Of a stretch of 64,000 bases of DNA, positions 1 through 64,000 are shown in pieces. The stretch lies in the NCBI GenBank assembly GCA_025774935.1, contig JALGZK010000002.1, forward strand, positions 298,254 to 362,253, given 5' to 3'. The position numbers and the translations under genes were made by a program. Under the pieces are notes generated by a model. That model saw only the letters and a list, made by a program, of their open reading frames with translations, was not told where the DNA came from and ran no database searches. This stretch comes from a bacterium. GTDB lineage: Bacteria > Joyebacterota > Joyebacteria > Joyebacterales > Joyebacteraceae. Position 1 is the first letter of the stretch. The number at the start of each line of letters is the position of its first letter.

Positions 1-288
1 TTCTTGACGGGCGCCGACTACTCGTGCGGTACGCCGCCATCGGGAAGCGGAGTGTGGTGGTCGGCCCATCCTGGTCCGCAGATGGCGAACTGGGCGTGGA
101 CGTGGCTCGTGAGTCCGCCGATCGACATCAGCGGGCTTCCCCCCGACGCGACACTCGTAGCCCAGTGGAACATGTGGATCGACTTCCCTGCTAACTCACA
201 CACCAGCTACAGCCTCTCCCTTGCGTCGTGCGACAGCCCAGACGTCGATAGAGATCTCTCGCTCTTCGTCGATGAGCAGCCGGGCTGA
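1..288 (+). CDS. Secreted protein, N-terminal-side fragment (partial, ends at in-frame TGA)
   Basis: The frame is open from the first base of the window, so the true start lies upstream. It ends at TGA 286-288, but the same frame continues without another stop to 2025. This is therefore the front part of one interrupted gene rather than a separate gene. The visible residues are rich in Trp, Gly, Ser and aromatic residues with alternating beta-strand character. They resemble a beta-sandwich domain (MAM or galactose-binding-like) of the sort found before sorting domains in secreted FCB proteins. No catalytic motif is visible. The codon after the TGA is TGG (Trp), in a Trp-rich stretch that reads on naturally. 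A TGG-to-TGA change or a base-call error is the simplest explanation. Confidence 0.6.
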   Translation, partial: FLTGADYSCGTPPSGSGVWWSAHPGPQMANWAWTWLVSPPIDISGLPPDATLVAQWNMWIDFPANSHTSYSLSLASCDSPDVDRDLSLFVDEQPG

Positions 289-363
289 TGGTACGGAGGG
301 CCGTTCTGGGGCACCTGGGGCGACAACTGGGACGCCTTCGCCGGGAACGACTGGCTCGCGATC

Positions 364-2025
364 ATGTGGCAGGTTGGAAGCTCTCAGCCGCCCGAGCCCG
401 GCGTTGAGAACGGCACCGGGATGTTCCTGAACTGGATGAAGGTCGGGTATCTCGAAGGCGGAGGGGTCACGTTCGACCGCGATGAGTGGAACGCGTTCAA
501 CGACTGGTGGAGGGACGATTTCAGTGGTCCGCGCGACGACGAGGAGCGAATTCAGGTCACGAGTGATATCGATCCGGGCAGCGAGTCCCTGACGCTCTGG
601 GCGAGAAACGCCGGGGATCCCGTCTGGACTCCTTACCCGTGCACCCGAGAGAACCCCGGCACCGACTGGTGGATCGGGCCGGCACCGCTCGTTGAGATCG
701 GCGACGCCGGCATGGACGGGGGCGAGATTCACTACTACTACGCGGTGTACGACGCGGGGGAGCTTGCGGCGACGTACCCGGATGGTGCTCCAGGCACCGA
801 CGAGCCCGGTGAGCGGAGGTACCTCGAGTTCTCGCTTCTGCCTACTACGAACCCGGGAACCGGGGAGCCTCCCGAAGTTCTCCTCGTCGACAAGCACGGC
901 CGCAGGACCCCGGGCGAGGGCCGCGACTACGCGCACTACTCCGAGTACTACTATCGCGAGGCGCTGGAGATTATGGGATACGTCGATGCGGAGGGGAATC
1001 CCCTGTATGACGTGTACGACGTCGAGGTCCCCACGGCGACCAACGAAAAGTCGGACGGCCCCCCGTCGGGGCTCCTGGACCACTACGACACCGTGTTCTG
1101 GTGTACGAGCGACGTGCCCACCGCCGGCGTCAAGTCAGTTGACGCGCAGAACCTGATGGACTGGCTGAATATGGGAATGCCGACCGCACCGCGGTCTCTG
1201 TGGCTGACAGGCAACAACAACAACACGGAGCTGGCCTCGGGCGATGCCACCCAGCAGGCCTTCCAAGTTACGTACCTGACGACGGGGTTCGTGCGGGGTT
1301 CGGTGGTCGCCCCTGACCCGCCGACCCACGAGAGTCACCCCAACCTCTGGCCGGGCCTCGTTGACAACCCGGGCGGCGAGTTCGTCTTCATGGACAGCGA
1401 CGACGGTGCGTGTATCCTCGCTGGTGACTGCCCACTCATGCCGGAGTTCGACGTCGTGTTTCCACTCATCGGGGAGGCTGTTGCCGACTACGAGATTCTT
1501 GAAGGTGGAGAGCCCACCAGATACTCGGCGGGCGTGGCGAACGCCTATGAGGGCTGGTACTCCGTCGTGAACCTCGGCTTCGGGCTGGAGTTCATGATGG
1601 ACAGCATCGTAGAAGAGGGAGGGCGGACGGAGTACACATATGTCTCTGGCGTCCACGACCGCGTGAACCTCGTGGAGAACGTCGTGGCTGAGTACTTCGA
1701 AGAGCCCCCGACCGGCGAACCGACGGGCGTCGTGGTCGACGAGCGCAGGAACGAACTCAGTCAGGCGTACCCCAATCCCTTCAATCCACTCACGAAGATC
1801 ACGTACAGCGTGAAGGATGCTGGCCGAGTGACGATTCGGATCTACAACGTGGCAGGGCGGGAGGTGAGAACTCTTCTTGATACCGAGATGGCTGCCGGTA
1901 CATCGGGCTACGCGGTGTGGGACGGCTTGGATGACGCAGGCAAGCAGTGCGGGACGGGCGTGTACCTCTACAGCATTGAAGCGCCCGGGTTCGCGAGTTC
2001 GAAGAAGATGATCATGATGAAGTGA
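364..2025 (+). CDS. Secreted protein with C-terminal FlgD-like/type A sorting domain (rear part of interrupted gene)
   Basis: The first in-frame ATG after the TGA is at 364, but coding character runs unbroken from 289, so this is the rear part of the gene that begins before the window. Residues 1-150 continue a secreted beta-rich region. About 170-430 looks like the Rossmann-like glutamine-amidotransferase-like fold (it starts PPEVLLVDKHG) also seen in the M28 protein at 12103-15216. The last 85 residues are a FlgD-like/type A C-terminal domain, starting at AYPNPFNPLTKI and ending in a short basic tail, KKMIMMK. In Bacteroidetes and relatives this domain directs type IX export and surface attachment; that role is inferred here. 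No ribosome-binding site is obvious at 364, so independent translation is doubtful. Confidence 0.7.
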   Translation: MWQVGSSQPPEPGVENGTGMFLNWMKVGYLEGGGVTFDRDEWNAFNDWWRDDFSGPRDDEERIQVTSDIDPGSESLTLWARNAGDPVWTPYPCTRENPGTDWWIGPAPLVEIGDAGMDGGEIHYYYAVYDAGELAATYPDGAPGTDEPGERRYLEFSLLPTTNPGTGEPPEVLLVDKHGRRTPGEGRDYAHYSEYYYREALEIMGYVDAEGNPLYDVYDVEVPTATNEKSDGPPSGLLDHYDTVFWCTSDVPTAGVKSVDAQNLMDWLNMGMPTAPRSLWLTGNNNNTELASGDATQQAFQVTYLTTGFVRGSVVAPDPPTHESHPNLWPGLVDNPGGEFVFMDSDDGACILAGDCPLMPEFDVVFPLIGEAVADYEILEGGEPTRYSAGVANAYEGWYSVVNLGFGLEFMMDSIVEEGGRTEYTYVSGVHDRVNLVENVVAEYFEEPPTGEPTGVVVDERRNELSQAYPNPFNPLTKITYSVKDAGRVTIRIYNVAGREVRTLLDTEMAAGTSGYAVWDGLDDAGKQCGTGVYLYSIEAPGFASSKKMIMMK

Positions 2026-2135
2026 TTGAGTGCGGCCAGGATTGCGTCGTTCTCTCCGTGCTTCCGTCGCATCGCTGCGGGAGGCCACTTTCTTCCGCAT
2101 GGGTCGGCCCGGTGCAGCGCTCCGGAAGCAACGAA

Positions 2136-2168
2136 GGCGGGCGAAGATGTCCTCTCCGCCCGCCGTTT
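2136..2168. terminator. GC-rich hairpin in the convergent gap
   Basis: An 8-bp perfect stem (GGCGGGCG at 2136-2143 with CGCCCGCC at 2157-2164) encloses a 13-nt loop and is followed by GTTTC on the plus strand. It lies between the convergent sorting-domain gene and the trpB-like gene, so it could end either transcript. Confidence 0.45.
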
Positions 2169-2208
2169 CGTCCATGAAGAGCGGCCCGAGTCTCCGGACC
2201 AGTCCGAG

Positions 2209-3543
2209 TTACGCAGTCGCCTCTGCCGTCTCCATGCTCGCGTCCTCGATGCCGAGCACTTCGCGGTAGCCCTCCATGTCCATGAACCCATGGCCGCTCA
2301 CGTTGAAGGCGATGACCTTCTCCTCGCCCGTCTCCTTGCACTTGAGCGCCTCGTCGACCGCGCAGCAGACGCTGTACGCAGACTCCGGCGCAGGCAGGAA
2401 GCCCTCGGAGCGGATGAACCTAAGCGTGTTCTCGAACACGTGCTTCTCGTCCTGCGGGTACGCCACCGTGTCGATGTAGCCCTTGTTCCTGAGCAGGCTC
2501 AGGATCGGCGAGCAACCGTGGTAGCGGAGGCCGTCTCCCTTGATCGGCTCCATCGACGTCTGGTGACCGAGCGTGTACATCTTGAGGAGCGGCGTGATCT
2601 CCGCATGGTCGGCGAAGTCGTACTTGTACTCGCCCTGGAGGTTCGGCGCGGCCTGGCTCTGCGCCGCGATGAACTGGGTCTTTTTGCCCTTCGTCAGGAC
2701 GTCGCCGATAAACGGGAGCACGAACCCGCCGAAGTTGCTGCCGCCACCAAGGCACGAGATCATGAGATCGGGGTAGTCGCCCGCCTTCTCGAACTGCTTC
2801 TGCGTCTCGAGCCCGATGATCGTCTGGTGCATCAGGACGTGGTTCAGCACCGAGCCGAGGCTGTAGGCGGCCTTCGGGTCGTTCTGCGCGTCCTCGAGTC
2901 CCTCGGAGATCGCGATGCCGAGCGAGCCGGGGTGGTCGGGATCCACGCTGCAGAGGCGCCTGCCGCACTCGGTCTGCATGCTCGGCGACGCGTGCACGTC
3001 GGCGCCCAGGAGCTTGATGAACGCGAGGCGCGCCGACTTCCACCTGTAGACCGCGCGCACCCAGTAGACCGTGCACTTGAGGCCGGTCAGCGCGGCGGCG
3101 TACGCGAGAGCCGTTCCCCACTGTCCCGCGCCCGTCTCCGTCGCAAGCCGCTCGTAGCCCTCCTCGCGCGCATAGTACGCCTGCGCGAGCGCGGTGTTGA
3201 CCTTGTGGCTTCCCGTCGGGCTGTAGAACTCCGACTTGTAGTAGAGCCTCGCGGGCGTGCCGAGCGCCTTCTCGAGCCCGTACGCACGGAAGAGGGGACG
3301 CGGCCTGCCGGCCTGCTTGTAGAGATCCTGCAGACCCTCCGGGATGTCGACCCAGCTGTCGGTCGAGAACTCCTGGCCGAGGCACGTCTTGATGAGGAGG
3401 TTCGGGAGGTTCTCGACGCGGGACGGTCCTTCTTCCGGATCCAGGGGTGGAGGAAGCGGTTCGGGCAGGTCGGGGAGGATGTTGTACCAGCGCTTCGGGA
3501 GCTCGTCCATCGTGAGCCTGATCTGCCTCTCCTTCGTCGGCAT
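2209..3543 (-). CDS. trpB: Tryptophan synthase beta chain-like protein, TrpB2 type
   Basis: A 444-residue fold-type II PLP enzyme. The PLP lysine is K114 in SPTGSHKVN, the catalytic glutamate is E136 in ETGAGQWGT, and the phosphate-binding loop is GGGSN at 266-270. The length and the long N-terminal extension before the catalytic core fit the TrpB2 class rather than the shorter TrpB1 that pairs with TrpA. The start is ATG with a perfect AAGGAGG 5 nt upstream. TrpB2 enzymes convert indole plus serine to tryptophan, and some have been proposed to act as serine deaminases or in indole salvage. No trpA or other trp gene is visible in the window, so a free-standing role is likely. A cupin gene lies upstream on the same strand 137 nt away and may be cotranscribed. 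Confidence 0.9.
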   Translation of the reverse strand: MPTKERQIRLTMDELPKRWYNILPDLPEPLPPPLDPEEGPSRVENLPNLLIKTCLGQEFSTDSWVDIPEGLQDLYKQAGRPRPLFRAYGLEKALGTPARLYYKSEFYSPTGSHKVNTALAQAYYAREEGYERLATETGAGQWGTALAYAAALTGLKCTVYWVRAVYRWKSARLAFIKLLGADVHASPSMQTECGRRLCSVDPDHPGSLGIAISEGLEDAQNDPKAAYSLGSVLNHVLMHQTIIGLETQKQFEKAGDYPDLMISCLGGGSNFGGFVLPFIGDVLTKGKKTQFIAAQSQAAPNLQGEYKYDFADHAEITPLLKMYTLGHQTSMEPIKGDGLRYHGCSPILSLLRNKGYIDTVAYPQDEKHVFENTLRFIRSEGFLPAPESAYSVCCAVDEALKCKETGEEKVIAFNVSGHGFMDMEGYREVLGIEDASMETAEATA

Positions 3544-3680
3544 GCGTGCCTCCTTAGGATCTGTGAGCGCCTAGTGTCCGGGATGCATCGAGTGTCGCAG
3601 GTGGGGGACCCTCAATCAAGCGCGAACCACGGCCGGGCACCGTCGCGAGCGGTCGGGAGCCGTTCGCTCGCGCGGCGAGC

Positions 3681-4043
3681 CTACTCGATTACCTCTTCGT
3701 CTTCACTCCGCCACGGCGGGTCGACGATGCAGAGGAACGCGAGGTCGACGCCGGCCTCGTTCTTGATCCACTGAACCTCACCGGCGGGGATGTAGACCGT
3801 CTGTCCTGCCTCCACGGTCTCGCTCTCGTCCCCGACGTGCATGAGCCCCGTCCCGTACAGAACGTAGTACACCTCCGATGCGGCGAGCTTGTGCCTTCGC
3901 GACGCTTCGCCCGGGTGGAGCAGCGCGAGCGCGAGGCTGTAGCCGAGGTGCACGCCGTCCCGGATCGGATGGAGAATCTCGCGGAGCTCGGTGCCGTCTC
4001 CGGCCTCGATCGGGTCGATCGTGGCGACGTCCTTGACCAGCAT
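3681..4043 (-). CDS. Small cupin-domain protein
   Basis: A 120-residue single-domain cupin. The first conserved motif appears as RRHKLAASEVYYVLYGTG and the second as YIPAGEVQWIKN. The first motif keeps one His and the Glu but has Lys-Leu where the usual second His falls, a variant seen in some single-cupin families, so metal binding may differ from classic HxH cupins. The ATG at 4043 was chosen because GGAGG lies 4 nt upstream. A longer in-frame reading from 4130 adds 29 residues without a good ribosome-binding site. The gene sits upstream of the trpB-like gene on the same strand. No specific substrate can be assigned; small cupins may be isomerases, sugar binders or sensors. Confidence 0.8.
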   Translation of the reverse strand: MLVKDVATIDPIEAGDGTELREILHPIRDGVHLGYSLALALLHPGEASRRHKLAASEVYYVLYGTGLMHVGDESETVEAGQTVYIPAGEVQWIKNEAGVDLAFLCIVDPPWRSEDEEVIE

Positions 4044-4170
4044 GTGGCCTCCGGCGGGAACTTCCCAAAATGAGTCAGTTGTAAAGTCGCTACGCTCCCC
4101 GATTCTGCCAGAAGGAAGGGGAGGCCGCAAGCTCGTGGCCTATGGGGGCGTTGCGCGCACAAACCTTCAC

Positions 4171-4200
4171 TTGCGCGCCCTAGGGCAGTTGCGATAGACT
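4171..4200 (+). promoter_or_regulatory. Candidate sigma-70-type promoter of the OmpA-like gene
   Basis: TTGCGC (4171-4176), an 18-nt spacer and TAGACT (4195-4200) precede the OmpA-like start at 4262 by about 60 nt. The match to TTGACA/TATAAT is moderate, so this is a plausible rather than firm call. Confidence 0.35.
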
Positions 4201-4261
4201 TTTCGGCGTTCCCAACGACTCAACTGAGGAGAGGAACTCTTCAAGAAAGAGGAGGTGTGGC

Positions 4262-5668
4262 ATGTTGCGCACGGCTGTCGTGTCGCTTCTCGTTCTGGCG
4301 CTCTTTGCTCCCGCGGCGCTCGCGGGTCAGGGCGACGCCCAGCTCGGCGTCGGTCTCGTCGGGGGCTGGTACCAGCCCTCGGGTGGCGACAACGACTACG
4401 AGAAGTCCGGCTACACTTTGGGCGTGACGCTCATGAAGCCGGTGAACGATGCACTCTGGTTCGCCTTCGACTACCGCTACGGCACCAGCAGCGGCGAGGA
4501 GCCATCGGTATCGTCGCCCGGAGCGCTCGGCGTCAGAAGCTCCGACGACTTCACAACCAAGTGGAGCATGTTCGAGCTCACGACTCTGTACAAGTTCAGT
4601 ACCGAGAAGAGCTTCCAGCCGTGGATCTCCGGCGGGTTCGGTCTGACCTCCTGGCAGGTCGAAGACGAAGACGGCTCCGTCCCTGATGGGTATAACACAG
4701 ACGGCAAGGTCAAGAGGCTCAGCGGAACCAACTTCACGTTCATCGCCGGACTCGGCATGGACTTCTTCGTAACGGAGGCCGTCGCCCTGACCGTCGGTGG
4801 GAAGTACCGCTACCTCTTCGATCAGGAAGTCGACAACGTCGGCTACAGCTCGATGTACGGTCCGGGCTTCGTCGACGCGAACACGTCGTCGTTCGAGGTC
4901 TTCGGCGGCGTCTACTGGTACATCGGCGGCGGCGACTGTGACGGCGACGGCATCTATGGGCGGAACGACCTGTGCTGGCGCGATCCCGAGGACTTCGACG
5001 GGTTCGAGGACGAGGACGGCTGTCCGGATCCCGATAACGACATGGACGGCTACCTCGACATGTACGACAAGTGCCCCGATGAGGCCGAGGACTTCGACGG
5101 CGATGACGACGAGGACGGCTGTCCGGACATCGACAGGGACGGCGATGGCATCCTCGACATGAACGACAAGTGCCCGGACAAGCCGGAGGATTTCGACGGG
5201 TTCATGGACGAGGACGGCTGCCCCGATCCGGACAACGATGGGGACGGCGTTCCGGACTCGCGGGACGAGTGCCCGAACACGCCGAAGGGCGTGGTCGTCG
5301 GTCCGAACGGGTGTCCGCTGCCGAAGGTCGAGCTCATCGCTGTCATGGTCAACTTCGAGTTCGACAAGGACGACATCACCGACCAAGCTGCCGCGAAGCT
5401 CGACGCTGTCGTTGAGATGATGAAGAAGGACGAGGACATCACTGTGGAGATCGCGGGACACGCCGACGACGTCGGCACCGCCGGATACAACCAGGCGCTC
5501 TCCGAGCGTCGTGCGGCGGCAGTCGAGGCCTACCTCGAGGGCGGCGGAATCGACGTGGACCGGGTTGTCACGGTCGGATACGGCGACACGGACCCGCTCG
5601 TGCCCAACGAGACGGATGAGGGCCGCGCCGAGAACAGGCGCGCCGTGATCACTCCGAGCAGGGACTAG
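4262..5668 (+). CDS. OmpA-family outer-membrane protein with thrombospondin type 3 repeats
   Basis: A 468-residue protein starting at ATG with AGGAGG upstream. Residues 1-21 are a signal peptide ending AALA. About 22-220 form a small beta-barrel of the OmpA type. About 225-355 contain calcium-binding thrombospondin type 3 repeats, visible as recurring D-x-D-x-D-G motifs with paired Cys (for example DEDGCPDPDND and DKCPD). From about 358 to the end is an OmpA C-terminal peptidoglycan-binding domain beginning VNFEFDKDD, with the Asp and Arg expected for diaminopimelate binding (AGHADDVGT, LSERRAAAV and ENRRAV). The protein should span the outer membrane and hold it to the cell wall, with the acidic repeat region as a rigid calcium-dependent linker. 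A strong hairpin follows the gene. Confidence 0.92.
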   Translation: MLRTAVVSLLVLALFAPAALAGQGDAQLGVGLVGGWYQPSGGDNDYEKSGYTLGVTLMKPVNDALWFAFDYRYGTSSGEEPSVSSPGALGVRSSDDFTTKWSMFELTTLYKFSTEKSFQPWISGGFGLTSWQVEDEDGSVPDGYNTDGKVKRLSGTNFTFIAGLGMDFFVTEAVALTVGGKYRYLFDQEVDNVGYSSMYGPGFVDANTSSFEVFGGVYWYIGGGDCDGDGIYGRNDLCWRDPEDFDGFEDEDGCPDPDNDMDGYLDMYDKCPDEAEDFDGDDDEDGCPDIDRDGDGILDMNDKCPDKPEDFDGFMDEDGCPDPDNDGDGVPDSRDECPNTPKGVVVGPNGCPLPKVELIAVMVNFEFDKDDITDQAAAKLDAVVEMMKKDEDITVEIAGHADDVGTAGYNQALSERRAAAVEAYLEGGGIDVDRVVTVGYGDTDPLVPNETDEGRAENRRAVITPSRD

Positions 5669-5712
5669 CGGCGGGCCGGGCGGAGACGTCCGACACGCGA
5701 TCTGCGAAGAAA

Positions 5713-5755
5713 AGGGGGGAGCAAGGGCCCGCGGGCCCTGCTCCCCCTGTCTCAT
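5713..5755 (+). terminator. Hairpin terminator after the OmpA-like gene
   Basis: An inverted repeat (GGGGGAGCAAGGGCCC at about 5715-5730 and GGGCCCTGCTCCCCC at about 5733-5747, with one bulged A) lies 45 nt after the stop codon. A pyrimidine-rich TGTCTCATTCT follows instead of a pure T-tract. Confidence 0.65.
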
Positions 5756-5852
5756 TCTCGGAAGGGATCCCGTGAGCCCCCGGGCAGGCCCAGCGCTTGG
5801 GGGTTCCTGGCCACCAGCCGGGCCCGGCCGAACGCCGCCCCGCCCGCCCCCG

Positions 5853-5868
5853 TGGCACGCCCCTTGCT
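5853..5868 (+). promoter_or_regulatory. Sigma-54 (RpoN) promoter
   Basis: TGGCACGCCCCTTGCT matches the -24/-12 consensus TGGCACG-N4-TTGC[AT]. GG is at 5854-5855 and GC at 5866-5867 with exactly 10 nt between. Transcription would start near 5879, giving a leader of about 110 nt before the diguanylate cyclase start at 5992. A dedicated enhancer-binding activator would be required; none is encoded in this window. Confidence 0.7.
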
Positions 5869-5991
5869 AGATTAACGGGCAGAGTTAGGACTTCAGGGCC
5901 TTCGGCGGGCCGTGCAGGTGGCCGGGGCGGGGAGACATGTGTCTCCGCGTGCTGTCCCACATCTCCGTGTCCGCCTGCGGGGGGAGCGCGC

Positions 5992-7305
5992 ATGGGAATG
6001 CCTGCGAGGGAGTCGATCCGGAAACACGTCCTCATCGGGACGTCTGCGGGGAAGGGCGAGGAGAGGCTCGTTGCCTGGCTGAAGGAGGCCGGCTACGTGT
6101 CGTGCGTCTGTTGCGACCCCTCCAATATCGCGCAGACTACCGCCCGGGAGATTCCCGACCTCGTCGTCCTGACCGAGTCGCTGGGGATGTCGGACCAGCA
6201 CCGCGCGATCCAGAAGCTCGAGGACGACGGGCGGACCCGCAAGATCCCCGTCCTGGCTCTCCTCAGGAGAGGCGAGGACCCCAACGAACCATCCCTTCGC
6301 CGCAGCTTCCGGATCGACTTCATGACCGAGCCTGCGGGGAGCACTCAGTTCCTCTCCCGTGTCAGAGCCATGCTCCGGATCGCTGACGACGAGAAGAAGC
6401 CAGGTGGCGGCGGCGAGCGGGACGGCCTGACGAAGCTCTATAATAGACGCTATCTCGACGAACGGATCGAGAAGGAGATTGAGCGCGCGCGCCGGTACTC
6501 CCGAAGCGTCGCGTGCATCATGGTCGACATCGACAACTTCCAGACGATCAACGCCGAGCATGGGTACAAGGCCGGAGACGAGATCCTGAAGGCACTCGCG
6601 GACATGCTCCTCTCGGAGACGCGCCTCCCCGACACGGTGGCGCGGTTCGGAAGCGAGGAGTTCGTGCTGATCCTCCCCGAGACGGAGGGGGCGGCGGCGG
6701 AAGGGCTGTCGGAGCGTCTTCGCAGATCGTTCGCGGAGCTCCGGCTGGGTGATGATGAGGAGGGGCCCGGCGCGACCATCAGCTGTGGCGTCGCCTCGTA
6801 CCCAGACCACGCGAGCGACGCGACGACGCTCATCCGAATGGCGAGCTCTGCCGTCTATCAGGCGCAGCAGGAAGGACAGAACTGCACCGTGGTGGCGTTC
6901 GGCGAGAAGAAGGACGAGGAGTGGCCGCGCGTCGACACCGCCGCGACGATCCTCCTGGTTGAGGATAACGACTACAACCGCACGGTGGCGTCTCTCGTGC
7001 TGCGCGCCAGCGGCTACGAGGTTATCGAGGCTTCGGACGCGGCGACGGCGATCTCCCTTGCCAGGGCGGTTCTCCCGGACCTCGTGATCATCGACGTCAA
7101 CCTCCACGGTGTGAGCGGCCTCGAAGCGACCAAGCAGCTCGTGGGGATGAGCGAGACGAAGGACATTCCGATCGTCGCCCTCACGACGAAGGATATGCCC
7201 GGCGACCTGGAGCAGCTCGTCGCCGCAGGCTGTCGCGGGTACATCACCAAGCCGATCGACACGAACAACCTCGCGACGCAGATCGAGACCTACCTGCACG
7301 GCTAG
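5992..7305 (+). CDS. REC-GGDEF-REC response regulator, probable diguanylate cyclase
   Basis: A 437-residue cytoplasmic signalling protein. Residues 10-130 form a receiver-like domain in which the phospho-acceptor position is not Asp (LVVLTESLG), so it is probably a pseudo-receiver. Residues 143-305 are a GGDEF domain. Its active-site motif reads GSEEF (220-224), with Ser in place of the second Gly, while the inhibitory I-site RLPD (211-214) sits exactly five residues upstream. Metal-binding Asp (MVDIDNF) is present. Residues 318-435 are a canonical receiver with D368 in IIDVN and K420 in TKPID. The intact I-site argues that it makes and is feedback-inhibited by c-di-GMP; the Ser substitution makes activity less certain. 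The ATG at 5992 follows GGGGGAG. A sigma-54 promoter lies upstream. Confidence 0.88.
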   Translation: MGMPARESIRKHVLIGTSAGKGEERLVAWLKEAGYVSCVCCDPSNIAQTTAREIPDLVVLTESLGMSDQHRAIQKLEDDGRTRKIPVLALLRRGEDPNEPSLRRSFRIDFMTEPAGSTQFLSRVRAMLRIADDEKKPGGGGERDGLTKLYNRRYLDERIEKEIERARRYSRSVACIMVDIDNFQTINAEHGYKAGDEILKALADMLLSETRLPDTVARFGSEEFVLILPETEGAAAEGLSERLRRSFAELRLGDDEEGPGATISCGVASYPDHASDATTLIRMASSAVYQAQQEGQNCTVVAFGEKKDEEWPRVDTAATILLVEDNDYNRTVASLVLRASGYEVIEASDAATAISLARAVLPDLVIIDVNLHGVSGLEATKQLVGMSETKDIPIVALTTKDMPGDLEQLVAAGCRGYITKPIDTNNLATQIETYLHG

Positions 7306-7375
7306 CGGCTTGGTGTGAGCGTGCCGCGAGAGAGCCGCGCCGCCACAAAAGAAGAGCAGAGTACGACCGCACCCG

Positions 7376-7396
7376 GCCGGCGGACTCCCCGCCGGC
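7376..7396 (+). terminator. Short hairpin after the GGDEF gene
   Basis: An 8-bp perfect stem (GCCGGCGG at 7376-7383 with CCGCCGGC at 7389-7396) and 5-nt loop, 71 nt after the stop codon, with no T-tract. It may be a terminator or only GC-rich structure. Confidence 0.35.
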
Positions 7397-7488
7397 TGGC
7401 GTGTATTCGCGCGTCGGGCGCGGGGTGGCTTCTGTGGTAGGATGTGGCGTGGCGCTCGTCGATCGATGCCGTGCTCACGGGAGGCACC

Positions 7489-9030
7489 ATGGCCGCCATC
7501 CCTTCTCGTCCCCGAATGACCCGCTCCACCTCTGGACGCTGCGTTCCGGTGCTCGCCCTCCTCACGCTCATCGCGCTCGCAGTCGTGATGCTCTCCGGTT
7601 GCGCCTCGAAGAGAGAGGGTCGCGTCGCCGAGCCCGCTGCGGCCGCCGGATCGTGGGAGTGCGCCGTCGTGGACGGTGACCTCGACGCACCGTGGTACGC
7701 GAGAGAGGCGGGGTCCTGGTGGAACGATTCCGGCAGCTACTTCATCGTGCACCGCTCGTCGCCGGAGTCTCTCGTTTTGGCCGCCGACCCCGGCGCCGCC
7801 GCGTTGCTGCCGGAGACCACCGAAGACGCCGCGGTGTGGGAGGCCGTCGACGCCGGCGCCTCAGATGTCCTGAGACTTCTGGGGTTGCGGGATGTGGAGT
7901 ACACGGCGTCCGAGGGCGCGCGACTGAGGACGCGGACCTCTCGCGCCCTCGTCGGTGGCCGCCAGCCGGAGTTCCCACGCGCCCAGCTGGCGGGGCTCGT
8001 GACCGAGCGGTGCTCGGTGGGTCACGGCGCGGTCGAGACGTGGCGTGCGACGATACTCCTCGAGTACCCCGCGGCTTTCCTTCAGGGCGACGCGAACAAC
8101 GCCCGCTGGGAGGGCCAGCGGCTTGAGAGCGAGGCAGGCGTCCTCTACGACTCCGCAAGGTCGTTCTTCGGCGAGGGGCTCTGGCTCGAAGGGCTCATCG
8201 AGCTCGCCGCGGCGAGGCGGCTCCTCGAACGTGCAGCGAGGCCGCTCGAAGCGAACGGCCTCGTCGCCAGGATCGAGGAGATGATGGACTGGGCCCGTCA
8301 CGCGGTTGTGGTCGAGCCCGTCAGCGCGACGGCGGTAGTCGAGATCGGTGCCAGGGAAGCAGCGACCGCCGAGTTCGCTTGTCACTACGAGTGGGACGGG
8401 CGACGGATCGCTGCTACGCGCGTGCCGATCGAGTTCGAGGCGCGCGGCTTCCGGGCGGTCCTGTCGTGCGATGTCGAGAGCGATGGGAACGGAGCTGCGA
8501 AGTGCCGCATTCTCTCTGCGTACGGAGAGCCGGGATCGTACGAGATCGTTCCCGTACTGAACGCGAGGGTCGTCTCCGCGGCCGTCGGTCACCCGCTCTG
8601 GGGGCGCGCCGCTCTCGATGAGGGAGGTGTGGTTCAGGTGTTCCTCGTCGCGGGCGCCCACGCTGTGACCGTCTGTCTGGAGCTCGACGGTGCGGACGCG
8701 CAGGATGGAGCGCAGTTCCGTTCCGGGTACAACCGGCGAATGGAGGCGGGCGGCTTCGGTGTGGGCGAGTGCGGGCCCGACACCGACGTGCTCGTTCGGG
8801 CCGCAGTGGGAGTATCGTCCGGGCAGCAGGGGGAGGAGTGGCATGCCGTCGCGGCCGTCGACGCGTCGGCCTTCGACCAGCGCTCCGCGCGGACTCTCGG
8901 AGAAGCGAAGATCACCGTGGCAGAGTCGTCGCCCGACGCCGCACGGGACGCGGAGGTTCTGGCGCTGAAGGAGCTGGGGCGGCTCGTCGCGGCCTACTAC
9001 TCGAGGAGGATTCTCGCGGCAGGCCCGTAG
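7489..9030 (+). CDS. Lipoprotein of unknown function
   Basis: A 513-residue protein with an N-terminal hydrophobic segment (CVPVLALLTLIALAVVML) followed by lipobox LSGC, so it should be lipidated and membrane-anchored. The ATG at 7489 follows GGGAGG at good distance; a longer reading from 7444 would put an implausible extension before the signal. The body has an alpha-rich stretch (about 205-275: VLYDSARSFFGEGLWLEGLIELAAARRLL) with TPR-like spacing, then a beta-rich half with Cys pairs, and an Ala-rich helical end. I do not recognise a family. It converges on the gene at 8997-9803, sharing 34 bp of 3' overlap. Confidence 0.75.
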   Translation: MAAIPSRPRMTRSTSGRCVPVLALLTLIALAVVMLSGCASKREGRVAEPAAAAGSWECAVVDGDLDAPWYAREAGSWWNDSGSYFIVHRSSPESLVLAADPGAAALLPETTEDAAVWEAVDAGASDVLRLLGLRDVEYTASEGARLRTRTSRALVGGRQPEFPRAQLAGLVTERCSVGHGAVETWRATILLEYPAAFLQGDANNARWEGQRLESEAGVLYDSARSFFGEGLWLEGLIELAAARRLLERAARPLEANGLVARIEEMMDWARHAVVVEPVSATAVVEIGAREAATAEFACHYEWDGRRIAATRVPIEFEARGFRAVLSCDVESDGNGAAKCRILSAYGEPGSYEIVPVLNARVVSAAVGHPLWGRAALDEGGVVQVFLVAGAHAVTVCLELDGADAQDGAQFRSGYNRRMEAGGFGVGECGPDTDVLVRAAVGVSSGQQGEEWHAVAAVDASAFDQRSARTLGEAKITVAESSPDAARDAEVLALKELGRLVAAYYSRRILAAGP

Positions 9031-9803
9031 CGGGCGTCCCCCGCGGCACGAGCCGCGAGTTCCGTCACGGTCACCGAGAACTCGCTCTGGCTGTCGTAGT
9101 AGGAGGTCGAGAAGAACCCCCACCCGGCTCCCGTGATGTTGCCCTCGGTTCCACCGTCCGGGAACGGACCCGAGACGGCCTCAACGTATCCCGTGAACTC
9201 CCCCGCCATCCCGATGTCCTCGGGCAGGAACGACACAGTCGTATCGGCAAGCGTCTCCGAGAGGAACTCCGTGTCCCCGCTCCCGTCGAGGACCGCGTTC
9301 ACCACGTAGTAGTCGGCGTCCTCAGACGAACCCCACACCAGCGTGAGCGTGTCGCCGAGTGAGACCGCGGCGGGAGCGGTGACGCTGAACGATCCCGGCA
9401 CGCGCGTGGCGGCGGTTGCGAACCCGTAGTCTGTCGTGACCTGGAGCGAGCAGTGCGTCCCGGGAGCCCACAGAAGCTGTTCCTCGTCGAGCGATGCGAC
9501 CAGGCCGAGGTGGTCCGGCGAGGATGCCACGTCCAACTGCCTGCCGTTCACGAGCACGACGAGGAGATTCGGCAGCGGATCCGCGGAACAGAACACTTCA
9601 ATGCTCGTCCACTCCGCGCGGTCGCCGCCGAACTCGGCGACTCCACCGGATATGAACGGTTCGACGTCGCCCGTCCCGGGGTCGGTGCAGGTCACGTCGT
9701 CCGAACATCCGGCGACGAGGAACGCGATCGCGGCGACGGACACGGCGACGACTGCCGTGGCGGCGCGTGTCGACCCGGGAACAGCCCGGCTTCTGGCGTG
9801 CAT
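8997..9803 (-). CDS. Lipoprotein of unknown function with Ig-like beta domains
   Basis: A 268-residue protein with a signal peptide and lipobox VAGC near residue 34, then a short Asp/Thr-rich linker. The rest is predicted beta-sandwich (for example FSVTAPAAVSLGDTLTLVWG), consistent with one or two Ig/fibronectin-like domains. ATG 9803 was chosen over GTG 9824 because GGAG lies just upstream and the GTG overlaps the stop of the decarboxylase gene. The start falls 17 nt after that stop on the same strand, so it is probably the last gene of a three-gene minus-strand operon (11168-11974, 9821-11080, 8997-9803). Its 3' end overlaps the convergent lipoprotein gene by 34 bp. Confidence 0.75.
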   Translation of the reverse strand: MHARSRAVPGSTRAATAVVAVSVAAIAFLVAGCSDDVTCTDPGTGDVEPFISGGVAEFGGDRAEWTSIEVFCSADPLPNLLVVLVNGRQLDVASSPDHLGLVASLDEEQLLWAPGTHCSLQVTTDYGFATAATRVPGSFSVTAPAAVSLGDTLTLVWGSSEDADYYVVNAVLDGSGDTEFLSETLADTTVSFLPEDIGMAGEFTGYVEAVSGPFPDGGTEGNITGAGWGFFSTSYYDSQSEFSVTVTELAARAAGDARYGPAARILLE

Positions 9804-9820
9804 GGTCTCCGTCCTCTCGA

Positions 9821-11080
9821 TCACTCGGGTTCGGGCAGGGGCCGCTGGTTCAGAAGGAGGTCCTCAACCCTTCCGCGCTTCCTCGCCTCATGCATCTCTC
9901 CGTCGAGAACCAGCGCCTCCGCCGGCGTCGCGTGGGAAAGGAACAGCTGAGGGCTCATCGAGTACCCGTACGCGCCGGCGTTGAAGATCCCGACGAGGTC
10001 TTCCAGTGCAACGTCCTCCGGGACCTCGATCTCCTGGCTCGTGATGTCGATTGGCGTGCAGAGCGGTCCGGCGACCTTCGCGGTCCCGCCGCCGGTCGAC
10101 GCTAACTTGTTGACTACCTTCGCCTGGTGCCTGACCTTCATGAGGACCGGCCGGACGAACTGGTTGATGCCGCCGTCGGTGATGACGAATCTCTCTCCCC
10201 GCGACTCCTTGAGTTCGATGATCCGGGAGACGAAGACGCCGCTCTCGGAGAGAAGGTACCTGCCGAGTTCCAGGATGAGGCGGGAGTCGCTCCTGCTGGA
10301 GAACGGCCGGAAGACATCCTCGACGGCCGCGCCGAGTGCCGGCATATCGAGCGACGCTTCCTCTTCATAGTGCGGGACGCCCAGTCCGCCTCCGAAGTCG
10401 ATTGCGACGAGCTCGGTTCCGGTGACGCTCTCCACGTGGTCCGCGACGGCGAGCGTCCGCTTCGCGTTCTCTATGATCTCGTCCTCGTGCAGGATCTGGC
10501 TCGCCGTGTAGACGTGTATTCCCACAATCTCGATCGCGCGCTTGTCCCACGACTTCCCTAGGCGGTCGAGCTTCTCCTCGTCGATCCCGAACTTGCTCGG
10601 ACCTCCGGCCATCCTCTCGTGGAGAGGACCCGCGGAGCCGCCGCCGGACTTCGTGAGCCCCACCGACGTGTTGATGCGGAGCGCGACGCGCGCGGGCACG
10701 CCGACGAGCTTCGAGATATGCGCGATGTGCTCGAGCTCGCGGAACGACTCGGCGTTGATCGCGTAGATCCCAGAGATGATCGCTTCCTCGAGCTCCCGGT
10801 CGGATTTGCCGGGGCCGGCGAAGACGATATCGAGCGGGTCGTAGCCTGCCTCTCGCGCGAGGAAGAGCTCTCCTCCGGATGCTATCTCGGAGCCCGCGCC
10901 GAGCGACCTGAGCAGGCCGATGAGCGCGAGGGAAGGGTTCGCCTTCATCGAGTAGAACACGTCGAACGACGGGAACGACCTCCGGAGCGTCTCGTACCGC
11001 TCACGGATCATGTTCCCGTCGTAGACGAACAAGGGCGTGCCGAACTGGCGGACGATCTCCGTCACGGGTACGCCGCCCAC
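9821..11080 (-). CDS. PLP-dependent group IV decarboxylase, BtrK/LysA family
   Basis: A fold-type III decarboxylase. The PLP lysine is in VFYSMKANPS and the glycine loop is DFGGGLGVPH. The C-terminal active site reads GPLCTPID and GAYGYSMSPQLFLSHATPAE. In true diaminopimelate decarboxylases the Cys motif is normally CESGD and the end is SxYN-R-P. The GPLCTPxD/FLSH form is what I associate with BtrK (glutamyl-carrier-protein decarboxylase) and exosortase-associated decarboxylases, so lysA is not a safe name and the substrate is open. The GTG at 11080 lacks a ribosome-binding site. The frame extends to CTG 11117-11119, where AAGGAGG lies 4 nt upstream. The added residues (start LLRNFTQTDGVLEV) match the usual family N-terminus, so the real start is probably the CTG. 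Confidence 0.82.
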   Translation of the reverse strand: MGGVPVTEIVRQFGTPLFVYDGNMIRERYETLRRSFPSFDVFYSMKANPSLALIGLLRSLGAGSEIASGGELFLAREAGYDPLDIVFAGPGKSDRELEEAIISGIYAINAESFRELEHIAHISKLVGVPARVALRINTSVGLTKSGGGSAGPLHERMAGGPSKFGIDEEKLDRLGKSWDKRAIEIVGIHVYTASQILHEDEIIENAKRTLAVADHVESVTGTELVAIDFGGGLGVPHYEEEASLDMPALGAAVEDVFRPFSSRSDSRLILELGRYLLSESGVFVSRIIELKESRGERFVITDGGINQFVRPVLMKVRHQAKVVNKLASTGGGTAKVAGPLCTPIDITSQEIEVPEDVALEDLVGIFNAGAYGYSMSPQLFLSHATPAEALVLDGEMHEARKRGRVEDLLLNQRPLPEPE

Positions 11081-11167
11081 CTCGAGAACGCCGTCGGTCT
11101 GTGTGAAGTTCCTGAGCAGAAGGCCTCCTTCGGCGGGGCGCGCGCCCCGCTCCGCGAACGACCGGCG

Positions 11168-11974
11168 TCATCCCCTCCGGAAGACGTCGATCCTGGTGGT
11201 TCCACCGAAGATGTAGAACGGGAACGGCTCGGCGATCGCGCTGTCGACGCCGAAGCGTATGTACTCCTCGCAGAGGTTCGCGCCCGTCTCACAGAACATG
11301 ACGAGACGCGTCCCCCCGCGCTTCGCGGCTTTGAAGATGTCCTCCATCGTATCGGTCGAGATGATCATGCCCGTCATGACGGCGACGTCGCACTCCTCGA
11401 CGAACTCGACGGTCCTCTCTTCGTCGAAGATAGGGATGCCGCCGATCTCCGAGCCGACCAGGACGGGGTCTTCGTCGGTCCCGACCACTTCGATCCCGCG
11501 CTCGGTGAGCGCCTTGATGATGTTCCCGATCACACCTACGTTGACCACGCGGCCGCCCTCGATGCCCATCATCTCGAGCTGGCGAAGGACCTCGTTCACG
11601 ACGATGCCGCTGCGCCAGAGCGCCTTCTCTCCGGACGTCCCGGTCATCGTGAACGACTCGTCCGGGTGCTTCTCGAACGCGGAGTACATCGCGTCGACCG
11701 CCGCCACCTCGAAACAGCGGTACTTGTGCTCGACGGTCCGGGCGTCCTTGCCGAGAAGGTAGAAGCCCTCGGTGAGCGCCGGAATCGTCGAGCAGTAGCA
11801 GGCGCCCTCCCCGACGGTCTGGATGATGAGGTAGGTGTAGTTGAACGTCCGCTCGGCAGGGTTCGGCCGGAAGAGGAGATCGGTCCGCCACAGACCGCGG
11901 ATGCGGAAGTCCTCGTCGGGCATCCCCTTGCTCCTCTTGACTGCTGTTCTCTTGAGTTCCTTGATGTACTCCAA
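11168..11974 (-). CDS. Rossmann-like protein resembling DUF364 (putative metal-chelation domain)
   Basis: A 268-residue soluble protein starting at TTG with GAGGGG upstream. The second half has a Rossmann-like pattern: VVNVGVIGNIIKALTERGIE, then a late strand VAVMTGMIISTDTMEDIF, then LVMFCETGANLCEEYIRFG. This order resembles DUF364, the putative heavy-metal chelation domain family with a statement of type 'VIITGTTLVNGT'. The first half carries a Gly-Glu-Gly-Ala-Cys-Tyr-Cys segment and may be the family's small N-terminal domain. It is followed 87 nt later by the decarboxylase and is probably cotranscribed. The pair could modify or bind a small amino-acid-derived metabolite. The family assignment is by eye and of moderate certainty; no catalytic residues can be named. 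Confidence 0.65.
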   Translation of the reverse strand: MEYIKELKRTAVKRSKGMPDEDFRIRGLWRTDLLFRPNPAERTFNYTYLIIQTVGEGACYCSTIPALTEGFYLLGKDARTVEHKYRCFEVAAVDAMYSAFEKHPDESFTMTGTSGEKALWRSGIVVNEVLRQLEMMGIEGGRVVNVGVIGNIIKALTERGIEVVGTDEDPVLVGSEIGGIPIFDEERTVEFVEECDVAVMTGMIISTDTMEDIFKAAKRGGTRLVMFCETGANLCEEYIRFGVDSAIAEPFPFYIFGGTTRIDVFRRG

Positions 11975-12102
11975 GGTCCCCTCTTCGGTTGATGTCAGGC
12001 CGCTCCGGATTCCGCGGCAAGAGGCCGGCTCCGGGGAATATACCTGCCCGCACCCGCTCCGTCAATCCGACCGCCCCGGGGCGCGGGATGCCGCGGAGCC
12101 GG

Positions 12103-15100
12103 TCACTTCAGGAAGACGACCTTGCGCTGGAAACCCTGGTCGCCTATGCGAGCCCGCACGAAGTAGATGCCGCTCGCCACCCGCTCTCCGCTCGAGTTGG
12201 TGCCGTCCCACTCCAGGAAGTAGGTGCCGGCGTCCGCGCCCGTCTCCTCGAGCAACGCGACGCGGCGGCCGGCGACGTCGTAGATGCCGACGGCGACCCA
12301 CTGTTCGTCGGTTCCGACCGAGTACGCCAGCTCGACCAGGTCGCGGAACGGGTTCGGGTGGGGGAGCGAAAGCCCGCCGCCCGGCGGGCACGGAGGTACG
12401 TCGACATCCCAAGGCCCCCTCAACGTCGTTCCTCCCCACCGCTCGACTACCGCCAGACGATACGAGTAGACCGTTGCAGCGGCGACAGCCTCGTCGACGA
12501 AGTCGTACCGTCCGTTCGGTCCGGCCACGAGGAGCTCGTCGTTCAGTCGCTCCCAGGCGTCGGTGGAGCCGGCGACACCCTCGCGCCTCTCGATCCGACA
12601 CCCCTTCGGGTCGTCGGGCGGGTCGAGATACCATGAGAATTCGACCGAACGCGGCGTCGCTTCCCAATCGAAGAAGACGAGGTCCGCGGAGGCCTGCCAC
12701 TCGTCAAGGCTCGCGAGAACCGTTCCGATCATCGTCGTCGCCTGCGGGGTCTCGAGGTAGTAGAACGGGAACCCGAACCACGCGAGCGTGCCGGTTCCGT
12801 CCGTCGGGAAGCGCGCGGTCGCGCAGGGCATCTCGTGGAGGGTGTCGTTCAGGTACGCGTCGAACAGGTAGAGCCTCGCCGTCGTGCCCAGAGGCCTCAC
12901 TGTCTCGCAGTACGGGATCCCCCCGAGCTCCTCGTACTCGTCGCCCCACTTCACGACCGTGTCGACGGGGACGTCGACGAATGCGGGTGGACCGACAGAG
13001 AGCCCTCCGAGGAACGCGTACCCGTACGTCGATGGCGAAGCCGGGTTCTGGTTGGCGCCCGCGTTCCTCAGGCTGTCGACGCCCACGTAGTCGTAGACGA
13101 ACTCGCCGGGAACGTAGCGTGGCGAGTAGTCGAACGGGCCGCTTCCCCCGAGGGTCGCGAGAGACGACTGTCCCTCGAGGATGAGGTTCCCGCCGGCCCG
13201 CACGTATCCCTCTATATTATGATATGCGGACTCGGCCTGCGCCGCCCTCAGGAACCCCCCGTTCCTGTCGAGCGTCCAGATGATGGTGCGGTACCTCCCG
13301 AGCTCCTCCATCGGCGGGAGGGTCGGGAAGCCTCCCTCGATGTGCTCCAGCGGGTCCCACACGTCGTGCTCGCGATCCGAGAGTATCGAGTCGTAGAACG
13401 CGTCGTGCAGCTCGTCGTCCACGGCCGAATCGAGCCAGTCGTCCACGCGAAGGAGGTCGCTGGACATCGGGGCCGCGACGGGCGCGAGCACGATGCGGCC
13501 GACCGTGGTCGCTCCGTTCTCGTCGCTGGCCAGGAAGTAGACCGCCGTGTCGCCCAGCGCCGGTCTCAGGACGAACTTGCGGGGCGTCTCCTCCAGGGCG
13601 GCCCACGCCGTGGAGTCGTTCACCGCGACCGCCGCGGAGTCGGACACGCCGCAGTACGAGGAGGCGTCGGTCGAGATCTCGAAGACGAGAAGCTCGTTCT
13701 CGAAGACGGAGACCGGGACGTCGTCCTCTTCGGTCCAACGCTCGACGAACACCCTCGTCTCCGGGAGGAAGTTCGTCTCGACAGTGATTGTGGGGTAGAG
13801 GAGTCTCGCCTCGAACGTGTGGCCGGTGGGCGACGGGTCGCGGGCGCCGTCGTCGTCGACCGCGCGCACGAGGAACCGGTACGTATCCTCGGACAAACCC
13901 TCGAGCGTGATGGAGCGCTGGCCGGCGGGAAGCGGGGTCCAGCTGCGGCCGGCGCCGCCGGAATCCTCGCGGCGGGTCGCGCCGTCGGGCTGCTCCACCG
14001 TGTACTCGTAGCCGACGACCTCGCCGTCGAAGTCGACGCCGTCCCACTCGAATGTCGGGCTGAGCGTGAGGGTCTCACGCGTGGCGGCGCAGTTCTCGAC
14101 GAGCGTCGTCTCGGGGAGGAGGTTCGGGTCCTCGCCGACGACTCCCGCGACTGCCGCGGTGGCCACCAGGTTCGTAGCGGCGATCGACCAGAGGAGGTCA
14201 GGGTCCACGTGATCGATGATGTCGTTCGGCGTGTGGAGGTACAGGTTGTGCCCGTTCGGGTCGGTGTCGACGACGTTGTAGCCGGCCTCCCAGAAGCTGT
14301 TCTGGTCGCTAGAGCCGATCGGCTGGACGGTCGTGTCGAACGGGTGCGCGGTGTAGGTGCGCGCCACGTCGGCGATGAAGGCGCCGACCGCGAGAGCCTG
14401 CGAGTCGGAGTAGACCGTCGCGAACGGAGCCTCCGCCGTCTCGACGCCGATGCAGTCAACGTTGAGATACAGGACGATGTCGAGGCTCTCTTCGACCGCG
14501 TCTGCGACGAACGCCCTGCTTCCCCACAGCCCGACCTCCTCGGCAGACCAGCAGGCGAAGATGACCGAGCGGTCGAGACCCACGTCCCTGAGGACGCGGG
14601 CAGCCTCGAGCACCGCCGCAGTACCCGTCGCGTTATCCTCGGCGCCCGGCGCGGGGGCGTCCGGGTCGGTGAAGTTCTCGTTGGTCACGGAATCGTAGTG
14701 TCCGCCGAGGATCACGTACTCCGTGGGCCTCGTGGTGCCCGGCTTGACCGCCACGACGTTCACCGCGCTGACCGAGTCCTGGAAAGTCCACGTTCGGAAC
14801 GTGTCGGTCCGGATGTCGGCGTAGCCGAGGGACGCGAACTCGTCCCGGATCCAGTACCCCGCGGCCCAGCACGAGTCGACTACGACGTAGCGGCTGACGA
14901 AGTCCTGGAGGCGCTGGATGGTGGCCATCATGTTGTCGGCGCTCGTGGAGTCGATGAGCGCCGCGATGGTCTCGTCCGAGGGTACCCGGAGCAGGAGATC
15001 GTCGGCGGGCCAGGACCGGGCGCGCGCCTCGGGCGGTCGGGTGTCCGGTGGGCGAGGGGCCGCCCCCAGCGTGAACGCGAGTGGTTCGCGGTCGGTGTGC

Positions 15101-15216
15101 GGGCTCGGCGGGACGTCCGCGGACTGCGCTCGGGCCGGCCCGGTCGGGCAGGCGAACGGACCCAGGACGAACACGACTGCTATGACGGCGGGAAGTGGGC
15201 TCCGGAGGTGGGCCAT
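12103..15216 (-). CDS. Secreted M28-family zinc peptidase with FlgD-like C-terminal domain
   Basis: A 1037-residue secreted protein. ATG 15216 was chosen because AGAGGAG precedes it and it opens directly into a signal peptide ending ARAQ. The M28 catalytic domain (about residues 85-360) shows the metal and catalytic residues in order: GGHYDS, GAEDNATG, SAEEVGLWG and LHTPNDIIDHVD. A fibronectin type III-like domain follows (about 365-480). About 600-800 looks like a glutamine-amidotransferase-like fold, and about 850-940 another FnIII-like region. The last 85 residues are a FlgD-like/type A domain (LPHPNPFRDLVEL to FQRKVVFLK). Likely role: surface or extracellular aminopeptidase. The gene is divergent from the moxR operon; a TATAAT on its strand lies about 60 nt upstream. 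Confidence 0.9.
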   Translation of the reverse strand: MAHLRSPLPAVIAVVFVLGPFACPTGPARAQSADVPPSPHTDREPLAFTLGAAPRPPDTRPPEARARSWPADDLLLRVPSDETIAALIDSTSADNMMATIQRLQDFVSRYVVVDSCWAAGYWIRDEFASLGYADIRTDTFRTWTFQDSVSAVNVVAVKPGTTRPTEYVILGGHYDSVTNENFTDPDAPAPGAEDNATGTAAVLEAARVLRDVGLDRSVIFACWSAEEVGLWGSRAFVADAVEESLDIVLYLNVDCIGVETAEAPFATVYSDSQALAVGAFIADVARTYTAHPFDTTVQPIGSSDQNSFWEAGYNVVDTDPNGHNLYLHTPNDIIDHVDPDLLWSIAATNLVATAAVAGVVGEDPNLLPETTLVENCAATRETLTLSPTFEWDGVDFDGEVVGYEYTVEQPDGATRREDSGGAGRSWTPLPAGQRSITLEGLSEDTYRFLVRAVDDDGARDPSPTGHTFEARLLYPTITVETNFLPETRVFVERWTEEDDVPVSVFENELLVFEISTDASSYCGVSDSAAVAVNDSTAWAALEETPRKFVLRPALGDTAVYFLASDENGATTVGRIVLAPVAAPMSSDLLRVDDWLDSAVDDELHDAFYDSILSDREHDVWDPLEHIEGGFPTLPPMEELGRYRTIIWTLDRNGGFLRAAQAESAYHNIEGYVRAGGNLILEGQSSLATLGGSGPFDYSPRYVPGEFVYDYVGVDSLRNAGANQNPASPSTYGYAFLGGLSVGPPAFVDVPVDTVVKWGDEYEELGGIPYCETVRPLGTTARLYLFDAYLNDTLHEMPCATARFPTDGTGTLAWFGFPFYYLETPQATTMIGTVLASLDEWQASADLVFFDWEATPRSVEFSWYLDPPDDPKGCRIERREGVAGSTDAWERLNDELLVAGPNGRYDFVDEAVAAATVYSYRLAVVERWGGTTLRGPWDVDVPPCPPGGGLSLPHPNPFRDLVELAYSVGTDEQWVAVGIYDVAGRRVALLEETGADAGTYFLEWDGTNSSGERVASGIYFVRARIGDQGFQRKVVFLK

Positions 15217-15274
15217 TCCGGCTCCTCTGGCGTGTCGGGGGTGCGGTCCGCCCGTGCGTGCGGGCACCCTGTCG

Positions 15275-15280
15275 ATTATA
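15275..15280 (-). promoter_or_regulatory. Candidate -10 element of the M28 peptidase gene
   Basis: A perfect TATAAT on the minus strand about 60 nt upstream of the M28 start. No convincing -35 hexamer is found 16-18 nt upstream of it. Confidence 0.35.
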
Positions 15281-15345
15281 CACGTAGCTTCCGCTTTCCG
15301 CGAGTTTGCCCGTTCAGGAGGCCGTACGCGCGCCGGGGCGGTTTC

Positions 15346-15374
15346 TTGATTGCGCCTCCGGGGACTGCTAAACT
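15346..15374 (+). promoter_or_regulatory. Sigma-70-type promoter of the moxR operon
   Basis: TTGATT (15346-15351), a 17-nt spacer and TAAACT (15369-15374) lie about 140 nt before the moxR start. The 17-nt spacing is the same as at the other promoters in this window. Confidence 0.5.
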
Positions 15375-15513
15375 GACTGAGGCCGCACGTGTCCCAGTGA
15401 TGTGTGTGGTTCGAGACCGGACGATGGAAACCGCGGCGCGGGGCCGAGGAAGGGCCCGGTGCGGCGGATTAGTGCATTCCGGCCAGGCTGTGCCGACAAG
15501 AAACGAGGTTGAG

Positions 15514-16524
<1,011 letters not shown>

Positions 16525-16599
16525 ACCGATCGCCCGAGGACCCCGCCCCGCGGTCCGCACCCGGCGGTCCGCGCCCGGGAGTCCCCGCCCGGAGATCCC

Positions 16600-17499
16600 A
16601 TGCCCGACGAGTCGTACAGGCGCTTCCTCGATCCGACGGTCGTCTCGAAGCTCGCGACGATGGAGCTTCGCGCGCGCCTCGTGGTCGAGGGGTTCGTGAC
16701 CGGGCTCCACAGGAGTCCCTACAAGGGGTTCAGCGTCGAGTTCGCCGAGCACCGCCAGTACATGCCGGGCGATCCGCTCAAGCATATCGACTGGAAGGTC
16801 TACGGGAAGACCGACAGGTTCTACGTCAAGGAGTACGAGGAGGAGACGAACCTCCGGGGCCACGTGCTTCTCGACGCGAGCGCATCGATGGGCTACGCGT
16901 CCGAGGGGATCTCCAAGTTCGAGTATGGACGCTACCTCGCTGCGGCGATCATCTATCTCATGCTCAAGCAGCAGGACTCGGTCGGGCTCCTCGTCTTCGA
17001 CGAGGTGATTCGCGAGTTCATCCCGCCGCGTTCGAACCCGAGACAGCTCCACATCCTCCTCTCGGAGCTCGAGCGGGCGGAGCCCGCGGCCGAGACCGAG
17101 ATCGGCGTCGTGCTCCACGAGCTCGCTCGCCGCGTCAGGCGCCGGGGTCTCGTGCTCCTCATCTCCGACCTCCTGGACGATCCGGAGAACGTGCTCCCCG
17201 GCCTCAAGCACTTCCGGCACCTGAAGCACGAGGTGATCGTCTTCCACGTTCTGGATCCGCGCGAGGCGCGCTTCGGGTTCGACACCGACGCGACGTTCAG
17301 GGACATGGAGACCGGCGAGCTGATGACGACCGAGCCGTTCTCGATCCGCGGCGACTACGTCGAGGCGGTAGAGCGGTGGATGAACCTCCTGCGCCGCGAG
17401 TGCGCGGAGAGCCGGATCGACTACATGCCCGTCCTGACGTCGACGCCGTACGACCGCGCCCTCTTCTCATACCTGGAGAAGCGGAAGCGGCTCGGGTGA
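16600..17499 (+). CDS. DUF58-domain protein with vWA-like MIDAS site
   Basis: A 299-residue cytoplasmic protein of the DUF58 family. The conserved family segment appears at about residues 48-84 (FAEHRQYMPGDPLKHIDWK). A vWA-type metal-ion-dependent adhesion site, D-x-S-x-S, is at D92, S94 and S96 (LLDASASMG). ATG 16600 is preceded by a GGAGA-type site. It lies 75 nt after moxR and 33 nt before the BatA-like gene. DUF58 proteins are the typical partners of MoxR ATPases; the biochemical role is not established. Confidence 0.92.
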   Translation: MPDESYRRFLDPTVVSKLATMELRARLVVEGFVTGLHRSPYKGFSVEFAEHRQYMPGDPLKHIDWKVYGKTDRFYVKEYEEETNLRGHVLLDASASMGYASEGISKFEYGRYLAAAIIYLMLKQQDSVGLLVFDEVIREFIPPRSNPRQLHILLSELERAEPAAETEIGVVLHELARRVRRRGLVLLISDLLDDPENVLPGLKHFRHLKHEVIVFHVLDPREARFGFDTDATFRDMETGELMTTEPFSIRGDYVEAVERWMNLLRRECAESRIDYMPVLTSTPYDRALFSYLEKRKRLG

Positions 17500-17532
17500 T
17501 GCCGCGGCCCGTCCGCGGGCGAGGAGCACTAC

Positions 17533-19647
17533 TTGGGCCTGACGTTCCTCAACGGAGCATTCCTGGTAGCGGCGCTCGTCGCGCTCGTGCCGGTCGTGAT
17601 CCACCTGATCAGCAGGAGGCGTGTCGAGACCGTCGACTTCAGTTCCCTACGGTTCCTGAAGGAGCTCGAGCGGAAGCGGATTCGGAGGGTGCGCCTCCGG
17701 CAGATCCTGCTCCTCATTGTCAGAAGCCTCATCCTCCTTTCGGTGGCCCTGGCGCTCGCGCGCCCGACGATCAGGGGTCCGCTCGCGGGCGCGGCCGGTG
17801 CAAGAGCCAGGACGTCGATGGCAATCGTCCTGGACGAGAGCGCCAGCATGGGGCGGAGCCTGGAGGGCGTTCCCCTCTTCGACGAAGCGGCCCGGATCTG
17901 CCGCGGGGTGGCCGGTCTCCTCGACGAGGGCGACCAGGCGTTCCTCGTGACCGCGTCCGATCCACCCCGCGACGTGCTCCCGGAAGGGACCTTCAGCCGC
18001 GACGCCCTCGTGGAGGCCGTGACCGGTCTCGGGGTGACGTCGTCCGCGACGGACTACGCCGGAGCGGTCGCGGAGGCGGCGCGGCTCCTGGACGGCGCCC
18101 GGAATCTGAACAGGGAGCTGTACGTCATAGGGGACCTTCAGCGGACCGGGTGGGGAGTAGGCGGCGCGGGTGCGGCCGCACCGTCGACCGAGGAGCCGCC
18201 GGGCGCGGGCGGGACCGGCGAGCCCGTGCGCGGGTACGTCGTGCCGGTCTCCGGACCGACGGGGAATCTCGGCGTCGCGTCGGTCGAAGCCGGGCGGAAG
18301 TACGGTGGGACGCCGGGGCTCTTCTCGATAACCGCGGAGGTGAGGAACCGGGGAGCGCGCCGTGTCGACGTGCCGGTGAAGCTCTTCGTCGACGGTGTGC
18401 AGGTCGGCCAGGCTGGCGCGGTTCTGGAGCCCGGCGGGGCGGCGGTCGCTACGCTCGCGACGACGGTCGACGAGACGCGATGGCACTCAGGCTGGGTCGA
18501 GCTCCCCCCCGACGCGCTCGAGATCGACAACCGGCGGCACTTCGTGATTCCGCCGGCGACCCGCACGGAGGTCCTCGTCGTACGTGCGGCCGGAGACGAG
18601 CCGCGTGACGACGCGTACTACGTATCGCGGGCCCTCGACCCATCCGGCACGGGCGAGCGCTTCTCGCCCGTCCAGATCGACGCGGTCTCGCTCGGTAGTC
18701 AGGAGGACGGCAGGTTTCCGGTCGCCGTACTCGGCGACGTGGGCCGGCTCGACTCGTCGGGCGAGAACTGGATCGTTCGACACGTTGAGGGCGGCGGTGG
18801 GCTCCTCCTCGTGTTCGGCAGCCGGACCGACCTCCGGTACTGGAACGCCGATCTCCTCCCTCGTCTCGTTGGCACGAGGCTCAAGACAACGCTCGACCGT
18901 CCGTCGGGCGCCCGGCTCGCCCCCGTGGGCCTGGGGCACCCGCTTCTTGACGGGCTCGTCTTCGGCGAGCGGTTGATCGACGACGTCACGGTCAGGCGTG
19001 GGTTCGAGATCGAAACGGGCGTCGACGGGGCGCGCGCCCCGGAGGACATCCTCGAGATTCCCGGAGTCGGACCGATGCTGGTCCTCGGCAGAACCGAGAG
19101 GAGCGGCGAGGTCGGGGTCATCCTTACAGGCATCGACCCCGCGTGGAGCGACCTTCCCCAGAGCGGGTTTCTGGTCCCGCTGATCCACCGACTGGTCGCG
19201 CACCTAGAGGGAGCGCGGGCGCGGGGTGAGGGCGCGCTCGTCGGGCAGGACCTCGTCGTCCCGTTGGACGGGGGCGCCGTGGGTAGGGTCGACGTCGAGC
19301 TCCCGGGCGGCGGCACGGCGATCGCGGAACTCGGTGCCGGCGGCGGGCGGGCCTCGATTGACGCCGCCGAGACGCCAGGCGTCTACAGGTTCCTGGTCGA
19401 CGGTCGAGAGGCCGCGCTCGGCGTCGTGAACGTGGACCCGAGGGAGTCGGACCTCGCAGCACTCGACCCCGACGATCTCGGCGAGCGCGTGCCCGGCGTG
19501 GCGTTCAGGACCCTCGACGCGAGCGGCTCGCTCGAGGGGGAGATCGTGGAGGCGCGCCGGGGTCGGGAGCTCTGGCGCGTCCTCGTCTACATCGCGCTCG
19601 TCCTTATTGCGATGGAGATGCTCCTCGCCCGACCGCGGGGAGCGTAG
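17533..19647 (+). CDS. BatA-like membrane protein with vWA domain
   Basis: A 704-residue membrane protein. Residues 1-78 match the BatA N-terminal domain with two membrane segments (about 8-25 and 57-77) flanking a basic loop (ISRRRVETVDFSSLRFLK). A vWA domain follows with MIDAS D101, S103, S105 (VLDESASMG). Then come a CARDB-like beta domain (about 265-335), a glutamine-amidotransferase-like region (about 340-560), and a last hydrophobic segment near the C-terminus (VLVYIALVLIAMEMLL). The start is TTG with GAGGAG 6 nt upstream. It is the third gene of the moxR operon and is followed 39 nt later by mfd. Its domain order matches proteins that accompany DUF4159/DUF4175 genes elsewhere, which here lie at 49560-56880. 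Confidence 0.88.
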   Translation: MGLTFLNGAFLVAALVALVPVVIHLISRRRVETVDFSSLRFLKELERKRIRRVRLRQILLLIVRSLILLSVALALARPTIRGPLAGAAGARARTSMAIVLDESASMGRSLEGVPLFDEAARICRGVAGLLDEGDQAFLVTASDPPRDVLPEGTFSRDALVEAVTGLGVTSSATDYAGAVAEAARLLDGARNLNRELYVIGDLQRTGWGVGGAGAAAPSTEEPPGAGGTGEPVRGYVVPVSGPTGNLGVASVEAGRKYGGTPGLFSITAEVRNRGARRVDVPVKLFVDGVQVGQAGAVLEPGGAAVATLATTVDETRWHSGWVELPPDALEIDNRRHFVIPPATRTEVLVVRAAGDEPRDDAYYVSRALDPSGTGERFSPVQIDAVSLGSQEDGRFPVAVLGDVGRLDSSGENWIVRHVEGGGGLLLVFGSRTDLRYWNADLLPRLVGTRLKTTLDRPSGARLAPVGLGHPLLDGLVFGERLIDDVTVRRGFEIETGVDGARAPEDILEIPGVGPMLVLGRTERSGEVGVILTGIDPAWSDLPQSGFLVPLIHRLVAHLEGARARGEGALVGQDLVVPLDGGAVGRVDVELPGGGTAIAELGAGGGRASIDAAETPGVYRFLVDGREAALGVVNVDPRESDLAALDPDDLGERVPGVAFRTLDASGSLEGEIVEARRGRELWRVLVYIALVLIAMEMLLARPRGA

Positions 19648-19686
19648 GAGCGCGCCGGCGACGCTCGGCGGCGCGGGGAGGGACCG

Positions 19687-22600
19687 ATGCCCGGAAGGGT
19701 CATCGTCGACATCGCACAGGACGCCGAGCCGTTCGCGCGGTTGAGCGAGAGACTGGCCGAGGAGAGGGCGCGAGTCTGGGTCGGCGGCCTCATGGGCTCC
19801 GCGAAATCGCTTCTCGCCGCGGTGCTCAGGCAGAGGCTTCCGCACACGTGGGTCGTGGTCGCGCCGAACGTCCAGGACGCGGAGCACGTCCACGACGATC
19901 TCGTCACGTTCCTCGGCGCCGGCGAGCTCCAGCTCTTCGGCGAGTGGGAGACCCTCCCGTACGAACGCAGATCCCCCCTTCCGTCCATCACGGAGTCCCG
20001 CCTCGTCACACTGAACAGGCTCGCGGCCGGCGAGTCCCTTGTGGTGGTGACGACCCCGAAGGCGATCATGCAGCGGACGCTCTCGCGACGCCTTCTCGAA
20101 GACGCGACCCGGCACGTGATCCGGGGCGGGACGCTGGACCTCACAGCGTTCACCCGCGCGCTCGTCGACTCCGGATACCGGAGGGTCAGGATGGTCGAGG
20201 AGACCGGCGACATGAGCGTCAGGGGCGGCATCGTCGACATCCAGCCGTTCGGTCACGAGAATCCCATCCGTCTCGAGCTCGAGGGCGACCGCGTGGAGTC
20301 GATTCGCGAGTTCGACGTCTACACGCAGCGGTCGCTGCGCGGACTCGATGAGGTCTCGGTGCTTCCTCGAAGGGAGGTCGTCCTCGTCGGCGAGGGCTCG
20401 GCCGAGCTGGCCGAGCGCCTGAGGCTGGCGAACCCGACGGATTCGGAGGACAAAGAGCACCTCCTGAACGGCCTCGACAGGAGCTTCTACTTCGACGGGG
20501 TCGAGCAGTACCTCCCGGCGATTCACGAGGACGCGGAGACCCTCGTCGATTACCTGCCAGAGGGCGCCGGCGTCTGCATCCTCCGGGAGGAGGAAGTGTG
20601 GGACCGGGCCGACCAGCTGTCCCTCGAGGCCGCGAAGATCTACACGGACAAGCGTGAGGAGATGCCGCTCTGCGACCCCGAGTCGCTCCTCGTTCCGTTC
20701 GAGCGCATCCTGGCGGCGGTCGGGCCCCGCCCGGTCGTGGCCACCGGGCTCGTGAGGAGCGGAGCTGCCTCCGAGTACGAGCGGTGGGAGATCAAGTCGA
20801 AGCTCCAGGAGTCCACGGGGCGGAACCTCGACACGCTGCGCGAGAGGCTGACCGAGCTCTCCCGGTCCCACCGCGTCTTCGTGATGTGCGACAACAAGGG
20901 GCAGGCGACGAGGCTCTCGGAGCTTCTCGGCGACGTCTCGGCCGACACCGCACTCGAGGTGGGGAGCCTCGAGAAGGGGTTCATCCTGCCGGATGCGGCA
21001 CTCGCCGTCTACACCGACCACGACGTCTTCGACCGCTACCGGCGCCGGCGAAGACCGAAGTACCGCGGCGGGGCTCCGATCTCGAGCTTCGAGTCGCTCG
21101 TGCAGGGAGACTACGTCGTTCACATGAACCACGGGATCGGCCGGTACGTCGGGATGGAACGGGTCGAAGCGGACGAGCGACTCGTCGACTGCGTCGTCGT
21201 GGAGTACGCCGACAGTGGGAAGCTCTACGTCCCGGCCGACGAGATCGAGCGGCTTCAGAAGTACATAGGGAAGGAGGGCGTGACGCCGCGCCTCAACAAG
21301 CTCGGGACGGCCGCGTGGTCGAGGACGAAGGCGCGGGCCAAGGGAGCCGTCCAGGAACTCGCACGGTCGCTTCTGAAGCTGTACGCCTCGCGGAAGTCCC
21401 GGCCGGGACATCCGTTCGGCAAGGACGTCGTGTGGCAACAGGAGCTGGAGGCCTCGTTCATCTACGAGGAGACAGAGGACCAGCTCAGGGCGACCGAGGA
21501 GATCAAGGAGGACATGGAGTCCTCGAAACCGATGGATCGCCTCGTGTGCGGCGACGTCGGGTTCGGGAAGACCGAGGTCTCGATCCGCGCGGCGTTCAAG
21601 GCGGTCATGGACGGCAAGCAGGTCGCCGTCCTCGTTCCGACGACCATCCTCGCGGAGCAGCATCTCACCACGTTCCGCGACCGCCTCGCCGACTACCCGG
21701 TCGAGGTCGACGTCATCTCGCGGTTCAGAACCGACCGGGAGCAGAAGGAGATTCTCGAGCGGCTCGCCGAGGGGAAGACCGACATCATCATCGGCACCCA
21801 CCGGCTCATCCAAAAGGACGTGACTTTCAAGAACCTCGGACTCCTGGTCATCGACGAGGAGCAGCAGTTCGGCGTGCTCCACAAGGAGACGATCCAGCGG
21901 ATGAGGGAGACGGTCGACGTCCTCACGATGACGGCGACCCCCATCCCCCGCACCCTCCACATGTCGCTCATGGGTGCGCGCGACATGTCGATCATCAACA
22001 CGCCCCCGCGCGACCGGCTTCCCGTGAAGACGGTGATCAACGCGTTCGACGACGACCTGATCGTCGAGGCAGTCATGAGAGAGATCGACAGGAGCGGCCA
22101 GGTCTACTTCGTGCACAACAGGGTACAGAGCATCGAGGCCATGGCGAGCTACCTTCGAGAGCTTCTCCCGAACCTCGTGATCGACGTCGGACACGGCCAA
22201 ATGCCGGAGCGCCAGCTCGAGAGCGTGATGCTCAGGTTCCTCGACGGACAGATCGACGTGCTCGTCTGCAGCATGATCATCGAGTCCGGCCTCGACATCC
22301 CGAACGTCAACACGATCATCATCAACCGGTCCGACCGGTTCGGTCTGGCGCAGCTCTACCAGCTCCGGGGGAGGGTCGGGCGCTCCAACCACAGAGCGTA
22401 CGCATACCTCCTTGTCCCGCGAGATCGTGCCATCACGCCGATCGCGCGTCGGCGTCTCGGTGCGATCCAGGAGTTCACGGAGCTCTCCTCCGGCTACAAG
22501 CTCGCGATGCGCGACCTCGAGATCAGGGGAGCCGGGAACATCCTGGGAGCCGAGCAGCACGGCCACATGCTGGCGATCGGGTTCAACCTCTACTCCCGGC

Positions 22601-23106
22601 TCCTGCGGGAGGCGGTCCGTCGCCTCAAGGGCGTGACGGAGCCCGAGGAGCCCGAGGCGCGAATCGATATAAAGGTCGATGCATATATTCCGAGCAGCTA
22701 CATCGCAGACAATGACATGAAGATAGACATATACAAGCGCGTCCGGGACTGCACGGAGGTGGAAGCGGTCGAAGCCTTGCTGGCGGAGCTCGGAGATCGA
22801 TTCGGCCGGCCCCCGGAGGAGGTGCGGGCGCTTCTGAGGGTGCAGGAGCTGAGGGCCCTCTGCACGGCCGCGGGGGTGAGGCGGTTCGGCTTGCTGGAGG
22901 GGATGGCGGAGGCGGAGTTCATCCCTGGCCGGGAGCCTAAACCCGGCCAGATGAGGGTGCTTCTGGAGCATTGCAGCGTCCCGCTCGAGTTCGACGCGAG
23001 GCGCGGCCTTCTGATGCGGTTCAAGGCCCCGAGGGACAAGAGGCAGGTCCTGAGGCTCGGTACGGAGGTATTGAAGCGGGTTGTCGAGTGTGCTACCATC
23101 CACTAG
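19687..23106 (+). CDS. mfd: Transcription-repair coupling factor Mfd
   Basis: An 1139-residue protein, close to the usual Mfd length. The N-terminal UvrB-like region (about 1-330) includes TLPYERRSP and the ISVRGGIVDIQPFG-type strand (MSVRGGIVDIQPF). The RNA polymerase-interacting domain begins near 475 with GDYVVHMNHGIGRYVGME. The superfamily 2 translocase motor carries Walker A GDVGFGKTE (about 622), the DEEQQF box (about 720) and TATPIPRTLHMSL. The TRG region with RVGRSNHRAYAYLL and the C-terminal UvrA-binding domain follow. Mfd removes RNA polymerase stalled at lesions and recruits UvrA. The ATG follows GGAGGG. It ends the moxR transcript, and a promoter for the next operon lies within its last codons. 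Confidence 0.97.
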   Translation: MPGRVIVDIAQDAEPFARLSERLAEERARVWVGGLMGSAKSLLAAVLRQRLPHTWVVVAPNVQDAEHVHDDLVTFLGAGELQLFGEWETLPYERRSPLPSITESRLVTLNRLAAGESLVVVTTPKAIMQRTLSRRLLEDATRHVIRGGTLDLTAFTRALVDSGYRRVRMVEETGDMSVRGGIVDIQPFGHENPIRLELEGDRVESIREFDVYTQRSLRGLDEVSVLPRREVVLVGEGSAELAERLRLANPTDSEDKEHLLNGLDRSFYFDGVEQYLPAIHEDAETLVDYLPEGAGVCILREEEVWDRADQLSLEAAKIYTDKREEMPLCDPESLLVPFERILAAVGPRPVVATGLVRSGAASEYERWEIKSKLQESTGRNLDTLRERLTELSRSHRVFVMCDNKGQATRLSELLGDVSADTALEVGSLEKGFILPDAALAVYTDHDVFDRYRRRRRPKYRGGAPISSFESLVQGDYVVHMNHGIGRYVGMERVEADERLVDCVVVEYADSGKLYVPADEIERLQKYIGKEGVTPRLNKLGTAAWSRTKARAKGAVQELARSLLKLYASRKSRPGHPFGKDVVWQQELEASFIYEETEDQLRATEEIKEDMESSKPMDRLVCGDVGFGKTEVSIRAAFKAVMDGKQVAVLVPTTILAEQHLTTFRDRLADYPVEVDVISRFRTDREQKEILERLAEGKTDIIIGTHRLIQKDVTFKNLGLLVIDEEQQFGVLHKETIQRMRETVDVLTMTATPIPRTLHMSLMGARDMSIINTPPRDRLPVKTVINAFDDDLIVEAVMREIDRSGQVYFVHNRVQSIEAMASYLRELLPNLVIDVGHGQMPERQLESVMLRFLDGQIDVLVCSMIIESGLDIPNVNTIIINRSDRFGLAQLYQLRGRVGRSNHRAYAYLLVPRDRAITPIARRRLGAIQEFTELSSGYKLAMRDLEIRGAGNILGAEQHGHMLAIGFNLYSRLLREAVRRLKGVTEPEEPEARIDIKVDAYIPSSYIADNDMKIDIYKRVRDCTEVEAVEALLAELGDRFGRPPEEVRALLRVQELRALCTAAGVRRFGLLEGMAEAEFIPGREPKPGQMRVLLEHCSVPLEFDARRGLLMRFKAPRDKRQVLRLGTEVLKRVVECATIH
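23071..23099 (+). promoter_or_regulatory. Sigma-70-type promoter inside the 3' end of mfd
   Basis: TTGAAG (23071-23076), a 17-nt spacer and TACCAT (23094-23099) end 7 nt before the mfd stop end. It would drive the chaperone operon starting at 23217. Confidence 0.45.
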
Positions 23107-23114
23107 TTATTATC

Positions 23115-23136
23115 CGGAGCCCGCTTACGGGCTCCG
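23115..23136 (+). terminator. Hairpin after mfd
   Basis: A perfect 9-bp stem (CGGAGCCCG with CGGGCTCCG) and a 4-nt loop CTTA, starting 9 nt after the mfd stop. There is no T-tract. Because a promoter lies just upstream, it could also be a 5' leader hairpin of the chaperone transcript. Confidence 0.5.
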
Positions 23137-23216
23137 CATCGACGAGCGAAAGGAAGCGTGAAGCACCCCGGGAGCGCGGCGCGGCCGCTCTCCCGCCGTT
23201 GCGAAAGGAGTGCGCG

Positions 23217-25037
23217 ATGAAGAGGATCCTGGGGTTTGGAGTGCTGGCTGTTGTGACCGCCTCGCTGCTGGCCGGCTGTGGGAACGTCGAGGACCGGGCC
23301 GTGGTGACGATCTCCGACAACGAGGGGCAGATCGAGGCCCGCGTCGTGACCGTCGGATACGTGAACGACCGCTTGGACAGGATAGCGCCCACGCTCCTGC
23401 CCGACGTCCCGGGCGAGGAGGGCAAGAAGCAGTTCATCGAGGAGATCATCAGGAAAGAACTCCTCGTGATCCAGGCGCACCGGCTGGGGTTCCACGAGGA
23501 CGAGAGGCTCGCGACCGCGAAGCCGTACTTCGCGGACACCAAGGCGCGCTCGATGTTCACCGACGAGACGGTCACCGAGCCGAGCAAGCTCGAGGAGGGC
23601 GAACTCCAGGAGTTCCTGGACCTCCGGACGACGAGCTTCCAGGTGCTCGAGATCATCGTCCAGAGCGAGGAAGTGGCCAACGAGGCGTATCGCCGCGTGA
23701 CGGAGGGAGGCGAGGACTTCGGGGCAGTCGCCGCCGAGCTCTCGACGGCGCAGTCGGCTGAAGACCACGGCAGGCGGGAGGTGCAGCACTGGTTGGACAT
23801 GCACCCCCTCATCCGCGTGGCGATCAAGGACTACGTGAAGGACGAGGTTACGGAGCCGATCCTCATCGGAACGACCTGGTACATGTTCAAGATCCTCTCC
23901 CGGAAGGTAGGGCCGCCCGAGAAGCCGTACGAGGGGGCCTTCCTGACCGCGGTGGAACTGGAGGCCGGCACGTTCAAGCGGCAGATCGTCGAGCACGCGG
24001 TCTTCGCCGAGATGATGGAGTCCGCGGCCATGGTCTTCAACGATGAAGCGGTGGAGATCGCCGGCAGGCGCATCGTCGAGAAGATGGACGAGGTCCTTCC
24101 CCCGCTGCCCGACGACGCTCCATTCGAGGAACGGATGGAGCGCGCCCGCGTCCAGGTGGTCCCGGACTTCACCGACGAGGAGGCTGGAATCGAGTTCATG
24201 AGGTACACGATCGGCGGGGAAGAGATCGTCATGTCGCTCGCCGACCTTCACGACCTCATCGCGGAGACGCCGGGCATGGAGACCCCGAAGGGCGGCGAGT
24301 ACGAGCGGATTACGTCCTTCATGAAGAGGACGGTGCGGGACGAGATCATCGAGTACGAGGTGGACGTGAGGGGATACCGCGACTCTCAGGAGGTGGCGGA
24401 CTACGTCGAGTCGCGCTCCGAAGAGCTCATGATCGACTTCGTGTACGAGACCGAGGTGAGTCAGAAGGTCGCGGAGCCGATGGGGCAGGAGGTCCGCGAT
24501 TACTTCCGATCTCACCGCGATGACTTCATCAAGCCCGCGGCCGTCGATGTCCAGCAGATCATCGTCGGGACCGAGAACGAAGCGAACCTGATCGTCCAGC
24601 GGCTCGAGGCGGGCGAGGCTGAGTTCTTCGACCTCGTCCAGAAGCACTCGATCGACGAGTGGAGCAAGTCCAAGGACGGCATCATCACCGGTTATGAACA
24701 GGGCGAGCGCCGGCTGGACTACCTGCAGGGCGTCGCCTTCGACCTCGAGGTCGGCGAGATCAGTCAGCCGTTCCGGGCGCCGGGGGGCTACGCGGTCGTC
24801 CGCGTGCTTGCTGCCTACCCCGAGGAGATGCTCGCCTTCAGCGACGTTGCGGACGTCGTGAAGATCTCCGTGTGGAACCTGGCGAAGGAAGCGCGGCTTC
24901 TCGAGCTCCTCGACGGGATTCGCGCTTCGTGCGCCGTCGAGTACACCGAGGGGAACCTGAAGTACGTCAAGGACCCGACGGAGGTTCGCGAGGAGCGGGA
25001 GTCCGAGCGGGTCACCGTCTCGAAGACGATCGGCTAG
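23217..25037 (+). CDS. Lipoprotein with parvulin-type peptidyl-prolyl isomerase domains (SurA/PrsA-like)
   Basis: A 606-residue lipoprotein: signal peptide with lipobox LLAGC (C21), ATG with AAAGGAG upstream. A SurA N-like helical region (about 50-125) is followed by a degenerate parvulin domain (about 128-222: TSFQVLEIIVQSEEVANEAY). A long helical insert follows, and then a second parvulin domain (about 440-540: VDVQQIIVGTENEANLIVQR to GGYAVVRVLAA). The layout fits a PrsA/PpiD/SurA-type chaperone helping exported proteins fold, here anchored by lipid. It heads an operon of three such proteins. The first parvulin domain lacks the usual GG-D-LG loop, so it may be a chaperone module only. Confidence 0.85.
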   Translation: MKRILGFGVLAVVTASLLAGCGNVEDRAVVTISDNEGQIEARVVTVGYVNDRLDRIAPTLLPDVPGEEGKKQFIEEIIRKELLVIQAHRLGFHEDERLATAKPYFADTKARSMFTDETVTEPSKLEEGELQEFLDLRTTSFQVLEIIVQSEEVANEAYRRVTEGGEDFGAVAAELSTAQSAEDHGRREVQHWLDMHPLIRVAIKDYVKDEVTEPILIGTTWYMFKILSRKVGPPEKPYEGAFLTAVELEAGTFKRQIVEHAVFAEMMESAAMVFNDEAVEIAGRRIVEKMDEVLPPLPDDAPFEERMERARVQVVPDFTDEEAGIEFMRYTIGGEEIVMSLADLHDLIAETPGMETPKGGEYERITSFMKRTVRDEIIEYEVDVRGYRDSQEVADYVESRSEELMIDFVYETEVSQKVAEPMGQEVRDYFRSHRDDFIKPAAVDVQQIIVGTENEANLIVQRLEAGEAEFFDLVQKHSIDEWSKSKDGIITGYEQGERRLDYLQGVAFDLEVGEISQPFRAPGGYAVVRVLAAYPEEMLAFSDVADVVKISVWNLAKEARLLELLDGIRASCAVEYTEGNLKYVKDPTEVREERESERVTVSKTIG

Positions 25038-25092
25038 ACGGTTCCCGTCCGGTCACTGGCCGGCGGGTTCTGGCGGGAGGAGGACACCCTTC

Positions 25093-26058
25093 GTGGGTCC
25101 ACGGATCACTGGCGTGACGGGCGTCCGCCGCGGCCGGGCCGCGTCTGCACTGCGCGGTGTCGTCGCGGCGGTCGCTCTTGCGGCCGTCGCCGCAGCGACT
25201 CACGGCTGCGGAGGAACCGAGGAAGGCGAGGAGGTCGCGCGCGTCAACGGCGCGGTCCTCACCGTCGAGGAGTTCTATGCTTCGGTTCCCGAGCAGCTCC
25301 TGGCGGTCATGAGTGTCGAGGACCAGGAGGAGGCTCTCCGCACCTGGGTGAAGACTGAGCTCTTCTACCAGGAGGCGGTCCGCCGCGGAATCGACGACGA
25401 CGGGTCCATCAGGAGGAGGCTCCGCGAGCTCGAGCGGGAGATCGTCGCGGAAGAACTCATCAGGCGCTCGATGGCCGAGGTCCCCGAGGTGACCGAGGCG
25501 GAAGCGAGAATCTACTTCGACGCCCACGACAGCGACTACGCCATCCAGATCAGACTCGCGCACATCCTCGTCCGCAGCCGCGCCGAAGCGGACAGGGCGC
25601 TCGCCAGGATACGGGAGGGCACGCCGTTCGAGAACGTCGCGGCCACCGTCTCGATCGACCAGACCGCGGCCATGGGCGGCGACCTCGGCTACATGCGACG
25701 CGGTGAGATGGTGCACGAGCTGGAGGAAGCCGCGTTCGCCCTGAAGGTCGGCGAGGTGAGCGACGTCATACCGAGCAACTACGGCTACCACATCATCAAG
25801 GTCCTGGACCGGCACCCCGGCGCGGGGCAACCGTCGTTCGACTCGAAACGGGCCGCCGTGCTGAACTTCCTGACCTCGCAGAGGCGGAGGCAGGCGTTCG
25901 ACGAATGGCTCGTGGAGCTCGAGGAGCGTGCGACGGTCGTCATCGACACGGCGCAGCTCCGTCTGGCCGCTCAGCGGCGGATTCAGCCGACGACCGGCGA
26001 GGACTACCCCGAAGGAAACGAAGCCGCCGCTGAGAGCACGGGCGTCGAGGCTCCGTAG
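25093..26058 (+). CDS. Lipoprotein with single parvulin domain (PpiC/SurA-like)
   Basis: A 321-residue protein starting at GTG with GGAGGAGG upstream. The signal region ends in a lipobox-like THGC near residue 39. A SurA N-like segment with VARVNGAVLTVEEFY (about 47-140) precedes one complete parvulin domain (about 150-245). The domain opens IRLAHILVRSRAEAD and contains the conserved GGDLGYMRRGEM and YGYHIIKVLD. It should act in the periplasm as a chaperone or proline isomerase. It sits between two related genes with short gaps, so the three are almost certainly one operon that arose in part by duplication. Confidence 0.87.
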   Translation: MGPRITGVTGVRRGRAASALRGVVAAVALAAVAAATHGCGGTEEGEEVARVNGAVLTVEEFYASVPEQLLAVMSVEDQEEALRTWVKTELFYQEAVRRGIDDDGSIRRRLRELEREIVAEELIRRSMAEVPEVTEAEARIYFDAHDSDYAIQIRLAHILVRSRAEADRALARIREGTPFENVAATVSIDQTAAMGGDLGYMRRGEMVHELEEAAFALKVGEVSDVIPSNYGYHIIKVLDRHPGAGQPSFDSKRAAVLNFLTSQRRRQAFDEWLVELEERATVVIDTAQLRLAAQRRIQPTTGEDYPEGNEAAAESTGVEAP

Positions 26059-26090
26059 GACTCTCCGAGAGGCGCGTGGGAGAACGACCG

Positions 26091-27416
26091 ATGATCGAGG
26101 GGACGAGGAAGCACACTCTTCTTCTGGCCGTGGCGGCGCTCCTGGCGTTCGGCCTGCTCTGCTCCGCCGCGGCGGAGCGCCAGCTCGTCGATGGGATCGC
26201 GGTCGTCGTCGGTGACCAGATCATCCTCGAGAGCGAGATCGACGAGGAATTCTACATCTACCAGATGCGCATGGGGTCGAGCCGCATTCCTGACAGCGAC
26301 GTACTGAGCGTCCGCAGCGAGATCGTGAAGGAGATGGTCGATGAGCTCCTCCTGGTGGCGAAGGCCAAGCGGGACACGATCGAGCTCGATCCCGCCGCCG
26401 TGGACCGCGAGCTCGATCGCCGCGTCAGCGACCTGAAGGAGCGGCAGGACTCGGAGGAAGCGCTCGCCGCCGCGCTCGAGTCGCAGGGGCTGACGCTCGA
26501 CCGGCTGAAGGAGATCTACCGCGACGACATCGAGAGACGCCTGCTCGCTGAGACGGTGGTGAGGAGCGAGATCCACTCGAAGATCTCCGTCACGTGGAGG
26601 GAGGTCGAGGACTACTACGAGGAGCACGGCGCGGAGGTGTCGCAGGTGCCCGCGACCTTTACGGTCGCCGGCATCCTGTCGGTTCCGAAGATCAGTGAGC
26701 CGGTCAAGCTCGCCGCGATCGAGCGCATGACCGCGATTCGCGACAGGCTCGAGGCCGGCGAGTCGTTCGAGGAGCTCGCGCGCGAGAACTCGGACGACGC
26801 GAGCGCCGAACGAGGAGGGGACCTGGGGTTCATCGGTCGCGGCACGACCGTACCAGAGTTCGAGGACGCCCTCTTCGCGCTCGAGGTCGGAGAGGTCTCC
26901 GGCATCGTCCCGACCAGGTTCGGCTTCCACCTCATCGAGGTCGTGGAGAAGGAGGAAGCCCGCGTCCGCGCGCGGCACATCCTCGCGCGCGTCGTCCCCG
27001 GACCGGAGGACGACGAGCGCGCCTTCGCGCGTGCGGAGAGCCTCCGGCAGATGATCGTCGACGGCGAGGACTTCGCGGTCGTTGCGGAGGAGTACTCGGA
27101 CGACCCCGTATCCGCCGAGCGCGGAGGAGAGCTGGGCACGTTCACGCGGGAGGACCTCAACCCCGCGTTCCTGACGGTGGTCGAGGATCTCGATGTGGGC
27201 GAGGTTTCAGACGTGACGCGCGGCGAGAGCGGATACTACGTCCTCACCCTTCTCGCGCGCGAGGACGCGCGCGTGGCCACGCTCGACGAGGTCCGGGCGA
27301 ACCTCCGGGAGTACCTGTTCGGCCTGAAGGCGGAGGAGGCCTATCGGGAGCTCCTCGATCGTCTCGCCGAGGAGATCCACGTCGACATCCGCACGCAGAT
27401 GGCGCCCGGGTCATGA
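26091..27416 (+). CDS. SurA-like periplasmic chaperone with two parvulin domains
   Basis: A 441-residue protein with a cleavable signal peptide (about residues 1-28, SAAAERQ). The SurA N-domain includes VDGIAVVVGDQIILESEID, the usual opening of SurA. Two consecutive parvulin domains follow (about 190-285 with GGDLGFIGRG, and about 286-395 with ARHILARVVPG and GGELGTF). SurA escorts outer-membrane barrel proteins across the periplasm to the BAM machinery; many such barrels are encoded in this window. ATG 26091 has GGGAG upstream; GTG 26076 is an alternative that adds five residues. Its stop overlaps the next start by 4 bp (ATGA). Confidence 0.9.
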   Translation: MIEGTRKHTLLLAVAALLAFGLLCSAAAERQLVDGIAVVVGDQIILESEIDEEFYIYQMRMGSSRIPDSDVLSVRSEIVKEMVDELLLVAKAKRDTIELDPAAVDRELDRRVSDLKERQDSEEALAAALESQGLTLDRLKEIYRDDIERRLLAETVVRSEIHSKISVTWREVEDYYEEHGAEVSQVPATFTVAGILSVPKISEPVKLAAIERMTAIRDRLEAGESFEELARENSDDASAERGGDLGFIGRGTTVPEFEDALFALEVGEVSGIVPTRFGFHLIEVVEKEEARVRARHILARVVPGPEDDERAFARAESLRQMIVDGEDFAVVAEEYSDDPVSAERGGELGTFTREDLNPAFLTVVEDLDVGEVSDVTRGESGYYVLTLLAREDARVATLDEVRANLREYLFGLKAEEAYRELLDRLAEEIHVDIRTQMAPGS

Positions 27417-27679
27417 GGCTCGACCAGTTCCTGAAAGCGTCCCGACTCATCAAGCAGCGCAGCGTCGCGAAGTGGGCGTGTGACGCCGGGCGCGTGGCGC
27501 TCATGGGCCGTAAGGCCAAGGCGGGAACAGTGGTGAAGGTCGGCGACGAGGTTGCGCTGAGCCTGCGCGACCGGTACGTGCGGATCAGGATCCTGGAGAT
27601 TCCCAAAGGGAACGTCAACAAGGAGAGGGCGAAGACCCTCTACGAGATCGTCGAGGAACGAGATGTATCGAGCTTCTAG
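27413..27679 (+). CDS. S4-domain RNA-binding protein (RqcP/Hsp15 family)
   Basis: An 88-residue protein made almost entirely of one S4 domain: MRLDQFLKASRLIKQRSVAK at the N-terminus, then VALMGRKAKAGTVVKVGDEV. Length and sequence fit the RqcP/YabO and Hsp15 families, which bind 50S subunits carrying stalled peptidyl-tRNA and take part in ribosome-associated quality control. It is translationally coupled to the chaperone gene before it (ATGA overlap). Which of the two families it belongs to cannot be settled by eye. Confidence 0.88.
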   Translation: MRLDQFLKASRLIKQRSVAKWACDAGRVALMGRKAKAGTVVKVGDEVALSLRDRYVRIRILEIPKGNVNKERAKTLYEIVEERDVSSF

Positions 27680-28730
27680 GGGCCAGCCGAGGCTGGCCCT
27701 CTCTGTTGGAGGAGGCGTCGCGTCCTCCGGCGCGGGGAGCGCCGGAGGACCGGTAGGCCCCCGTCCGCGGATCGTCCTGACGATGGGTGATCCCGCCGGC
27801 ATCGGGCCGGAGGTCGCGTTGCGGGCCGCCGCGGCCGCCGAGCTCGCCCGGGACTTCGACCTTTCGATCGTGGGCAGCGTGGGGGTCCTCGAAACGTGGG
27901 CCTCGCGGCTCGGCGTCCCGATGGCGCCCTCGGTCGTCGATCCGTGCACGAGGATCGTCGCGGTGGAGCCGGGGCGGCCGTCTACGATGGGCGCTGGCGC
28001 CGCCGTCGAGTCGATCGTGCGCGCGGCGGAGATGTGCCGGTCGGGCGCCGCCGACGCGATGGTGACCGGACCCGTGGCGAAGGCGGCCATCGCGGACGCG
28101 GGCTACGAGTTCACCGGTCACACGGAGTTCCTCGCCAACCTCCTGGGGGCGCCGAGCGTGCTGATGCTCTTCGTCCACGGGGGAGTCCGGGTCGGGCTCG
28201 CCACGACGCACCTTCCGCTCGCCGACGTTCCGGCGGCCATCACGTTCGAGCTCCTCGTGGACAAGCTCGTGCTCCTCGCGCAGGAGCTGGACGAGCGCCT
28301 CGGCGTCAGCGAGCCGCGGATCGCGGTGGCGGGCCTGAACCCGCACGCCGGCGAGAGCGGCCGCACGGGGAGCGAGGAGGAGACGATCATCGTGCCCGCG
28401 ATCGAGGAGGTTCGGGCCGCGGGGTTTCGGGTCGACGGTCCATTCCCCGCGGACACGGTGTTCCTCGGGCTGGGGAGTCCCGGTGGAGACGAACCCGGCT
28501 CGGGGTTCGACGCGGTGCTCGCGATGTACCACGACCAGGGGACGATCCCCGTGAAGCTCCGCGGGCGCGGGGGAGGCGTGAACGTCACGCTAGGTCTCCC
28601 GATCGTCCGGACGTCTGTGGACCACGGGACCGCGTTCGACCGGGCGGGCCGTGTGGCGGCCGACCCAGAGAGCATGATCGCGGCCGTGCGCCTGGCCGGC
28701 GAGATCGCCGCCAGGGCGGCCGGGGCGTAG
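27663..28730 (+). CDS. pdxA: 4-hydroxythreonine-4-phosphate dehydrogenase PdxA
   Basis: A 355-residue protein of usual PdxA length plus about 35 residues at the N-terminus. Family signatures in order: TMGDPAGIGPEV, VTGPVAKAAI, TGHTEFLA (first metal His), LNPHAGESG (second metal His), AMYHDQGTIPVKL (third metal His), and NVTLGLPIVRTSVDHGTAFD. It oxidises 4-phosphohydroxy-L-threonine in DXP-dependent vitamin B6 synthesis. Its product is condensed with deoxyxylulose phosphate by PdxJ, encoded at 41284-42003. The ATG overlaps the S4 gene by 17 bp with GAGGAAC upstream. A later start is possible because the first 35 residues are not conserved. Confidence 0.95.
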   Translation: MYRASRGQPRLALSVGGGVASSGAGSAGGPVGPRPRIVLTMGDPAGIGPEVALRAAAAAELARDFDLSIVGSVGVLETWASRLGVPMAPSVVDPCTRIVAVEPGRPSTMGAGAAVESIVRAAEMCRSGAADAMVTGPVAKAAIADAGYEFTGHTEFLANLLGAPSVLMLFVHGGVRVGLATTHLPLADVPAAITFELLVDKLVLLAQELDERLGVSEPRIAVAGLNPHAGESGRTGSEEETIIVPAIEEVRAAGFRVDGPFPADTVFLGLGSPGGDEPGSGFDAVLAMYHDQGTIPVKLRGRGGGVNVTLGLPIVRTSVDHGTAFDRAGRVAADPESMIAAVRLAGEIAARAAGA

Positions 28731-28745
28731 CGAGACACCACCGCT

Positions 28746-28774
28746 GCGCGGTCGACGTCACGTCGACGCCGCGC
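28746..28774 (+). terminator. Inverted repeat after pdxA
   Basis: GCGCGG-TCGACGT and ACGTCGA-CG-CCGCGC form a long near-perfect inverted repeat 16 nt after the pdxA stop. No T-tract follows. Confidence 0.45.
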
Positions 28775-28799
28775 GAGCGGCCCCTTCGGGCGAACCGCC

Positions 28800-28828
28800 T
28801 TGCGACCCGCCCCCGGGGCCGGTATCAT
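28800..28828 (+). promoter_or_regulatory. Sigma-70-type promoter of the holB operon
   Basis: TTGCGA (28800-28805), a 17-nt GC-only spacer and TATCAT (28823-28828), followed by a second A/T run TATAGA. It lies about 95 nt before holB. Confidence 0.5.
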
Positions 28829-28921
28829 TATAGATTCTCCGGAACCTGCGGCTTCCGGCTCGACCGGCGCCGTGTGCGGCGTCCAGCCGGGTTCCGGCGG
28901 ACGCGATCTGACGGGGAAGCG

Positions 28922-30052
28922 ATGGGTCTTTCGCGCATCAAGGGCCAGGATCGGGCGGTGGAACTCCTCTCCGCCGCATGTGACTCGGGTCGGCTGTCGC
29001 ACGCGTACCTGTTCCACGGCCCCGACGGCGTCGGCAAGGAGACGACGGCGCTCGAGCTCGCGAGGGCCCTGAACTGCTCGGAGTCAGGCGGCGAGAGCGG
29101 GTGTGTGTGCCGCGCGTGCAGGATGACGGCGAACCTGTCGCACCCGGACATCCACCTGATCTTCCCGGCACCGCGAGACATCAAGGCGGACGCGAGAGCA
29201 GGGATCATCGCCTCGTACATCCGGGACGGATATCGCGACGAGGACTTCGGCCGGAAGAGCGCGATCGTCTCGGTCGAGTCGGTGCTCTCAGAGGTCGTGG
29301 GGAAGGCGAACCAGCGACCGTACGTGGGTCCGTGGAAGGCGTTCATCATCGCGGACGCCGACAGGATGACGACCGAGGCGGCGAACACGCTCCTCAAGAC
29401 ACTCGAGGAGCCGCCGGAGATGACGGTGATCATCCTGACGACGTCCAGACCGACTGCCCTTCCGGCGACCGTCGTCTCGCGCTGTCAGAGGATCCCGTTC
29501 TCACGGCTCGACGCCGGGACGATCGAGGACATCCTGCTGTCGGACCCGAGGCTCGGGTTCGACGCGAAGAGGGCGAAGGCGGCCGCGATCCTCGCCCGGG
29601 GAAGCGCGGGGCGGGCCGTTAGGACCGAGAAGGAAGGACTCGAGGCGGAGCTCGAGAGAGTGGCCTCGATCATCCAGGGAAGGAAGATCCGCGACGTGAG
29701 GTCCTTAGCGGACGAAGCGAGCGCGCTCGCGTTCCGCCTGGGCCGGCAGGAGCAGCAGAAGATCCTCGACCTCATGCTCCTCTGGTTCAGAGACGTGCTG
29801 GTGCTCTCGCAGTGGGACGAGATCGGTCGACCTCCAGAGGTCCTCTATGCGCGGCACCGGAAGGTCCTGGAAGAACAGGCGCACGCGCTGGACTTCGCGA
29901 CGCTCGGTCGGCTGATCGAGAAGCTGGACGAGGCAAGACAGGCGATCGAACGCTACTCGAACCCGACGATCGTCTTCACCTCCGTCCTCCTCGACATGGC
30001 GGTCGCCCGAAAGAGGGCGGGGATCACGAGGGGTGCCGGATATGCAGCCTGA
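28922..30052 (+). CDS. holB: DNA polymerase III delta-prime subunit
   Basis: A 376-residue AAA+ clamp-loader subunit. Walker A is GPDGVGKE (33-40). The delta-prime/gamma zinc module shows C52 and then C61, C63, C66 (CVCRACRM) followed by LSHPD. Walker B-like FIIADADRMTTEAANTLLKTLEEPPE and the sensor region TTSRPTALPATVVSRCQRI are typical. Delta-prime helps open and load the sliding clamp. ATG 28922 follows GGGGAAGC. The end overlaps ricT by 11 bp, a pairing common in bacterial genomes (holB next to yaaT/ricT). Confidence 0.93.
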   Translation: MGLSRIKGQDRAVELLSAACDSGRLSHAYLFHGPDGVGKETTALELARALNCSESGGESGCVCRACRMTANLSHPDIHLIFPAPRDIKADARAGIIASYIRDGYRDEDFGRKSAIVSVESVLSEVVGKANQRPYVGPWKAFIIADADRMTTEAANTLLKTLEEPPEMTVIILTTSRPTALPATVVSRCQRIPFSRLDAGTIEDILLSDPRLGFDAKRAKAAAILARGSAGRAVRTEKEGLEAELERVASIIQGRKIRDVRSLADEASALAFRLGRQEQQKILDLMLLWFRDVLVLSQWDEIGRPPEVLYARHRKVLEEQAHALDFATLGRLIEKLDEARQAIERYSNPTIVFTSVLLDMAVARKRAGITRGAGYAA

Positions 30053-30974
30053 GGGACTGGTCGGGAAGACACCCGACTCATTCGAGATAGAGTTCAAGGG
30101 GGGGAGGAAGGCCCTCTTCTCCAATCCACGGAACATCCCGTTCCAGATCGGCGACTTCGCGATCGTGGACGTGGAGCGCGGGAACGACATCGGCAGGATC
30201 GTTCGCGAGGGCGAGGACGTCAGCCGGAAGCTCAAGGAGAAGGGCATCCAGGGACCGATTCTACGGCGCGCCACGCGCGTCGACCTGTCCACGATGACCG
30301 AGCTCAACGAGAAGGAAGCGGAGGCTCACCGGATCTGCCAGCAGTGCATCGCGAAGCAGGGGCTTCCGATGAAGCTGGTCGACGTCGAGTGGCAGTTCGA
30401 CGGCAACAAGATCCGGTTCTACTTCACATCCGATCGGCGCGTCGACTTCAGGAAACTCGTTCGGGACCTCGCCGGCATCTTCAAGACGAGAATCGAAATG
30501 CGGCAGATCGGCGTCCGGGACGAGGCACGCCGGCTCGGCGGCTACGGACGATGCGGGCGCTACTACTGCTGTCGGGGCGTGATCAACGACTTCGACCCGG
30601 TGACGCTCAAGATGGTGAAGGAGCAGCATCTCGCTCCGGGTTCGCCGAAGATCTCTGGCGGGTGCGGCAGGCTCATGTGCTGCCTGCGCTACGAGCGGAG
30701 CTTCTACATGGAGTCGGGGAAGGAGTTCCCGAAGATCGGGACGAAGATCGAGATCGAGAAGAAGAAGCACCGCGTCGTGGCGGTCGACATCTTCCGCAGG
30801 AGGGTGACGCTCACCGACGAGGACGGGAAATCGAACACCGTCGCGATCGAGGACTTCAAGAAGGGCCGCATCACCTCCGTCGGCTCGGAAGACGAGGAGA
30901 TCCCGGTGCTCGACGATTACTGGACCAAGGACGAGGACGCAGCGGTCCCCGACGAGGACGAGAATGGGAAGTAA
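30042..30974 (+). CDS. ricT: PSP1/RicT-family regulatory iron-sulfur protein
   Basis: A 310-residue protein of the PSP1 family (RicT/YaaT). Conserved cysteines lie in GGYGRCGRYYCCRG (C171, C176, C177) and SGGCGRLMCCLRYE (C208, C213, C214), which bind an iron-sulfur cluster in the Bacillus RicAFT complex. A charged C-terminal tail is not conserved. In Bacillus RicT works with RicA and RicF in RNA processing; those partners are not seen here. ATG 30042 has GAGGGG 8 nt upstream; GTG 30033 would be too close to it. Overlaps holB and metG by 11 bp each, indicating tight translational coupling. Confidence 0.92.
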   Translation: MQPEGLVGKTPDSFEIEFKGGRKALFSNPRNIPFQIGDFAIVDVERGNDIGRIVREGEDVSRKLKEKGIQGPILRRATRVDLSTMTELNEKEAEAHRICQQCIAKQGLPMKLVDVEWQFDGNKIRFYFTSDRRVDFRKLVRDLAGIFKTRIEMRQIGVRDEARRLGGYGRCGRYYCCRGVINDFDPVTLKMVKEQHLAPGSPKISGGCGRLMCCLRYERSFYMESGKEFPKIGTKIEIEKKKHRVVAVDIFRRRVTLTDEDGKSNTVAIEDFKKGRITSVGSEDEEIPVLDDYWTKDEDAAVPDEDENGK

Positions 30975-32928
30975 GTACTACATAACGACAGCGATCGATT
31001 ACGTCAACAGCGCCCCGCACATCGGGACGGCGTACGAGAAGATCTCCGCGGACGTCTTCGCGCGCTTCCACCGCCTGATCGGCGACGAGGTCTTCTTCCT
31101 CATGGGGAACGACGAGCACAGCCTGAACGTTCTCCGTGCCGCGGCGGCGAAGGGCATGGATCCCCAAGCGTACACCGATGAGATGGAGGGCGTCTTCCGC
31201 GGGATCTGGGACAAGCTCGAGATCGAGTTCGATCGGTTCATCCGAACGACGGAGCCCGACCACGTACGCGGGCTCTCGACCCTCTTTCGTGCGCTCGAAG
31301 ACGACATCTATCAGGGGCACTACGAGGGGCACTACTGTGAGTCGTGCGAGGCGTTCTACCAGGAGAAGGACCTCGTCGACGGCTGCTGCCCGACCCACGG
31401 AACGAAGCCCGCGTGGATCAAGGAAGAGAACTACTTCTTCAGGCTCTCGAAGTACGCCGACCGGCTCCTGGCGCACATCGAGGAGCACCCGGACTTCATT
31501 CGGCCCGAGTCCAGACGGAACGAGATCGTCCAGCTCATCAAGGGTGGGCTCGAGGACATCAGCATCACGCGTGCCGGGACCGACTGGGGCGTGCCGCTCC
31601 CGATGGACGAGTCCCAGGTCATCTACGTGTGGGTGGACGCCCTCACGAACTACGCGACCGGTATCGGGTACGGCTACGACGACGAGCGCTTCGCGAAGTG
31701 GTGGCCGGCGGACGCGCATATCATCGGCAAGGATATCACGCGCTTCCACTGCGTCATCTGGCCGTCGATGCTCATGGCCGCCGGCATAGAGCTCCCGAAG
31801 ACGATCTACGGCCACGGGTTCGTCTACTTCAAGGGCCAGAAGCTCTCGAAGAGCCGGGGTGTGACGGTCGATCCGCTCGAGGCGGCGGACGTCTTCGGCC
31901 CGTCCGCTCTCCGCTACTTCCTCATGCGCGAGGGCACGTACGGCCGGGACGTCGACTTCACGTGGGAGCAGTTCCGGTCGCGGTACGATTCCGAGCTCGC
32001 GAACGACCTCGGCAACCTCGTGTCCCGCACGACCGCGATGGTCGGGAAGTTCCTCGGTGGTGAGCTCAGGAACCTCTCATCCGGAAGCGGCGACGCCTTG
32101 AGGTCGCTGTCGGCCGACGTGCGCGCGACAGTGGAGACGGAGATGCTCGCGTACGCTCCGCAGGCCGCGCTCGCGAAGACGTGGGAGCTGGTCCGCCGCG
32201 CGAACAGCTTCATAGAAGAAGAGAAACCGTGGGTGCTGGCGAAGGAAGATCGCGGGAGGCTCGAGCAGGTGCTGTTCGACGTGCTCGAGGCAATCCGACA
32301 GGTGGCGGTCCTCGCCTGGCCCGTCATGCCGGGGAAGTCGGAGGCCATCCTGCGCGAGCTCGGCCTGACGCTCGAGCCGGGGGGCGCCACCCTCGACGAG
32401 CTTCTCGCCTGGGGATCCGAGTGGGGCGACGCCATCAGCGTGGCGAAAGGCGAGCCGGTGTTCCCGAAGTACACCGACGAGGACCTCGCCGCGAAGTTCG
32501 ACATCGTTTCCGGGGCGACCACCGCGACGGCCCCCCGCACGGAGGCCGCGCCGGAGGGAGCGCCCGCAGACGACACCGACTCGACGGACAAGGGAGCGGG
32601 AAAGATGATGACCTTCCAGCAGTTTCAGGAGCTCGACCTCAAGCTGGCGAAGATCATCGAAGCCGGGAAGGTCGAAGGCACGTCGAAGCTCATCAAGATG
32701 CGCGTCGATCTCGGAGGCAACGACGTCCGGCAGATGGTCGCCGGAATCGCCGAGGACTACGCGGCCGACGATCTTGTCGGCAAGACGATCGTCGTGGTCG
32801 CGAATCTCGAGCCCGCGAAGATCAGAGGGATCGAGTCGCAGGCGATGCTCCTCGCGGCCGTCGACGGAGGGTCGATCGCACTCGTCGTTCCCGAGAAGGA
32901 TCTGCCGCCGGGAACGGGAGTCAGCTGA
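30964..32928 (+). CDS. metG: Methionyl-tRNA synthetase with C-terminal tRNA-binding domain
   Basis: A 654-residue class I synthetase. The HIGH motif is HIGT (residues 19-22) and KMSKS is KLSKS (about 294-298). The zinc-binding insertion has CESC and then CCPTHG (C-x2-C ... C-x2-H). The anticodon-binding helical domain follows (about 380-520). After a linker rich in Ala, Thr and Glu (about 520-545), the last 110 residues form an OB-fold tRNA-binding domain of the EMAP/Trbp111 type (ELDLKLAKIIEAGKVEG to GIESQAMLLAA). It charges initiator and elongator tRNA-Met; the OB domain supports dimerisation and tRNA affinity. Confidence 0.97.
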   Translation: MGSKYYITTAIDYVNSAPHIGTAYEKISADVFARFHRLIGDEVFFLMGNDEHSLNVLRAAAAKGMDPQAYTDEMEGVFRGIWDKLEIEFDRFIRTTEPDHVRGLSTLFRALEDDIYQGHYEGHYCESCEAFYQEKDLVDGCCPTHGTKPAWIKEENYFFRLSKYADRLLAHIEEHPDFIRPESRRNEIVQLIKGGLEDISITRAGTDWGVPLPMDESQVIYVWVDALTNYATGIGYGYDDERFAKWWPADAHIIGKDITRFHCVIWPSMLMAAGIELPKTIYGHGFVYFKGQKLSKSRGVTVDPLEAADVFGPSALRYFLMREGTYGRDVDFTWEQFRSRYDSELANDLGNLVSRTTAMVGKFLGGELRNLSSGSGDALRSLSADVRATVETEMLAYAPQAALAKTWELVRRANSFIEEEKPWVLAKEDRGRLEQVLFDVLEAIRQVAVLAWPVMPGKSEAILRELGLTLEPGGATLDELLAWGSEWGDAISVAKGEPVFPKYTDEDLAAKFDIVSGATTATAPRTEAAPEGAPADDTDSTDKGAGKMMTFQQFQELDLKLAKIIEAGKVEGTSKLIKMRVDLGGNDVRQMVAGIAEDYAADDLVGKTIVVVANLEPAKIRGIESQAMLLAAVDGGSIALVVPEKDLPPGTGVS

Positions 32929-32953
32929 CGATCACGAGCGGGGATGAGCGACC

Positions 32954-34420
32954 GTGACTCTGCCCGAACCGTCCAGGGGGGCTCCGCGCGAGGCGCCACC
33001 CCTTCTCTCCGACACGCACGTCCACCTCAATCTCGACCGATTCGAAGACGACCGGGAGGCCGTCATCCACCGCGCGAGCGACGCCGGAGTGCGGCTGTTC
33101 GTGAACGTTGGCTTCGACCTCGACACGAGCAGGGAGTCGATCGCGCTCGCGGAGCGCCACCAGTCCATCTACGCGTCGGTCGGGCTCCACCCTCACGATT
33201 CCGCGAAGCTCGACGATGCGTTCCTCGAGGAGCTCGAGCAACTGGCGGCGCATCCGAGGGTCGTCGCCATCGGGGAGACGGGCCTCGACTACTACCGCGA
33301 CCTCTCGCCGCGGGACGACCAGAGGCGTGCGTTCCGGGAGCAGATCCGTCTCGCGAACAGCCTGGAGCTTCCCCTCATCGTGCACTCGCGCGATGCGAAG
33401 GACGAGCGCGGTGGGGCGCTCGCCGACGTGCTGGAGATCGTCGACGATGAGGGAGGCGGCGCCGCTGGCGGCGTCATGCACTGCTTCCCCGGGGACGTCG
33501 AGCACGCGAAGGCGGTCGTCGCGCGCGGGTTCCACGTCGGGATCGGGGGCCCGGTGACCTACTCGACGCGCGGGAGGTTGTTCGAGGTCGTGAAGGGTGT
33601 CCCGGCGAACCGCCTTCTTCTGGAAACAGACGCGCCGTGGCTCCCGCCCGCCCCTCACAGGGGTGAGAGAAACGAGCCCGCGCACGTCGCCCTGGTCGCC
33701 GCGAGGCTCGCGGAGATCCGGGAGATGAGCCTGACGGATCTCGCGAGGATCACGATTGGGAACGCCATCAAGCTCTTTCGAATCCCCGACGCCTCCCGTC
33801 CGTCTATTGCCTATGAGATGGGGGAGAACCTCTACCTCAACATCACGAACCGCTGCACGAACGAATGCTACTTCTGCGTCCGCTACGAGTCCGACACGCT
33901 CTGGGGCTACAACCTCCGGCTCGACCACGAGCCCGCCGTCGATGAGGTCCTCGAGGCGGTTGGTGATCCAACTCGCTACCGCGAGGTCGTGTTCTGCGGC
34001 TACGGCGAGCCGACGGTGAGACTCGACGTCGTGCTCGAGGTCGGCGAGCGGCTTCGCGAGCTCGGCGGGAAGGTGCGGCTCGACACGAACGGACACGGCA
34101 GTCTGATCTGGAACAGGAACGTGGCGCCCGAGCTCGTCCGCGCGGTCGATGCCGTCTCGGTCAGCCTGAACGCGGCGGACGCGGCGACATACGAGAGTGT
34201 CTGCGGCCCCAAGTTCGGGCTGGCGACCTTCGACCACGTCGTCGGGTTCATCCAGGAGTGCCTGAAGGCCCGCCTGCCCGTGAGCGTGAGCGTCGTGGAC
34301 GTTCCCGAGATCGACCTCGGGGAGGTCCAGGAGCTCGCTAGGGGGCTTGGCGTTCCGCTGCGCGTGCGAGGGGGTGGCGTACCGAGGCGACGCCGGGCCC
34401 GGGGGAGTCAGCCGGCATGA
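32954..34420 (+). CDS. TatD-family nuclease fused to a radical SAM domain
   Basis: A 488-residue fusion. Residues 18-275 are a TatD metal-dependent nuclease: SDTHVHLN, IGETGLDYYRD, LIVHSRD, GVMHCFPGD and LETDAPWLPP supply the two-metal site. Residues 288-470 are a radical SAM domain with C301, C305 and C308 in CTNECYFC, a glycine-rich SAM-binding strand (VVFCGYGEPT) and RLDTNGHG. A stand-alone radical SAM protein encoded beside tatD is a known family; here the two are one polypeptide with an intact junction. The function of the radical SAM half is unknown. The start is GTG; the ATGA at the end overlaps rsmA. The last 15 residues are Arg/Gly-rich and unlike the family. Confidence 0.9.
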   Translation: MTLPEPSRGAPREAPPLLSDTHVHLNLDRFEDDREAVIHRASDAGVRLFVNVGFDLDTSRESIALAERHQSIYASVGLHPHDSAKLDDAFLEELEQLAAHPRVVAIGETGLDYYRDLSPRDDQRRAFREQIRLANSLELPLIVHSRDAKDERGGALADVLEIVDDEGGGAAGGVMHCFPGDVEHAKAVVARGFHVGIGGPVTYSTRGRLFEVVKGVPANRLLLETDAPWLPPAPHRGERNEPAHVALVAARLAEIREMSLTDLARITIGNAIKLFRIPDASRPSIAYEMGENLYLNITNRCTNECYFCVRYESDTLWGYNLRLDHEPAVDEVLEAVGDPTRYREVVFCGYGEPTVRLDVVLEVGERLRELGGKVRLDTNGHGSLIWNRNVAPELVRAVDAVSVSLNAADAATYESVCGPKFGLATFDHVVGFIQECLKARLPVSVSVVDVPEIDLGEVQELARGLGVPLRVRGGGVPRRRRARGSQPA

Positions 34421-35286
34421 GGGCGACGCCCGCTCGCGAGATGCTGTCCAAGTACGGACTTGCGCCGTCGAAGAGGCGGGGACAGAATTTCCTCGTCGAC
34501 GGGAACATCGTCGACAAGATCGTCGCTGCCGTCGGCGCGGGGCCGGACGACCTCATCGTGGAGGTCGGTCCGGGATTCGGGGCCATCACGTTCGGCCTCG
34601 CCGAGACGGCGTGGCATGTGGTAGGAGTCGAGATCGACGCGGGGATCGCGCGTGCCTTCCGGGACGAGTACGGGGAGCAGCCCGGGATCACGCTCGTCGC
34701 GGGCGACGTCCTGGACTTCGACCTCGGGACGGCGCTCGCCCGGTACGGCGGCTCGAGGCTCGTGGTCGTGGGCAACCTGCCGTACAACGTGACGAGCCCG
34801 GTCGTGCGGCTCCTGATCGACCACCGGGGCATCGTGTCCCGCGGGGTGTTGATGGTCCAGGACGAGGTGGGGGCGAGGATGACCGCGGCGCCCGGCGAAT
34901 CCGATTACTCGTCGCTCACCGCAGTCCTCGCGTACCATGCTCGGGTGGCGCCGCTCTTCGGTGTTCGACGGACCTGCTTCCATCCGAAGCCAAAGGTCGA
35001 CTCGAGAGTCGTAGAGGTCGTGTTCACCGGCGTCCCGGAGCGTCGCTCGGACCCGGACACCTACTCTGAGATCGTGCGCGCGGCGTTCGGGCAGCGCAGG
35101 AAGATGCTGAGGGGATCGCTCGCCGGACTCCTGGCCGCCGCGGGGACCTCTCCGCAAGCGGTCGAGACCGTGACGGGCATCGACCTTGCACGAAGAGGGG
35201 AGTCGCTCTCGGTCGAGGAGCTCGACACCCTCGCGGCGGCCCTGCCACCGGCACCCGGAGGCTCGGACGGGCGCGGGCGACGCTAG
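34417..35286 (+). CDS. rsmA: 16S rRNA dimethyladenosine methyltransferase RsmA (KsgA)
   Basis: A 289-residue SAM-dependent methyltransferase. Motifs: GQNFLVD near the N-terminus, SAM-binding VEVGPGFGAIT, acidic VEID, and catalytic NLPYNV (motif IV N-[LI]-P-[YF]). The family end region FHPKPKVDSRVV and AAFGQRRKMLRGSL is intact. It dimethylates two adjacent adenines in helix 45 of 16S rRNA late in small-subunit assembly. It is coupled to the TatD-radical SAM gene by a 4-bp overlap. Confidence 0.96.
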   Translation: MRATPAREMLSKYGLAPSKRRGQNFLVDGNIVDKIVAAVGAGPDDLIVEVGPGFGAITFGLAETAWHVVGVEIDAGIARAFRDEYGEQPGITLVAGDVLDFDLGTALARYGGSRLVVVGNLPYNVTSPVVRLLIDHRGIVSRGVLMVQDEVGARMTAAPGESDYSSLTAVLAYHARVAPLFGVRRTCFHPKPKVDSRVVEVVFTGVPERRSDPDTYSEIVRAAFGQRRKMLRGSLAGLLAAAGTSPQAVETVTGIDLARRGESLSVEELDTLAAALPPAPGGSDGRGRR

Positions 35287-35337
35287 TTGCGTGCCGTGGC
35301 ACGCACGGGGGAACCTGGTAGAGGGAACCTGCACAGG

Positions 35338-37353
35338 ATGCGTCTTCGAACCAGACACTGGCTGATCCTGGTCCTCGCGATCGCTCTCTTCGCGCTCGTC
35401 GTCCCGGCAGCTGCTCAGGACGAGGGGGGTGGCGAGGGCGAAGGTGGCGAGGGCGAAGGCGGCGAGGGTGAAGGCGGCGAGGGTGAAGGCGGCGAGATGG
35501 GCGAGCCCGACGATGGAGACGGCGAGCCACAGCCCGGTGACGACGACTGGGTGCCCGCGGCCGATCGCCCCTTCCAGAGGCCAGAGGTAGGGGCCCAGGT
35601 CTGGTCGCGCGAGTTCCATCCTGTCTACAAGCTGACCTACGGGCAGGACCAGGACGTGGTCGAGTGGCGTCACGACTTCGACATGGCCTACCCGCTGACG
35701 CAGAAGCTCCGGTTCACCGCGACGACCAGAATCAGGACGCGAGACAACGAGGTTCTCAGCCGTGAGAACCGCAACGAGAACTGGAACGCGGGCCTCGACA
35801 TCGCCCTGACGCCTGCCATTCGTACGGGGGTTCGATACACGCGAACGGTGCAGCGTGACGTCCGGAATCAAGGCCTGCCGAACGAGGTGACGAGCTTCAG
35901 GGAGAGGGACAACTTCGACCTGACAGCGAACTACTCGAAGACGTACCTGAGCGGGATCAATCTGAAGCTCGGCGCGACGACGGGCATCGAGAAGAACCAC
36001 TACTCCGACATCAGAAGCAGCGGCTCCAGACAGACGGTCAACGCGGGCGTGGGCTACCAGGTCTTCCCGGGGCTCACGACGGACTTCGACTACTCCGGGT
36101 CCCACTCGCTCCTCGACGCCAACCAGGCGGGCGTCCAAAGCACCGACGAGTCGTTCGCGCACAACCTCGGGGGGAGGATTCGCTACGAGTGGAGCGCGCA
36201 CATCATCAACGCCGACCTCCGGCGCGCGTACTCGGAGTCGCAGTATCCGAAGAACCAGGAGACGGAGACCAGGGACTTCACGAGCGACGGGGCCGCCGTC
36301 GACGCGACGATCATGCTCATGGAGAACCTCGAGACGAGGCTCGCCTACTCGTACGACCGGACGAAGAACTTCTACGCGATCGAGGCGACGAAGGACAGCG
36401 ATCTCGCTACACGCGGGGTGACGGCGAAGCTGGCGTACCTGCTCAGCGAGGCGCGTTTCGCGATCGACCTGAAGTCGGAGAAGAAGAGGAACAACTACTT
36501 CGACTTCCAGACGGGAGACGTCTTCACGAACTCCGTCTCCGCCAATTACACGCACGCCGTGAGCGAGCGTCTCGACCTCGAGGCTCGCGCGAGGATGAGC
36601 CTCCTGTCGCTCCACTACGACGACATCGTGGCGAACGACCAGGACCGCGATCTCTACGACAGAGAGCTGACCGCCCGCGCCGAGTACAAGCCGAAGGACG
36701 CGCTGACGACCGGACTCACGGTCAGAATCAGGGACGACCAGCTCATCTACATCCGAACGAGCCGAACCGGCGACAACAAACAGACGCAGACGTACTCCGT
36801 CCAGCCCTACATCAGGTATTTGTTCTCCCCCAAGGTCGCCGTCCGCCAGAGATACGAGCTCTCTGCGGACTACACGTTCTACACTTACGACCCCGACTCG
36901 AACTTCCTCATCAGGAGCTTCTCGGTGACAACTGGGCTGGATTGGGAGCCGATGATGGGTCTCAACCTTCAGCTGAACCACACCTACAGAGGCCAGGACG
37001 AGGGCTCCTACACACCCGACGAGGACGGCGTGGAGCGGTACGGCAGGAACAGCGAGAGGGACGACAACAGAGTTGATATCACCTTACGATATAGGGTATT
37101 CGGGATTATCGGCTTTGAAGTTCGGCAGGAGTTCTCCGTCCAAAAGAGGTACAGGTACGACGAGGGAGAGAAGTTCCTCTCCTCCGAGAAGTACGACACG
37201 AGCATCACGGGGAGGGCGGTCGCCGACCACACGTGGGAGAGCGGAACGGCGCTCTCGTTCTCGGTCGCGCGCACGCATCGGGACGCCACCAACATCGTGG
37301 AGCGGCAGCGTGAGGTGTGGGACATCGTCGTGGAGCTCAGCAAGACCTTCTAG
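35338..37353 (+). CDS. Outer-membrane beta-barrel protein with Gly/Glu repeat linker
   Basis: A 671-residue protein. ATG 35338 was chosen because it opens a signal peptide (about residues 1-27, ending PAAAQ) and has AGAGGGA upstream. Residues 30-54 are a (GGEGE)n repeat and a Gly/Asp/Glu stretch to about 70. From about 90 the chain alternates polar and aromatic residues in dozens of amphipathic strands. It ends with Phe (VVELSKTF), the usual signature of a BAM-assembled barrel. The length allows roughly 24 or more strands, but no family (TonB, LptD, FadL) is recognised. It follows rsmA by 51 nt and is directly followed by a lipoprotein gene, which could be its partner. Confidence 0.82.
   Translation: MRLRTRHWLILVLAIALFALVVPAAAQDEGGGEGEGGEGEGGEGEGGEGEGGEMGEPDDGDGEPQPGDDDWVPAADRPFQRPEVGAQVWSREFHPVYKLTYGQDQDVVEWRHDFDMAYPLTQKLRFTATTRIRTRDNEVLSRENRNENWNAGLDIALTPAIRTGVRYTRTVQRDVRNQGLPNEVTSFRERDNFDLTANYSKTYLSGINLKLGATTGIEKNHYSDIRSSGSRQTVNAGVGYQVFPGLTTDFDYSGSHSLLDANQAGVQSTDESFAHNLGGRIRYEWSAHIINADLRRAYSESQYPKNQETETRDFTSDGAAVDATIMLMENLETRLAYSYDRTKNFYAIEATKDSDLATRGVTAKLAYLLSEARFAIDLKSEKKRNNYFDFQTGDVFTNSVSANYTHAVSERLDLEARARMSLLSLHYDDIVANDQDRDLYDRELTARAEYKPKDALTTGLTVRIRDDQLIYIRTSRTGDNKQTQTYSVQPYIRYLFSPKVAVRQRYELSADYTFYTYDPDSNFLIRSFSVTTGLDWEPMMGLNLQLNHTYRGQDEGSYTPDEDGVERYGRNSERDDNRVDITLRYRVFGIIGFEVRQEFSVQKRYRYDEGEKFLSSEKYDTSITGRAVADHTWESGTALSFSVARTHRDATNIVERQREVWDIVVELSKTF
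35428..35499 (+). repeat. 15-bp tandem repeat encoding (GGEGE)n
   Basis: Four full 15-bp units (35428-35442, 35443-35457, 35458-35472, 35473-35487) of type GGYGGCGAGGGYGAA and a partial fifth unit, within the barrel gene. Units one and two are identical, as are three and four. Slippage would change the linker length without shifting the frame. Confidence 0.9.
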
Positions 37354-37977
37354 ATGATCGGAGACGGCAACGTGAGGTCGCGACGGTTCGCTCTGGTTCT
37401 CGGGCTCTTCACGCTCGCGCTGTTCCTGCAGGGCGGGTGCATCTTCGAACCGCGCCAGCCCGACGGCCCGCCCGAGACCGACGAGACCCCCTGGGAACCT
37501 CCCTTCACGACGGCGATCGTGCTTGCGAACATGAAGGCGGCCTTCGAGCACGAGAATTCGAGCAACTACCGGGGGTGCTTCACCGACGACTACCGCTTTC
37601 ACGTCGATCCCCAAGACTCGCTGGATGCCGGAGACGAGGGATACCAGCGATACGCCAACTGGGTCGTGACGGACGAGGAGCATGCCGCGATCGGGATTTT
37701 CAACGATGCCACGACGAGCAATCTGACGTTCTCGAACATCTGGCCCCCCGACGAGACCCTCGACGTCACGTATCGGGAGGAAGTCTACGAGCTCACCATC
37801 GCGTGGGGCTCAGGTCAGCACGTCAACGAGGAGATCACCTACAAGGGCGTCGCGAGGATGCACATGCGGCGAGACAACTCCGGGAGGTGGGCGATCTTCC
37901 GATGGGTCGACCGCCGGGTGGCCAACCCCGGCCAGCTCGAGACGTGGGGCGTGCTCCGCGGGGACTACCGAGGTTAA
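37354..37977 (+). CDS. Lipoprotein, distant relative of the downstream tandem pair
   Basis: A 207-residue protein beginning right after the barrel's stop (TAG-ATG). GTG 37372, preceded by GGAGACGGCAAC, would give a more compact signal peptide. The lipobox is LQGGC. The mature part starts with a Pro/Asp/Glu-rich linker, then TAIVLANMKAAFEHENSSNYRGCFTDDYRFHV. This has the length and spacing of an NTF2-like fold and matches the layout of the lipoproteins at 38217 and 39197 (LDTAYEYKNAEEYLACLAEDFIFY). The function is unknown. It is probably cotranslated with the barrel. Confidence 0.78.
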   Translation: MIGDGNVRSRRFALVLGLFTLALFLQGGCIFEPRQPDGPPETDETPWEPPFTTAIVLANMKAAFEHENSSNYRGCFTDDYRFHVDPQDSLDAGDEGYQRYANWVVTDEEHAAIGIFNDATTSNLTFSNIWPPDETLDVTYREEVYELTIAWGSGQHVNEEITYKGVARMHMRRDNSGRWAIFRWVDRRVANPGQLETWGVLRGDYRG

Positions 37978-38145
37978 TCCCTTGACAGGCAGTTGGTTAG
38001 GCGTCTCACCGGTGAAGCATCGCCCCGGAAGTGCAACTAGTCACGGGCACGGGAATTGCACCGGTTTAGCGATTTGGCAGGCACATTGGCTCGGAGGGGC
38101 GCGCCTGGCGGCGTGTCTGGGTGCTCCGGCCATGAGGTCCGCGGC

Positions 38146-38174
38146 TTGACCGAGGCGTTTCTACTTGATATAAT
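38146..38174 (+). promoter_or_regulatory. Sigma-70-type promoter of the first tandem lipoprotein gene
   Basis: TTGACC (38146-38151), a 17-nt spacer and a perfect TATAAT (38169-38174), 43 nt before the start codon. This is the best consensus match in the window. The rest of the gap 37978-38216 holds no gene that I can support. Confidence 0.75.
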
Positions 38175-38216
38175 GAGTATCTGTGTGAGTGAGGACACAG
38201 GAGGGCGGGGTATATC

Positions 38217-38891
38217 ATGACGAGGCGACACACTCGAGTTCTGACGATTCTCGTGGCTCTTGGGCTGACGCTCTCTCTAGCGGGGGGCTGCTCGAACCCG
38301 TTTGCGCCACCGGGGGGCGGAGGTGGCGGTGGCGGTGGCGAAGCGAGCTACCGCGACCGGCTGAGCCCTGGTGACGTGCTCCACAACCTCGACACTGCCT
38401 ACGAGTACAAGAACGCCGAGGAGTATCTGGCGTGCCTTGCCGAGGACTTCATCTTCTACACGGCTGAGGCGGATCAGAACAACCCCGAGGAGCCGCTTCC
38501 CGAGGACTGGGACAAGCAGACGGAGCGCATCATCCACGAGAACATGTTCGGCGAAGATACTGACGTGGACCGAATCACCCTGACCCTCACGAATCAGGGC
38601 ATCGAGTACGACCCAGGCGCCGACCCGGTAAGCGAGTTGGACGATCGCTATTCGTACGTCGAGGGGGTCGATCTCAGGGTCTACATCCCGATCCCGGGCG
38701 ACGATCTCATCCTGCTGGCGACGGCCAACAACATGTTCGTCTTCCAGGTAGACCCGAACGAGGTCGGACCGAACGGCGAGAACCTCTGGGAAGTGAAGGA
38801 GTGGCACGACCTGGATGACGCCCGCCGCGCCATCCCCGGCCAGGATGACCCGCTGTCTGTAGGGCGTCTGAAGGCGGAATTCCTCGAGTAG
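38217..38891 (+). CDS. NTF2-like lipoprotein, tandem copy A
   Basis: A 224-residue lipoprotein with lipobox LAGGC followed by SNPFAP, then a run of nine Gly. The mature domain (about 45-205) begins GDVLHNLDTAYEYKNAEEYL, with alternating helix and strands of an NTF2-like type (inferred from pattern only). It lies 240 nt after the distant relative at 37354 and has its own promoter and terminator. Copy B at 39197 is nearly identical in the central region, including a 59-bp DNA block with no difference. The function is unknown. Confidence 0.83.
   Translation: MTRRHTRVLTILVALGLTLSLAGGCSNPFAPPGGGGGGGGGEASYRDRLSPGDVLHNLDTAYEYKNAEEYLACLAEDFIFYTAEADQNNPEEPLPEDWDKQTERIIHENMFGEDTDVDRITLTLTNQGIEYDPGADPVSELDDRYSYVEGVDLRVYIPIPGDDLILLATANNMFVFQVDPNEVGPNGENLWEVKEWHDLDDARRAIPGQDDPLSVGRLKAEFLE
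38682..38740 (+). repeat. 59-bp identical block shared by the tandem lipoprotein genes (copy A)
   Basis: Every base of 38682-38740 is repeated at 39650-39708. A second identical run of 38 bp starts at 38583. The identity includes synonymous positions, which points to recent duplication or gene conversion. Confidence 0.85.
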
Positions 38892-38915
38892 ACGCGCTCC
38901 ACAGCGTGCTTATCC

Positions 38916-38946
38916 GGAGGGGGGCGCGTGTCGCCCCCCTCCTTAC
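38916..38946 (+). terminator. Rho-independent-type terminator after lipoprotein A
   Basis: A perfect 10-bp stem (GGAGGGGGGC at 38916-38925 with GCCCCCCTCC at 38933-38942), 7-nt loop, followed by TTAC. It begins 24 nt after the stop codon. Confidence 0.75.
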
Positions 38947-39196
38947 TATGGCGGGCCGTCCGGGCGTGGTGGCCATGGCGGACGGTCAGCGTCGTGGCGG
39001 CTGAGTCACTGGCCAGTTGAAGAAACCTGTGTTCGCCGCGTCTGTACTTCCGTGGCTGAGTGGCATAGGTTTCGCGCGCGCTCGCGTGGTAGGATGAGGT
39101 CGAAGGGCTGATGACCCGGTCGCTGTGCCGGGAACCAGGCGGCCGTCCGCAGCGAGCGCTGACTGTGAGTGGGGAACGATGGGGGTGATCTCGAAG

Positions 39197-39868
39197 ATGG
39201 AGCGGACTCTCAATCGAACCACGATGCTGGTTCTGGCGCTGACCGTAGCGGCTTGGGGCCTTGGGGGCTGCAATCCGTTCGCGCCGGACATAACCGACCC
39301 GAGCGACCCCGAGCCACCGCCGGAACGGACGACTCCCGAGAACGTCCTTGAGGTCCTGAGGAGATCGTACGTCGACATGAGCGCGCAGGACTATCTCGAC
39401 TGCTTGGCGGAGGAGTTCATCTTCTACACGGCCGAGGCGGATCAGAACGATCCGGACAACCCGCTGCCCGAGGATTGGGACAAGCAGACCGAGCGCACCA
39501 TCCACGAGAACATGTTCGCCGACGACACGGACATCGACCGGATCACGCTCACCCTCACGAATCAGGGCATCGAGTACGACCCAGGCGCGGACCCGGTAAG
39601 CGAGTTGGATGATCGCTACTCGCACGTCGAGGCGGTCGACCTGAGGGTGTACATCCCGATCCCGGGCGACGATCTCATCCTGCTGGCGACGGCCAACAAC
39701 ATGTTCGTATTCCGGGTCGACCCGAACGAAGTGAGTTCGGAGGGCGAGATCCTCTGGGAGATCATCGAGTGGCACGACCTGGATGACCGCAGTGGCAGCC
39801 CTGCTCCGGAGGGCTCGACGACCGAGCTGGCATCGTTCGGGCGCATCAAGACGCAGTCGCTCGAGTAG
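39197..39868 (+). CDS. NTF2-like lipoprotein, tandem copy B
   Basis: A 223-residue lipoprotein with lipobox GLGGC followed by NPFAP and a Pro/Asp/Glu linker in place of copy A's poly-Gly. ATG 39197 was chosen because GGGGGTGATC just upstream matches nine of ten bases of the full anti-Shine-Dalgarno complement; ATG 39179 is the alternative. Residues from about 65 follow copy A closely. The gap before it (38892-39196) holds copy A's terminator, a GTGGTAGGATG box at 39087 and a weak sigma-54-like TGGCATAGGTTTCGC at 39061-39075. Unlike copy A, no clear -35/-10 pair is found, so the two copies may be regulated differently. Confidence 0.82.
   Translation: MERTLNRTTMLVLALTVAAWGLGGCNPFAPDITDPSDPEPPPERTTPENVLEVLRRSYVDMSAQDYLDCLAEEFIFYTAEADQNDPDNPLPEDWDKQTERTIHENMFADDTDIDRITLTLTNQGIEYDPGADPVSELDDRYSHVEAVDLRVYIPIPGDDLILLATANNMFVFRVDPNEVSSEGEILWEIIEWHDLDDRSGSPAPEGSTTELASFGRIKTQSLE
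39650..39708 (+). repeat. 59-bp identical block shared by the tandem lipoprotein genes (copy B)
   Basis: The partner of 38682-38740, identical over its full length and in the same orientation. Confidence 0.85.
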
Positions 39869-39896
39869 CCGCGAAGGATGACAAGACAACAGAATC

Positions 39897-39930
39897 AGAG
39901 GGGGACGGGAGACCGTCCCCCTCTTTGCGT
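39897..39930 (+). terminator. Rho-independent terminator after lipoprotein B
   Basis: A perfect 12-bp stem (AGAGGGGGACGG at 39897-39908 with CCGTCCCCCTCT at 39913-39924), GAGA tetraloop, followed by TTTG. Confidence 0.85.
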
Positions 39931-39982
39931 TCGGGTCCGCCCGTGTCCGCGGCGGCCTTCGAGCCGGGCGTTAGCGCTGCGG

Positions 39983-40011
39983 TTGACTGCCTGACCGTCC
40001 GCCCATAGAAT
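39983..40011 (+). promoter_or_regulatory. Sigma-70-type promoter of the deacetylase-pdxJ operon
   Basis: TTGACT (39983-39988), a 17-nt spacer and TAGAAT (40006-40011), about 50 nt before the start codon. Confidence 0.6.
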
Positions 40012-40061
40012 GCGTGTCGTCGGGTTCGCGGAGTCCGTCCCGGACACGGGGGAGACGGCCG

Positions 40062-41270
40062 GTGGCGAAGAAGAAGAGCAGACGCAAGCGGAAGCGCGGG
40101 GACCGGGTGGGATTCTGGACCCTCGCGCGGGTGTGGCTCGTGGCCGCCGCCCTTGTTGTCGTGCTCCTTCTCATCGTAGGGGAGATCGCCGGGAGCGGCG
40201 GGGGCGTCGCCTTCTTCGAGCGGGTCTTTAGGACGCGCGACCTGACCCCTCGAGCGGCGAGGGTCGATCGCGCCGTGAGCGCGGCGCTCGTCGAGATCGG
40301 CGCGAGCGGCGTGACGAGCGAGATGGAGGAACGGACCCGCGGCCGTCACCACTGGCCCCACTGGGAGACGAAGGGGCGCCTACCCCGAGACGTCGGAATC
40401 TACGAGGGCAACCTCGCGATCACGAAGGCCGTACGCAGCGCCGGCGGGAGCGTCGTCCAGGTCACGGAGGAGGGACCCGACTGGAGGGGGCTCACGAAGC
40501 TCGAGATGCACATCGCGCTGGGTGACTTCGAGACGCACCGCATCGTCCTGTCGGAGTCTACGGAGGAACCCGCACCGCGCGCCCCGGCGGAAGACCGCCC
40601 GAAGGTGGCGATCGTGATCGACGACCTCGGGTACAACAGGTCCGCGGCGACGCACCAGCTCATCAGCATGGGAGTCCCCGTCACGATCTCGATCCTCCCG
40701 CACACCCCGTACACCGCGGAGATCGCGAACGCCGCGAATCTCGCCGGGAAGGAAGTTCTCGCCCACATCCCGATGGAACCGCGTGACTATCCGGAAGTGA
40801 ACGCGGGGGAGGGGGTTCTCCTAACGAGCCAGACGCACTCCGAGATCAGGGAGCTCGCGAGGTCGGCCCTCGAGGACGTCCCGCACGCGGTCGGGGCGAA
40901 CAACCACATGGGATCCGCGTTCACGATGGACCGCGCGAGGATGAGAGTCGTGATGGAGACGCTCCGCTCGGAGAACGTCTTCTTCCTCGACAGCATGACG
41001 ACGCCGGAGTCCGTTGGTCTCTCGGAGGCGTCGCGCGCCGGGGTGCCTGCGGTGAGGAACCGCATGTTCATCGACAGCACCCTCGACGAGCACGGGACCA
41101 CAGATGTCGAATCGAAGCTCCAGGATCTCGCCGCGATCGCGCGGAGGCGCGGAAGCGCGGTCGGGATCGGGCACCCGCGGAAGGACACGATCTCGGCCCT
41201 CGCGAGGCTCCTCCCGCGGATGGAAGAGCAGGGCATCGAACTCGTGTTCGTGTCGGAACTGGTGGAATAG
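40062..41270 (+). CDS. Divergent polysaccharide deacetylase family protein (YibQ-like)
   Basis: A 402-residue protein with a Lys/Arg-rich cytoplasmic start (VAKKKSRRKRKRG) and one membrane segment (about residues 20-40). A linker domain follows. The divergent polysaccharide deacetylase domain covers about 180-402: PKVAIVIDDLGYN, VPVTISILPHTPYTAEIA, VLAHIPMEPRDYP, GANNHMGSAFT and FFLDSMTTPES. The conserved Asp and His residues are those of the DUF610/YibQ group, whose substrate is unknown but presumed to be an envelope polysaccharide. GTG 40062 was chosen from the GGGGGAGA site. It is followed 13 nt later by pdxJ. Confidence 0.88.
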   Translation: MAKKKSRRKRKRGDRVGFWTLARVWLVAAALVVVLLLIVGEIAGSGGGVAFFERVFRTRDLTPRAARVDRAVSAALVEIGASGVTSEMEERTRGRHHWPHWETKGRLPRDVGIYEGNLAITKAVRSAGGSVVQVTEEGPDWRGLTKLEMHIALGDFETHRIVLSESTEEPAPRAPAEDRPKVAIVIDDLGYNRSAATHQLISMGVPVTISILPHTPYTAEIANAANLAGKEVLAHIPMEPRDYPEVNAGEGVLLTSQTHSEIRELARSALEDVPHAVGANNHMGSAFTMDRARMRVVMETLRSENVFFLDSMTTPESVGLSEASRAGVPAVRNRMFIDSTLDEHGTTDVESKLQDLAAIARRRGSAVGIGHPRKDTISALARLLPRMEEQGIELVFVSELVE

Positions 41271-41283
41271 GGGGAACCACAAC

Positions 41284-42003
41284 ATGAGACTCTCGGTCAA
41301 CGTTGATCACGTGGCGACGATCCGGCAGGCGCGCATGACCGACGAACCCGACCCTGTCTGGGCGGCGTCGCAGGCGGAGCTCGCCGGTGCCTGCGGGATC
41401 ACGGTTCATCTGAGGCGGGACAGGCGGCACATAGGGGACAGGGACGTCGAGATCCTCAGAAAGACCGTCGCCGGCGTGTTCAATCTCGAAATGAAGGCGT
41501 CGGAGGAGATGCTCGGCATCGCCGAGAGAATCGTTCCCGACATGTGCACGCTCGTCCCGGAGGGCGAGGACGAGTTGACGACCCAGGGTGGCCTCGACAT
41601 CATGGCCGAAGAGGCCGAGGTCAAGGCGGCGGTCGCGCGGCTCAAGAAGAAGGGGATCGTCGTGAGCATCTTCATCGACCCGGACGTCGTCCAGGTCGGA
41701 AGGGCGAAGGCCGTCGGCGCTGACATCGTGGAACTGCACACGGGGATCTACGCAGACGAGCGCGCTCCCGAGACCATCCAGCGCGAGCTCGAGAAGGTCC
41801 GGGTCGCGGCGATCGCGGCGAACGAGATGGGTCTCGTTGCTCACGGCGGCCACGGCCTCACCTATCGCAACATCGAGCCGATCGCCCGGATCCACGAGAT
41901 CGAAGAGGTCAGCATCGGTCACAGCATCATCGCCCGGGCGGTGCTCGTGGGCGTGGACCTCGCCGTCCGCGAGATGATCGCGCTCATGGACGTCGCCGGG
42001 TAG
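41284..42003 (+). CDS. pdxJ: Pyridoxine 5'-phosphate synthase PdxJ
   Basis: A 239-residue TIM-barrel enzyme. Family signatures: MRLSVNVDHVATIRQARM, GITVHLRRDRRHI, NLEMKASEEM, CTLVPEGEDELTTQGG, IVELHTGIYA, and VAHGGHGLTYRNIEPIA. It condenses 1-deoxyxylulose 5-phosphate with 3-amino-2-oxopropyl phosphate (from the PdxA reaction) to pyridoxine 5'-phosphate. pdxA is at 27663-28730, so the DXP-dependent route is represented by both defining genes. Cotranscribed with the deacetylase gene. Confidence 0.97.
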   Translation: MRLSVNVDHVATIRQARMTDEPDPVWAASQAELAGACGITVHLRRDRRHIGDRDVEILRKTVAGVFNLEMKASEEMLGIAERIVPDMCTLVPEGEDELTTQGGLDIMAEEAEVKAAVARLKKKGIVVSIFIDPDVVQVGRAKAVGADIVELHTGIYADERAPETIQRELEKVRVAAIAANEMGLVAHGGHGLTYRNIEPIARIHEIEEVSIGHSIIARAVLVGVDLAVREMIALMDVAG

Positions 42004-42122
42004 CGGCGGGTGGGTGAAGATCTCTCCCTCGTGCGGCGGCTCCGCCTGTGGTACCATCGTGTGTGAGCGGATCACGCCACGCTCGGGAGCCGGTCTCCGG
42101 TTTCCCGGCGGGGAGGCCTGCC

Positions 42123-43391
42123 ATGCACACCCGGACTATTGCCGGTCTTGCGACGATCCTCCTCCTCTTCAGCACCGCCTCGGCCACCACGATCTATGTC
42201 GACCTCAACGGCGGCGGTGACTACGAGACAATCGACGAAGGACTTCTCCACGCTACTGCGGGCGACACGATCCTCATCGCGCCGGGCGTCTACACCGGTC
42301 CCCAGAACCGCGACCTGAGCTTCTACGGGCGGCCGTTGCTCGTCACCGGCGGCCCGGGCGCCGGGACGGTCACGGTCGACTGCGAGGGCCTCGGGCGGGG
42401 ATTCATCTTCAACAGCAACGAGCACCATGGCTCCGTCCTCGACGGGATCGAGATCACGAGAGGGTGGGCGATCGGCGGGGGCGGGATCCTCTGCACGTCT
42501 TCCTCTCCGACGATCCGGAACTGCGAGATCACGCAGTGCGTGGCTGACCTGGGTGCCGGTATGAGCTGCACGGGCGGGGCCTCGCCGATCATCGAACACT
42601 GCGTCTTCAAGGAGAACGTTGCGGAGACCGCCGGTGGCGGCATCCGGTGCGACAGCGGCGGCGACCCCGTTCTGACAGACGTCGCGTTCGTCGACAACGA
42701 GGCGCACTACGGGGGCGGCATGATGTCGCGCGGGGGGAGCTCGCCGACGATCACCGGCGCGATCTTCGACAGCAACAAGGCGGAGTTCAGCGGTGGGCTC
42801 CGATGTGAGGGAGGGTCCCCGGTCCTCGACAACCTGATCTTCGTCCGGAACGAAGCGTTCCACAGTGGCGGCGGAATGGGGAGCGGCAACGGGTCGTACC
42901 TGACCCTGACGAACAGCGTGTTCATCGAGAACAGCTCCGGCTTCCGCGGCGGCGCGTTCTCGTTCACGACCGGGACCACCATCTCACACTGCACGTTCCT
43001 CGGGAATTCCGCAGAAAGGGGCGCCGGGTTCTGGTGCTCTCCGCCTATCGAGACGGAGCAGCTCATCACGAACTCGATCATCGCTCTGTCCGGCGGGGCT
43101 CCCGTCTTCTGCGAGACCGGAATGGGAGTCCCGACCATCACCCACAGCGTGATCTTCGCGAACACGGCCGGGGATTCGCTCTGTGGCCAGTACCACGACA
43201 ATCTCTTCGTAGACCCGATGTTCTGCGACCCCGGGGCGAACGACCTGACGGTGCACGAGCTCTCACCCTGTCTCGGGCGGAACAACCCCTGGGGGGAAGA
43301 CGTCGGGGCCTTCGGCGCGGGCTGCTCCTGGCCCACCGCGGTCGGCGAGACCGCCGTCACCTGGAGCATGCTCAAGGCGATGTACCGCTGA
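42123..43391 (+). CDS. Secreted right-handed beta-helix protein with TW-x-x-K tail
   Basis: A 422-residue secreted protein. ATG 42123 follows GGGGAGG and opens a signal peptide ending SASA. The mature part begins TIYVDLNGGGDYETIDEGLL, a common start of right-handed parallel beta-helix (pectate-lyase-like) proteins. Repeated beta-arch rungs with Asn, Gly and Cys follow (ITRGWAIGGGGI, CVFKENVAETAGGGI and so on). No polysaccharide lyase catalytic residues can be identified. The C-terminus, AVTWSMLKAMYR, matches the tails of the proteins at 59313 and 57442. The sequence TACCAT at 42052-42057 may be its -10 box, without a good -35. Confidence 0.85.
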   Translation: MHTRTIAGLATILLLFSTASATTIYVDLNGGGDYETIDEGLLHATAGDTILIAPGVYTGPQNRDLSFYGRPLLVTGGPGAGTVTVDCEGLGRGFIFNSNEHHGSVLDGIEITRGWAIGGGGILCTSSSPTIRNCEITQCVADLGAGMSCTGGASPIIEHCVFKENVAETAGGGIRCDSGGDPVLTDVAFVDNEAHYGGGMMSRGGSSPTITGAIFDSNKAEFSGGLRCEGGSPVLDNLIFVRNEAFHSGGGMGSGNGSYLTLTNSVFIENSSGFRGGAFSFTTGTTISHCTFLGNSAERGAGFWCSPPIETEQLITNSIIALSGGAPVFCETGMGVPTITHSVIFANTAGDSLCGQYHDNLFVDPMFCDPGANDLTVHELSPCLGRNNPWGEDVGAFGAGCSWPTAVGETAVTWSMLKAMYR

Positions 43392-43490
43392 ATCGAGCCT
43401 CTCGTCCCGGCCCGGGCCCTTGCGTCCAGGCGTCGCAGGCGCGCTCCGCCTTCTCGAAGCCCCTAACCCCCCCGATGTCCCCGATTCCCG

Positions 43491-43519
43491 TTGACCCGCG
43501 CGTGGCAGCCGGTTACCAT
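43491..43519 (+). promoter_or_regulatory. Sigma-70-type promoter of secDF
   Basis: TTGACC (43491-43496), a 17-nt spacer and TACCAT (43514-43519), about 77 nt before secD. Confidence 0.6.
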
Positions 43520-43595
43520 CAAGAGTTAGCTTAGACAGCGGATTCTACGCGGGCGCCCCGGAGCAGGGCTCCGGAAGCGGCGTCGGAGGGACTAC

Positions 43596-45242
43596 ATGAC
43601 ATCGAAAATGCGGTGGAAGATCGTTCTGGTGGTCGTGGTGCTGATCTGGGCAGCCTGGCGGGCCTCGTACACCTTCAGCTTCTTCTCGCTCTCGGAGGAG
43701 CAGAAGGCGGCGACGCCCGCGGAACAGCTCGAGGCACTCGAGAACAAGTCGCTGAATCTCGGTCTCGACCTGCAGGGTGGTATGCACCTCGTGCTCGAGG
43801 TGGACAAGGAGGGACTCCCGGCGGACCAGGCGAGCGACGTGATGGAGCGCGCACTCGAGGTCATCGGCAACAGGATCGACCAGTTCGGGGTCGCGGAGCC
43901 CTCGATCCAGAGGGAGGGCGACGACCGGATCATCGTCCAGCTTCCTGGGCTGCAGGACGAGCAGAGGGCGAAGCGCCTCATAGGCAGGACCGCCCTCCTC
44001 GAGTTCGTGCCGGTGGAGACACCCGACCAGACCGACCTCACGATTCGCGCCATCGACCGCGCGCTCCGCGACACGCTCGCGGCGCACGGCGAGCTGCCAC
44101 CGGAACCGGCTGAGGGGATGCCGCTCTCCGAGGCCGAACAGATGGCGAGGGAGCGTCCGTTCTCGTCGAGGATCCGGTTTTCGATGCAGATCCCGTTCTT
44201 CCTCGAGGAGGACGTCGAGTGGGCGGAGGAGCAGCTCGCGAGGCTCGACCTCGACGCAATCCTCCCGCTCGACCCGGACGATCCCACGCGACCCCGCGTC
44301 CGCCTCGGATGGGACAAGGAGACGAGAACGCTCCAGGACGAGAAGGAGTACCGTGCGTTCTACGTCCTCGCGGCCGACGCCCTCATGACGGGTTCGGTCG
44401 TCATCTCCGCCGACATCAGGCCCGGCCTCGACCCCGATTATCCGAACGCGCCGGGCGTCTCGATGCGCCTGACCCGCGCCGGCGGGAGGGTTTTCGCCGA
44501 GCACACTGGCAACCACATCGGTGAGTATGTGGCGCTCGTGCTCGACGGCGTGGTCCACTCGGCACCGGTGATCCGCTCGAGGATCCCCGCGGGGACGCCG
44601 GCGTCGATCACTGGCAACTTCTCAGACGAGGAGGCGCGCGACACCACGATCCTCCTCCGGGCCGGCAAGCTGCCGGCGCCGATGACGATCGTCGAGGAGC
44701 GGACGGTGGGCCCGTCGCTCGGACGCGACTCGGTCACACAGGGCATCCGCGCGATGCTGATTGGCGGCCTCTTGGTCGTCATCTTCATGCTCATCTACTA
44801 TAAGGCGGCCGGGGCGGTCGCGGTCGGCGCCCTCGCTGGGAACCTCCTCCTGATCGTGGCCCTCATGTCGAGCCTGCCGGTGAGCCCGAAACCGGCGCTC
44901 ACGCTGCCGGGACTCGCGGGGATCATCCTGACCATCGGCATGGCGGTCGACGCGAACGTGCTCATCTTCGAGCGCATCAGGGAGGAGCTTCGGAACCAGA
45001 AGACGATCCGTGCCGCCATCCGGGACGGATACGAGCGGGCGTTCACGACGATTCTGGACGCCAACGTGACCACGCTGATCGCGGCAGCCGTCCTCCTCAG
45101 GTTCGGCACCGGCCCTATCAAGGGCTTCGCGGTAACGCTCTCGCTCGGCATCCTCGCGAGCATGTTCACCGCGATCGTCGCGACACGCGTCGTCTTCGAC
45201 CTGATCACCGTCAAGTGGAACGTCAAGCATCTGAGCATCTAG
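43596..45242 (+). CDS. secD: Protein translocase subunit SecD
   Basis: A 548-residue inner-membrane protein. One N-terminal membrane segment (about 7-24) is followed by a large periplasmic domain with NLGLDLQGGMHLVLEV and the P1 head and base regions. Five membrane segments follow from about 385, with the conserved GMAVDANVLIFERIREEL in segment 4 that carries the proton-relay Asp. SecD and SecF use proton motive force to pull secreted proteins through SecYEG. ATG follows GGAGGG. Followed 34 nt later by secF. Confidence 0.96.
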   Translation: MTSKMRWKIVLVVVVLIWAAWRASYTFSFFSLSEEQKAATPAEQLEALENKSLNLGLDLQGGMHLVLEVDKEGLPADQASDVMERALEVIGNRIDQFGVAEPSIQREGDDRIIVQLPGLQDEQRAKRLIGRTALLEFVPVETPDQTDLTIRAIDRALRDTLAAHGELPPEPAEGMPLSEAEQMARERPFSSRIRFSMQIPFFLEEDVEWAEEQLARLDLDAILPLDPDDPTRPRVRLGWDKETRTLQDEKEYRAFYVLAADALMTGSVVISADIRPGLDPDYPNAPGVSMRLTRAGGRVFAEHTGNHIGEYVALVLDGVVHSAPVIRSRIPAGTPASITGNFSDEEARDTTILLRAGKLPAPMTIVEERTVGPSLGRDSVTQGIRAMLIGGLLVVIFMLIYYKAAGAVAVGALAGNLLLIVALMSSLPVSPKPALTLPGLAGIILTIGMAVDANVLIFERIREELRNQKTIRAAIRDGYERAFTTILDANVTTLIAAAVLLRFGTGPIKGFAVTLSLGILASMFTAIVATRVVFDLITVKWNVKHLSI

Positions 45243-45276
45243 AGGCACCTCAGGGAATCCGATCGGAGGACACCGC

Positions 45277-46182
45277 ATGGAGTTTCTGGTAGGAACGAAG
45301 TTCAACTTCCTGGGGCACCGGAGGGCCGCGTTCATCCTCTCGGTGGTCCTCATCGTCGCGGGTGCGATCTCGCTCTTGGCGCACGGCGGTCCGAGGCTCG
45401 GCATCGACTTCCAGGGCGGCATCCTGATGCAGGTGCAGTTCGAGCAGCCGATCCCGGCACAGGACATCCGGGACGCCCTTGCGAACGTCGGCCTGGCGGA
45501 CTCCGAGATCCAGCACTTCGGAGGCGACCGGGAGGCGATCATCAGGGTAGGGGAAGAGGCAGGCGGGGAGGACGTTACCGACGAGATCATGGGAGCCTTG
45601 AACGACGCGCACCCAGGCAATCCCGCTGAGGTGAGACGTGTGGAGCTCGTCGGACCCAAGGTCGGGAGCGAGCTCCGAAACAGGGCGACGCTCGCAATCC
45701 TCTACGCCCTGGTCGGCATTCTCATCTACATCTCGCTCCGATTCGAGTTCAAGTTTGCGGTCGGTGCCGTCGCCGCGCTCGTCCACGACGTTCTGATCAC
45801 ACTCGGGGTCTTCTCTCTGCTCGGGCTCGAGGTGACACTGCCGGTCGTCGCTGCGCTTTTGACGATCGTGGGCTACTCGCTGAACGACACGATCGTCATC
45901 TACGACCGGATCAGGGAAGACCGAAGGAAGATGTACGGGAAGAGCTTCGTCGACATCGTCAACACGAGCCTGAACGAGTCGCTCTCGCGGACAATCGTCA
46001 CCTCGGTGACGACGCTCGTCGTCGTCATCTGCCTCTTCGCGTTCGGCGGCGAGGTCATCCGCGACTTCGCGTTCGCGCTCATGATCGGCGTGATCGTCGG
46101 GACGTACTCGTCGCTCTACGTTGCGAGTCCGCTCGTCGTCGAGTGGCAGGTGCACGCAGAAGCGCGGCGGAGGCGCCGGTAG
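45277..46182 (+). CDS. secF: Protein translocase subunit SecF
   Basis: A 301-residue partner of SecD with six membrane segments. LGIDFQGGILMQVQF near the N-terminus, YSLNDTIVIYDRIREDR in segment 4, and NESLSRTIVTSVTTLVVVICLF are the family signatures. ATG follows GGAGG. No terminator is obvious after the stop; the 447-nt gap 46183-46629 holds no gene that I can support, only a possible promoter at 46366. Confidence 0.96.
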   Translation: MEFLVGTKFNFLGHRRAAFILSVVLIVAGAISLLAHGGPRLGIDFQGGILMQVQFEQPIPAQDIRDALANVGLADSEIQHFGGDREAIIRVGEEAGGEDVTDEIMGALNDAHPGNPAEVRRVELVGPKVGSELRNRATLAILYALVGILIYISLRFEFKFAVGAVAALVHDVLITLGVFSLLGLEVTLPVVAALLTIVGYSLNDTIVIYDRIREDRRKMYGKSFVDIVNTSLNESLSRTIVTSVTTLVVVICLFAFGGEVIRDFAFALMIGVIVGTYSSLYVASPLVVEWQVHAEARRRRR

Positions 46183-46365
46183 CGGCGCAGACGCAGACGG
46201 ACCGGCGGTCCTGACCGATTTCAAGAAAGCGAAACACGGGACGGCGCTCGCCGAGCGTCGTCCTGCTGTCTGTGCTCAGGCTGGGTATCCTGTGTCTCGG
46301 AGGAGTCGAGGAGTCGCACAACTGAGTGCATTCAGGAATAGAGGGCAGAAGCGGGGAATCACGGC

Positions 46366-46394
46366 TTGACAGGTGCTCCACGGGGCGCTTAGGG
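46366..46394 (+). promoter_or_regulatory. Possible promoter of the cytochrome-porin cluster
   Basis: A perfect -35 TTGACA (46366-46371) with TTAGGG 17 nt downstream (46389-46394). The -10 match is poor. It leaves a long leader of about 230 nt before the porin start. Confidence 0.35.
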
Positions 46395-46629
46395 TTGCCC
46401 AACCACCCGGTACGGCTTCCTGCTGGGAGTCCCCGGGTCGAAAGCACGCCCCGTTCGTCGTCGGCCGCTCTCTGAAGAGAACGCCAGGGGCAGGAGGCCC
46501 TGTACGAAGTGGAGTCGGAAGGAGGCTACTCAGGCACGACGAAGCGCGAAGGAGAGGAAGTCGATCGAATCGTTTGAGGCTCACGGGAGAACCGCCCCGC
46601 CCTGCGGCGGCGAGAGCCAAGGAGGGGGA

Positions 46630-47916
46630 ATGAGGACCACGTACCGCATCGTGCTACTGTGCGTGATGTTGGCGTTCATAGTGGCGGCGTTCGCCCCGGC
46701 GGCGTTCGCAACATCTCAGTGGGCGAGGAAGTACCAGGCCTCGTGCCGGGACTGCCACTCCGCGTTCCCGAGACTCAACCACTACGGCCAGCGGTTCATG
46801 CGGAACGGTTATCAGGATCCTGACGCGGACGAGGCTGACGGCGACACGTTCGAGAAGACGCAGATTAACGACGCCACGTTCATCGATAAGCTCGGGAACC
46901 TGTTCGGCGTCCGCTTGAGCGTCACGCCTATCGGCATCAAGACGAACAAGCTCACGGACGCCGACGGCAAGAAGCAGGACCAGATGGCCTACGGCAATAC
47001 CGACTGGGTCCAGTTCTTCGTCGCCGGGAGCATCTACAAGAACACGTCGATCTTCATCGAGATGGCGTTCGACGACCGCGGCTATCACTACAGCTGGTAT
47101 AAGTTCGGGTTCCACAACTGGTTCGACAGCACCTGGGGCAACCTCATCGTCGGAAACGTCCCGGCGAGGGACTACGGCTGCTACCCGAACCGCCTCAGGA
47201 TCATGGGGCCCGTCAAGGCGGACGTCTTCAACGTGAAGTCGTCCGGAGGCGCATCGTCCGGCGACATCGACGGGAACGCGCTGAACGCGAGCGGGTCGCG
47301 GCCGGCACTCCAGTACTACGGCTATCAGGGGCCGGTCCTCCTCTGGGGAGGCGTTAGTCCGGGCGACAACGGCAAGAGCTCGGACATCGGCTGGAACGCC
47401 AACGACAAGATCCACTACTGGGCTGGCGGCAGGCTCGAGGTGCCGACGGGCTCGGAGTGGGAAGGCACCGGCGTCTCCGCCTGGTACTACAACGGCACGG
47501 ATACGGGTGACGGTGGCGACAGGTATGGGCCGTACGAGAACGAGTACACGCGCACCACGTTCGACACCGAGGTGCGCTGGGGCGAGTTCGAGTTCATGGG
47601 AACGTACCTCATGGGCAAGGACGCGAACTGGGCGCTCGACGACACCGACACGGAGATCGAGTACAACGGCTACTCGCTCATCGGCGCGTACATGCAGGTG
47701 TTCCAGACCGGCCAGTCGCTCTACTACGTCCTCCAGTACGACAACGTCGACTCGGACGATGTGGAGAGCCTCGTGAAGCAGTACGTCACGCCGTCGATCT
47801 CGTGGTTCCCGAGAGAGAACATCCGCATCGGGCTCTATTCGAGATTCGACATGCGGGATGTCGAGGACGACGAGAAGCTCAACGAGTACTACATCAACAT
47901 CAGGACCATGTTCTAG
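46630..47916 (+). CDS. Outer-membrane porin carrying an N-terminal c-type heme motif
   Basis: A 428-residue protein: signal peptide to about residue 28 (AAFAT), then WARKYQASCRDCHSAFPRLN with heme-binding CRDCH at 39-43. The following GQRFMRNGYQ belongs to the same conserved segment. From about 85 to the end the chain is an amphipathic beta-barrel rich in Trp and Tyr, ending in Phe (INIRTMF). A heme-tagged barrel recalls Cyc2, the fused cytochrome-porin iron oxidase, although the segment around the heme motif differs and homology is not claimed. It could pass electrons across the outer membrane. ATG follows AAGGAGGGGGA. The next two genes encode further c-type cytochromes. Confidence 0.85.
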   Translation: MRTTYRIVLLCVMLAFIVAAFAPAAFATSQWARKYQASCRDCHSAFPRLNHYGQRFMRNGYQDPDADEADGDTFEKTQINDATFIDKLGNLFGVRLSVTPIGIKTNKLTDADGKKQDQMAYGNTDWVQFFVAGSIYKNTSIFIEMAFDDRGYHYSWYKFGFHNWFDSTWGNLIVGNVPARDYGCYPNRLRIMGPVKADVFNVKSSGGASSGDIDGNALNASGSRPALQYYGYQGPVLLWGGVSPGDNGKSSDIGWNANDKIHYWAGGRLEVPTGSEWEGTGVSAWYYNGTDTGDGGDRYGPYENEYTRTTFDTEVRWGEFEFMGTYLMGKDANWALDDTDTEIEYNGYSLIGAYMQVFQTGQSLYYVLQYDNVDSDDVESLVKQYVTPSISWFPRENIRIGLYSRFDMRDVEDDEKLNEYYINIRTMF

Positions 47917-47928
47917 GGGACGGCAGCG

Positions 47929-48411
47929 ATGAAGAAGCACCTGACGCTCTCGCTGGCCGTTGCTCTGATGATTCTTCCTCTTCTCCCGGCCACGGCGCCG
48001 GGAGAAGAGGGGGAACAGGAGCAGCTGCCCGAGGGCCAGACAGCGTTCATCAAGGCCAAGTGCAACCTCTGCCACACAGTTGTGGCAGCCGGGATTGGTG
48101 AGCCTCGCGAGGAGTCCGAGGAAGAGTCGGACATCGTCCTTCCGCCGGATCTCTCGACCGTCGGGTCGTTGCGTGAGGCCGAATGGCTCACGCTGTACCT
48201 TCAGAAGAAGGAGACGCTCGGCGACGAGAAGCACGTGAAGAAGTTCAAGGGGGAAGACGAAGACCTCGCGGCCATAATCGGCTGGCTCATGACCATGAAG
48301 GCTCCGGGCGACACGCTCGCAGCGGAGCCCGAGGCCGAGGAGGTTCCCGCGGAGGAGACTCCCACCGAGGAGGCTCCATCAGGGGAAGCACCCGCCGAAG
48401 AGACCGACTAG
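47929..48411 (+). CDS. Small periplasmic monoheme c-type cytochrome
   Basis: A 160-residue protein with signal peptide (about 1-25) and one heme motif CNLCH (45-49). A possible Met axial ligand is M121 or M123 in GWLMTMKAP, at the right place for a class I cytochrome c. After the fold, residues 130-160 are a low-complexity Pro/Ala/Glu/Thr tail with no structure. The gene starts 12 nt after the porin's stop. It probably shuttles electrons in the periplasm between the tetraheme membrane cytochrome and the heme-porin. Confidence 0.86.
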   Translation: MKKHLTLSLAVALMILPLLPATAPGEEGEQEQLPEGQTAFIKAKCNLCHTVVAAGIGEPREESEEESDIVLPPDLSTVGSLREAEWLTLYLQKKETLGDEKHVKKFKGEDEDLAAIIGWLMTMKAPGDTLAAEPEAEEVPAEETPTEEAPSGEAPAEETD

Positions 48412-48454
48412 ACTCGCCCAACGACGTCCGAGGAGAGGAGGGTCATAGCGCGGT

Positions 48455-49033
48455 ATGGCCTTTTTGCTGATTGCAGCCGCCATCGTTCTCGTCGTGCTCA
48501 TCCTGATCGTGAGGAGGGCGAGCGGGACATTGGCGACACGCCAGGGCAAGGTCCTGGCTCTCGTGGTGCTGGGGCTCCTGCCGATGATCTGGCTCGGCGG
48601 GACCATGAAGTACACGGACGCGGCAATGAAGAAGGTCGATTTCTGCGTCCGGTGCCACAGCATGGTCCCCTACGGTGAGAGTCTTCACGCGGACGATGAC
48701 TGGGCCCTCTCGGCGGTCCACTTCCAGAACAACCTGGTCGACCGGGAGAAGGCGTGCTACGTGTGCCACACGAGCTACGTGGCATTCGGGGGTCTGAAAG
48801 CCAAGCTCAGGGGGCTGCGCCACGTTCAGGCGCACTACTTGGGAGGGCACGAGGGGGAGATTGAACTGTACGAGCCGTACATCAACACCGACTGCCTCCA
48901 CTGCCACGGGGTAGCGCGATCGTTCCTGGAGGGCGGCGGACACCAGGGCTTCATGGATGAACTCCGGTCCGGCGAGACGTCGTGTCTGGAGTGCCACGAT
49001 GAGGCTCACTACTTCGAGGACGAAGATGCCTAG
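48455..49033 (+). CDS. Membrane-anchored tetraheme cytochrome, NapC/NirT-like
   Basis: A 192-residue protein with two hydrophobic segments (about 3-20 and 32-49) and four heme motifs: CVRCH (64-68), CYVCH (101-105), CLHCH (147-151) and CLECH (177-181). The FCVRCHSMVPYGESLH segment, membrane anchor and four hemes fit the NapC/NirT/NrfH quinol dehydrogenase superfamily, which takes electrons from menaquinol to periplasmic acceptors. NapC usually has one anchor helix, so the second hydrophobic segment is a variation. Its stop overlaps the next start by 8 bp. No nitrate or nitrite reductase gene is nearby. Confidence 0.87.
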   Translation: MAFLLIAAAIVLVVLILIVRRASGTLATRQGKVLALVVLGLLPMIWLGGTMKYTDAAMKKVDFCVRCHSMVPYGESLHADDDWALSAVHFQNNLVDREKACYVCHTSYVAFGGLKAKLRGLRHVQAHYLGGHEGEIELYEPYINTDCLHCHGVARSFLEGGGHQGFMDELRSGETSCLECHDEAHYFEDEDA

Positions 49034-49238
49034 TCTCTCAGCTTTGATGCCGTGGCGGCAGACAGACGAGCAGCTCATCCGCCGTGGAAGCATACTGGAG
49101 ATCGTCGGCATCGTGCTCCTCGCCATCACGGTGCTGGTGCACAACCCCCTGCTGATGGTCATCCTGCTCCCCCTCGGCGCACTCGTCGTACTGCTCGGGT
49201 GGGTCGCCTGGGCGTGGGCGTTCATGAGGAGTCTCTAG
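49026..49238 (+). CDS. Small two-helix membrane protein of the cytochrome cluster
   Basis: A 70-residue protein overlapping the tetraheme gene by 8 bp. Two membrane segments (about 22-39 and 43-66) with a short Pro-Leu-containing turn, and a short charged N-terminus. ATG 49047 is a second possible start. It carries no Cys or heme motif and belongs to no family that I recognise. The overlap suggests it is made with the tetraheme cytochrome and may stabilise it in the membrane. Confidence 0.65.
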   Translation: MPSLSALMPWRQTDEQLIRRGSILEIVGIVLLAITVLVHNPLLMVILLPLGALVVLLGWVAWAWAFMRSL

Positions 49239-49282
49239 GCCGAGGACCGGGCAGAGTACGGCCCGGACAACGGCTTCATACG

Positions 49283-49336
49283 GTGCCCCCTTTCCGACAC
49301 GGCTGACGCCGTGACGGGGAGGGGGTGCGTGTCTTC
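49283..49336 (+). terminator. Long hairpin after the cytochrome cluster
   Basis: About 20 paired bases with one A-A mismatch and a few G-T pairs: GTGCCCCCTTTCCGA-CACGGC, loop TGAC, GCCGTG-ACGGGGAGGGGGTGC. A pyrimidine run (TCTTCT) follows. The remainder of the gap 49337-49559 holds a TTGACG at 49425 without a matching -10 box and no gene that I can support. Confidence 0.6.
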
Positions 49337-49559
49337 TGAGGGTCCCTGCGAGGTCCGGTGTCCCGTGCGGCACCGGAGGACGCGGGCATTCCACGTAGGT
49401 GAGCCGCGGCCGCAGCTGGTAGACTTGACGTGTGTCGAGAACCATATTGATCGTGAACGGGACTGTCGCTTCCGCGTCAAACATGGGTGAGGGGCCGTGA
49501 GATCGACGCCGGCGTCTTCCTGGCGCCGGCCGTCCCAACCGGACTACCGGGAGGGCCGC

Positions 49560-50234
49560 TTGAGATCCACCACCGCGTTCAGAGCCGTTCTCGCCGTCGT
49601 GATGGTCCTCGCGGCGTCCGCGGCGGCGGGCGAGACGGGTCGGGGATTCACGATAGCGCAGGTGAAATACCGCGGCGGTGGTGATTGGTACGCGAACCCC
49701 ACGGCGCTCCCGAATCTCCTCTCCGCGCTCCGGTCCCGGACCGAGATCGAGGTCGGTGCGCGAGCGGCCACCGTCTCTCTCGACGAGGACGGACTCTTTC
49801 TGTATCCGATGCTCCACATGACCGGGCACGGGAAGATCTCCTTCAGCGACGACGAGGCGGCGAACCTGAGGGAGTACCTCGAGAGAGGGGGCTTCCTTTG
49901 GGCCGACGACAACTACGGAATGGATCGGTCGTTCAGAGAGGAGATGCGGAAGGTGTTCCCTGACGACCCGTTCGTCGAGCTCCCCTTCGACCACGCGATC
50001 TACCACTCCTTCTACAGCTTCGCGGACGGCCTTCCGAAGATCCACGAGCACGACGGCGGCCCACCCCACGGTTTCGGGATATTCCACGACGGGCGGCTTG
50101 TGGTGTTCTACAGCTTCAACACGGACATCGGCGACGGGCTCGAGGACGCCGAGGTGCACGACGATCCCCCTGAGAAGCACGAGGCGGCGCTCAGGATGGG
50201 AGTGAACATCGCCGTCTACGTGCTCTCGAACTGA
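49560..50234 (+). CDS. DUF4159 secreted protein
   Basis: A 224-residue protein. TTG 49560 was chosen because it has GGGAGG upstream and opens a compact signal peptide (RSTTAFRAVLAVVMVLAAS-AAAG); GTG 49497 is an alternative in the same frame. The body matches DUF4159: FTIAQVKYRGGGDWYANP, a Rossmann-like layout with LREYLERGGFLWADDNYG, and VFPDDPFVELPFDHAIYHSFY. Its role is unknown, but genes of this family regularly accompany MoxR, DUF58, BatA and DUF4175 genes. First of four closely spaced genes. Confidence 0.86.
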   Translation: MRSTTAFRAVLAVVMVLAASAAAGETGRGFTIAQVKYRGGGDWYANPTALPNLLSALRSRTEIEVGARAATVSLDEDGLFLYPMLHMTGHGKISFSDDEAANLREYLERGGFLWADDNYGMDRSFREEMRKVFPDDPFVELPFDHAIYHSFYSFADGLPKIHEHDGGPPHGFGIFHDGRLVVFYSFNTDIGDGLEDAEVHDDPPEKHEAALRMGVNIAVYVLSN

Positions 50235-50267
50235 CGGACTCCCGTCGTCGACGGGGCAGGAGCATCG

Positions 50268-53200
50268 ATGACACAGGCCGAGCGAGGACATCACGAGCTC
50301 ATGCGCCGCATCGCTTCCGCGGGGCGGCGGTGGCGGCGCCGCGCCGCGGCGCACGGGCTTCTGCGCGTGCTGACTCCAGCGATCGCGGCCGTGGTGCTCT
50401 ACCTCGCCCTCGATGCTCTGTTTGTCCTTCCGCGGGGCGTCCGCATCGTCTGGCTCACGGGCACCGCGATGTTCCTTCTGGCGGGGCTCGCCGTGCTCGT
50501 GGTTCGGCCGCTCATGAGGAAGCTCGACCCCGTCGGCATCGCCGCCCGGATCGAGGCGGAGCATCCAGAGCTCGGCGAGAGGCTGGAGGCTTCGGCCGAG
50601 CTCTGGGAGAAGCGCGGGCGCGGGAAGCACGGGTACTCCGTCGAGCTCATCGACGCCCTGATCGAGAAGACCGTGGCGGACGCGGCGGGGATCGACTTCG
50701 GGGCCGTTCGCGGAACAGCGCGGGCGCGTCGCTGGGCTCTTGCGCTCGGGATCGTCGTCGTGGGGGCGCTGGGCCTGGCCGGGCTGGGCTCGAGACTCGG
50801 CCCCGCACTCGGGAGGCTCGCGCGTCCGTTCGCGGTCGTCGAGACGCAGGCGGTGACGATCACGGTAGAGCCGGGCGACACCACCCTCCTTTCAGGTGAC
50901 GACCTCATAATCACCGCGACAGTGACGGGACCCTCGGGCGACGGTGCGGTCCTCACGTACGAGTACGAGGGCGAGATTCCGAGGGAACGAGCCATGACGT
51001 CGGACGTCACCGGCGAACGCACGGCGGTACCGGACCCGAGCAGTGAGAGCGCGCACCGCGCAACCCTCGGCGACGTACGCACCGACCTTCGCTACTCCGT
51101 GTCCGTCGGGGAGACCGAGAGTCCGACCTACACCGCGACGGTCATCGAGAGACCGTTCGTGACGGGGCTCAGACTCGACTACGAGTTCCCGGCATACAGC
51201 GGTCTTCTCGCGCGCACCGTCGACGAGAACAACGGCGACGTTACCGCGCTCACGGGCACGCGCATCGGCCTCACCCTCACCGCGAGCAAGCCCCTCGAGA
51301 GCGCCCGGCTGGTCTTCGAATCAGGGGAGCCCCTCCCGCTCGAGCGCGAGGGCGCGTCGGTCTTCAGGGGCGGCATGCTCGTAGTCGAGAGCGCGACCTA
51401 CTCCATCGAGATCACGGACACCGACGGGCTCTCGAACGGCGACCCGGCGACCTACTCGATCGTCGCCGTGCGAGACGAGTACCCGCTCGTGCGCATCGTC
51501 GAGCCCGGCGAGGACCGCGAGGTCCCGCGTGACATGTCGTTCCCGCTCGTCATCTCGGCTCTCGACGACTACGGTGTCTCGGATCTGACCATACGATACT
51601 CGATCGAGGGACTCGCCACGGAAGGCGTCCTCCCCCTCGCGAACCTCGGCAGGAGGGGGGAGCGGGAACTCGTGAAGGAGGCCGTCTGGGACCTCTCGGA
51701 GACCGGAATCCTCCCGGGAGCGGTCCTCGTCTACTTCGCGGAGGTGACCGACAACGACCGGGTGAGCGGTCCGAAGATCTCGAGAAGCGAGAGCTACCTG
51801 ATCCGGTTCCCGTCGATGGCGGAGCTCTACAGCGAGGTGTCCGGCGATCAGGACGAGATGGTGGACGACCTCGAAGAGCTCGTTGACGAGCAGGAAGATC
51901 TCCGCGAGGAGTTCGAGGAGATCCAGGAGGAGCTCAGAAGCGACCCCTCCGTCGACTGGCAGAAGGAGGAGGAGATCGAGGCCGCGCTCGAGCGTCAGGA
52001 GGAGCTCGCGGAGGAGGTCGGCGAGATGGCCGACAAGATGAGCGAGCTCACCGACAAGATGAGCGAGAGCGACCGCGTCACCCTCGAAACGCTCGAGAAG
52101 ACCGAAGAGATCACGAAGCTCCTTGATGAGGTCGCGACGGAGGAGATGCGCGAGCTCATCGAGCAGATCCGTGAGGCGATGGAACAGATATCGCCCGAGC
52201 AGGTATCGCAGGCGATGGAGCAGATGGAGATCACGCAGGACGACTACCTGCGCCGGCTGGAGCAGACACTGAACCTCCTGAAGAGGGTCAAGGCCGAACA
52301 GGACCTGGCGGACATCGCGAACCGCGCCGAAGACCTCGCGGAGCGCCAGGAGCGCCTCGCAGAGGAGGCGGGGCAGTCGCCGGGAGGCCAGCAGTGCGAG
52401 CGGATGTCGGAGGAGCAGGCCGAGCTCTCGAAGGAAGCCGAACAGCTGCGCGAGGATCTCGAGAAGGCCATCGAGGAGATGAGCCAGGTCGACCGGCAGA
52501 CCGCCGAGCAGATGCAGGAGGCGGCGGAGGAGATGGACATGAGCGGCATGCTCGAGAAGATGGAGCAGGCCCGGTCGTCGTTCATGGAGAAGAAGCCCGG
52601 CGAGGCGGGTCCCATGTGCCAGTCCGCGTCGAACGACCTCCTGACTCTCTTCACGAGCCTGTCGAGCTGCCAGGGTGGAATGGCGTGCAGCCTCGAGCAG
52701 CGCGACCGCGAGGCAACGCTCCGGGCGATCGACGAGCTGCTCGGGGTATCCTCGGAACAGGAGAAGGTCGTCGACGCCGTCGAGGACCGGGCGCGGATTC
52801 CGAGGAGCGAGATCGTCGAACTGGTAGCGAAGGAGACCGACCTCGCGGAGTCGATGTCGGCGATCGCCGAGCGCATGTTCGTGGTGTCGAAGGAGTCGTT
52901 CGTGATCGACCCGTCGGTCTACCGCGCCTTTGGAATCGTCGAGATGTTCATGATCCGCGCCGCCGCGCAGATCGCCGACGGCGGAGCGTCGGCCGGACGC
53001 CGCGAGGCGCGCGAGGCGCTCGGTCGAGTGAACGGTCTCATCGTGTCGCTTCTCACTGCCAACCAGTCCAACTCCCCGTCGAGCGGCGGGAGTTCGATGC
53101 AGCAGCTTATGCAGCAGCTCCAGCAGATGGCGGAGCAGCAGTCACAGCTCAACGACTCGACGGAGGAGCTCAGGCAGAGGCTGGAGGAGATGGGGATGAA

Positions 53201-53687
53201 CCCACAGCTCCAGCGCCAGCTCGCGGAGATGAAGGGGCAGCAGCAGCGGATCCTGGAGGAGGCGCGGAGGCTCGCTGAGGAGTTCGGGAACAGGGACGAG
53301 ATCCTGGGGAGGCTCGACGACACCGTCGAGCAGATCGAGAACACGCTCGCCGAGATGGAACGGACCGGAGCGTCACAGGAGACGATCGACCGGCAGCGGC
53401 GCATCCTGTCGAGGCTCCTCGACGCGCAGCGGTCTCTCCGCCGCCGCGACTACACGCGGGAGCGGCGCTCGCGCTCCGGGGACGCCTACGCGCGCACCGC
53501 CCCCCGGGCTCTGGGGGACGACGTAACGCGCGCGACGCAGGAGCTTCGTGAGGACCTCCTGCGGGCCATGCAGCGAGACTACCCGTCGGAGTACCGCGAG
53601 CTCATCCGGGCCTACTTCGAAGGCCTCTCGGCCGACATGCTGTCGGACGAGCCCGCGCCCGGGCGACGGGGGGAGGTCGCGCCGTGA
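50268..53687 (+). CDS. DUF4175-family membrane protein with long coiled coil
   Basis: An 1139-residue protein. Three hydrophobic segments near the N-terminus (about 35-52, 62-80 and 160-178) anchor it. About 200-520 are beta-rich Ig-like domains, apparently periplasmic. From about 530 to 770 it is a highly charged Glu/Lys-rich coiled coil (VDDLEELVDEQEDLREEFEE and similar). A further helical region (900-990) is Gln/Met-rich (MQQLMQQLQQMAEQQSQL) and the last 100 residues are basic. This order fits DUF4175. It may act as a long periplasmic scaffold for the MoxR/BatA group. The stop overlaps the next start by 4 bp. Confidence 0.85.
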   Translation: MTQAERGHHELMRRIASAGRRWRRRAAAHGLLRVLTPAIAAVVLYLALDALFVLPRGVRIVWLTGTAMFLLAGLAVLVVRPLMRKLDPVGIAARIEAEHPELGERLEASAELWEKRGRGKHGYSVELIDALIEKTVADAAGIDFGAVRGTARARRWALALGIVVVGALGLAGLGSRLGPALGRLARPFAVVETQAVTITVEPGDTTLLSGDDLIITATVTGPSGDGAVLTYEYEGEIPRERAMTSDVTGERTAVPDPSSESAHRATLGDVRTDLRYSVSVGETESPTYTATVIERPFVTGLRLDYEFPAYSGLLARTVDENNGDVTALTGTRIGLTLTASKPLESARLVFESGEPLPLEREGASVFRGGMLVVESATYSIEITDTDGLSNGDPATYSIVAVRDEYPLVRIVEPGEDREVPRDMSFPLVISALDDYGVSDLTIRYSIEGLATEGVLPLANLGRRGERELVKEAVWDLSETGILPGAVLVYFAEVTDNDRVSGPKISRSESYLIRFPSMAELYSEVSGDQDEMVDDLEELVDEQEDLREEFEEIQEELRSDPSVDWQKEEEIEAALERQEELAEEVGEMADKMSELTDKMSESDRVTLETLEKTEEITKLLDEVATEEMRELIEQIREAMEQISPEQVSQAMEQMEITQDDYLRRLEQTLNLLKRVKAEQDLADIANRAEDLAERQERLAEEAGQSPGGQQCERMSEEQAELSKEAEQLREDLEKAIEEMSQVDRQTAEQMQEAAEEMDMSGMLEKMEQARSSFMEKKPGEAGPMCQSASNDLLTLFTSLSSCQGGMACSLEQRDREATLRAIDELLGVSSEQEKVVDAVEDRARIPRSEIVELVAKETDLAESMSAIAERMFVVSKESFVIDPSVYRAFGIVEMFMIRAAAQIADGGASAGRREAREALGRVNGLIVSLLTANQSNSPSSGGSSMQQLMQQLQQMAEQQSQLNDSTEELRQRLEEMGMNPQLQRQLAEMKGQQQRILEEARRLAEEFGNRDEILGRLDDTVEQIENTLAEMERTGASQETIDRQRRILSRLLDAQRSLRRRDYTRERRSRSGDAYARTAPRALGDDVTRATQELREDLLRAMQRDYPSEYRELIRAYFEGLSADMLSDEPAPGRRGEVAP

Positions 53688-55576
53688 CGTCAGCGTTCCT
53701 CGGAATGAGCGCGCGCGGAAAGCGCGGAAGCGGACGGTCCCGGCGCGGTCTCGCGGTGGTCCTCGCGATCACGATCGTCGTGACGACGGTGCTCGCCTCG
53801 ACGCCGCTCGCGGCCAGGCGGACGTCCGCCGAGATCGACCCGACCGAGCTCGATCTCAACGCGGCGCGGCAGGCGCTCGTCCTCGGCGACACCGACGAGG
53901 CGATCCGGCTGTATCAGAGCATCCTCGAGCGGGAGCCCGAGAACACCGCCGCATTCTGGGGTCTCGTCCGGGCCTACTCGACGGCAGGCATGGACCGCGA
54001 GCTTCTCGTGCTCCTCGAGCAGCGGCTCGCAGAGAGACCGCACGACAGGCGCGCGATGGTCGAGATGGGATCCGCGTACGCGAGGCTCGGGGAGTTCGGC
54101 CTAGCGCACGAGATCTGGCTCCTGGCGATCGCGGAGGCGCCCGACGACCCCGACAGCTACTACGAGATAGGGGCTCTCGAGCTCAGGCACAGGATGTACG
54201 AGGACGCCGCCGGAATCTACCTCAAGGGCAGGATGGTCATCGGGCACCCCGGCCTCTACGGACAGGAGCTTGTCCAGGCGTACACGGTTCTCGGCGAGTA
54301 CGAGAAGGCGGTCGCGGAGTGCCTCGTCGTGGCCGAGGAGCGCGGGGGCCTCGTCCAGTGGGCGACGAACCGGATCGAGCTCATGCTCGACGCGGGAGCA
54401 CCGAGACGGGACGTAAGGCGCTGGGTGGACGACATCGCCGAGTCGCCCGACGCATCGCCGGCCGGTCTGGCGTTCGCGGGGAGCGTCTTCCTCGTGCTGG
54501 AGGAGCCCGACCGCGCGCTCGAGGCGTTCCTCCGCGCTGACGAGCTGACCGGAGAGGGCGGACGCGAGCTCGTGAGGTTCGCGACGATCCTCAGGGACGG
54601 CGGAGACCTCGAGGAGGCGCGGGAAGCGTTTCTGATGGTCGCGGAGCGCCATCCCGAGTCCGAGACCGCGGCCGCGGCGAGGGTGGAGGCCGCGCGGATC
54701 CTCCCGGCGCTCGGGGACCCGCGGGGCGCGGTGGCGGAGCTCAAGGCGGTGGCGAACGAGTTCCCCGCATGGCGCGAGGGCGGAGAGGCGCTCCTGGCCG
54801 CGGCACGGATCGAGGTCGTGAACCTGCGCGCCCCGGAGGCCGCCCTCGGCACGATCGAGGAGCTTTCGATCGGGACGCGCGCGAGGCTCCACCAGATCCG
54901 GCACGCGGGAGCGCTTCTCGAGATCGACGCATACCTCATGCTCGGGCGGCTGGACGACGCCTACGCCCGCGCCGCGCTCCTGCTCGAGGAGCGGACGAAG
55001 GACGAGGTGAGGGCGCAGGCGATGTTCCAGCTCGGGTACGTCTCGTTCCTCAAGCTCGACGCGAGGAAGGCGATCGAAGAGCTGCGTGCGATGGTCGAGG
55101 GCGACCCCGGCAGCAGGTTCGTGAACGAGGCCCTCCGTCTCATGCTCGTCATTGCCGAATCGGAAGAAGGGGGCGAGCAGGAGTCGCTCGAGCTCTTCGC
55201 GGCAGCACACTCGGCGAAGCTCTCGGGCGACACCATCACTGCGCGCGACCGGATCAACGAGATCGCCTCGGGCCACGCCGGCTCGCCGGCCGCACCGGAG
55301 GCGCTCATGCTCCTCGGGGCGATGGAGGAAGAAGCGGGCGACCCCGAAGGCGCCCTCGAGGTCTACGCGCGCGTGGTGGAGTCGGAGGAGGCGATCCGGG
55401 TTCTGGCTGTTGCGAGGATGCGGCGGGGCGACATCCTTGCGGAAGAGGGCGGGCGCAACGACGACGCGATCGCGGAGTACGCCGCGATTCTCGAGGACCT
55501 TCCGCCGAACTTCCTCTCCGGCGAGGCGAGGCGGAAGCTCGACCGGCTGAGAAGGGGAGGGGAGCTCGAAGGATGA
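53684..55576 (+). CDS. TPR-repeat protein with N-terminal signal/anchor
   Basis: A 630-residue protein starting at GTG in a GTGA overlap with the DUF4175 gene. Residues 20-45 form a signal peptide or anchor. From about 57 the chain is a continuous series of 34-residue helix pairs typical of tetratricopeptide repeats (LNAARQALVLGDTDEAIRLYQ and AAFWGLVRAYSTAGMDRELL). About sixteen repeats can be fitted. It has no catalytic motif; TPR solenoids bind partner proteins, probably the other members of this operon. The stop overlaps the next ATG by 4 bp. Confidence 0.87.
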   Translation: MTSAFLGMSARGKRGSGRSRRGLAVVLAITIVVTTVLASTPLAARRTSAEIDPTELDLNAARQALVLGDTDEAIRLYQSILEREPENTAAFWGLVRAYSTAGMDRELLVLLEQRLAERPHDRRAMVEMGSAYARLGEFGLAHEIWLLAIAEAPDDPDSYYEIGALELRHRMYEDAAGIYLKGRMVIGHPGLYGQELVQAYTVLGEYEKAVAECLVVAEERGGLVQWATNRIELMLDAGAPRRDVRRWVDDIAESPDASPAGLAFAGSVFLVLEEPDRALEAFLRADELTGEGGRELVRFATILRDGGDLEEAREAFLMVAERHPESETAAAARVEAARILPALGDPRGAVAELKAVANEFPAWREGGEALLAAARIEVVNLRAPEAALGTIEELSIGTRARLHQIRHAGALLEIDAYLMLGRLDDAYARAALLLEERTKDEVRAQAMFQLGYVSFLKLDARKAIEELRAMVEGDPGSRFVNEALRLMLVIAESEEGGEQESLELFAAAHSAKLSGDTITARDRINEIASGHAGSPAAPEALMLLGAMEEEAGDPEGALEVYARVVESEEAIRVLAVARMRRGDILAEEGGRNDDAIAEYAAILEDLPPNFLSGEARRKLDRLRRGGELEG

Positions 55577-56880
55577 GGGACCGGTCCGCTTGCGCCGCGT
55601 GCATCACTCTGGCGCTCGCTCTCACGCTCGCGTTCGTGTTTGCCCCCGGGCTCATGCCGGGAACGGCCTCGCTGGCGCGCGCCGCGACGCTCATCCCGAT
55701 GGACCTCACGCAGACCGACCACCTGAAGTCGTACGGCGTCGCCTACTGGGCGCTCGAGAGGGGCTACCGCGTCGAGTGGCTCCTGAACTACCGAAGCGGC
55801 TCGTTCCTCATCCTGGACGGGGGCGACGACCTCTGGGCGGAGTGCCGCTACCGCGGCGTTCTCTGGGAGGAGCCGGGTGGTGGGGAGCTCACGTCGATCT
55901 ACGCGACGATCGAGGCGGAGAACATGGAGGTCGTCCTTCTGGAGAAGGCGCCGGCGGTCGCGCTATACGCGCCGGACAACATCCAGCCGTGGGACGATGC
56001 CGTGATGCTCGCGCTCGAGTACGCGGAGATCCCCTACACGGTGATCTGGGATCGCGAGGTCCTCGGAGGAGAACTCGACCGGTTCGACTGGCTGCACCTG
56101 CACCACGAGGACTTCACCGGGCAGTACGGGAAGTTCTTCGCGTCTTTCCAGAACGCGGACTGGTACAAGGAACAGAAGGTACTCTACGAGCAGCTCGCCG
56201 CCGATCAGGGGTTCCCGTCCGTCTCCGAGCACAAGAAGGCGAGCGCCCGCGCGATTCGGGAGTACGTGAGGCGTGGGGGGTTCCTCTTCTCGATGTGCTC
56301 CGGGACGGACAGCTTCGACGTAGCGCTTTCATCAGCTGGGGTCGACATCGTCGCGGCGCCGTTCGACGGCGACCCGCCCGAGGCGCGTTATCAGACGAAG
56401 ATCGACTACACCCTGAGCTTCGCGTTCGAGGACTTCACGCTGATCCCGAACCCGATGGTCTACGAGTTCTCCGACATCGACATGACGGAGGTGGCGAAGC
56501 TCCGTCCGGAGGAGATCGACTATTTCACGCTCTTCGAGTTCGCCGCCAAGCACGACCCCGTCCCGACGATGCTCACGCAGAACCACGTGAACGTGGTGAA
56601 GGGATTCATGGGGCAGACGACGAGCTACAGCCGCGACCTCGTGAAGCGGCACGTGACGGTCCTGGCCGACTACCCGTCGACCGCCGAAGTGAAGTACGTT
56701 CACGGCAGCTTCGGACGCGGTACCTTCACGTACCTCGGGGGACACGACCCCGAGGACTACCGCCATCTCGTCGGCGACCCGCCGACCATCCTCTCGATGC
56801 ACAAGAGCTCACCTGGTTATCGCCTCATCCTCAACAACATCCTCTTCCCGGCGGCGAAGAAAAAGGAGCGGAAGACCTAG
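55573..56880 (+). CDS. Secreted protein of unknown function (database relatives often called 'asparagine synthetase B')
   Basis: A 435-residue protein with a signal peptide to about residue 38. The mature part begins LIPMDLTQTDHLKSYGVAYW and ALERGYRVEWLLNYRSGSFL, followed by a Rossmann-like layout with an active-site-like segment GGFLFSMCSGTDSFD that resembles DUF4159. As I recall, relatives in Bacteroidetes carry the label 'asparagine synthetase B', but I see no N-terminal Cys amidotransferase site and no ATP-pyrophosphatase loop, so that name should not be used. ATGA overlap with the TPR gene. Likely a secreted component of the DUF4159/DUF4175 cluster. The 561-nt gap after it (56881-57441) holds no gene, promoter or clear hairpin that I can support. 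Confidence 0.8.
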   Translation: MRDRSACAACITLALALTLAFVFAPGLMPGTASLARAATLIPMDLTQTDHLKSYGVAYWALERGYRVEWLLNYRSGSFLILDGGDDLWAECRYRGVLWEEPGGGELTSIYATIEAENMEVVLLEKAPAVALYAPDNIQPWDDAVMLALEYAEIPYTVIWDREVLGGELDRFDWLHLHHEDFTGQYGKFFASFQNADWYKEQKVLYEQLAADQGFPSVSEHKKASARAIREYVRRGGFLFSMCSGTDSFDVALSSAGVDIVAAPFDGDPPEARYQTKIDYTLSFAFEDFTLIPNPMVYEFSDIDMTEVAKLRPEEIDYFTLFEFAAKHDPVPTMLTQNHVNVVKGFMGQTTSYSRDLVKRHVTVLADYPSTAEVKYVHGSFGRGTFTYLGGHDPEDYRHLVGDPPTILSMHKSSPGYRLILNNILFPAAKKKERKT

Positions 56881-57441
56881 CGGGACCCCGCGTCCGGGGA
56901 CCCCGTCTTCGCCCTCCGCCGATGCGTGCAACCCGCCGCTCGCGCGCCGAGTCGAACAAGATGACATCGCATTCCTCCCTCAAGATCGCGCCGTCGGGAC
57001 GCACCTGGGAGGACACAGCCTTGCTTGGCTGGCATAGACTGTCTCCGGTCTCCCGGCGGCGCACCCCTATCCCGCAACTACAGACGAAAGCCCCTGACAC
57101 CCCGACACCGGTTTGACCCGGCCTGCATCAGAATAATGTGAAGCGTGAGTGGTGGTCAGTTGCTGAATCCACTCAGGAGTTGCCCGGCGTGAGACGCTGG
57201 GTCATGCGACGTGGTCGCGGAAGGGGGAGTGAGGCATGCACGTCACGGTTTCGAGCGGATCGGACGGGCGCTTCTGGGGACGACGGGCTCAGGTACCCGC
57301 GAAACGGAGGTCGATGCCCGCGCGGCCGTGAGGCGGTCCGCGTGACGGATCCGAGCCGACGAGGCCCTTCACTTGGAGCCGACAGCTTCGTGAGTGCACC
57401 ACGGGGCCAGACAAAGACAACGCAAAGCGAGGGAAGAGACG

Positions 57442-57999
57442 ATGAGAGCGTGGACAGCAATCGCGATGGTAGTCATTCTGGCGTCGGCAATCCCGGCGGG
57501 GGCACAGACGTTCGAGCTGGCGGATGAAGTGCGGGACCCGATCCCACCTGACGGCTCGCCGTGGCATGAGATCTTCCCCGCGTACTGTACGATGACGACG
57601 CAAGATGCTTACGAGGACAACGGGGACGGAATGGTCAGCGCCTGCGACTTCATCACCCTGAGCGGCACGCGCTATCACATCGACTGGGCTGGGCCGACGT
57701 ACTGGATCGAGTGCGAGCCCGGGATCCCGCCGTGGGGCGCTGAGCCCACCGAGCCGCAGACGGGCGGGGACCCGACGTGCGAGGTCTGGCACGAGGTCTA
57801 CCCGAACTTCTGCCAGGAACATCACATCGAGGGCTGGGACGACAACGGCGACGGCGTTCTCGGTGTGTGCGACTTCATCCTCGTCGGGGGTCAGTGGTGC
57901 CACATCGTCGATGTCAGTCTGAACATCACGGTGACTCCCACCGTTTCGCCGACTGAGGACAGCACCTGGGGTAAGATCAAGGCGTTCTTCGGATTCTAG
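57442..57999 (+). CDS. Small secreted protein with two 75-residue DNGDG/Cys repeats and a TW-x-x-K tail
   Basis: A 185-residue secreted protein with signal peptide to residue 21 (PAGAQ). Two repeats are in exact register at an offset of 75 residues: W41-H42/W116-H117, P46/P121, C49/C124, DNGDG 59-63/134-138, C68-D69-F70/C143-D144-F145, and H79/H154. The DNGDG loop looks like a calcium-binding site and the two Cys in each repeat may pair. A Thr/Pro/Val linker precedes the C-terminal tail DSTWGKIKAFFGF, shared with the beta-helix proteins at 42123 and 59313. I do not recognise a named family. ATG 57442 follows GAGGGAAGA. Confidence 0.82.
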   Translation: MRAWTAIAMVVILASAIPAGAQTFELADEVRDPIPPDGSPWHEIFPAYCTMTTQDAYEDNGDGMVSACDFITLSGTRYHIDWAGPTYWIECEPGIPPWGAEPTEPQTGGDPTCEVWHEVYPNFCQEHHIEGWDDNGDGVLGVCDFILVGGQWCHIVDVSLNITVTPTVSPTEDSTWGKIKAFFGF

Positions 58000-58030
58000 G
58001 CGTTCGCCGGACCCCCCCCTGTCTGGTGCG

Positions 58031-58058
58031 GCCGCCCGGCGCTTCGGCGCCGGGCGGC
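58031..58058 (+). terminator. Perfect 12-bp hairpin with TTCG loop
   Basis: GCCGCCCGGCGC (58031-58042), loop TTCG, GCGCCGGGCGGC (58047-58058), 31 nt after the stop codon. The UUCG tetraloop makes it unusually stable; no T-tract follows. Confidence 0.65.
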
Positions 58059-58173
58059 GTCCGTCTGGGGGCGTCGCCCACGCCCGACTCGAGGCGGGTG
58101 CTGACACGGGGGTTGGTGGGTGATAGTCTTGCGCTTCGGAAACAGCGCCGCCCTCTCGTAACCAGGAGAACCC

Positions 58174-59322
58174 TTGAGCCACGTCGGACCCCCGCGCGCG
58201 CCCACCCGCGCGCCCACTCGCGCAGCAGCACCGGTCGCGCTCGCCACCCTTCTGATTGCGGTCCTCGCGGCCGCCGCGTTCGGCGGGACTCCTCCGCGCA
58301 ACATCATCCTGTTCATCGGCGACGGCATGGGAGCCTCGCACGTTACCGCGGGGCGCGTCGCGGCCGGTGGCCTGCACCTGGACCGCTTCCGGGTGGCCGG
58401 TCACCTCGCTACCCATCCTGCGAACGACCTCGTCCCGGACTCGGCCGCGGCAGGAACCGCGCTCGCGACCGGGTACAGGACGCTGAACGGGGCCGTCTCG
58501 CTCTCACCGTCGGGACGCAAGCTCAAGACGGTCGCCGAGCACGCCGAGGAGCTCGGGATGGCCACCGGCATCGTCGCGACGTGTTCAGTGACCCACGCGA
58601 CTCCGGCGTCGTTCTTCGCACACGTCGAAAGCAGGGGCGACCATGCGGGAATCGCGGAGCATCTCGCGGTCAGCGGCGTCGACGTGCTCCTGGGCGGTGG
58701 GTGGTCCTACTTCGCGCCCAGGTCCGACCCGGAGAGCCGGCGGGAGGACGAACTGGACCTCGTCTCGACCCTGCGCGAGCGCTTGCCGGTGGTGCGGTCG
58801 TACGAGGAGCTCGTCGCGACCGCGGACGTCGATGGGGTCGTCGGTCTCTTCGCGCCCGGGCATCCGCCGGAGGCGGGGGCTCGCGGGTACTCGCTCGCGG
58901 ACCTCACCGCGAAGAGCATCGAGATCCTGTCGCAGGACGACGACGGCTTCTTCCTCATGGTGGAGGGATCTCAGATCGACTGGGCGGCGCACGACCATGA
59001 CACCGTGGGAGTCATCGAGGAGATGCTCGACTTCGACGGCGCGGTCGGGGTCGGGCTCGACTTCGCGCAGGCGGACGGACGGACGCTCGTGATCGTAACG
59101 GCCGACCACGAGACCGGCGGGTTCGCGGTGAGAGACGGTTCAGTGGAGGAGCGGGCGGTCACGGACGGCGGCTATGCAGCAGAAGGTCACACGGCGTCGC
59201 TCGTGCCGATCTTCGCGTACGGCCCGATGTCCGACGACTTCGGCGGGATCCACGAGAACACCTACGTAGGCGAGACCCTCATCTCACACGTTCGACGGCG
59301 GGGCCTTGAGGCTCAGCGGTAG
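58174..59322 (+). CDS. Alkaline phosphatase family protein
   Basis: A 382-residue secreted PhoA-superfamily enzyme. The start is TTG with AGGAGA upstream; a hydrophobic signal segment lies at about 18-38. Active-site residues: D50 in FIGDGMG, nucleophile S90 in PDSAAAGTALATG, SVTHATPASFFAH, EGSQIDWAAHDHD, TADHETGG and the final metal His in GHTASLVPIFAYG. The set is complete, so it should hydrolyse phosphomonoesters with two zinc ions and one magnesium ion. At 382 residues it is shorter than E. coli PhoA but within range of bacterial relatives. Its 3' end overlaps the convergent beta-helix gene by 10 bp. Confidence 0.94.
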   Translation: MSHVGPPRAPTRAPTRAAAPVALATLLIAVLAAAAFGGTPPRNIILFIGDGMGASHVTAGRVAAGGLHLDRFRVAGHLATHPANDLVPDSAAAGTALATGYRTLNGAVSLSPSGRKLKTVAEHAEELGMATGIVATCSVTHATPASFFAHVESRGDHAGIAEHLAVSGVDVLLGGGWSYFAPRSDPESRREDELDLVSTLRERLPVVRSYEELVATADVDGVVGLFAPGHPPEAGARGYSLADLTAKSIEILSQDDDGFFLMVEGSQIDWAAHDHDTVGVIEEMLDFDGAVGVGLDFAQADGRTLVIVTADHETGGFAVRDGSVEERAVTDGGYAAEGHTASLVPIFAYGPMSDDFGGIHENTYVGETLISHVRRRGLEAQR

Positions 59323-60449
59323 AGTCCCTTGATCGCTCCCCACGTCGTGGCCTCAGCAGGGCTGTCACAGGCGCTGCAACCTTCGGGCGCCGCTCCGACA
59401 AGCTCGTTCCAGCTGTTGTTCTCGGGGAGGCAGTCCGAGTTCGCGCAGAGGGTCAGGTTGTCCGAGGCCATGTCGCAGAACCTCGGGTCGACGAACATGT
59501 TCTCGCCGGGGCTTCCACAGAGATCATCGCCGTACTCGTTGCCGTACACTGCGCAGTGCACGACGACCGGATCGCTCTCCCCGCCGCACGCAACCCCCTT
59601 CCCGAGGGTGTTGAACGCGATGATGGAACTCGAGACCACCGGGGAGGAGCTGTAGCACCAGATTCCACCGGCTTGGTCTCCCGCGTTCCCGGAGATCGTC
59701 ACGCTCGTAATCGCGGTGTCCGCTTCGTAGAGGTAGATCGCACCTCCCGGTCCGTTCGTCACCGAGTTCCCGACCAACACGCAGTCGGACATCGCGACCC
59801 GGCTTGCAGGCTGCTCGCAGTACCAGCCTCCGCCCCGCGAGTAAGCGACGTTGTCGACGAAGACCACCCCCTCGAGGCTCGGGGTCGCGCCGGTCGAGGA
59901 GCCGAGCCCGCCGCCGTAGATGGCGTAGTTCTCCGCGAACTGGCAGTTCGTGATCGTCGGTGACGAGGCGCCCCGGCAGTACACCGCCCCTCCGTAGCTC
60001 GACCCGCCCGTCGTGCTGCAGTAGAGGAACTTGCAGTTCTCAATGACAGGAGACGCATCCTGCAGGTAGATGGCACCTCCGCTGTTGCCGCTCCCGTTCC
60101 TGATCGTGAATCCACGGATGACGGAGGTTCCGTCCTGTCCACCCGAGAGATTGAAGGCGCGCCCGAGGTCCAGGCAGTTGATCGTCGTGAGGTTCGGCCC
60201 GAGCTCCGATCGGACCACGAGGTTCTTGGTGCCGAAGCTCACGTCCCGGTTCATGTCGCCCGTGTATACACCTTCGGCTACCCAGATCGTGTCGCCCTCG
60301 CTCGCGGCGAGAACGGCTTCCTTGATCGTCAGGTAGTCGCCGCCGCCGGCGTGGTCGACGCGGACCTCGGTGCCGGGGGAGAGGGCAGTGAGTGCGGCCG
60401 TCGCGAGGAGCGTCACAGCGAGCAACACGGAGGACGAACGGGAGTTCAT
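59313..60449 (-). CDS. Secreted right-handed beta-helix protein with TW-x-x-K tail
   Basis: A 378-residue secreted protein with signal peptide to about residue 24. The mature part starts VRVDHAGGGDYLTIKEAVLA, parallel to the protein at 42123. Beta-helix rungs follow (FTIRNGSGNSGGAIYL, CQFAENYAIYGGGL and so on), with many Cys and Asn residues. The C-terminus, AEATTWGAIKGLYR, carries the shared tail. ATG follows AAGGAGG. It is divergent from the metalloprotease gene, with a promoter for each in the 239-nt gap between them. No enzyme activity can be read from the sequence; a binding or surface role is as likely. Confidence 0.87.
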   Translation of the reverse strand: MNSRSSSVLLAVTLLATAALTALSPGTEVRVDHAGGGDYLTIKEAVLAASEGDTIWVAEGVYTGDMNRDVSFGTKNLVVRSELGPNLTTINCLDLGRAFNLSGGQDGTSVIRGFTIRNGSGNSGGAIYLQDASPVIENCKFLYCSTTGGSSYGGAVYCRGASSPTITNCQFAENYAIYGGGLGSSTGATPSLEGVVFVDNVAYSRGGGWYCEQPASRVAMSDCVLVGNSVTNGPGGAIYLYEADTAITSVTISGNAGDQAGGIWCYSSSPVVSSSIIAFNTLGKGVACGGESDPVVVHCAVYGNEYGDDLCGSPGENMFVDPRFCDMASDNLTLCANSDCLPENNSWNELVGAAPEGCSACDSPAEATTWGAIKGLYR

Positions 60450-60496
60450 CTTCGCGCCTCCTTGACAGGCAACTTACGAGCGTGTGTCGTTGTCTG

Positions 60497-60525
60497 AAGG
60501 TAGCAGAGGGACACGCGGGCCGCAA
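60497..60525 (-). promoter_or_regulatory. Sigma-70-type promoter of the beta-helix gene (minus strand)
   Basis: Read on the minus strand: TTGCGG (60525-60520), a 17-nt spacer and TACCTT (60502-60497), about 48 nt before the start codon. Confidence 0.5.
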
Positions 60526-60568
60526 CGCCCCGGCCGAAGTGGAGTTCAGGCCATAACACAGGAATCAT

Positions 60569-60597
60569 TTGCATTGTGCACAAAATCGTGCTAGAAT
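60569..60597 (+). promoter_or_regulatory. Sigma-70-type promoter of the metalloprotease gene
   Basis: TTGCAT (60569-60574), a 17-nt A/T-rich spacer and TAGAAT (60592-60597), about 92 nt before the start codon. Confidence 0.6.
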
Positions 60598-60688
60598 CAA
60601 GTCCGTGGGCAGGGGGGCGACCTCGCTGCTCACACATATGTTGTGATGCGTGCAGGAAGTGCGACCCCTACCCTACAGGAGGGAAACG

Positions 60689-62467
60689 ATGCGCTTCTCT
60701 TCAGTGCAGCTGATCGCTGCAGCCCTCGTGATCCTCGTGGCTTCGACCGTCTGCGCGAGCTCCCCTGAGGAGTTCACCGCGTCGACGACGCTGGCGAAGA
60801 TCGACGCGGCTGAGGAGTCCGGTGTTCTGACTCATGATGAGGCGGCTCTCAACAAGATCTACTACATGTTCGACGGTTCGCGAGTCGACGAGCGGTTCCT
60901 GGTCGAGGAAGAGCCACCGAGCAAGTGCGGGACGTTCCTGATCCACTCCATCATGACCGACCCCGATGTGGGCGTCGAGGTAAAGGCCGAGCTCCAGGAG
61001 TTCCTGGATGCGCCGTTCGAGGGCAGGGCCACCTACATCTCGCCGAGCGGTCACTTCAGACTCACGTACTACACGACGGGCCCGCACGCGGTGCCCTCCG
61101 CGGACGGGAACTCGAACGGTATTCCCGACCGCGTCGAGCTGTGCGCCGAGTACATGGACACCTCCTGGCAGGTGGAGATCGACGACCTCGGGTTCAGGGC
61201 GCCGGGTCTCTTCGGCGGGTACTACCAGGTGGGCTTCGAGTCGATGTCCGGCATCTACGGCTACACGCAGGGGTACTACGGCACGACGAGGATCGTTCTC
61301 CACAACACCTTCATCGGATTCCCTCCCAACGACGATCCCGACGGTGACGTACTGGGCGCGGCGAAGGTCACCTGCGCGCACGAGTTCAAGCACGCAAGCC
61401 AGTACACAACCAGCCACTGGACGGAAGGCGGCTGGGTGGAGTTGGACGCGACGTGGGCGGAGGAGATCGTCTATCCGCTGACCAACGACTACCACACGTA
61501 CCTGCAGGCCCCAGGAAGCCCTCTATCCTCACCACAGCTGTCGCTCGATGATGGCGGCTCGGGGAGCTACGAGGACTGCATATGGGAGCAGTTCATGAGC
61601 GAGGTCTTCGGTGATCAGATAATCGTTGACCTCTGGGAGTTCCGCGCTGGCCACACCGGCTGGACGATGCTCAACAGCTACGAGCACGTGCTCAACGAGC
61701 ACGCCTGCAGCTGTGCGGAGCTGATGGGGCTCTGGACGCGCTGGAACTACCTGACCGGCGCTTGGCACGTGGACGGCTACGGCTATCCCGACGCACCGGA
61801 CCTCCGGACTTGCTCGATCTGGCTGAACGTGAGCGGCCTCGGCATCGAGCGGACGTACAACGTGCCCCACCTCGCGTGCCGGTACGCGAGACATCACAGC
61901 ACGAGCGGACTGCCGGACAACCCGAAGCTCGTGTTCGAGGGCGCGGTCGGTGTGGACTGGCGCCCGCAGTTCATCATCAAGAAGACCGACGGGACGGTGG
62001 AGTTCGACAAGGTGGACGTCGACATGGGAACAGGCCACGGGGAGAAGACCCTCGACATCCCGTTCAGCGAGATCAGCGAGCTCGGCCTCGCGTTCCCGAA
62101 CACAGACTGGTCCGGCGGGAGCAAGACCTTCAGCTACCAGCTCTTCTCCGCAGAGGGCACGGGCGTCGAGGGTGAGCTCTACGGGGACATGCGGCTCTTT
62201 CCGGCGTACCCGAACCCGTTCAACCCGAAGACGACCATCCGGTTCCAGCTGTCTTCCTCGAAGCCCGTCGACCTCGTGGTCGTCGCGCCGGGCGGCCGCG
62301 TTGTGAGGCGCCTGGTCGCAGGCGAGATCTACGGCGGCGGAGAGCATGAGATCGTCTTCGACGGGAAGGACAACGCGGGGAACGATCTCCCGAGCGGAAT
62401 CTACTTCGCGAAGCTCTCCGTGGGCGGCTCCAACGAGCAACTCGCGAAGATGACGCTTCTGAAGTAG
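60689..62467 (+). CDS. Secreted putative metalloprotease (MXAN_6640-like) with FlgD-like C-terminal domain
   Basis: A 592-residue secreted protein. ATG 60689 follows AGGAGGG and opens a signal peptide ending TVCAS. A zinc-peptidase-like domain covers about 90-400. It has TCAHEFKHASQY, an HExxH-type site, and 15-25 residues later WVELDATWAEE, which could supply the third ligand. SADGNSNGIPDRVEL upstream resembles the calcium-binding spacer typical of MXAN_6640-family putative metalloproteases. A beta domain (about 400-500) precedes the FlgD-like/type A sorting domain (AYPNPFNPKTTIRF to LAKMTLLK). Expected role: surface or extracellular proteolysis; family assignment by pattern. Confidence 0.85.
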   Translation: MRFSSVQLIAAALVILVASTVCASSPEEFTASTTLAKIDAAEESGVLTHDEAALNKIYYMFDGSRVDERFLVEEEPPSKCGTFLIHSIMTDPDVGVEVKAELQEFLDAPFEGRATYISPSGHFRLTYYTTGPHAVPSADGNSNGIPDRVELCAEYMDTSWQVEIDDLGFRAPGLFGGYYQVGFESMSGIYGYTQGYYGTTRIVLHNTFIGFPPNDDPDGDVLGAAKVTCAHEFKHASQYTTSHWTEGGWVELDATWAEEIVYPLTNDYHTYLQAPGSPLSSPQLSLDDGGSGSYEDCIWEQFMSEVFGDQIIVDLWEFRAGHTGWTMLNSYEHVLNEHACSCAELMGLWTRWNYLTGAWHVDGYGYPDAPDLRTCSIWLNVSGLGIERTYNVPHLACRYARHHSTSGLPDNPKLVFEGAVGVDWRPQFIIKKTDGTVEFDKVDVDMGTGHGEKTLDIPFSEISELGLAFPNTDWSGGSKTFSYQLFSAEGTGVEGELYGDMRLFPAYPNPFNPKTTIRFQLSSSKPVDLVVVAPGGRVVRRLVAGEIYGGGEHEIVFDGKDNAGNDLPSGIYFAKLSVGGSNEQLAKMTLLK

Positions 62468-62498
62468 GCGCGATTGACAGACGAGAGCGCATGGAGCG

Positions 62499-62530
62499 GC
62501 GGCGGGCGCAGAGCGCCCGCCGCTGTCTCT
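62499..62530 (+). terminator. Hairpin terminator after the metalloprotease gene
   Basis: A perfect 11-bp stem (GCGGCGGGCGC at 62499-62509 with GCGCCCGCCGC at 62513-62523), loop AGA, followed by TGTCTCTT. It begins 31 nt after the stop codon. Confidence 0.7.
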
Positions 62531-62641
62531 TGAGGCACCTCGGGGCCAGTGTCGCACGAGGCACATTCGTCTTGGACGGCCGCGCCCGGGCGGGTAGAGT
62601 CGCAGCCCGAGGCAAGTGCCGCCGAAGCGAGGGGGATTGAG

Positions 62642-63991
62642 GTGCCGACGAAGGACGAGGAGAGAGCGGTGGCGGAATCAGAGAGGGACGTGCGGGAGCG
62701 GGTGGGCCCGGCTGTCGACGAGGACCGTGATGTAACGTCTTCCGCTTTGCCTGCGGAGCGGCGACTTCGGACGCGGACGATGGGTCCCGGTGAGACGATG
62801 GCGCGCGTGCTGCGGCTCCCGCGGGCCGTCGACGTGCCGACCTACGAGCGCGACCGCGTCGGTGAGATCCGTCGGCGCGACGAACGAGAGAACACGTTCG
62901 CGCGCCACGATCTCTTCCGGTACTTCGGCGACGACTCGCAGGAGTACGAGTCGTACTACCGCGCGCACCCGAGCGATCTACCGATCGACGAGGAGATCAG
63001 CCGCCTTCCCGGACTCGCCTGGTCGGGGGGAAACGACGCGGCGATGTACCTCTCCGTCGTCGAGTCGGTGCTGGACATTGCCTCCGAGGCGGCCGTCGAC
63101 GGGAGGCCCGCGGCGGCCCGGGCGAAGATCCCGCCCGCCCGCGCCGCCCTCAAGGTGAAGGAGTTCGCGACGATCCTCGGGGCCGAGATGGTCGGAACGG
63201 GGCCCCTGCGGCAGGAGTGGGTGCACAGTCACGTCGGTCGCTCGTTCGGGAACCGCGAGGGGTTCCAGCCGTGGGGGACGCCGGTCGATCTGCGCCACCA
63301 CACCGACGCGGTCTCGATGGAGTTCCGGATGGACCACGACCTCATCCAGAGCGCGCCGGACTTCCCGGTCCTCCTCGCGACCGTCCGCGGCTACAGCGTC
63401 GGTGCGTGGGTCTCGGTCCAGCTCGCCCGCTATATCCGACTCCTCGGGTACTCGGCGCGGGCGCATCATCTCTTCAACTACCGCGTCCTGAGCGTCCCCG
63501 TGGCCGTGGACTGCGGACTGGGTGAACTCTCCCGGGCCGGCTTCCTCCTCACGAGGGAGATGGGACTCGGTCTCAGGCTCGGCACGGTGACGACCGATCT
63601 CCCGCTCGAGCACGATCCGCCGGTCGACATCGGCGTCCAGTCGTTCTGCGAGCGCTGCAAGATCTGCGCGGAGAACTGCCCTTCCGGAGCGATCCCGACG
63701 GGAGAGAAGATCGAGTACAACGGGATCATGAAGTGGCAGATGGACGCGGAGAGCTGCTACAAGTACTGGAACAGCGTGGGTTCGGACTGCAGCCTCTGCC
63801 TGACGACCTGCCCCTGGACGAAGCCGCCGACCCGGTTTCACAGAGCGATGTCGTACCTTGCCGGCATCCCCGGTCCTCACCAGTCGCTCATGGTGCAGGC
63901 GGACAAGCTCTTCTACGGAAGCGGGAAGGTCAGCCCGGCGCCGCGTCCGGAGTTCCTGGATCCGCCGCCGCGCAGGACCGTCGATCGCTGA
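62642..63991 (+). CDS. Reductive-dehalogenase-like (RdhA) iron-sulfur protein
   Basis: A 449-residue protein with two 4Fe-4S motifs near the C-terminus. They are C336-x2-C339-x2-C342-x3-C346-P (FCERCKICAENCPSG) and C372-x10-C383-x2-C386-x3-C390-P (SCYKYWNSVGSDC, then SLCLTTCPW). This spacing is that of the RdhA superfamily of cobalamin-dependent dehalogenases. QueG-type enzymes of the same superfamily lack the K-Y-W-x3-G segment. The N-terminal 60 residues are charged and show no Tat signal (no RRxF) or anchor, so a cytoplasmic enzyme is expected; no rdhB anchor gene follows within the window. GTG 62642 has GAGGGGG upstream; other starts are possible in the charged N-terminus. The substrate is unknown. 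Confidence 0.85.
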   Translation: MPTKDEERAVAESERDVRERVGPAVDEDRDVTSSALPAERRLRTRTMGPGETMARVLRLPRAVDVPTYERDRVGEIRRRDERENTFARHDLFRYFGDDSQEYESYYRAHPSDLPIDEEISRLPGLAWSGGNDAAMYLSVVESVLDIASEAAVDGRPAAARAKIPPARAALKVKEFATILGAEMVGTGPLRQEWVHSHVGRSFGNREGFQPWGTPVDLRHHTDAVSMEFRMDHDLIQSAPDFPVLLATVRGYSVGAWVSVQLARYIRLLGYSARAHHLFNYRVLSVPVAVDCGLGELSRAGFLLTREMGLGLRLGTVTTDLPLEHDPPVDIGVQSFCERCKICAENCPSGAIPTGEKIEYNGIMKWQMDAESCYKYWNSVGSDCSLCLTTCPWTKPPTRFHRAMSYLAGIPGPHQSLMVQADKLFYGSGKVSPAPRPEFLDPPPRRTVDR

Positions 63992-64000
63992 GAGCCCGGC

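Follow-up and report, generated by a model that had tools for sequence, protein, structure and literature searches.

A four-gene heme-porin and cytochrome cluster

The window, by which we mean the whole 64,000-nucleotide stretch of bacterial DNA that was analysed, carries four genes on one strand that encode a porin with a heme-binding motif of its own, an exported monoheme cytochrome, a tetraheme cytochrome of the NapC/NirT type and a small membrane protein (Table 1). The intergenic spacings are +12, +43 and −8 nt; SecD/SecF lies upstream of the cluster, and a DUF4159 protein and a DUF4175-type protein are encoded downstream. The hairpin that trails the last gene folds at −61.8 kcal/mol, against −45.1 kcal/mol for shuffled sequences (z −4.5), and is absent from the list produced by the terminator scan. 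Open reading frame coordinates and the shuffle test agree with the initial annotation of this DNA on the four genes, their motifs, their spacings and the trailing hairpin.

Table 1. Features of the heme-porin cluster, in coordinates of the window
Feature	Position	Strand	Remarks
Heme-porin	46630..47916	+	428 aa; signal peptide at about residues 1-27, N-terminal heme segment, predicted barrel from residue 92
Porin heme-binding motif CRDCH	46744..46758	+	residues 39-43, inside ATSQWARKYQASCRDCHSAFPRL
Exported monoheme cytochrome c	47929..48411	+	160 aa; CNLCH
Tetraheme NapC/NirT-type membrane cytochrome	48455..49033	+	192 aa; 4 CxxCH
Small membrane protein	49026..49238	+	70 aa; two hydrophobic segments
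Strong hairpin, 3′ of the last gene	49278..49332	+	possible transcript end; no T-run

Predicted fold and heme site of the porin

The porin, which ends in IRTMF, has no Pfam match, no match in a PDB profile search with its alignment and no relative in a scan of IMG/VR. An AlphaFold2 model built on a 33-sequence alignment (pLDDT 84, pTM 0.82) predicts 16 strands, with a heme segment at residues 30–58 joined to the barrel by a low-confidence linker. Foldseek returns 16-strand porins as the best matches (OmpU, chitoporin, PorB and OprP). As a general rule for porins, both ends of the barrel lie in the periplasm when the strand number is even. Because a 16-strand barrel keeps the N-terminal segment periplasmic, the single heme of the porin is predicted to sit at the periplasmic mouth of the barrel; the heme of Cyc2 has been placed by the same argument (PMC8406198).

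Across the 32 aligned family members, Trp31, Arg33, Lys34, Tyr35, Arg48 and Lys76 are invariant and His162 is present in 26, and no invariant His or Met lies near the heme besides the His of CxxCH. This would be compatible with an open heme site, at which an outer-membrane detoxification enzyme could reduce peroxide or NO with quinol-derived electrons supplied by the cytochrome, NapC-type and small genes (hereafter the trio) and without conserving energy; a host that lacks known oxygen reductases would also suit such an enzyme. We regard this role as highly improbable, since the porin has no enzyme homology and its repeated MtrAB and multiheme neighbours, described below, point instead to electron transfer across the outer membrane.

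A porin class separate from Cyc2-motif proteins

The definition of Cyc2 (PMC8406198) combines AXPXFAR[Q/K][T/Y] before CXXCH, PXL after it and a 16-strand barrel. The window's porin shares with Cyc2 a signal peptide, one N-terminal CxxCH with PxL just after it (PRL, in CRDCHSAFPRL), a predicted 16-strand barrel and a length (428 aa) above the 365-aa minimum. It differs upstream of the heme motif, where AXPXFAR[Q/K][T/Y] is absent and [STA]xWxRKY, here ATSQWARKY, stands instead. The latter motif precedes CxxCH in 34 of 34 close relatives, and P.FAR[QK][TY] was found in 0 of the 32 aligned family members. In a maximum-likelihood tree of 55 proteins, a branch supported at 100/100 separates the 34 [STA]xWxRKY porins from seven proteins that carry the Cyc2 motif, none of them biochemically verified as Cyc2. 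A plasmid search for Cyc2 references yielded weak partial matches only. Motif and tree together support a porin class separate from Cyc2-motif proteins, the Cyc2 side being known here by its motif, and so bear out the earlier suggestion of a heme-porin class distinct from Cyc2.

Sequences lacking PXFAR[Q/K][T/Y] were excluded when the published Cyc2 database was built (PMC8406198), a rule by which this porin class would have been removed. In the literature that we searched, outside which most subscription papers lay, we found no description of the cluster or of the [STA]xWxRKY motif. Going by the titles of the records, members of the class occur in MAGs of Eisenbacteria, Kiritimatiellales, Neomarinimicrobiota, Aminicenantes, Arcobacter, Nitrospinota, Nitrospirae, Acidobacteria, Deltaproteobacteria, Lentisphaerae and Chlamydiae, a spread in which misassigned MAGs are possible, the Yanofskybacteria record above all. 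Deltaproteobacteria here corresponds to Myxococcota in the labels of the tree tool.

The cytochromes and the small membrane protein

The monoheme cytochrome matches PF00034 at 29.4 bits (cut-off 21.3). Among 13 relatives its His102 is invariant and no Met is conserved, which suggests His/His ligation of the heme. A low potential deduced from such ligation was considered and dropped, as the potentials of MtoD and PmcA contradict it: bis-His MtoD lies at +155 mV and His-Met PmcA at −143 mV (PMC13390432).

The tetraheme protein matches PF03264 at 33.3 bits (cut-off 24.1), and its first heme motif, CVRCHSM, has the form CxxCHxM that is found at heme I of NrfH and some NapC (PMC13390432). The Met of this motif, Met70, is invariant in nine relatives and nearly invariant in 20, and His89, His123, His163 and His185 are invariant in the nine. 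The protein thereby shares with NapC, NirT, NrfH, CymA and ImoA the PF03264 domain, four hemes, CxxCHxM, conserved extra histidines and a conserved lysine. It differs from them in its membrane anchor: those proteins have one N-terminal membrane helix, whereas the window's protein has two hydrophobic helices (3–19 and 33–49), as do all nine aligned sequences. A structure model (pTM 0.61) contains long helices at 2–21 and 29–58; Foldseek found no usable match to this model, and a PDB profile search with the alignment found no match. The NrfH equivalog model scores the protein at 32.6 bits, against a cut-off of 134.2. The second N-terminal helix is an addition to the initial annotation.

Two features of gene order also distinguish this NapC type from the known proteins. 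It is usually preceded by a monoheme cytochrome, and in each complete cassette the small two-helix protein gene follows directly, overlapping the NapC stop. In a NapC tree, the sequences of the window's family, its genus included, group together (97/93), as expected for vertical descent.

Conservation of the gene order

The order porin, cytochrome, NapC, small gene is found in the window's genus (G002) and in at least five other lineages; in a second genome of the genus (G001), a contig break falls inside the porin. Complete cassettes occur at L006 (G082), L024 (Neomarinimicrobiota), L026 (SJ803, G215) and L041 (the Deltaproteobacteria MAG), and in an Acidobacteria MAG (L032) the NapC and small genes lie on the opposite strand beside the porin and cytochrome. 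An order that turns up again in at least five other lineages is no chance arrangement, and the neighbourhood survey supports a conserved four-gene system.

Strict porin and NapC-type matches coincide in three of five porin genera outside the window's own family (386 genomes). The NapC type occurs in 8 of about 314 genera overall, giving a co-occurrence P value of 1e-4 that serves as a guide only, the 386 genomes being related to an unknown degree. The co-occurrence expected of the four genes is strong but not obligatory, as many genomes hold the porin alone. Five further loci carry porin and cytochrome without this NapC nearby, about eleven carry porins with no cytochrome within 2.5 kb, and standalone porins, or porin genomes without this NapC type, are found in Aminicenantes, Arcobacter and several other groups. 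In another genus of the same family (G008), the SecF and DUF4159 genes seen in the window flank a porin that is 62% identical to the window's, and the trio is absent, which means either that the trio entered behind the porin in the window's genus or that the other genus lost it.

The porin beside other electron-transfer genes

Elsewhere the porin class adjoins electron-transfer genes of other kinds. In a Chlamydiae MAG (L050, 7998–11229) and in G374 (L112), the porin is joined by a monoheme cytochrome of the Met type and by a large multiheme protein whose NapC domain (PF03264, 44.1 bits in L050) is combined with several membrane helices at the N-terminus, as has been described for ImcH (PMC6295460). 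The likeness to ImcH lies in this multi-helix NapC-domain protein beside the porin class; the window's cluster differs in lacking it and having the short tetraheme form instead. The C-terminal part of a similar NapC-domain multiheme protein lies upstream of the porin at L021, and at L034 the neighbour of the porin is an 11-heme protein that contains a PF03264 domain. At L042 (7983–12584, all on one strand), the porin is followed 151 nt downstream by a DmsE/MtrA-type decaheme cytochrome (266 bits; cut-off 192) and then by MtrB/PioB (PF11854, 284.5 bits).

This recurrence beside varied quinol dehydrogenases and MtrAB is the main evidence that the porin takes part in envelope electron transfer. 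These repeated neighbourhoods with MtrAB and multiheme cytochromes, genes of the extracellular-electron-transfer type, support that part of the reading in the initial annotation. In a Nitrospina MAG, an octaheme gene lies directly upstream of the heme-porin (L039, 5179–8193), and its product is about 35% identical to the second octaheme of the window's genome (L093).

A module separable from the porin

The cytochrome, NapC and small genes form a module that is separable from the porin. In other genera of the window's family they are present without it. In G005 (L074, 520–7116), genes for a LysR-type regulator, the cytochrome, the NapC-type protein, the small protein, NqrA and further Nqr proteins follow one another, and on a second contig (L161) the Nqr genes continue and are followed by a gene for a 150-aa protein and one for an octaheme cytochrome. 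The same ingredients are present at L077, L080 and L082, and the Nqr genes beside the trio in these sister genera include NqrA and NqrF. The position of the trio beside Na+-NQR implies a flow from NADH through Na+-NQR and quinone to the NapC-type protein. The 150-aa protein is weakly rubrerythrin-like, and the arrangement as a whole is a candidate for a full NADH-to-octaheme respiratory cluster.

In other families the NapC type adjoins octaheme cytochromes (G130, G267 and G408), a DmsE/MtrA-type decaheme cytochrome with an MtrB-type barrel (G101, L083) and an MtrA-like heptaheme cytochrome (L164), which in G412 is followed by a 665-aa protein without a Pfam match. Two NapC-type tetraheme genes stand side by side at L085 (680–7376, G149), near genes for an MtrA-like heptaheme cytochrome, for a 674-aa protein that matches no Pfam family and for an 11-heme protein whose membrane part is of the cytochrome b561 type.

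These neighbourhoods raise the question of whether the trio serves as a quinol dehydrogenase of general use and has as its true partner an octaheme protein, similar to HAO and hydrazine dehydrogenase, that reduces a periplasmic nitrogen oxide or a similar compound, the porin being incidental or a substrate channel. The trio or its NapC adjoins an octaheme or shares an Nqr cluster with one at L075, L079, L082, L084 and L163, loci that span sister genera and other families, and an octaheme ortholog, 76% identical to that of the sister-genus cluster, is encoded in the window's own genome (contig 37; L158, about 10904–12187). That gene, however, stands alone on its contig, with neither Nqr nor trio genes beside it; unrelated lineages repeat the linkage of porin and trio, and other quinol dehydrogenases accompany the porin at loci that have no adjacent octaheme. 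We therefore consider an octaheme as the real partner unlikely. The initial annotation pointed out that no terminal reductase lies beside the cluster; the porin-less trio beside an octaheme, together with the octaheme in the host's own genome, nevertheless makes a periplasmic terminal partner possible.

The host genome

The assembly comprises 3.24 Mb and is 96% complete; what we say of it draws on single-family searches and on individual genome stretches. Neither a heme-copper oxidase (PF00115) nor a bd oxidase (PF01654) was found, in searches that returned their positive controls, nor were MtrB (PF11854) or the menaquinone gene PF02621 of the futalosine route. Three proteins of the molybdopterin family are similar to formate dehydrogenase or to members of the PhsA/DMSO-reductase group; no equivalog cut-off is reached by any of them, and their best matches are not nitrate reductases. 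Other multiheme proteins comprise two octahemes, a dodecaheme and a 13-heme protein, the dodecaheme at L092 (about 6924–8840) and the 13-heme protein at L094 (9675–10856). PF14537 matches proteins of this genome when scored directly, and its matchless genome search was not used as a negative. The host is an uncultured and apparently anaerobic bacterium.

These properties bear on the direction of electron flow. If the porin oxidised dissolved Fe(II) or some other donor in the manner of Cyc2, electrons would run inwards through the monoheme cytochrome and the NapC-type protein to quinone, a route to which the shared architecture (a single N-terminal CxxCH, PxL and a 16-strand barrel) lends some credit; NapC-type ImoA has also been proposed as a quinone reductase, the reverse direction, in Sideroxydans, and by analogy NapC-type proteins may run in reverse. 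Against this stand a 96% complete genome in which neither oxidase was found, molybdopterin-family proteins that are not nitrate reductases by best match, the missing Cyc2 signature, the grouping of the porin apart from Cyc2-motif proteins and the clustering of the trio with Na+-NQR in sister genera. Inward flow is, in our judgement, distinctly unlikely. The linkage of the porin class to quinol dehydrogenases, in a host without a known oxygen reductase, is a further difference from Cyc2.

A proposed outward respiratory branch

Three things speak for quinol oxidation with electrons flowing outwards: the NapC homology, the linkage to Nqr and the host's lack of oxygen reductases. Reading the cluster from its sequence, we somewhat favour a short anaerobic respiratory branch that would carry electrons from quinol through the NapC-type protein and the monoheme cytochrome to the porin heme and a soluble oxidant. 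By analogy with its family, the NapC-type tetraheme protein would oxidise quinol at the inner membrane, with the small two-helix protein as its probable membrane partner, given their strict linkage. Electrons would then pass to the soluble periplasmic monoheme cytochrome c, which would reduce the single c-type heme at the predicted periplasmic mouth of the porin, and this heme would in turn reduce a small soluble oxidant or redox shuttle entering the barrel from outside.

The initial annotation had described the six hemes of the cluster as a complete wire. That description fails: one heme alone cannot bridge the outer membrane, and the only heme of the porin is predicted on the periplasmic side of the 16-strand barrel. 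With one heme in this position, the barrel has to admit an oxidant from outside. Such a site would suit soluble Fe(III) complexes, flavins and quinone shuttles, and minerals or direct cell contact would fit it poorly. A dissolved compound entering the pore is thus a more likely partner than a mineral or another cell.

The proposed branch would work like an Mtr/Mto-type pathway in which the multiheme outer-membrane conduit is exchanged for a one-heme porin. The Mto cluster of Sideroxydans comprises a NapC-type tetraheme protein, monoheme cytochromes and an outer-membrane conduit (PMC13390432). With Mtr, Mto, Pio and Pcc systems the window's cluster shares an inner-membrane quinol dehydrogenase, a periplasmic cytochrome and a heme-bearing outer-membrane barrel. 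It differs from them in a barrel of 16 rather than 26 strands that carries one heme of its own, and in having no MtrA-type decaheme protein in the cluster and no MtrB in the genome.

Discussion

Known outer-membrane electron exits are large multiheme proteins, and Cyc2, the one-heme porin already known, admits electrons from iron. We propose, more tentatively than the respiratory branch itself, that the porins described here may form a separate, multi-phylum heme-porin class that works in the direction opposite to Cyc2, as a minimal three-cytochrome exit that is served by interchangeable quinol dehydrogenases and reduces dissolved oxidants or shuttles. If the porin is tied to quinol oxidation, it would be the smallest known outer-membrane electron exit. 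Published screens that demand the Cyc2 motif would have missed the class and, if the proposal is true, more bacteria may respire extracellular or shuttle compounds.
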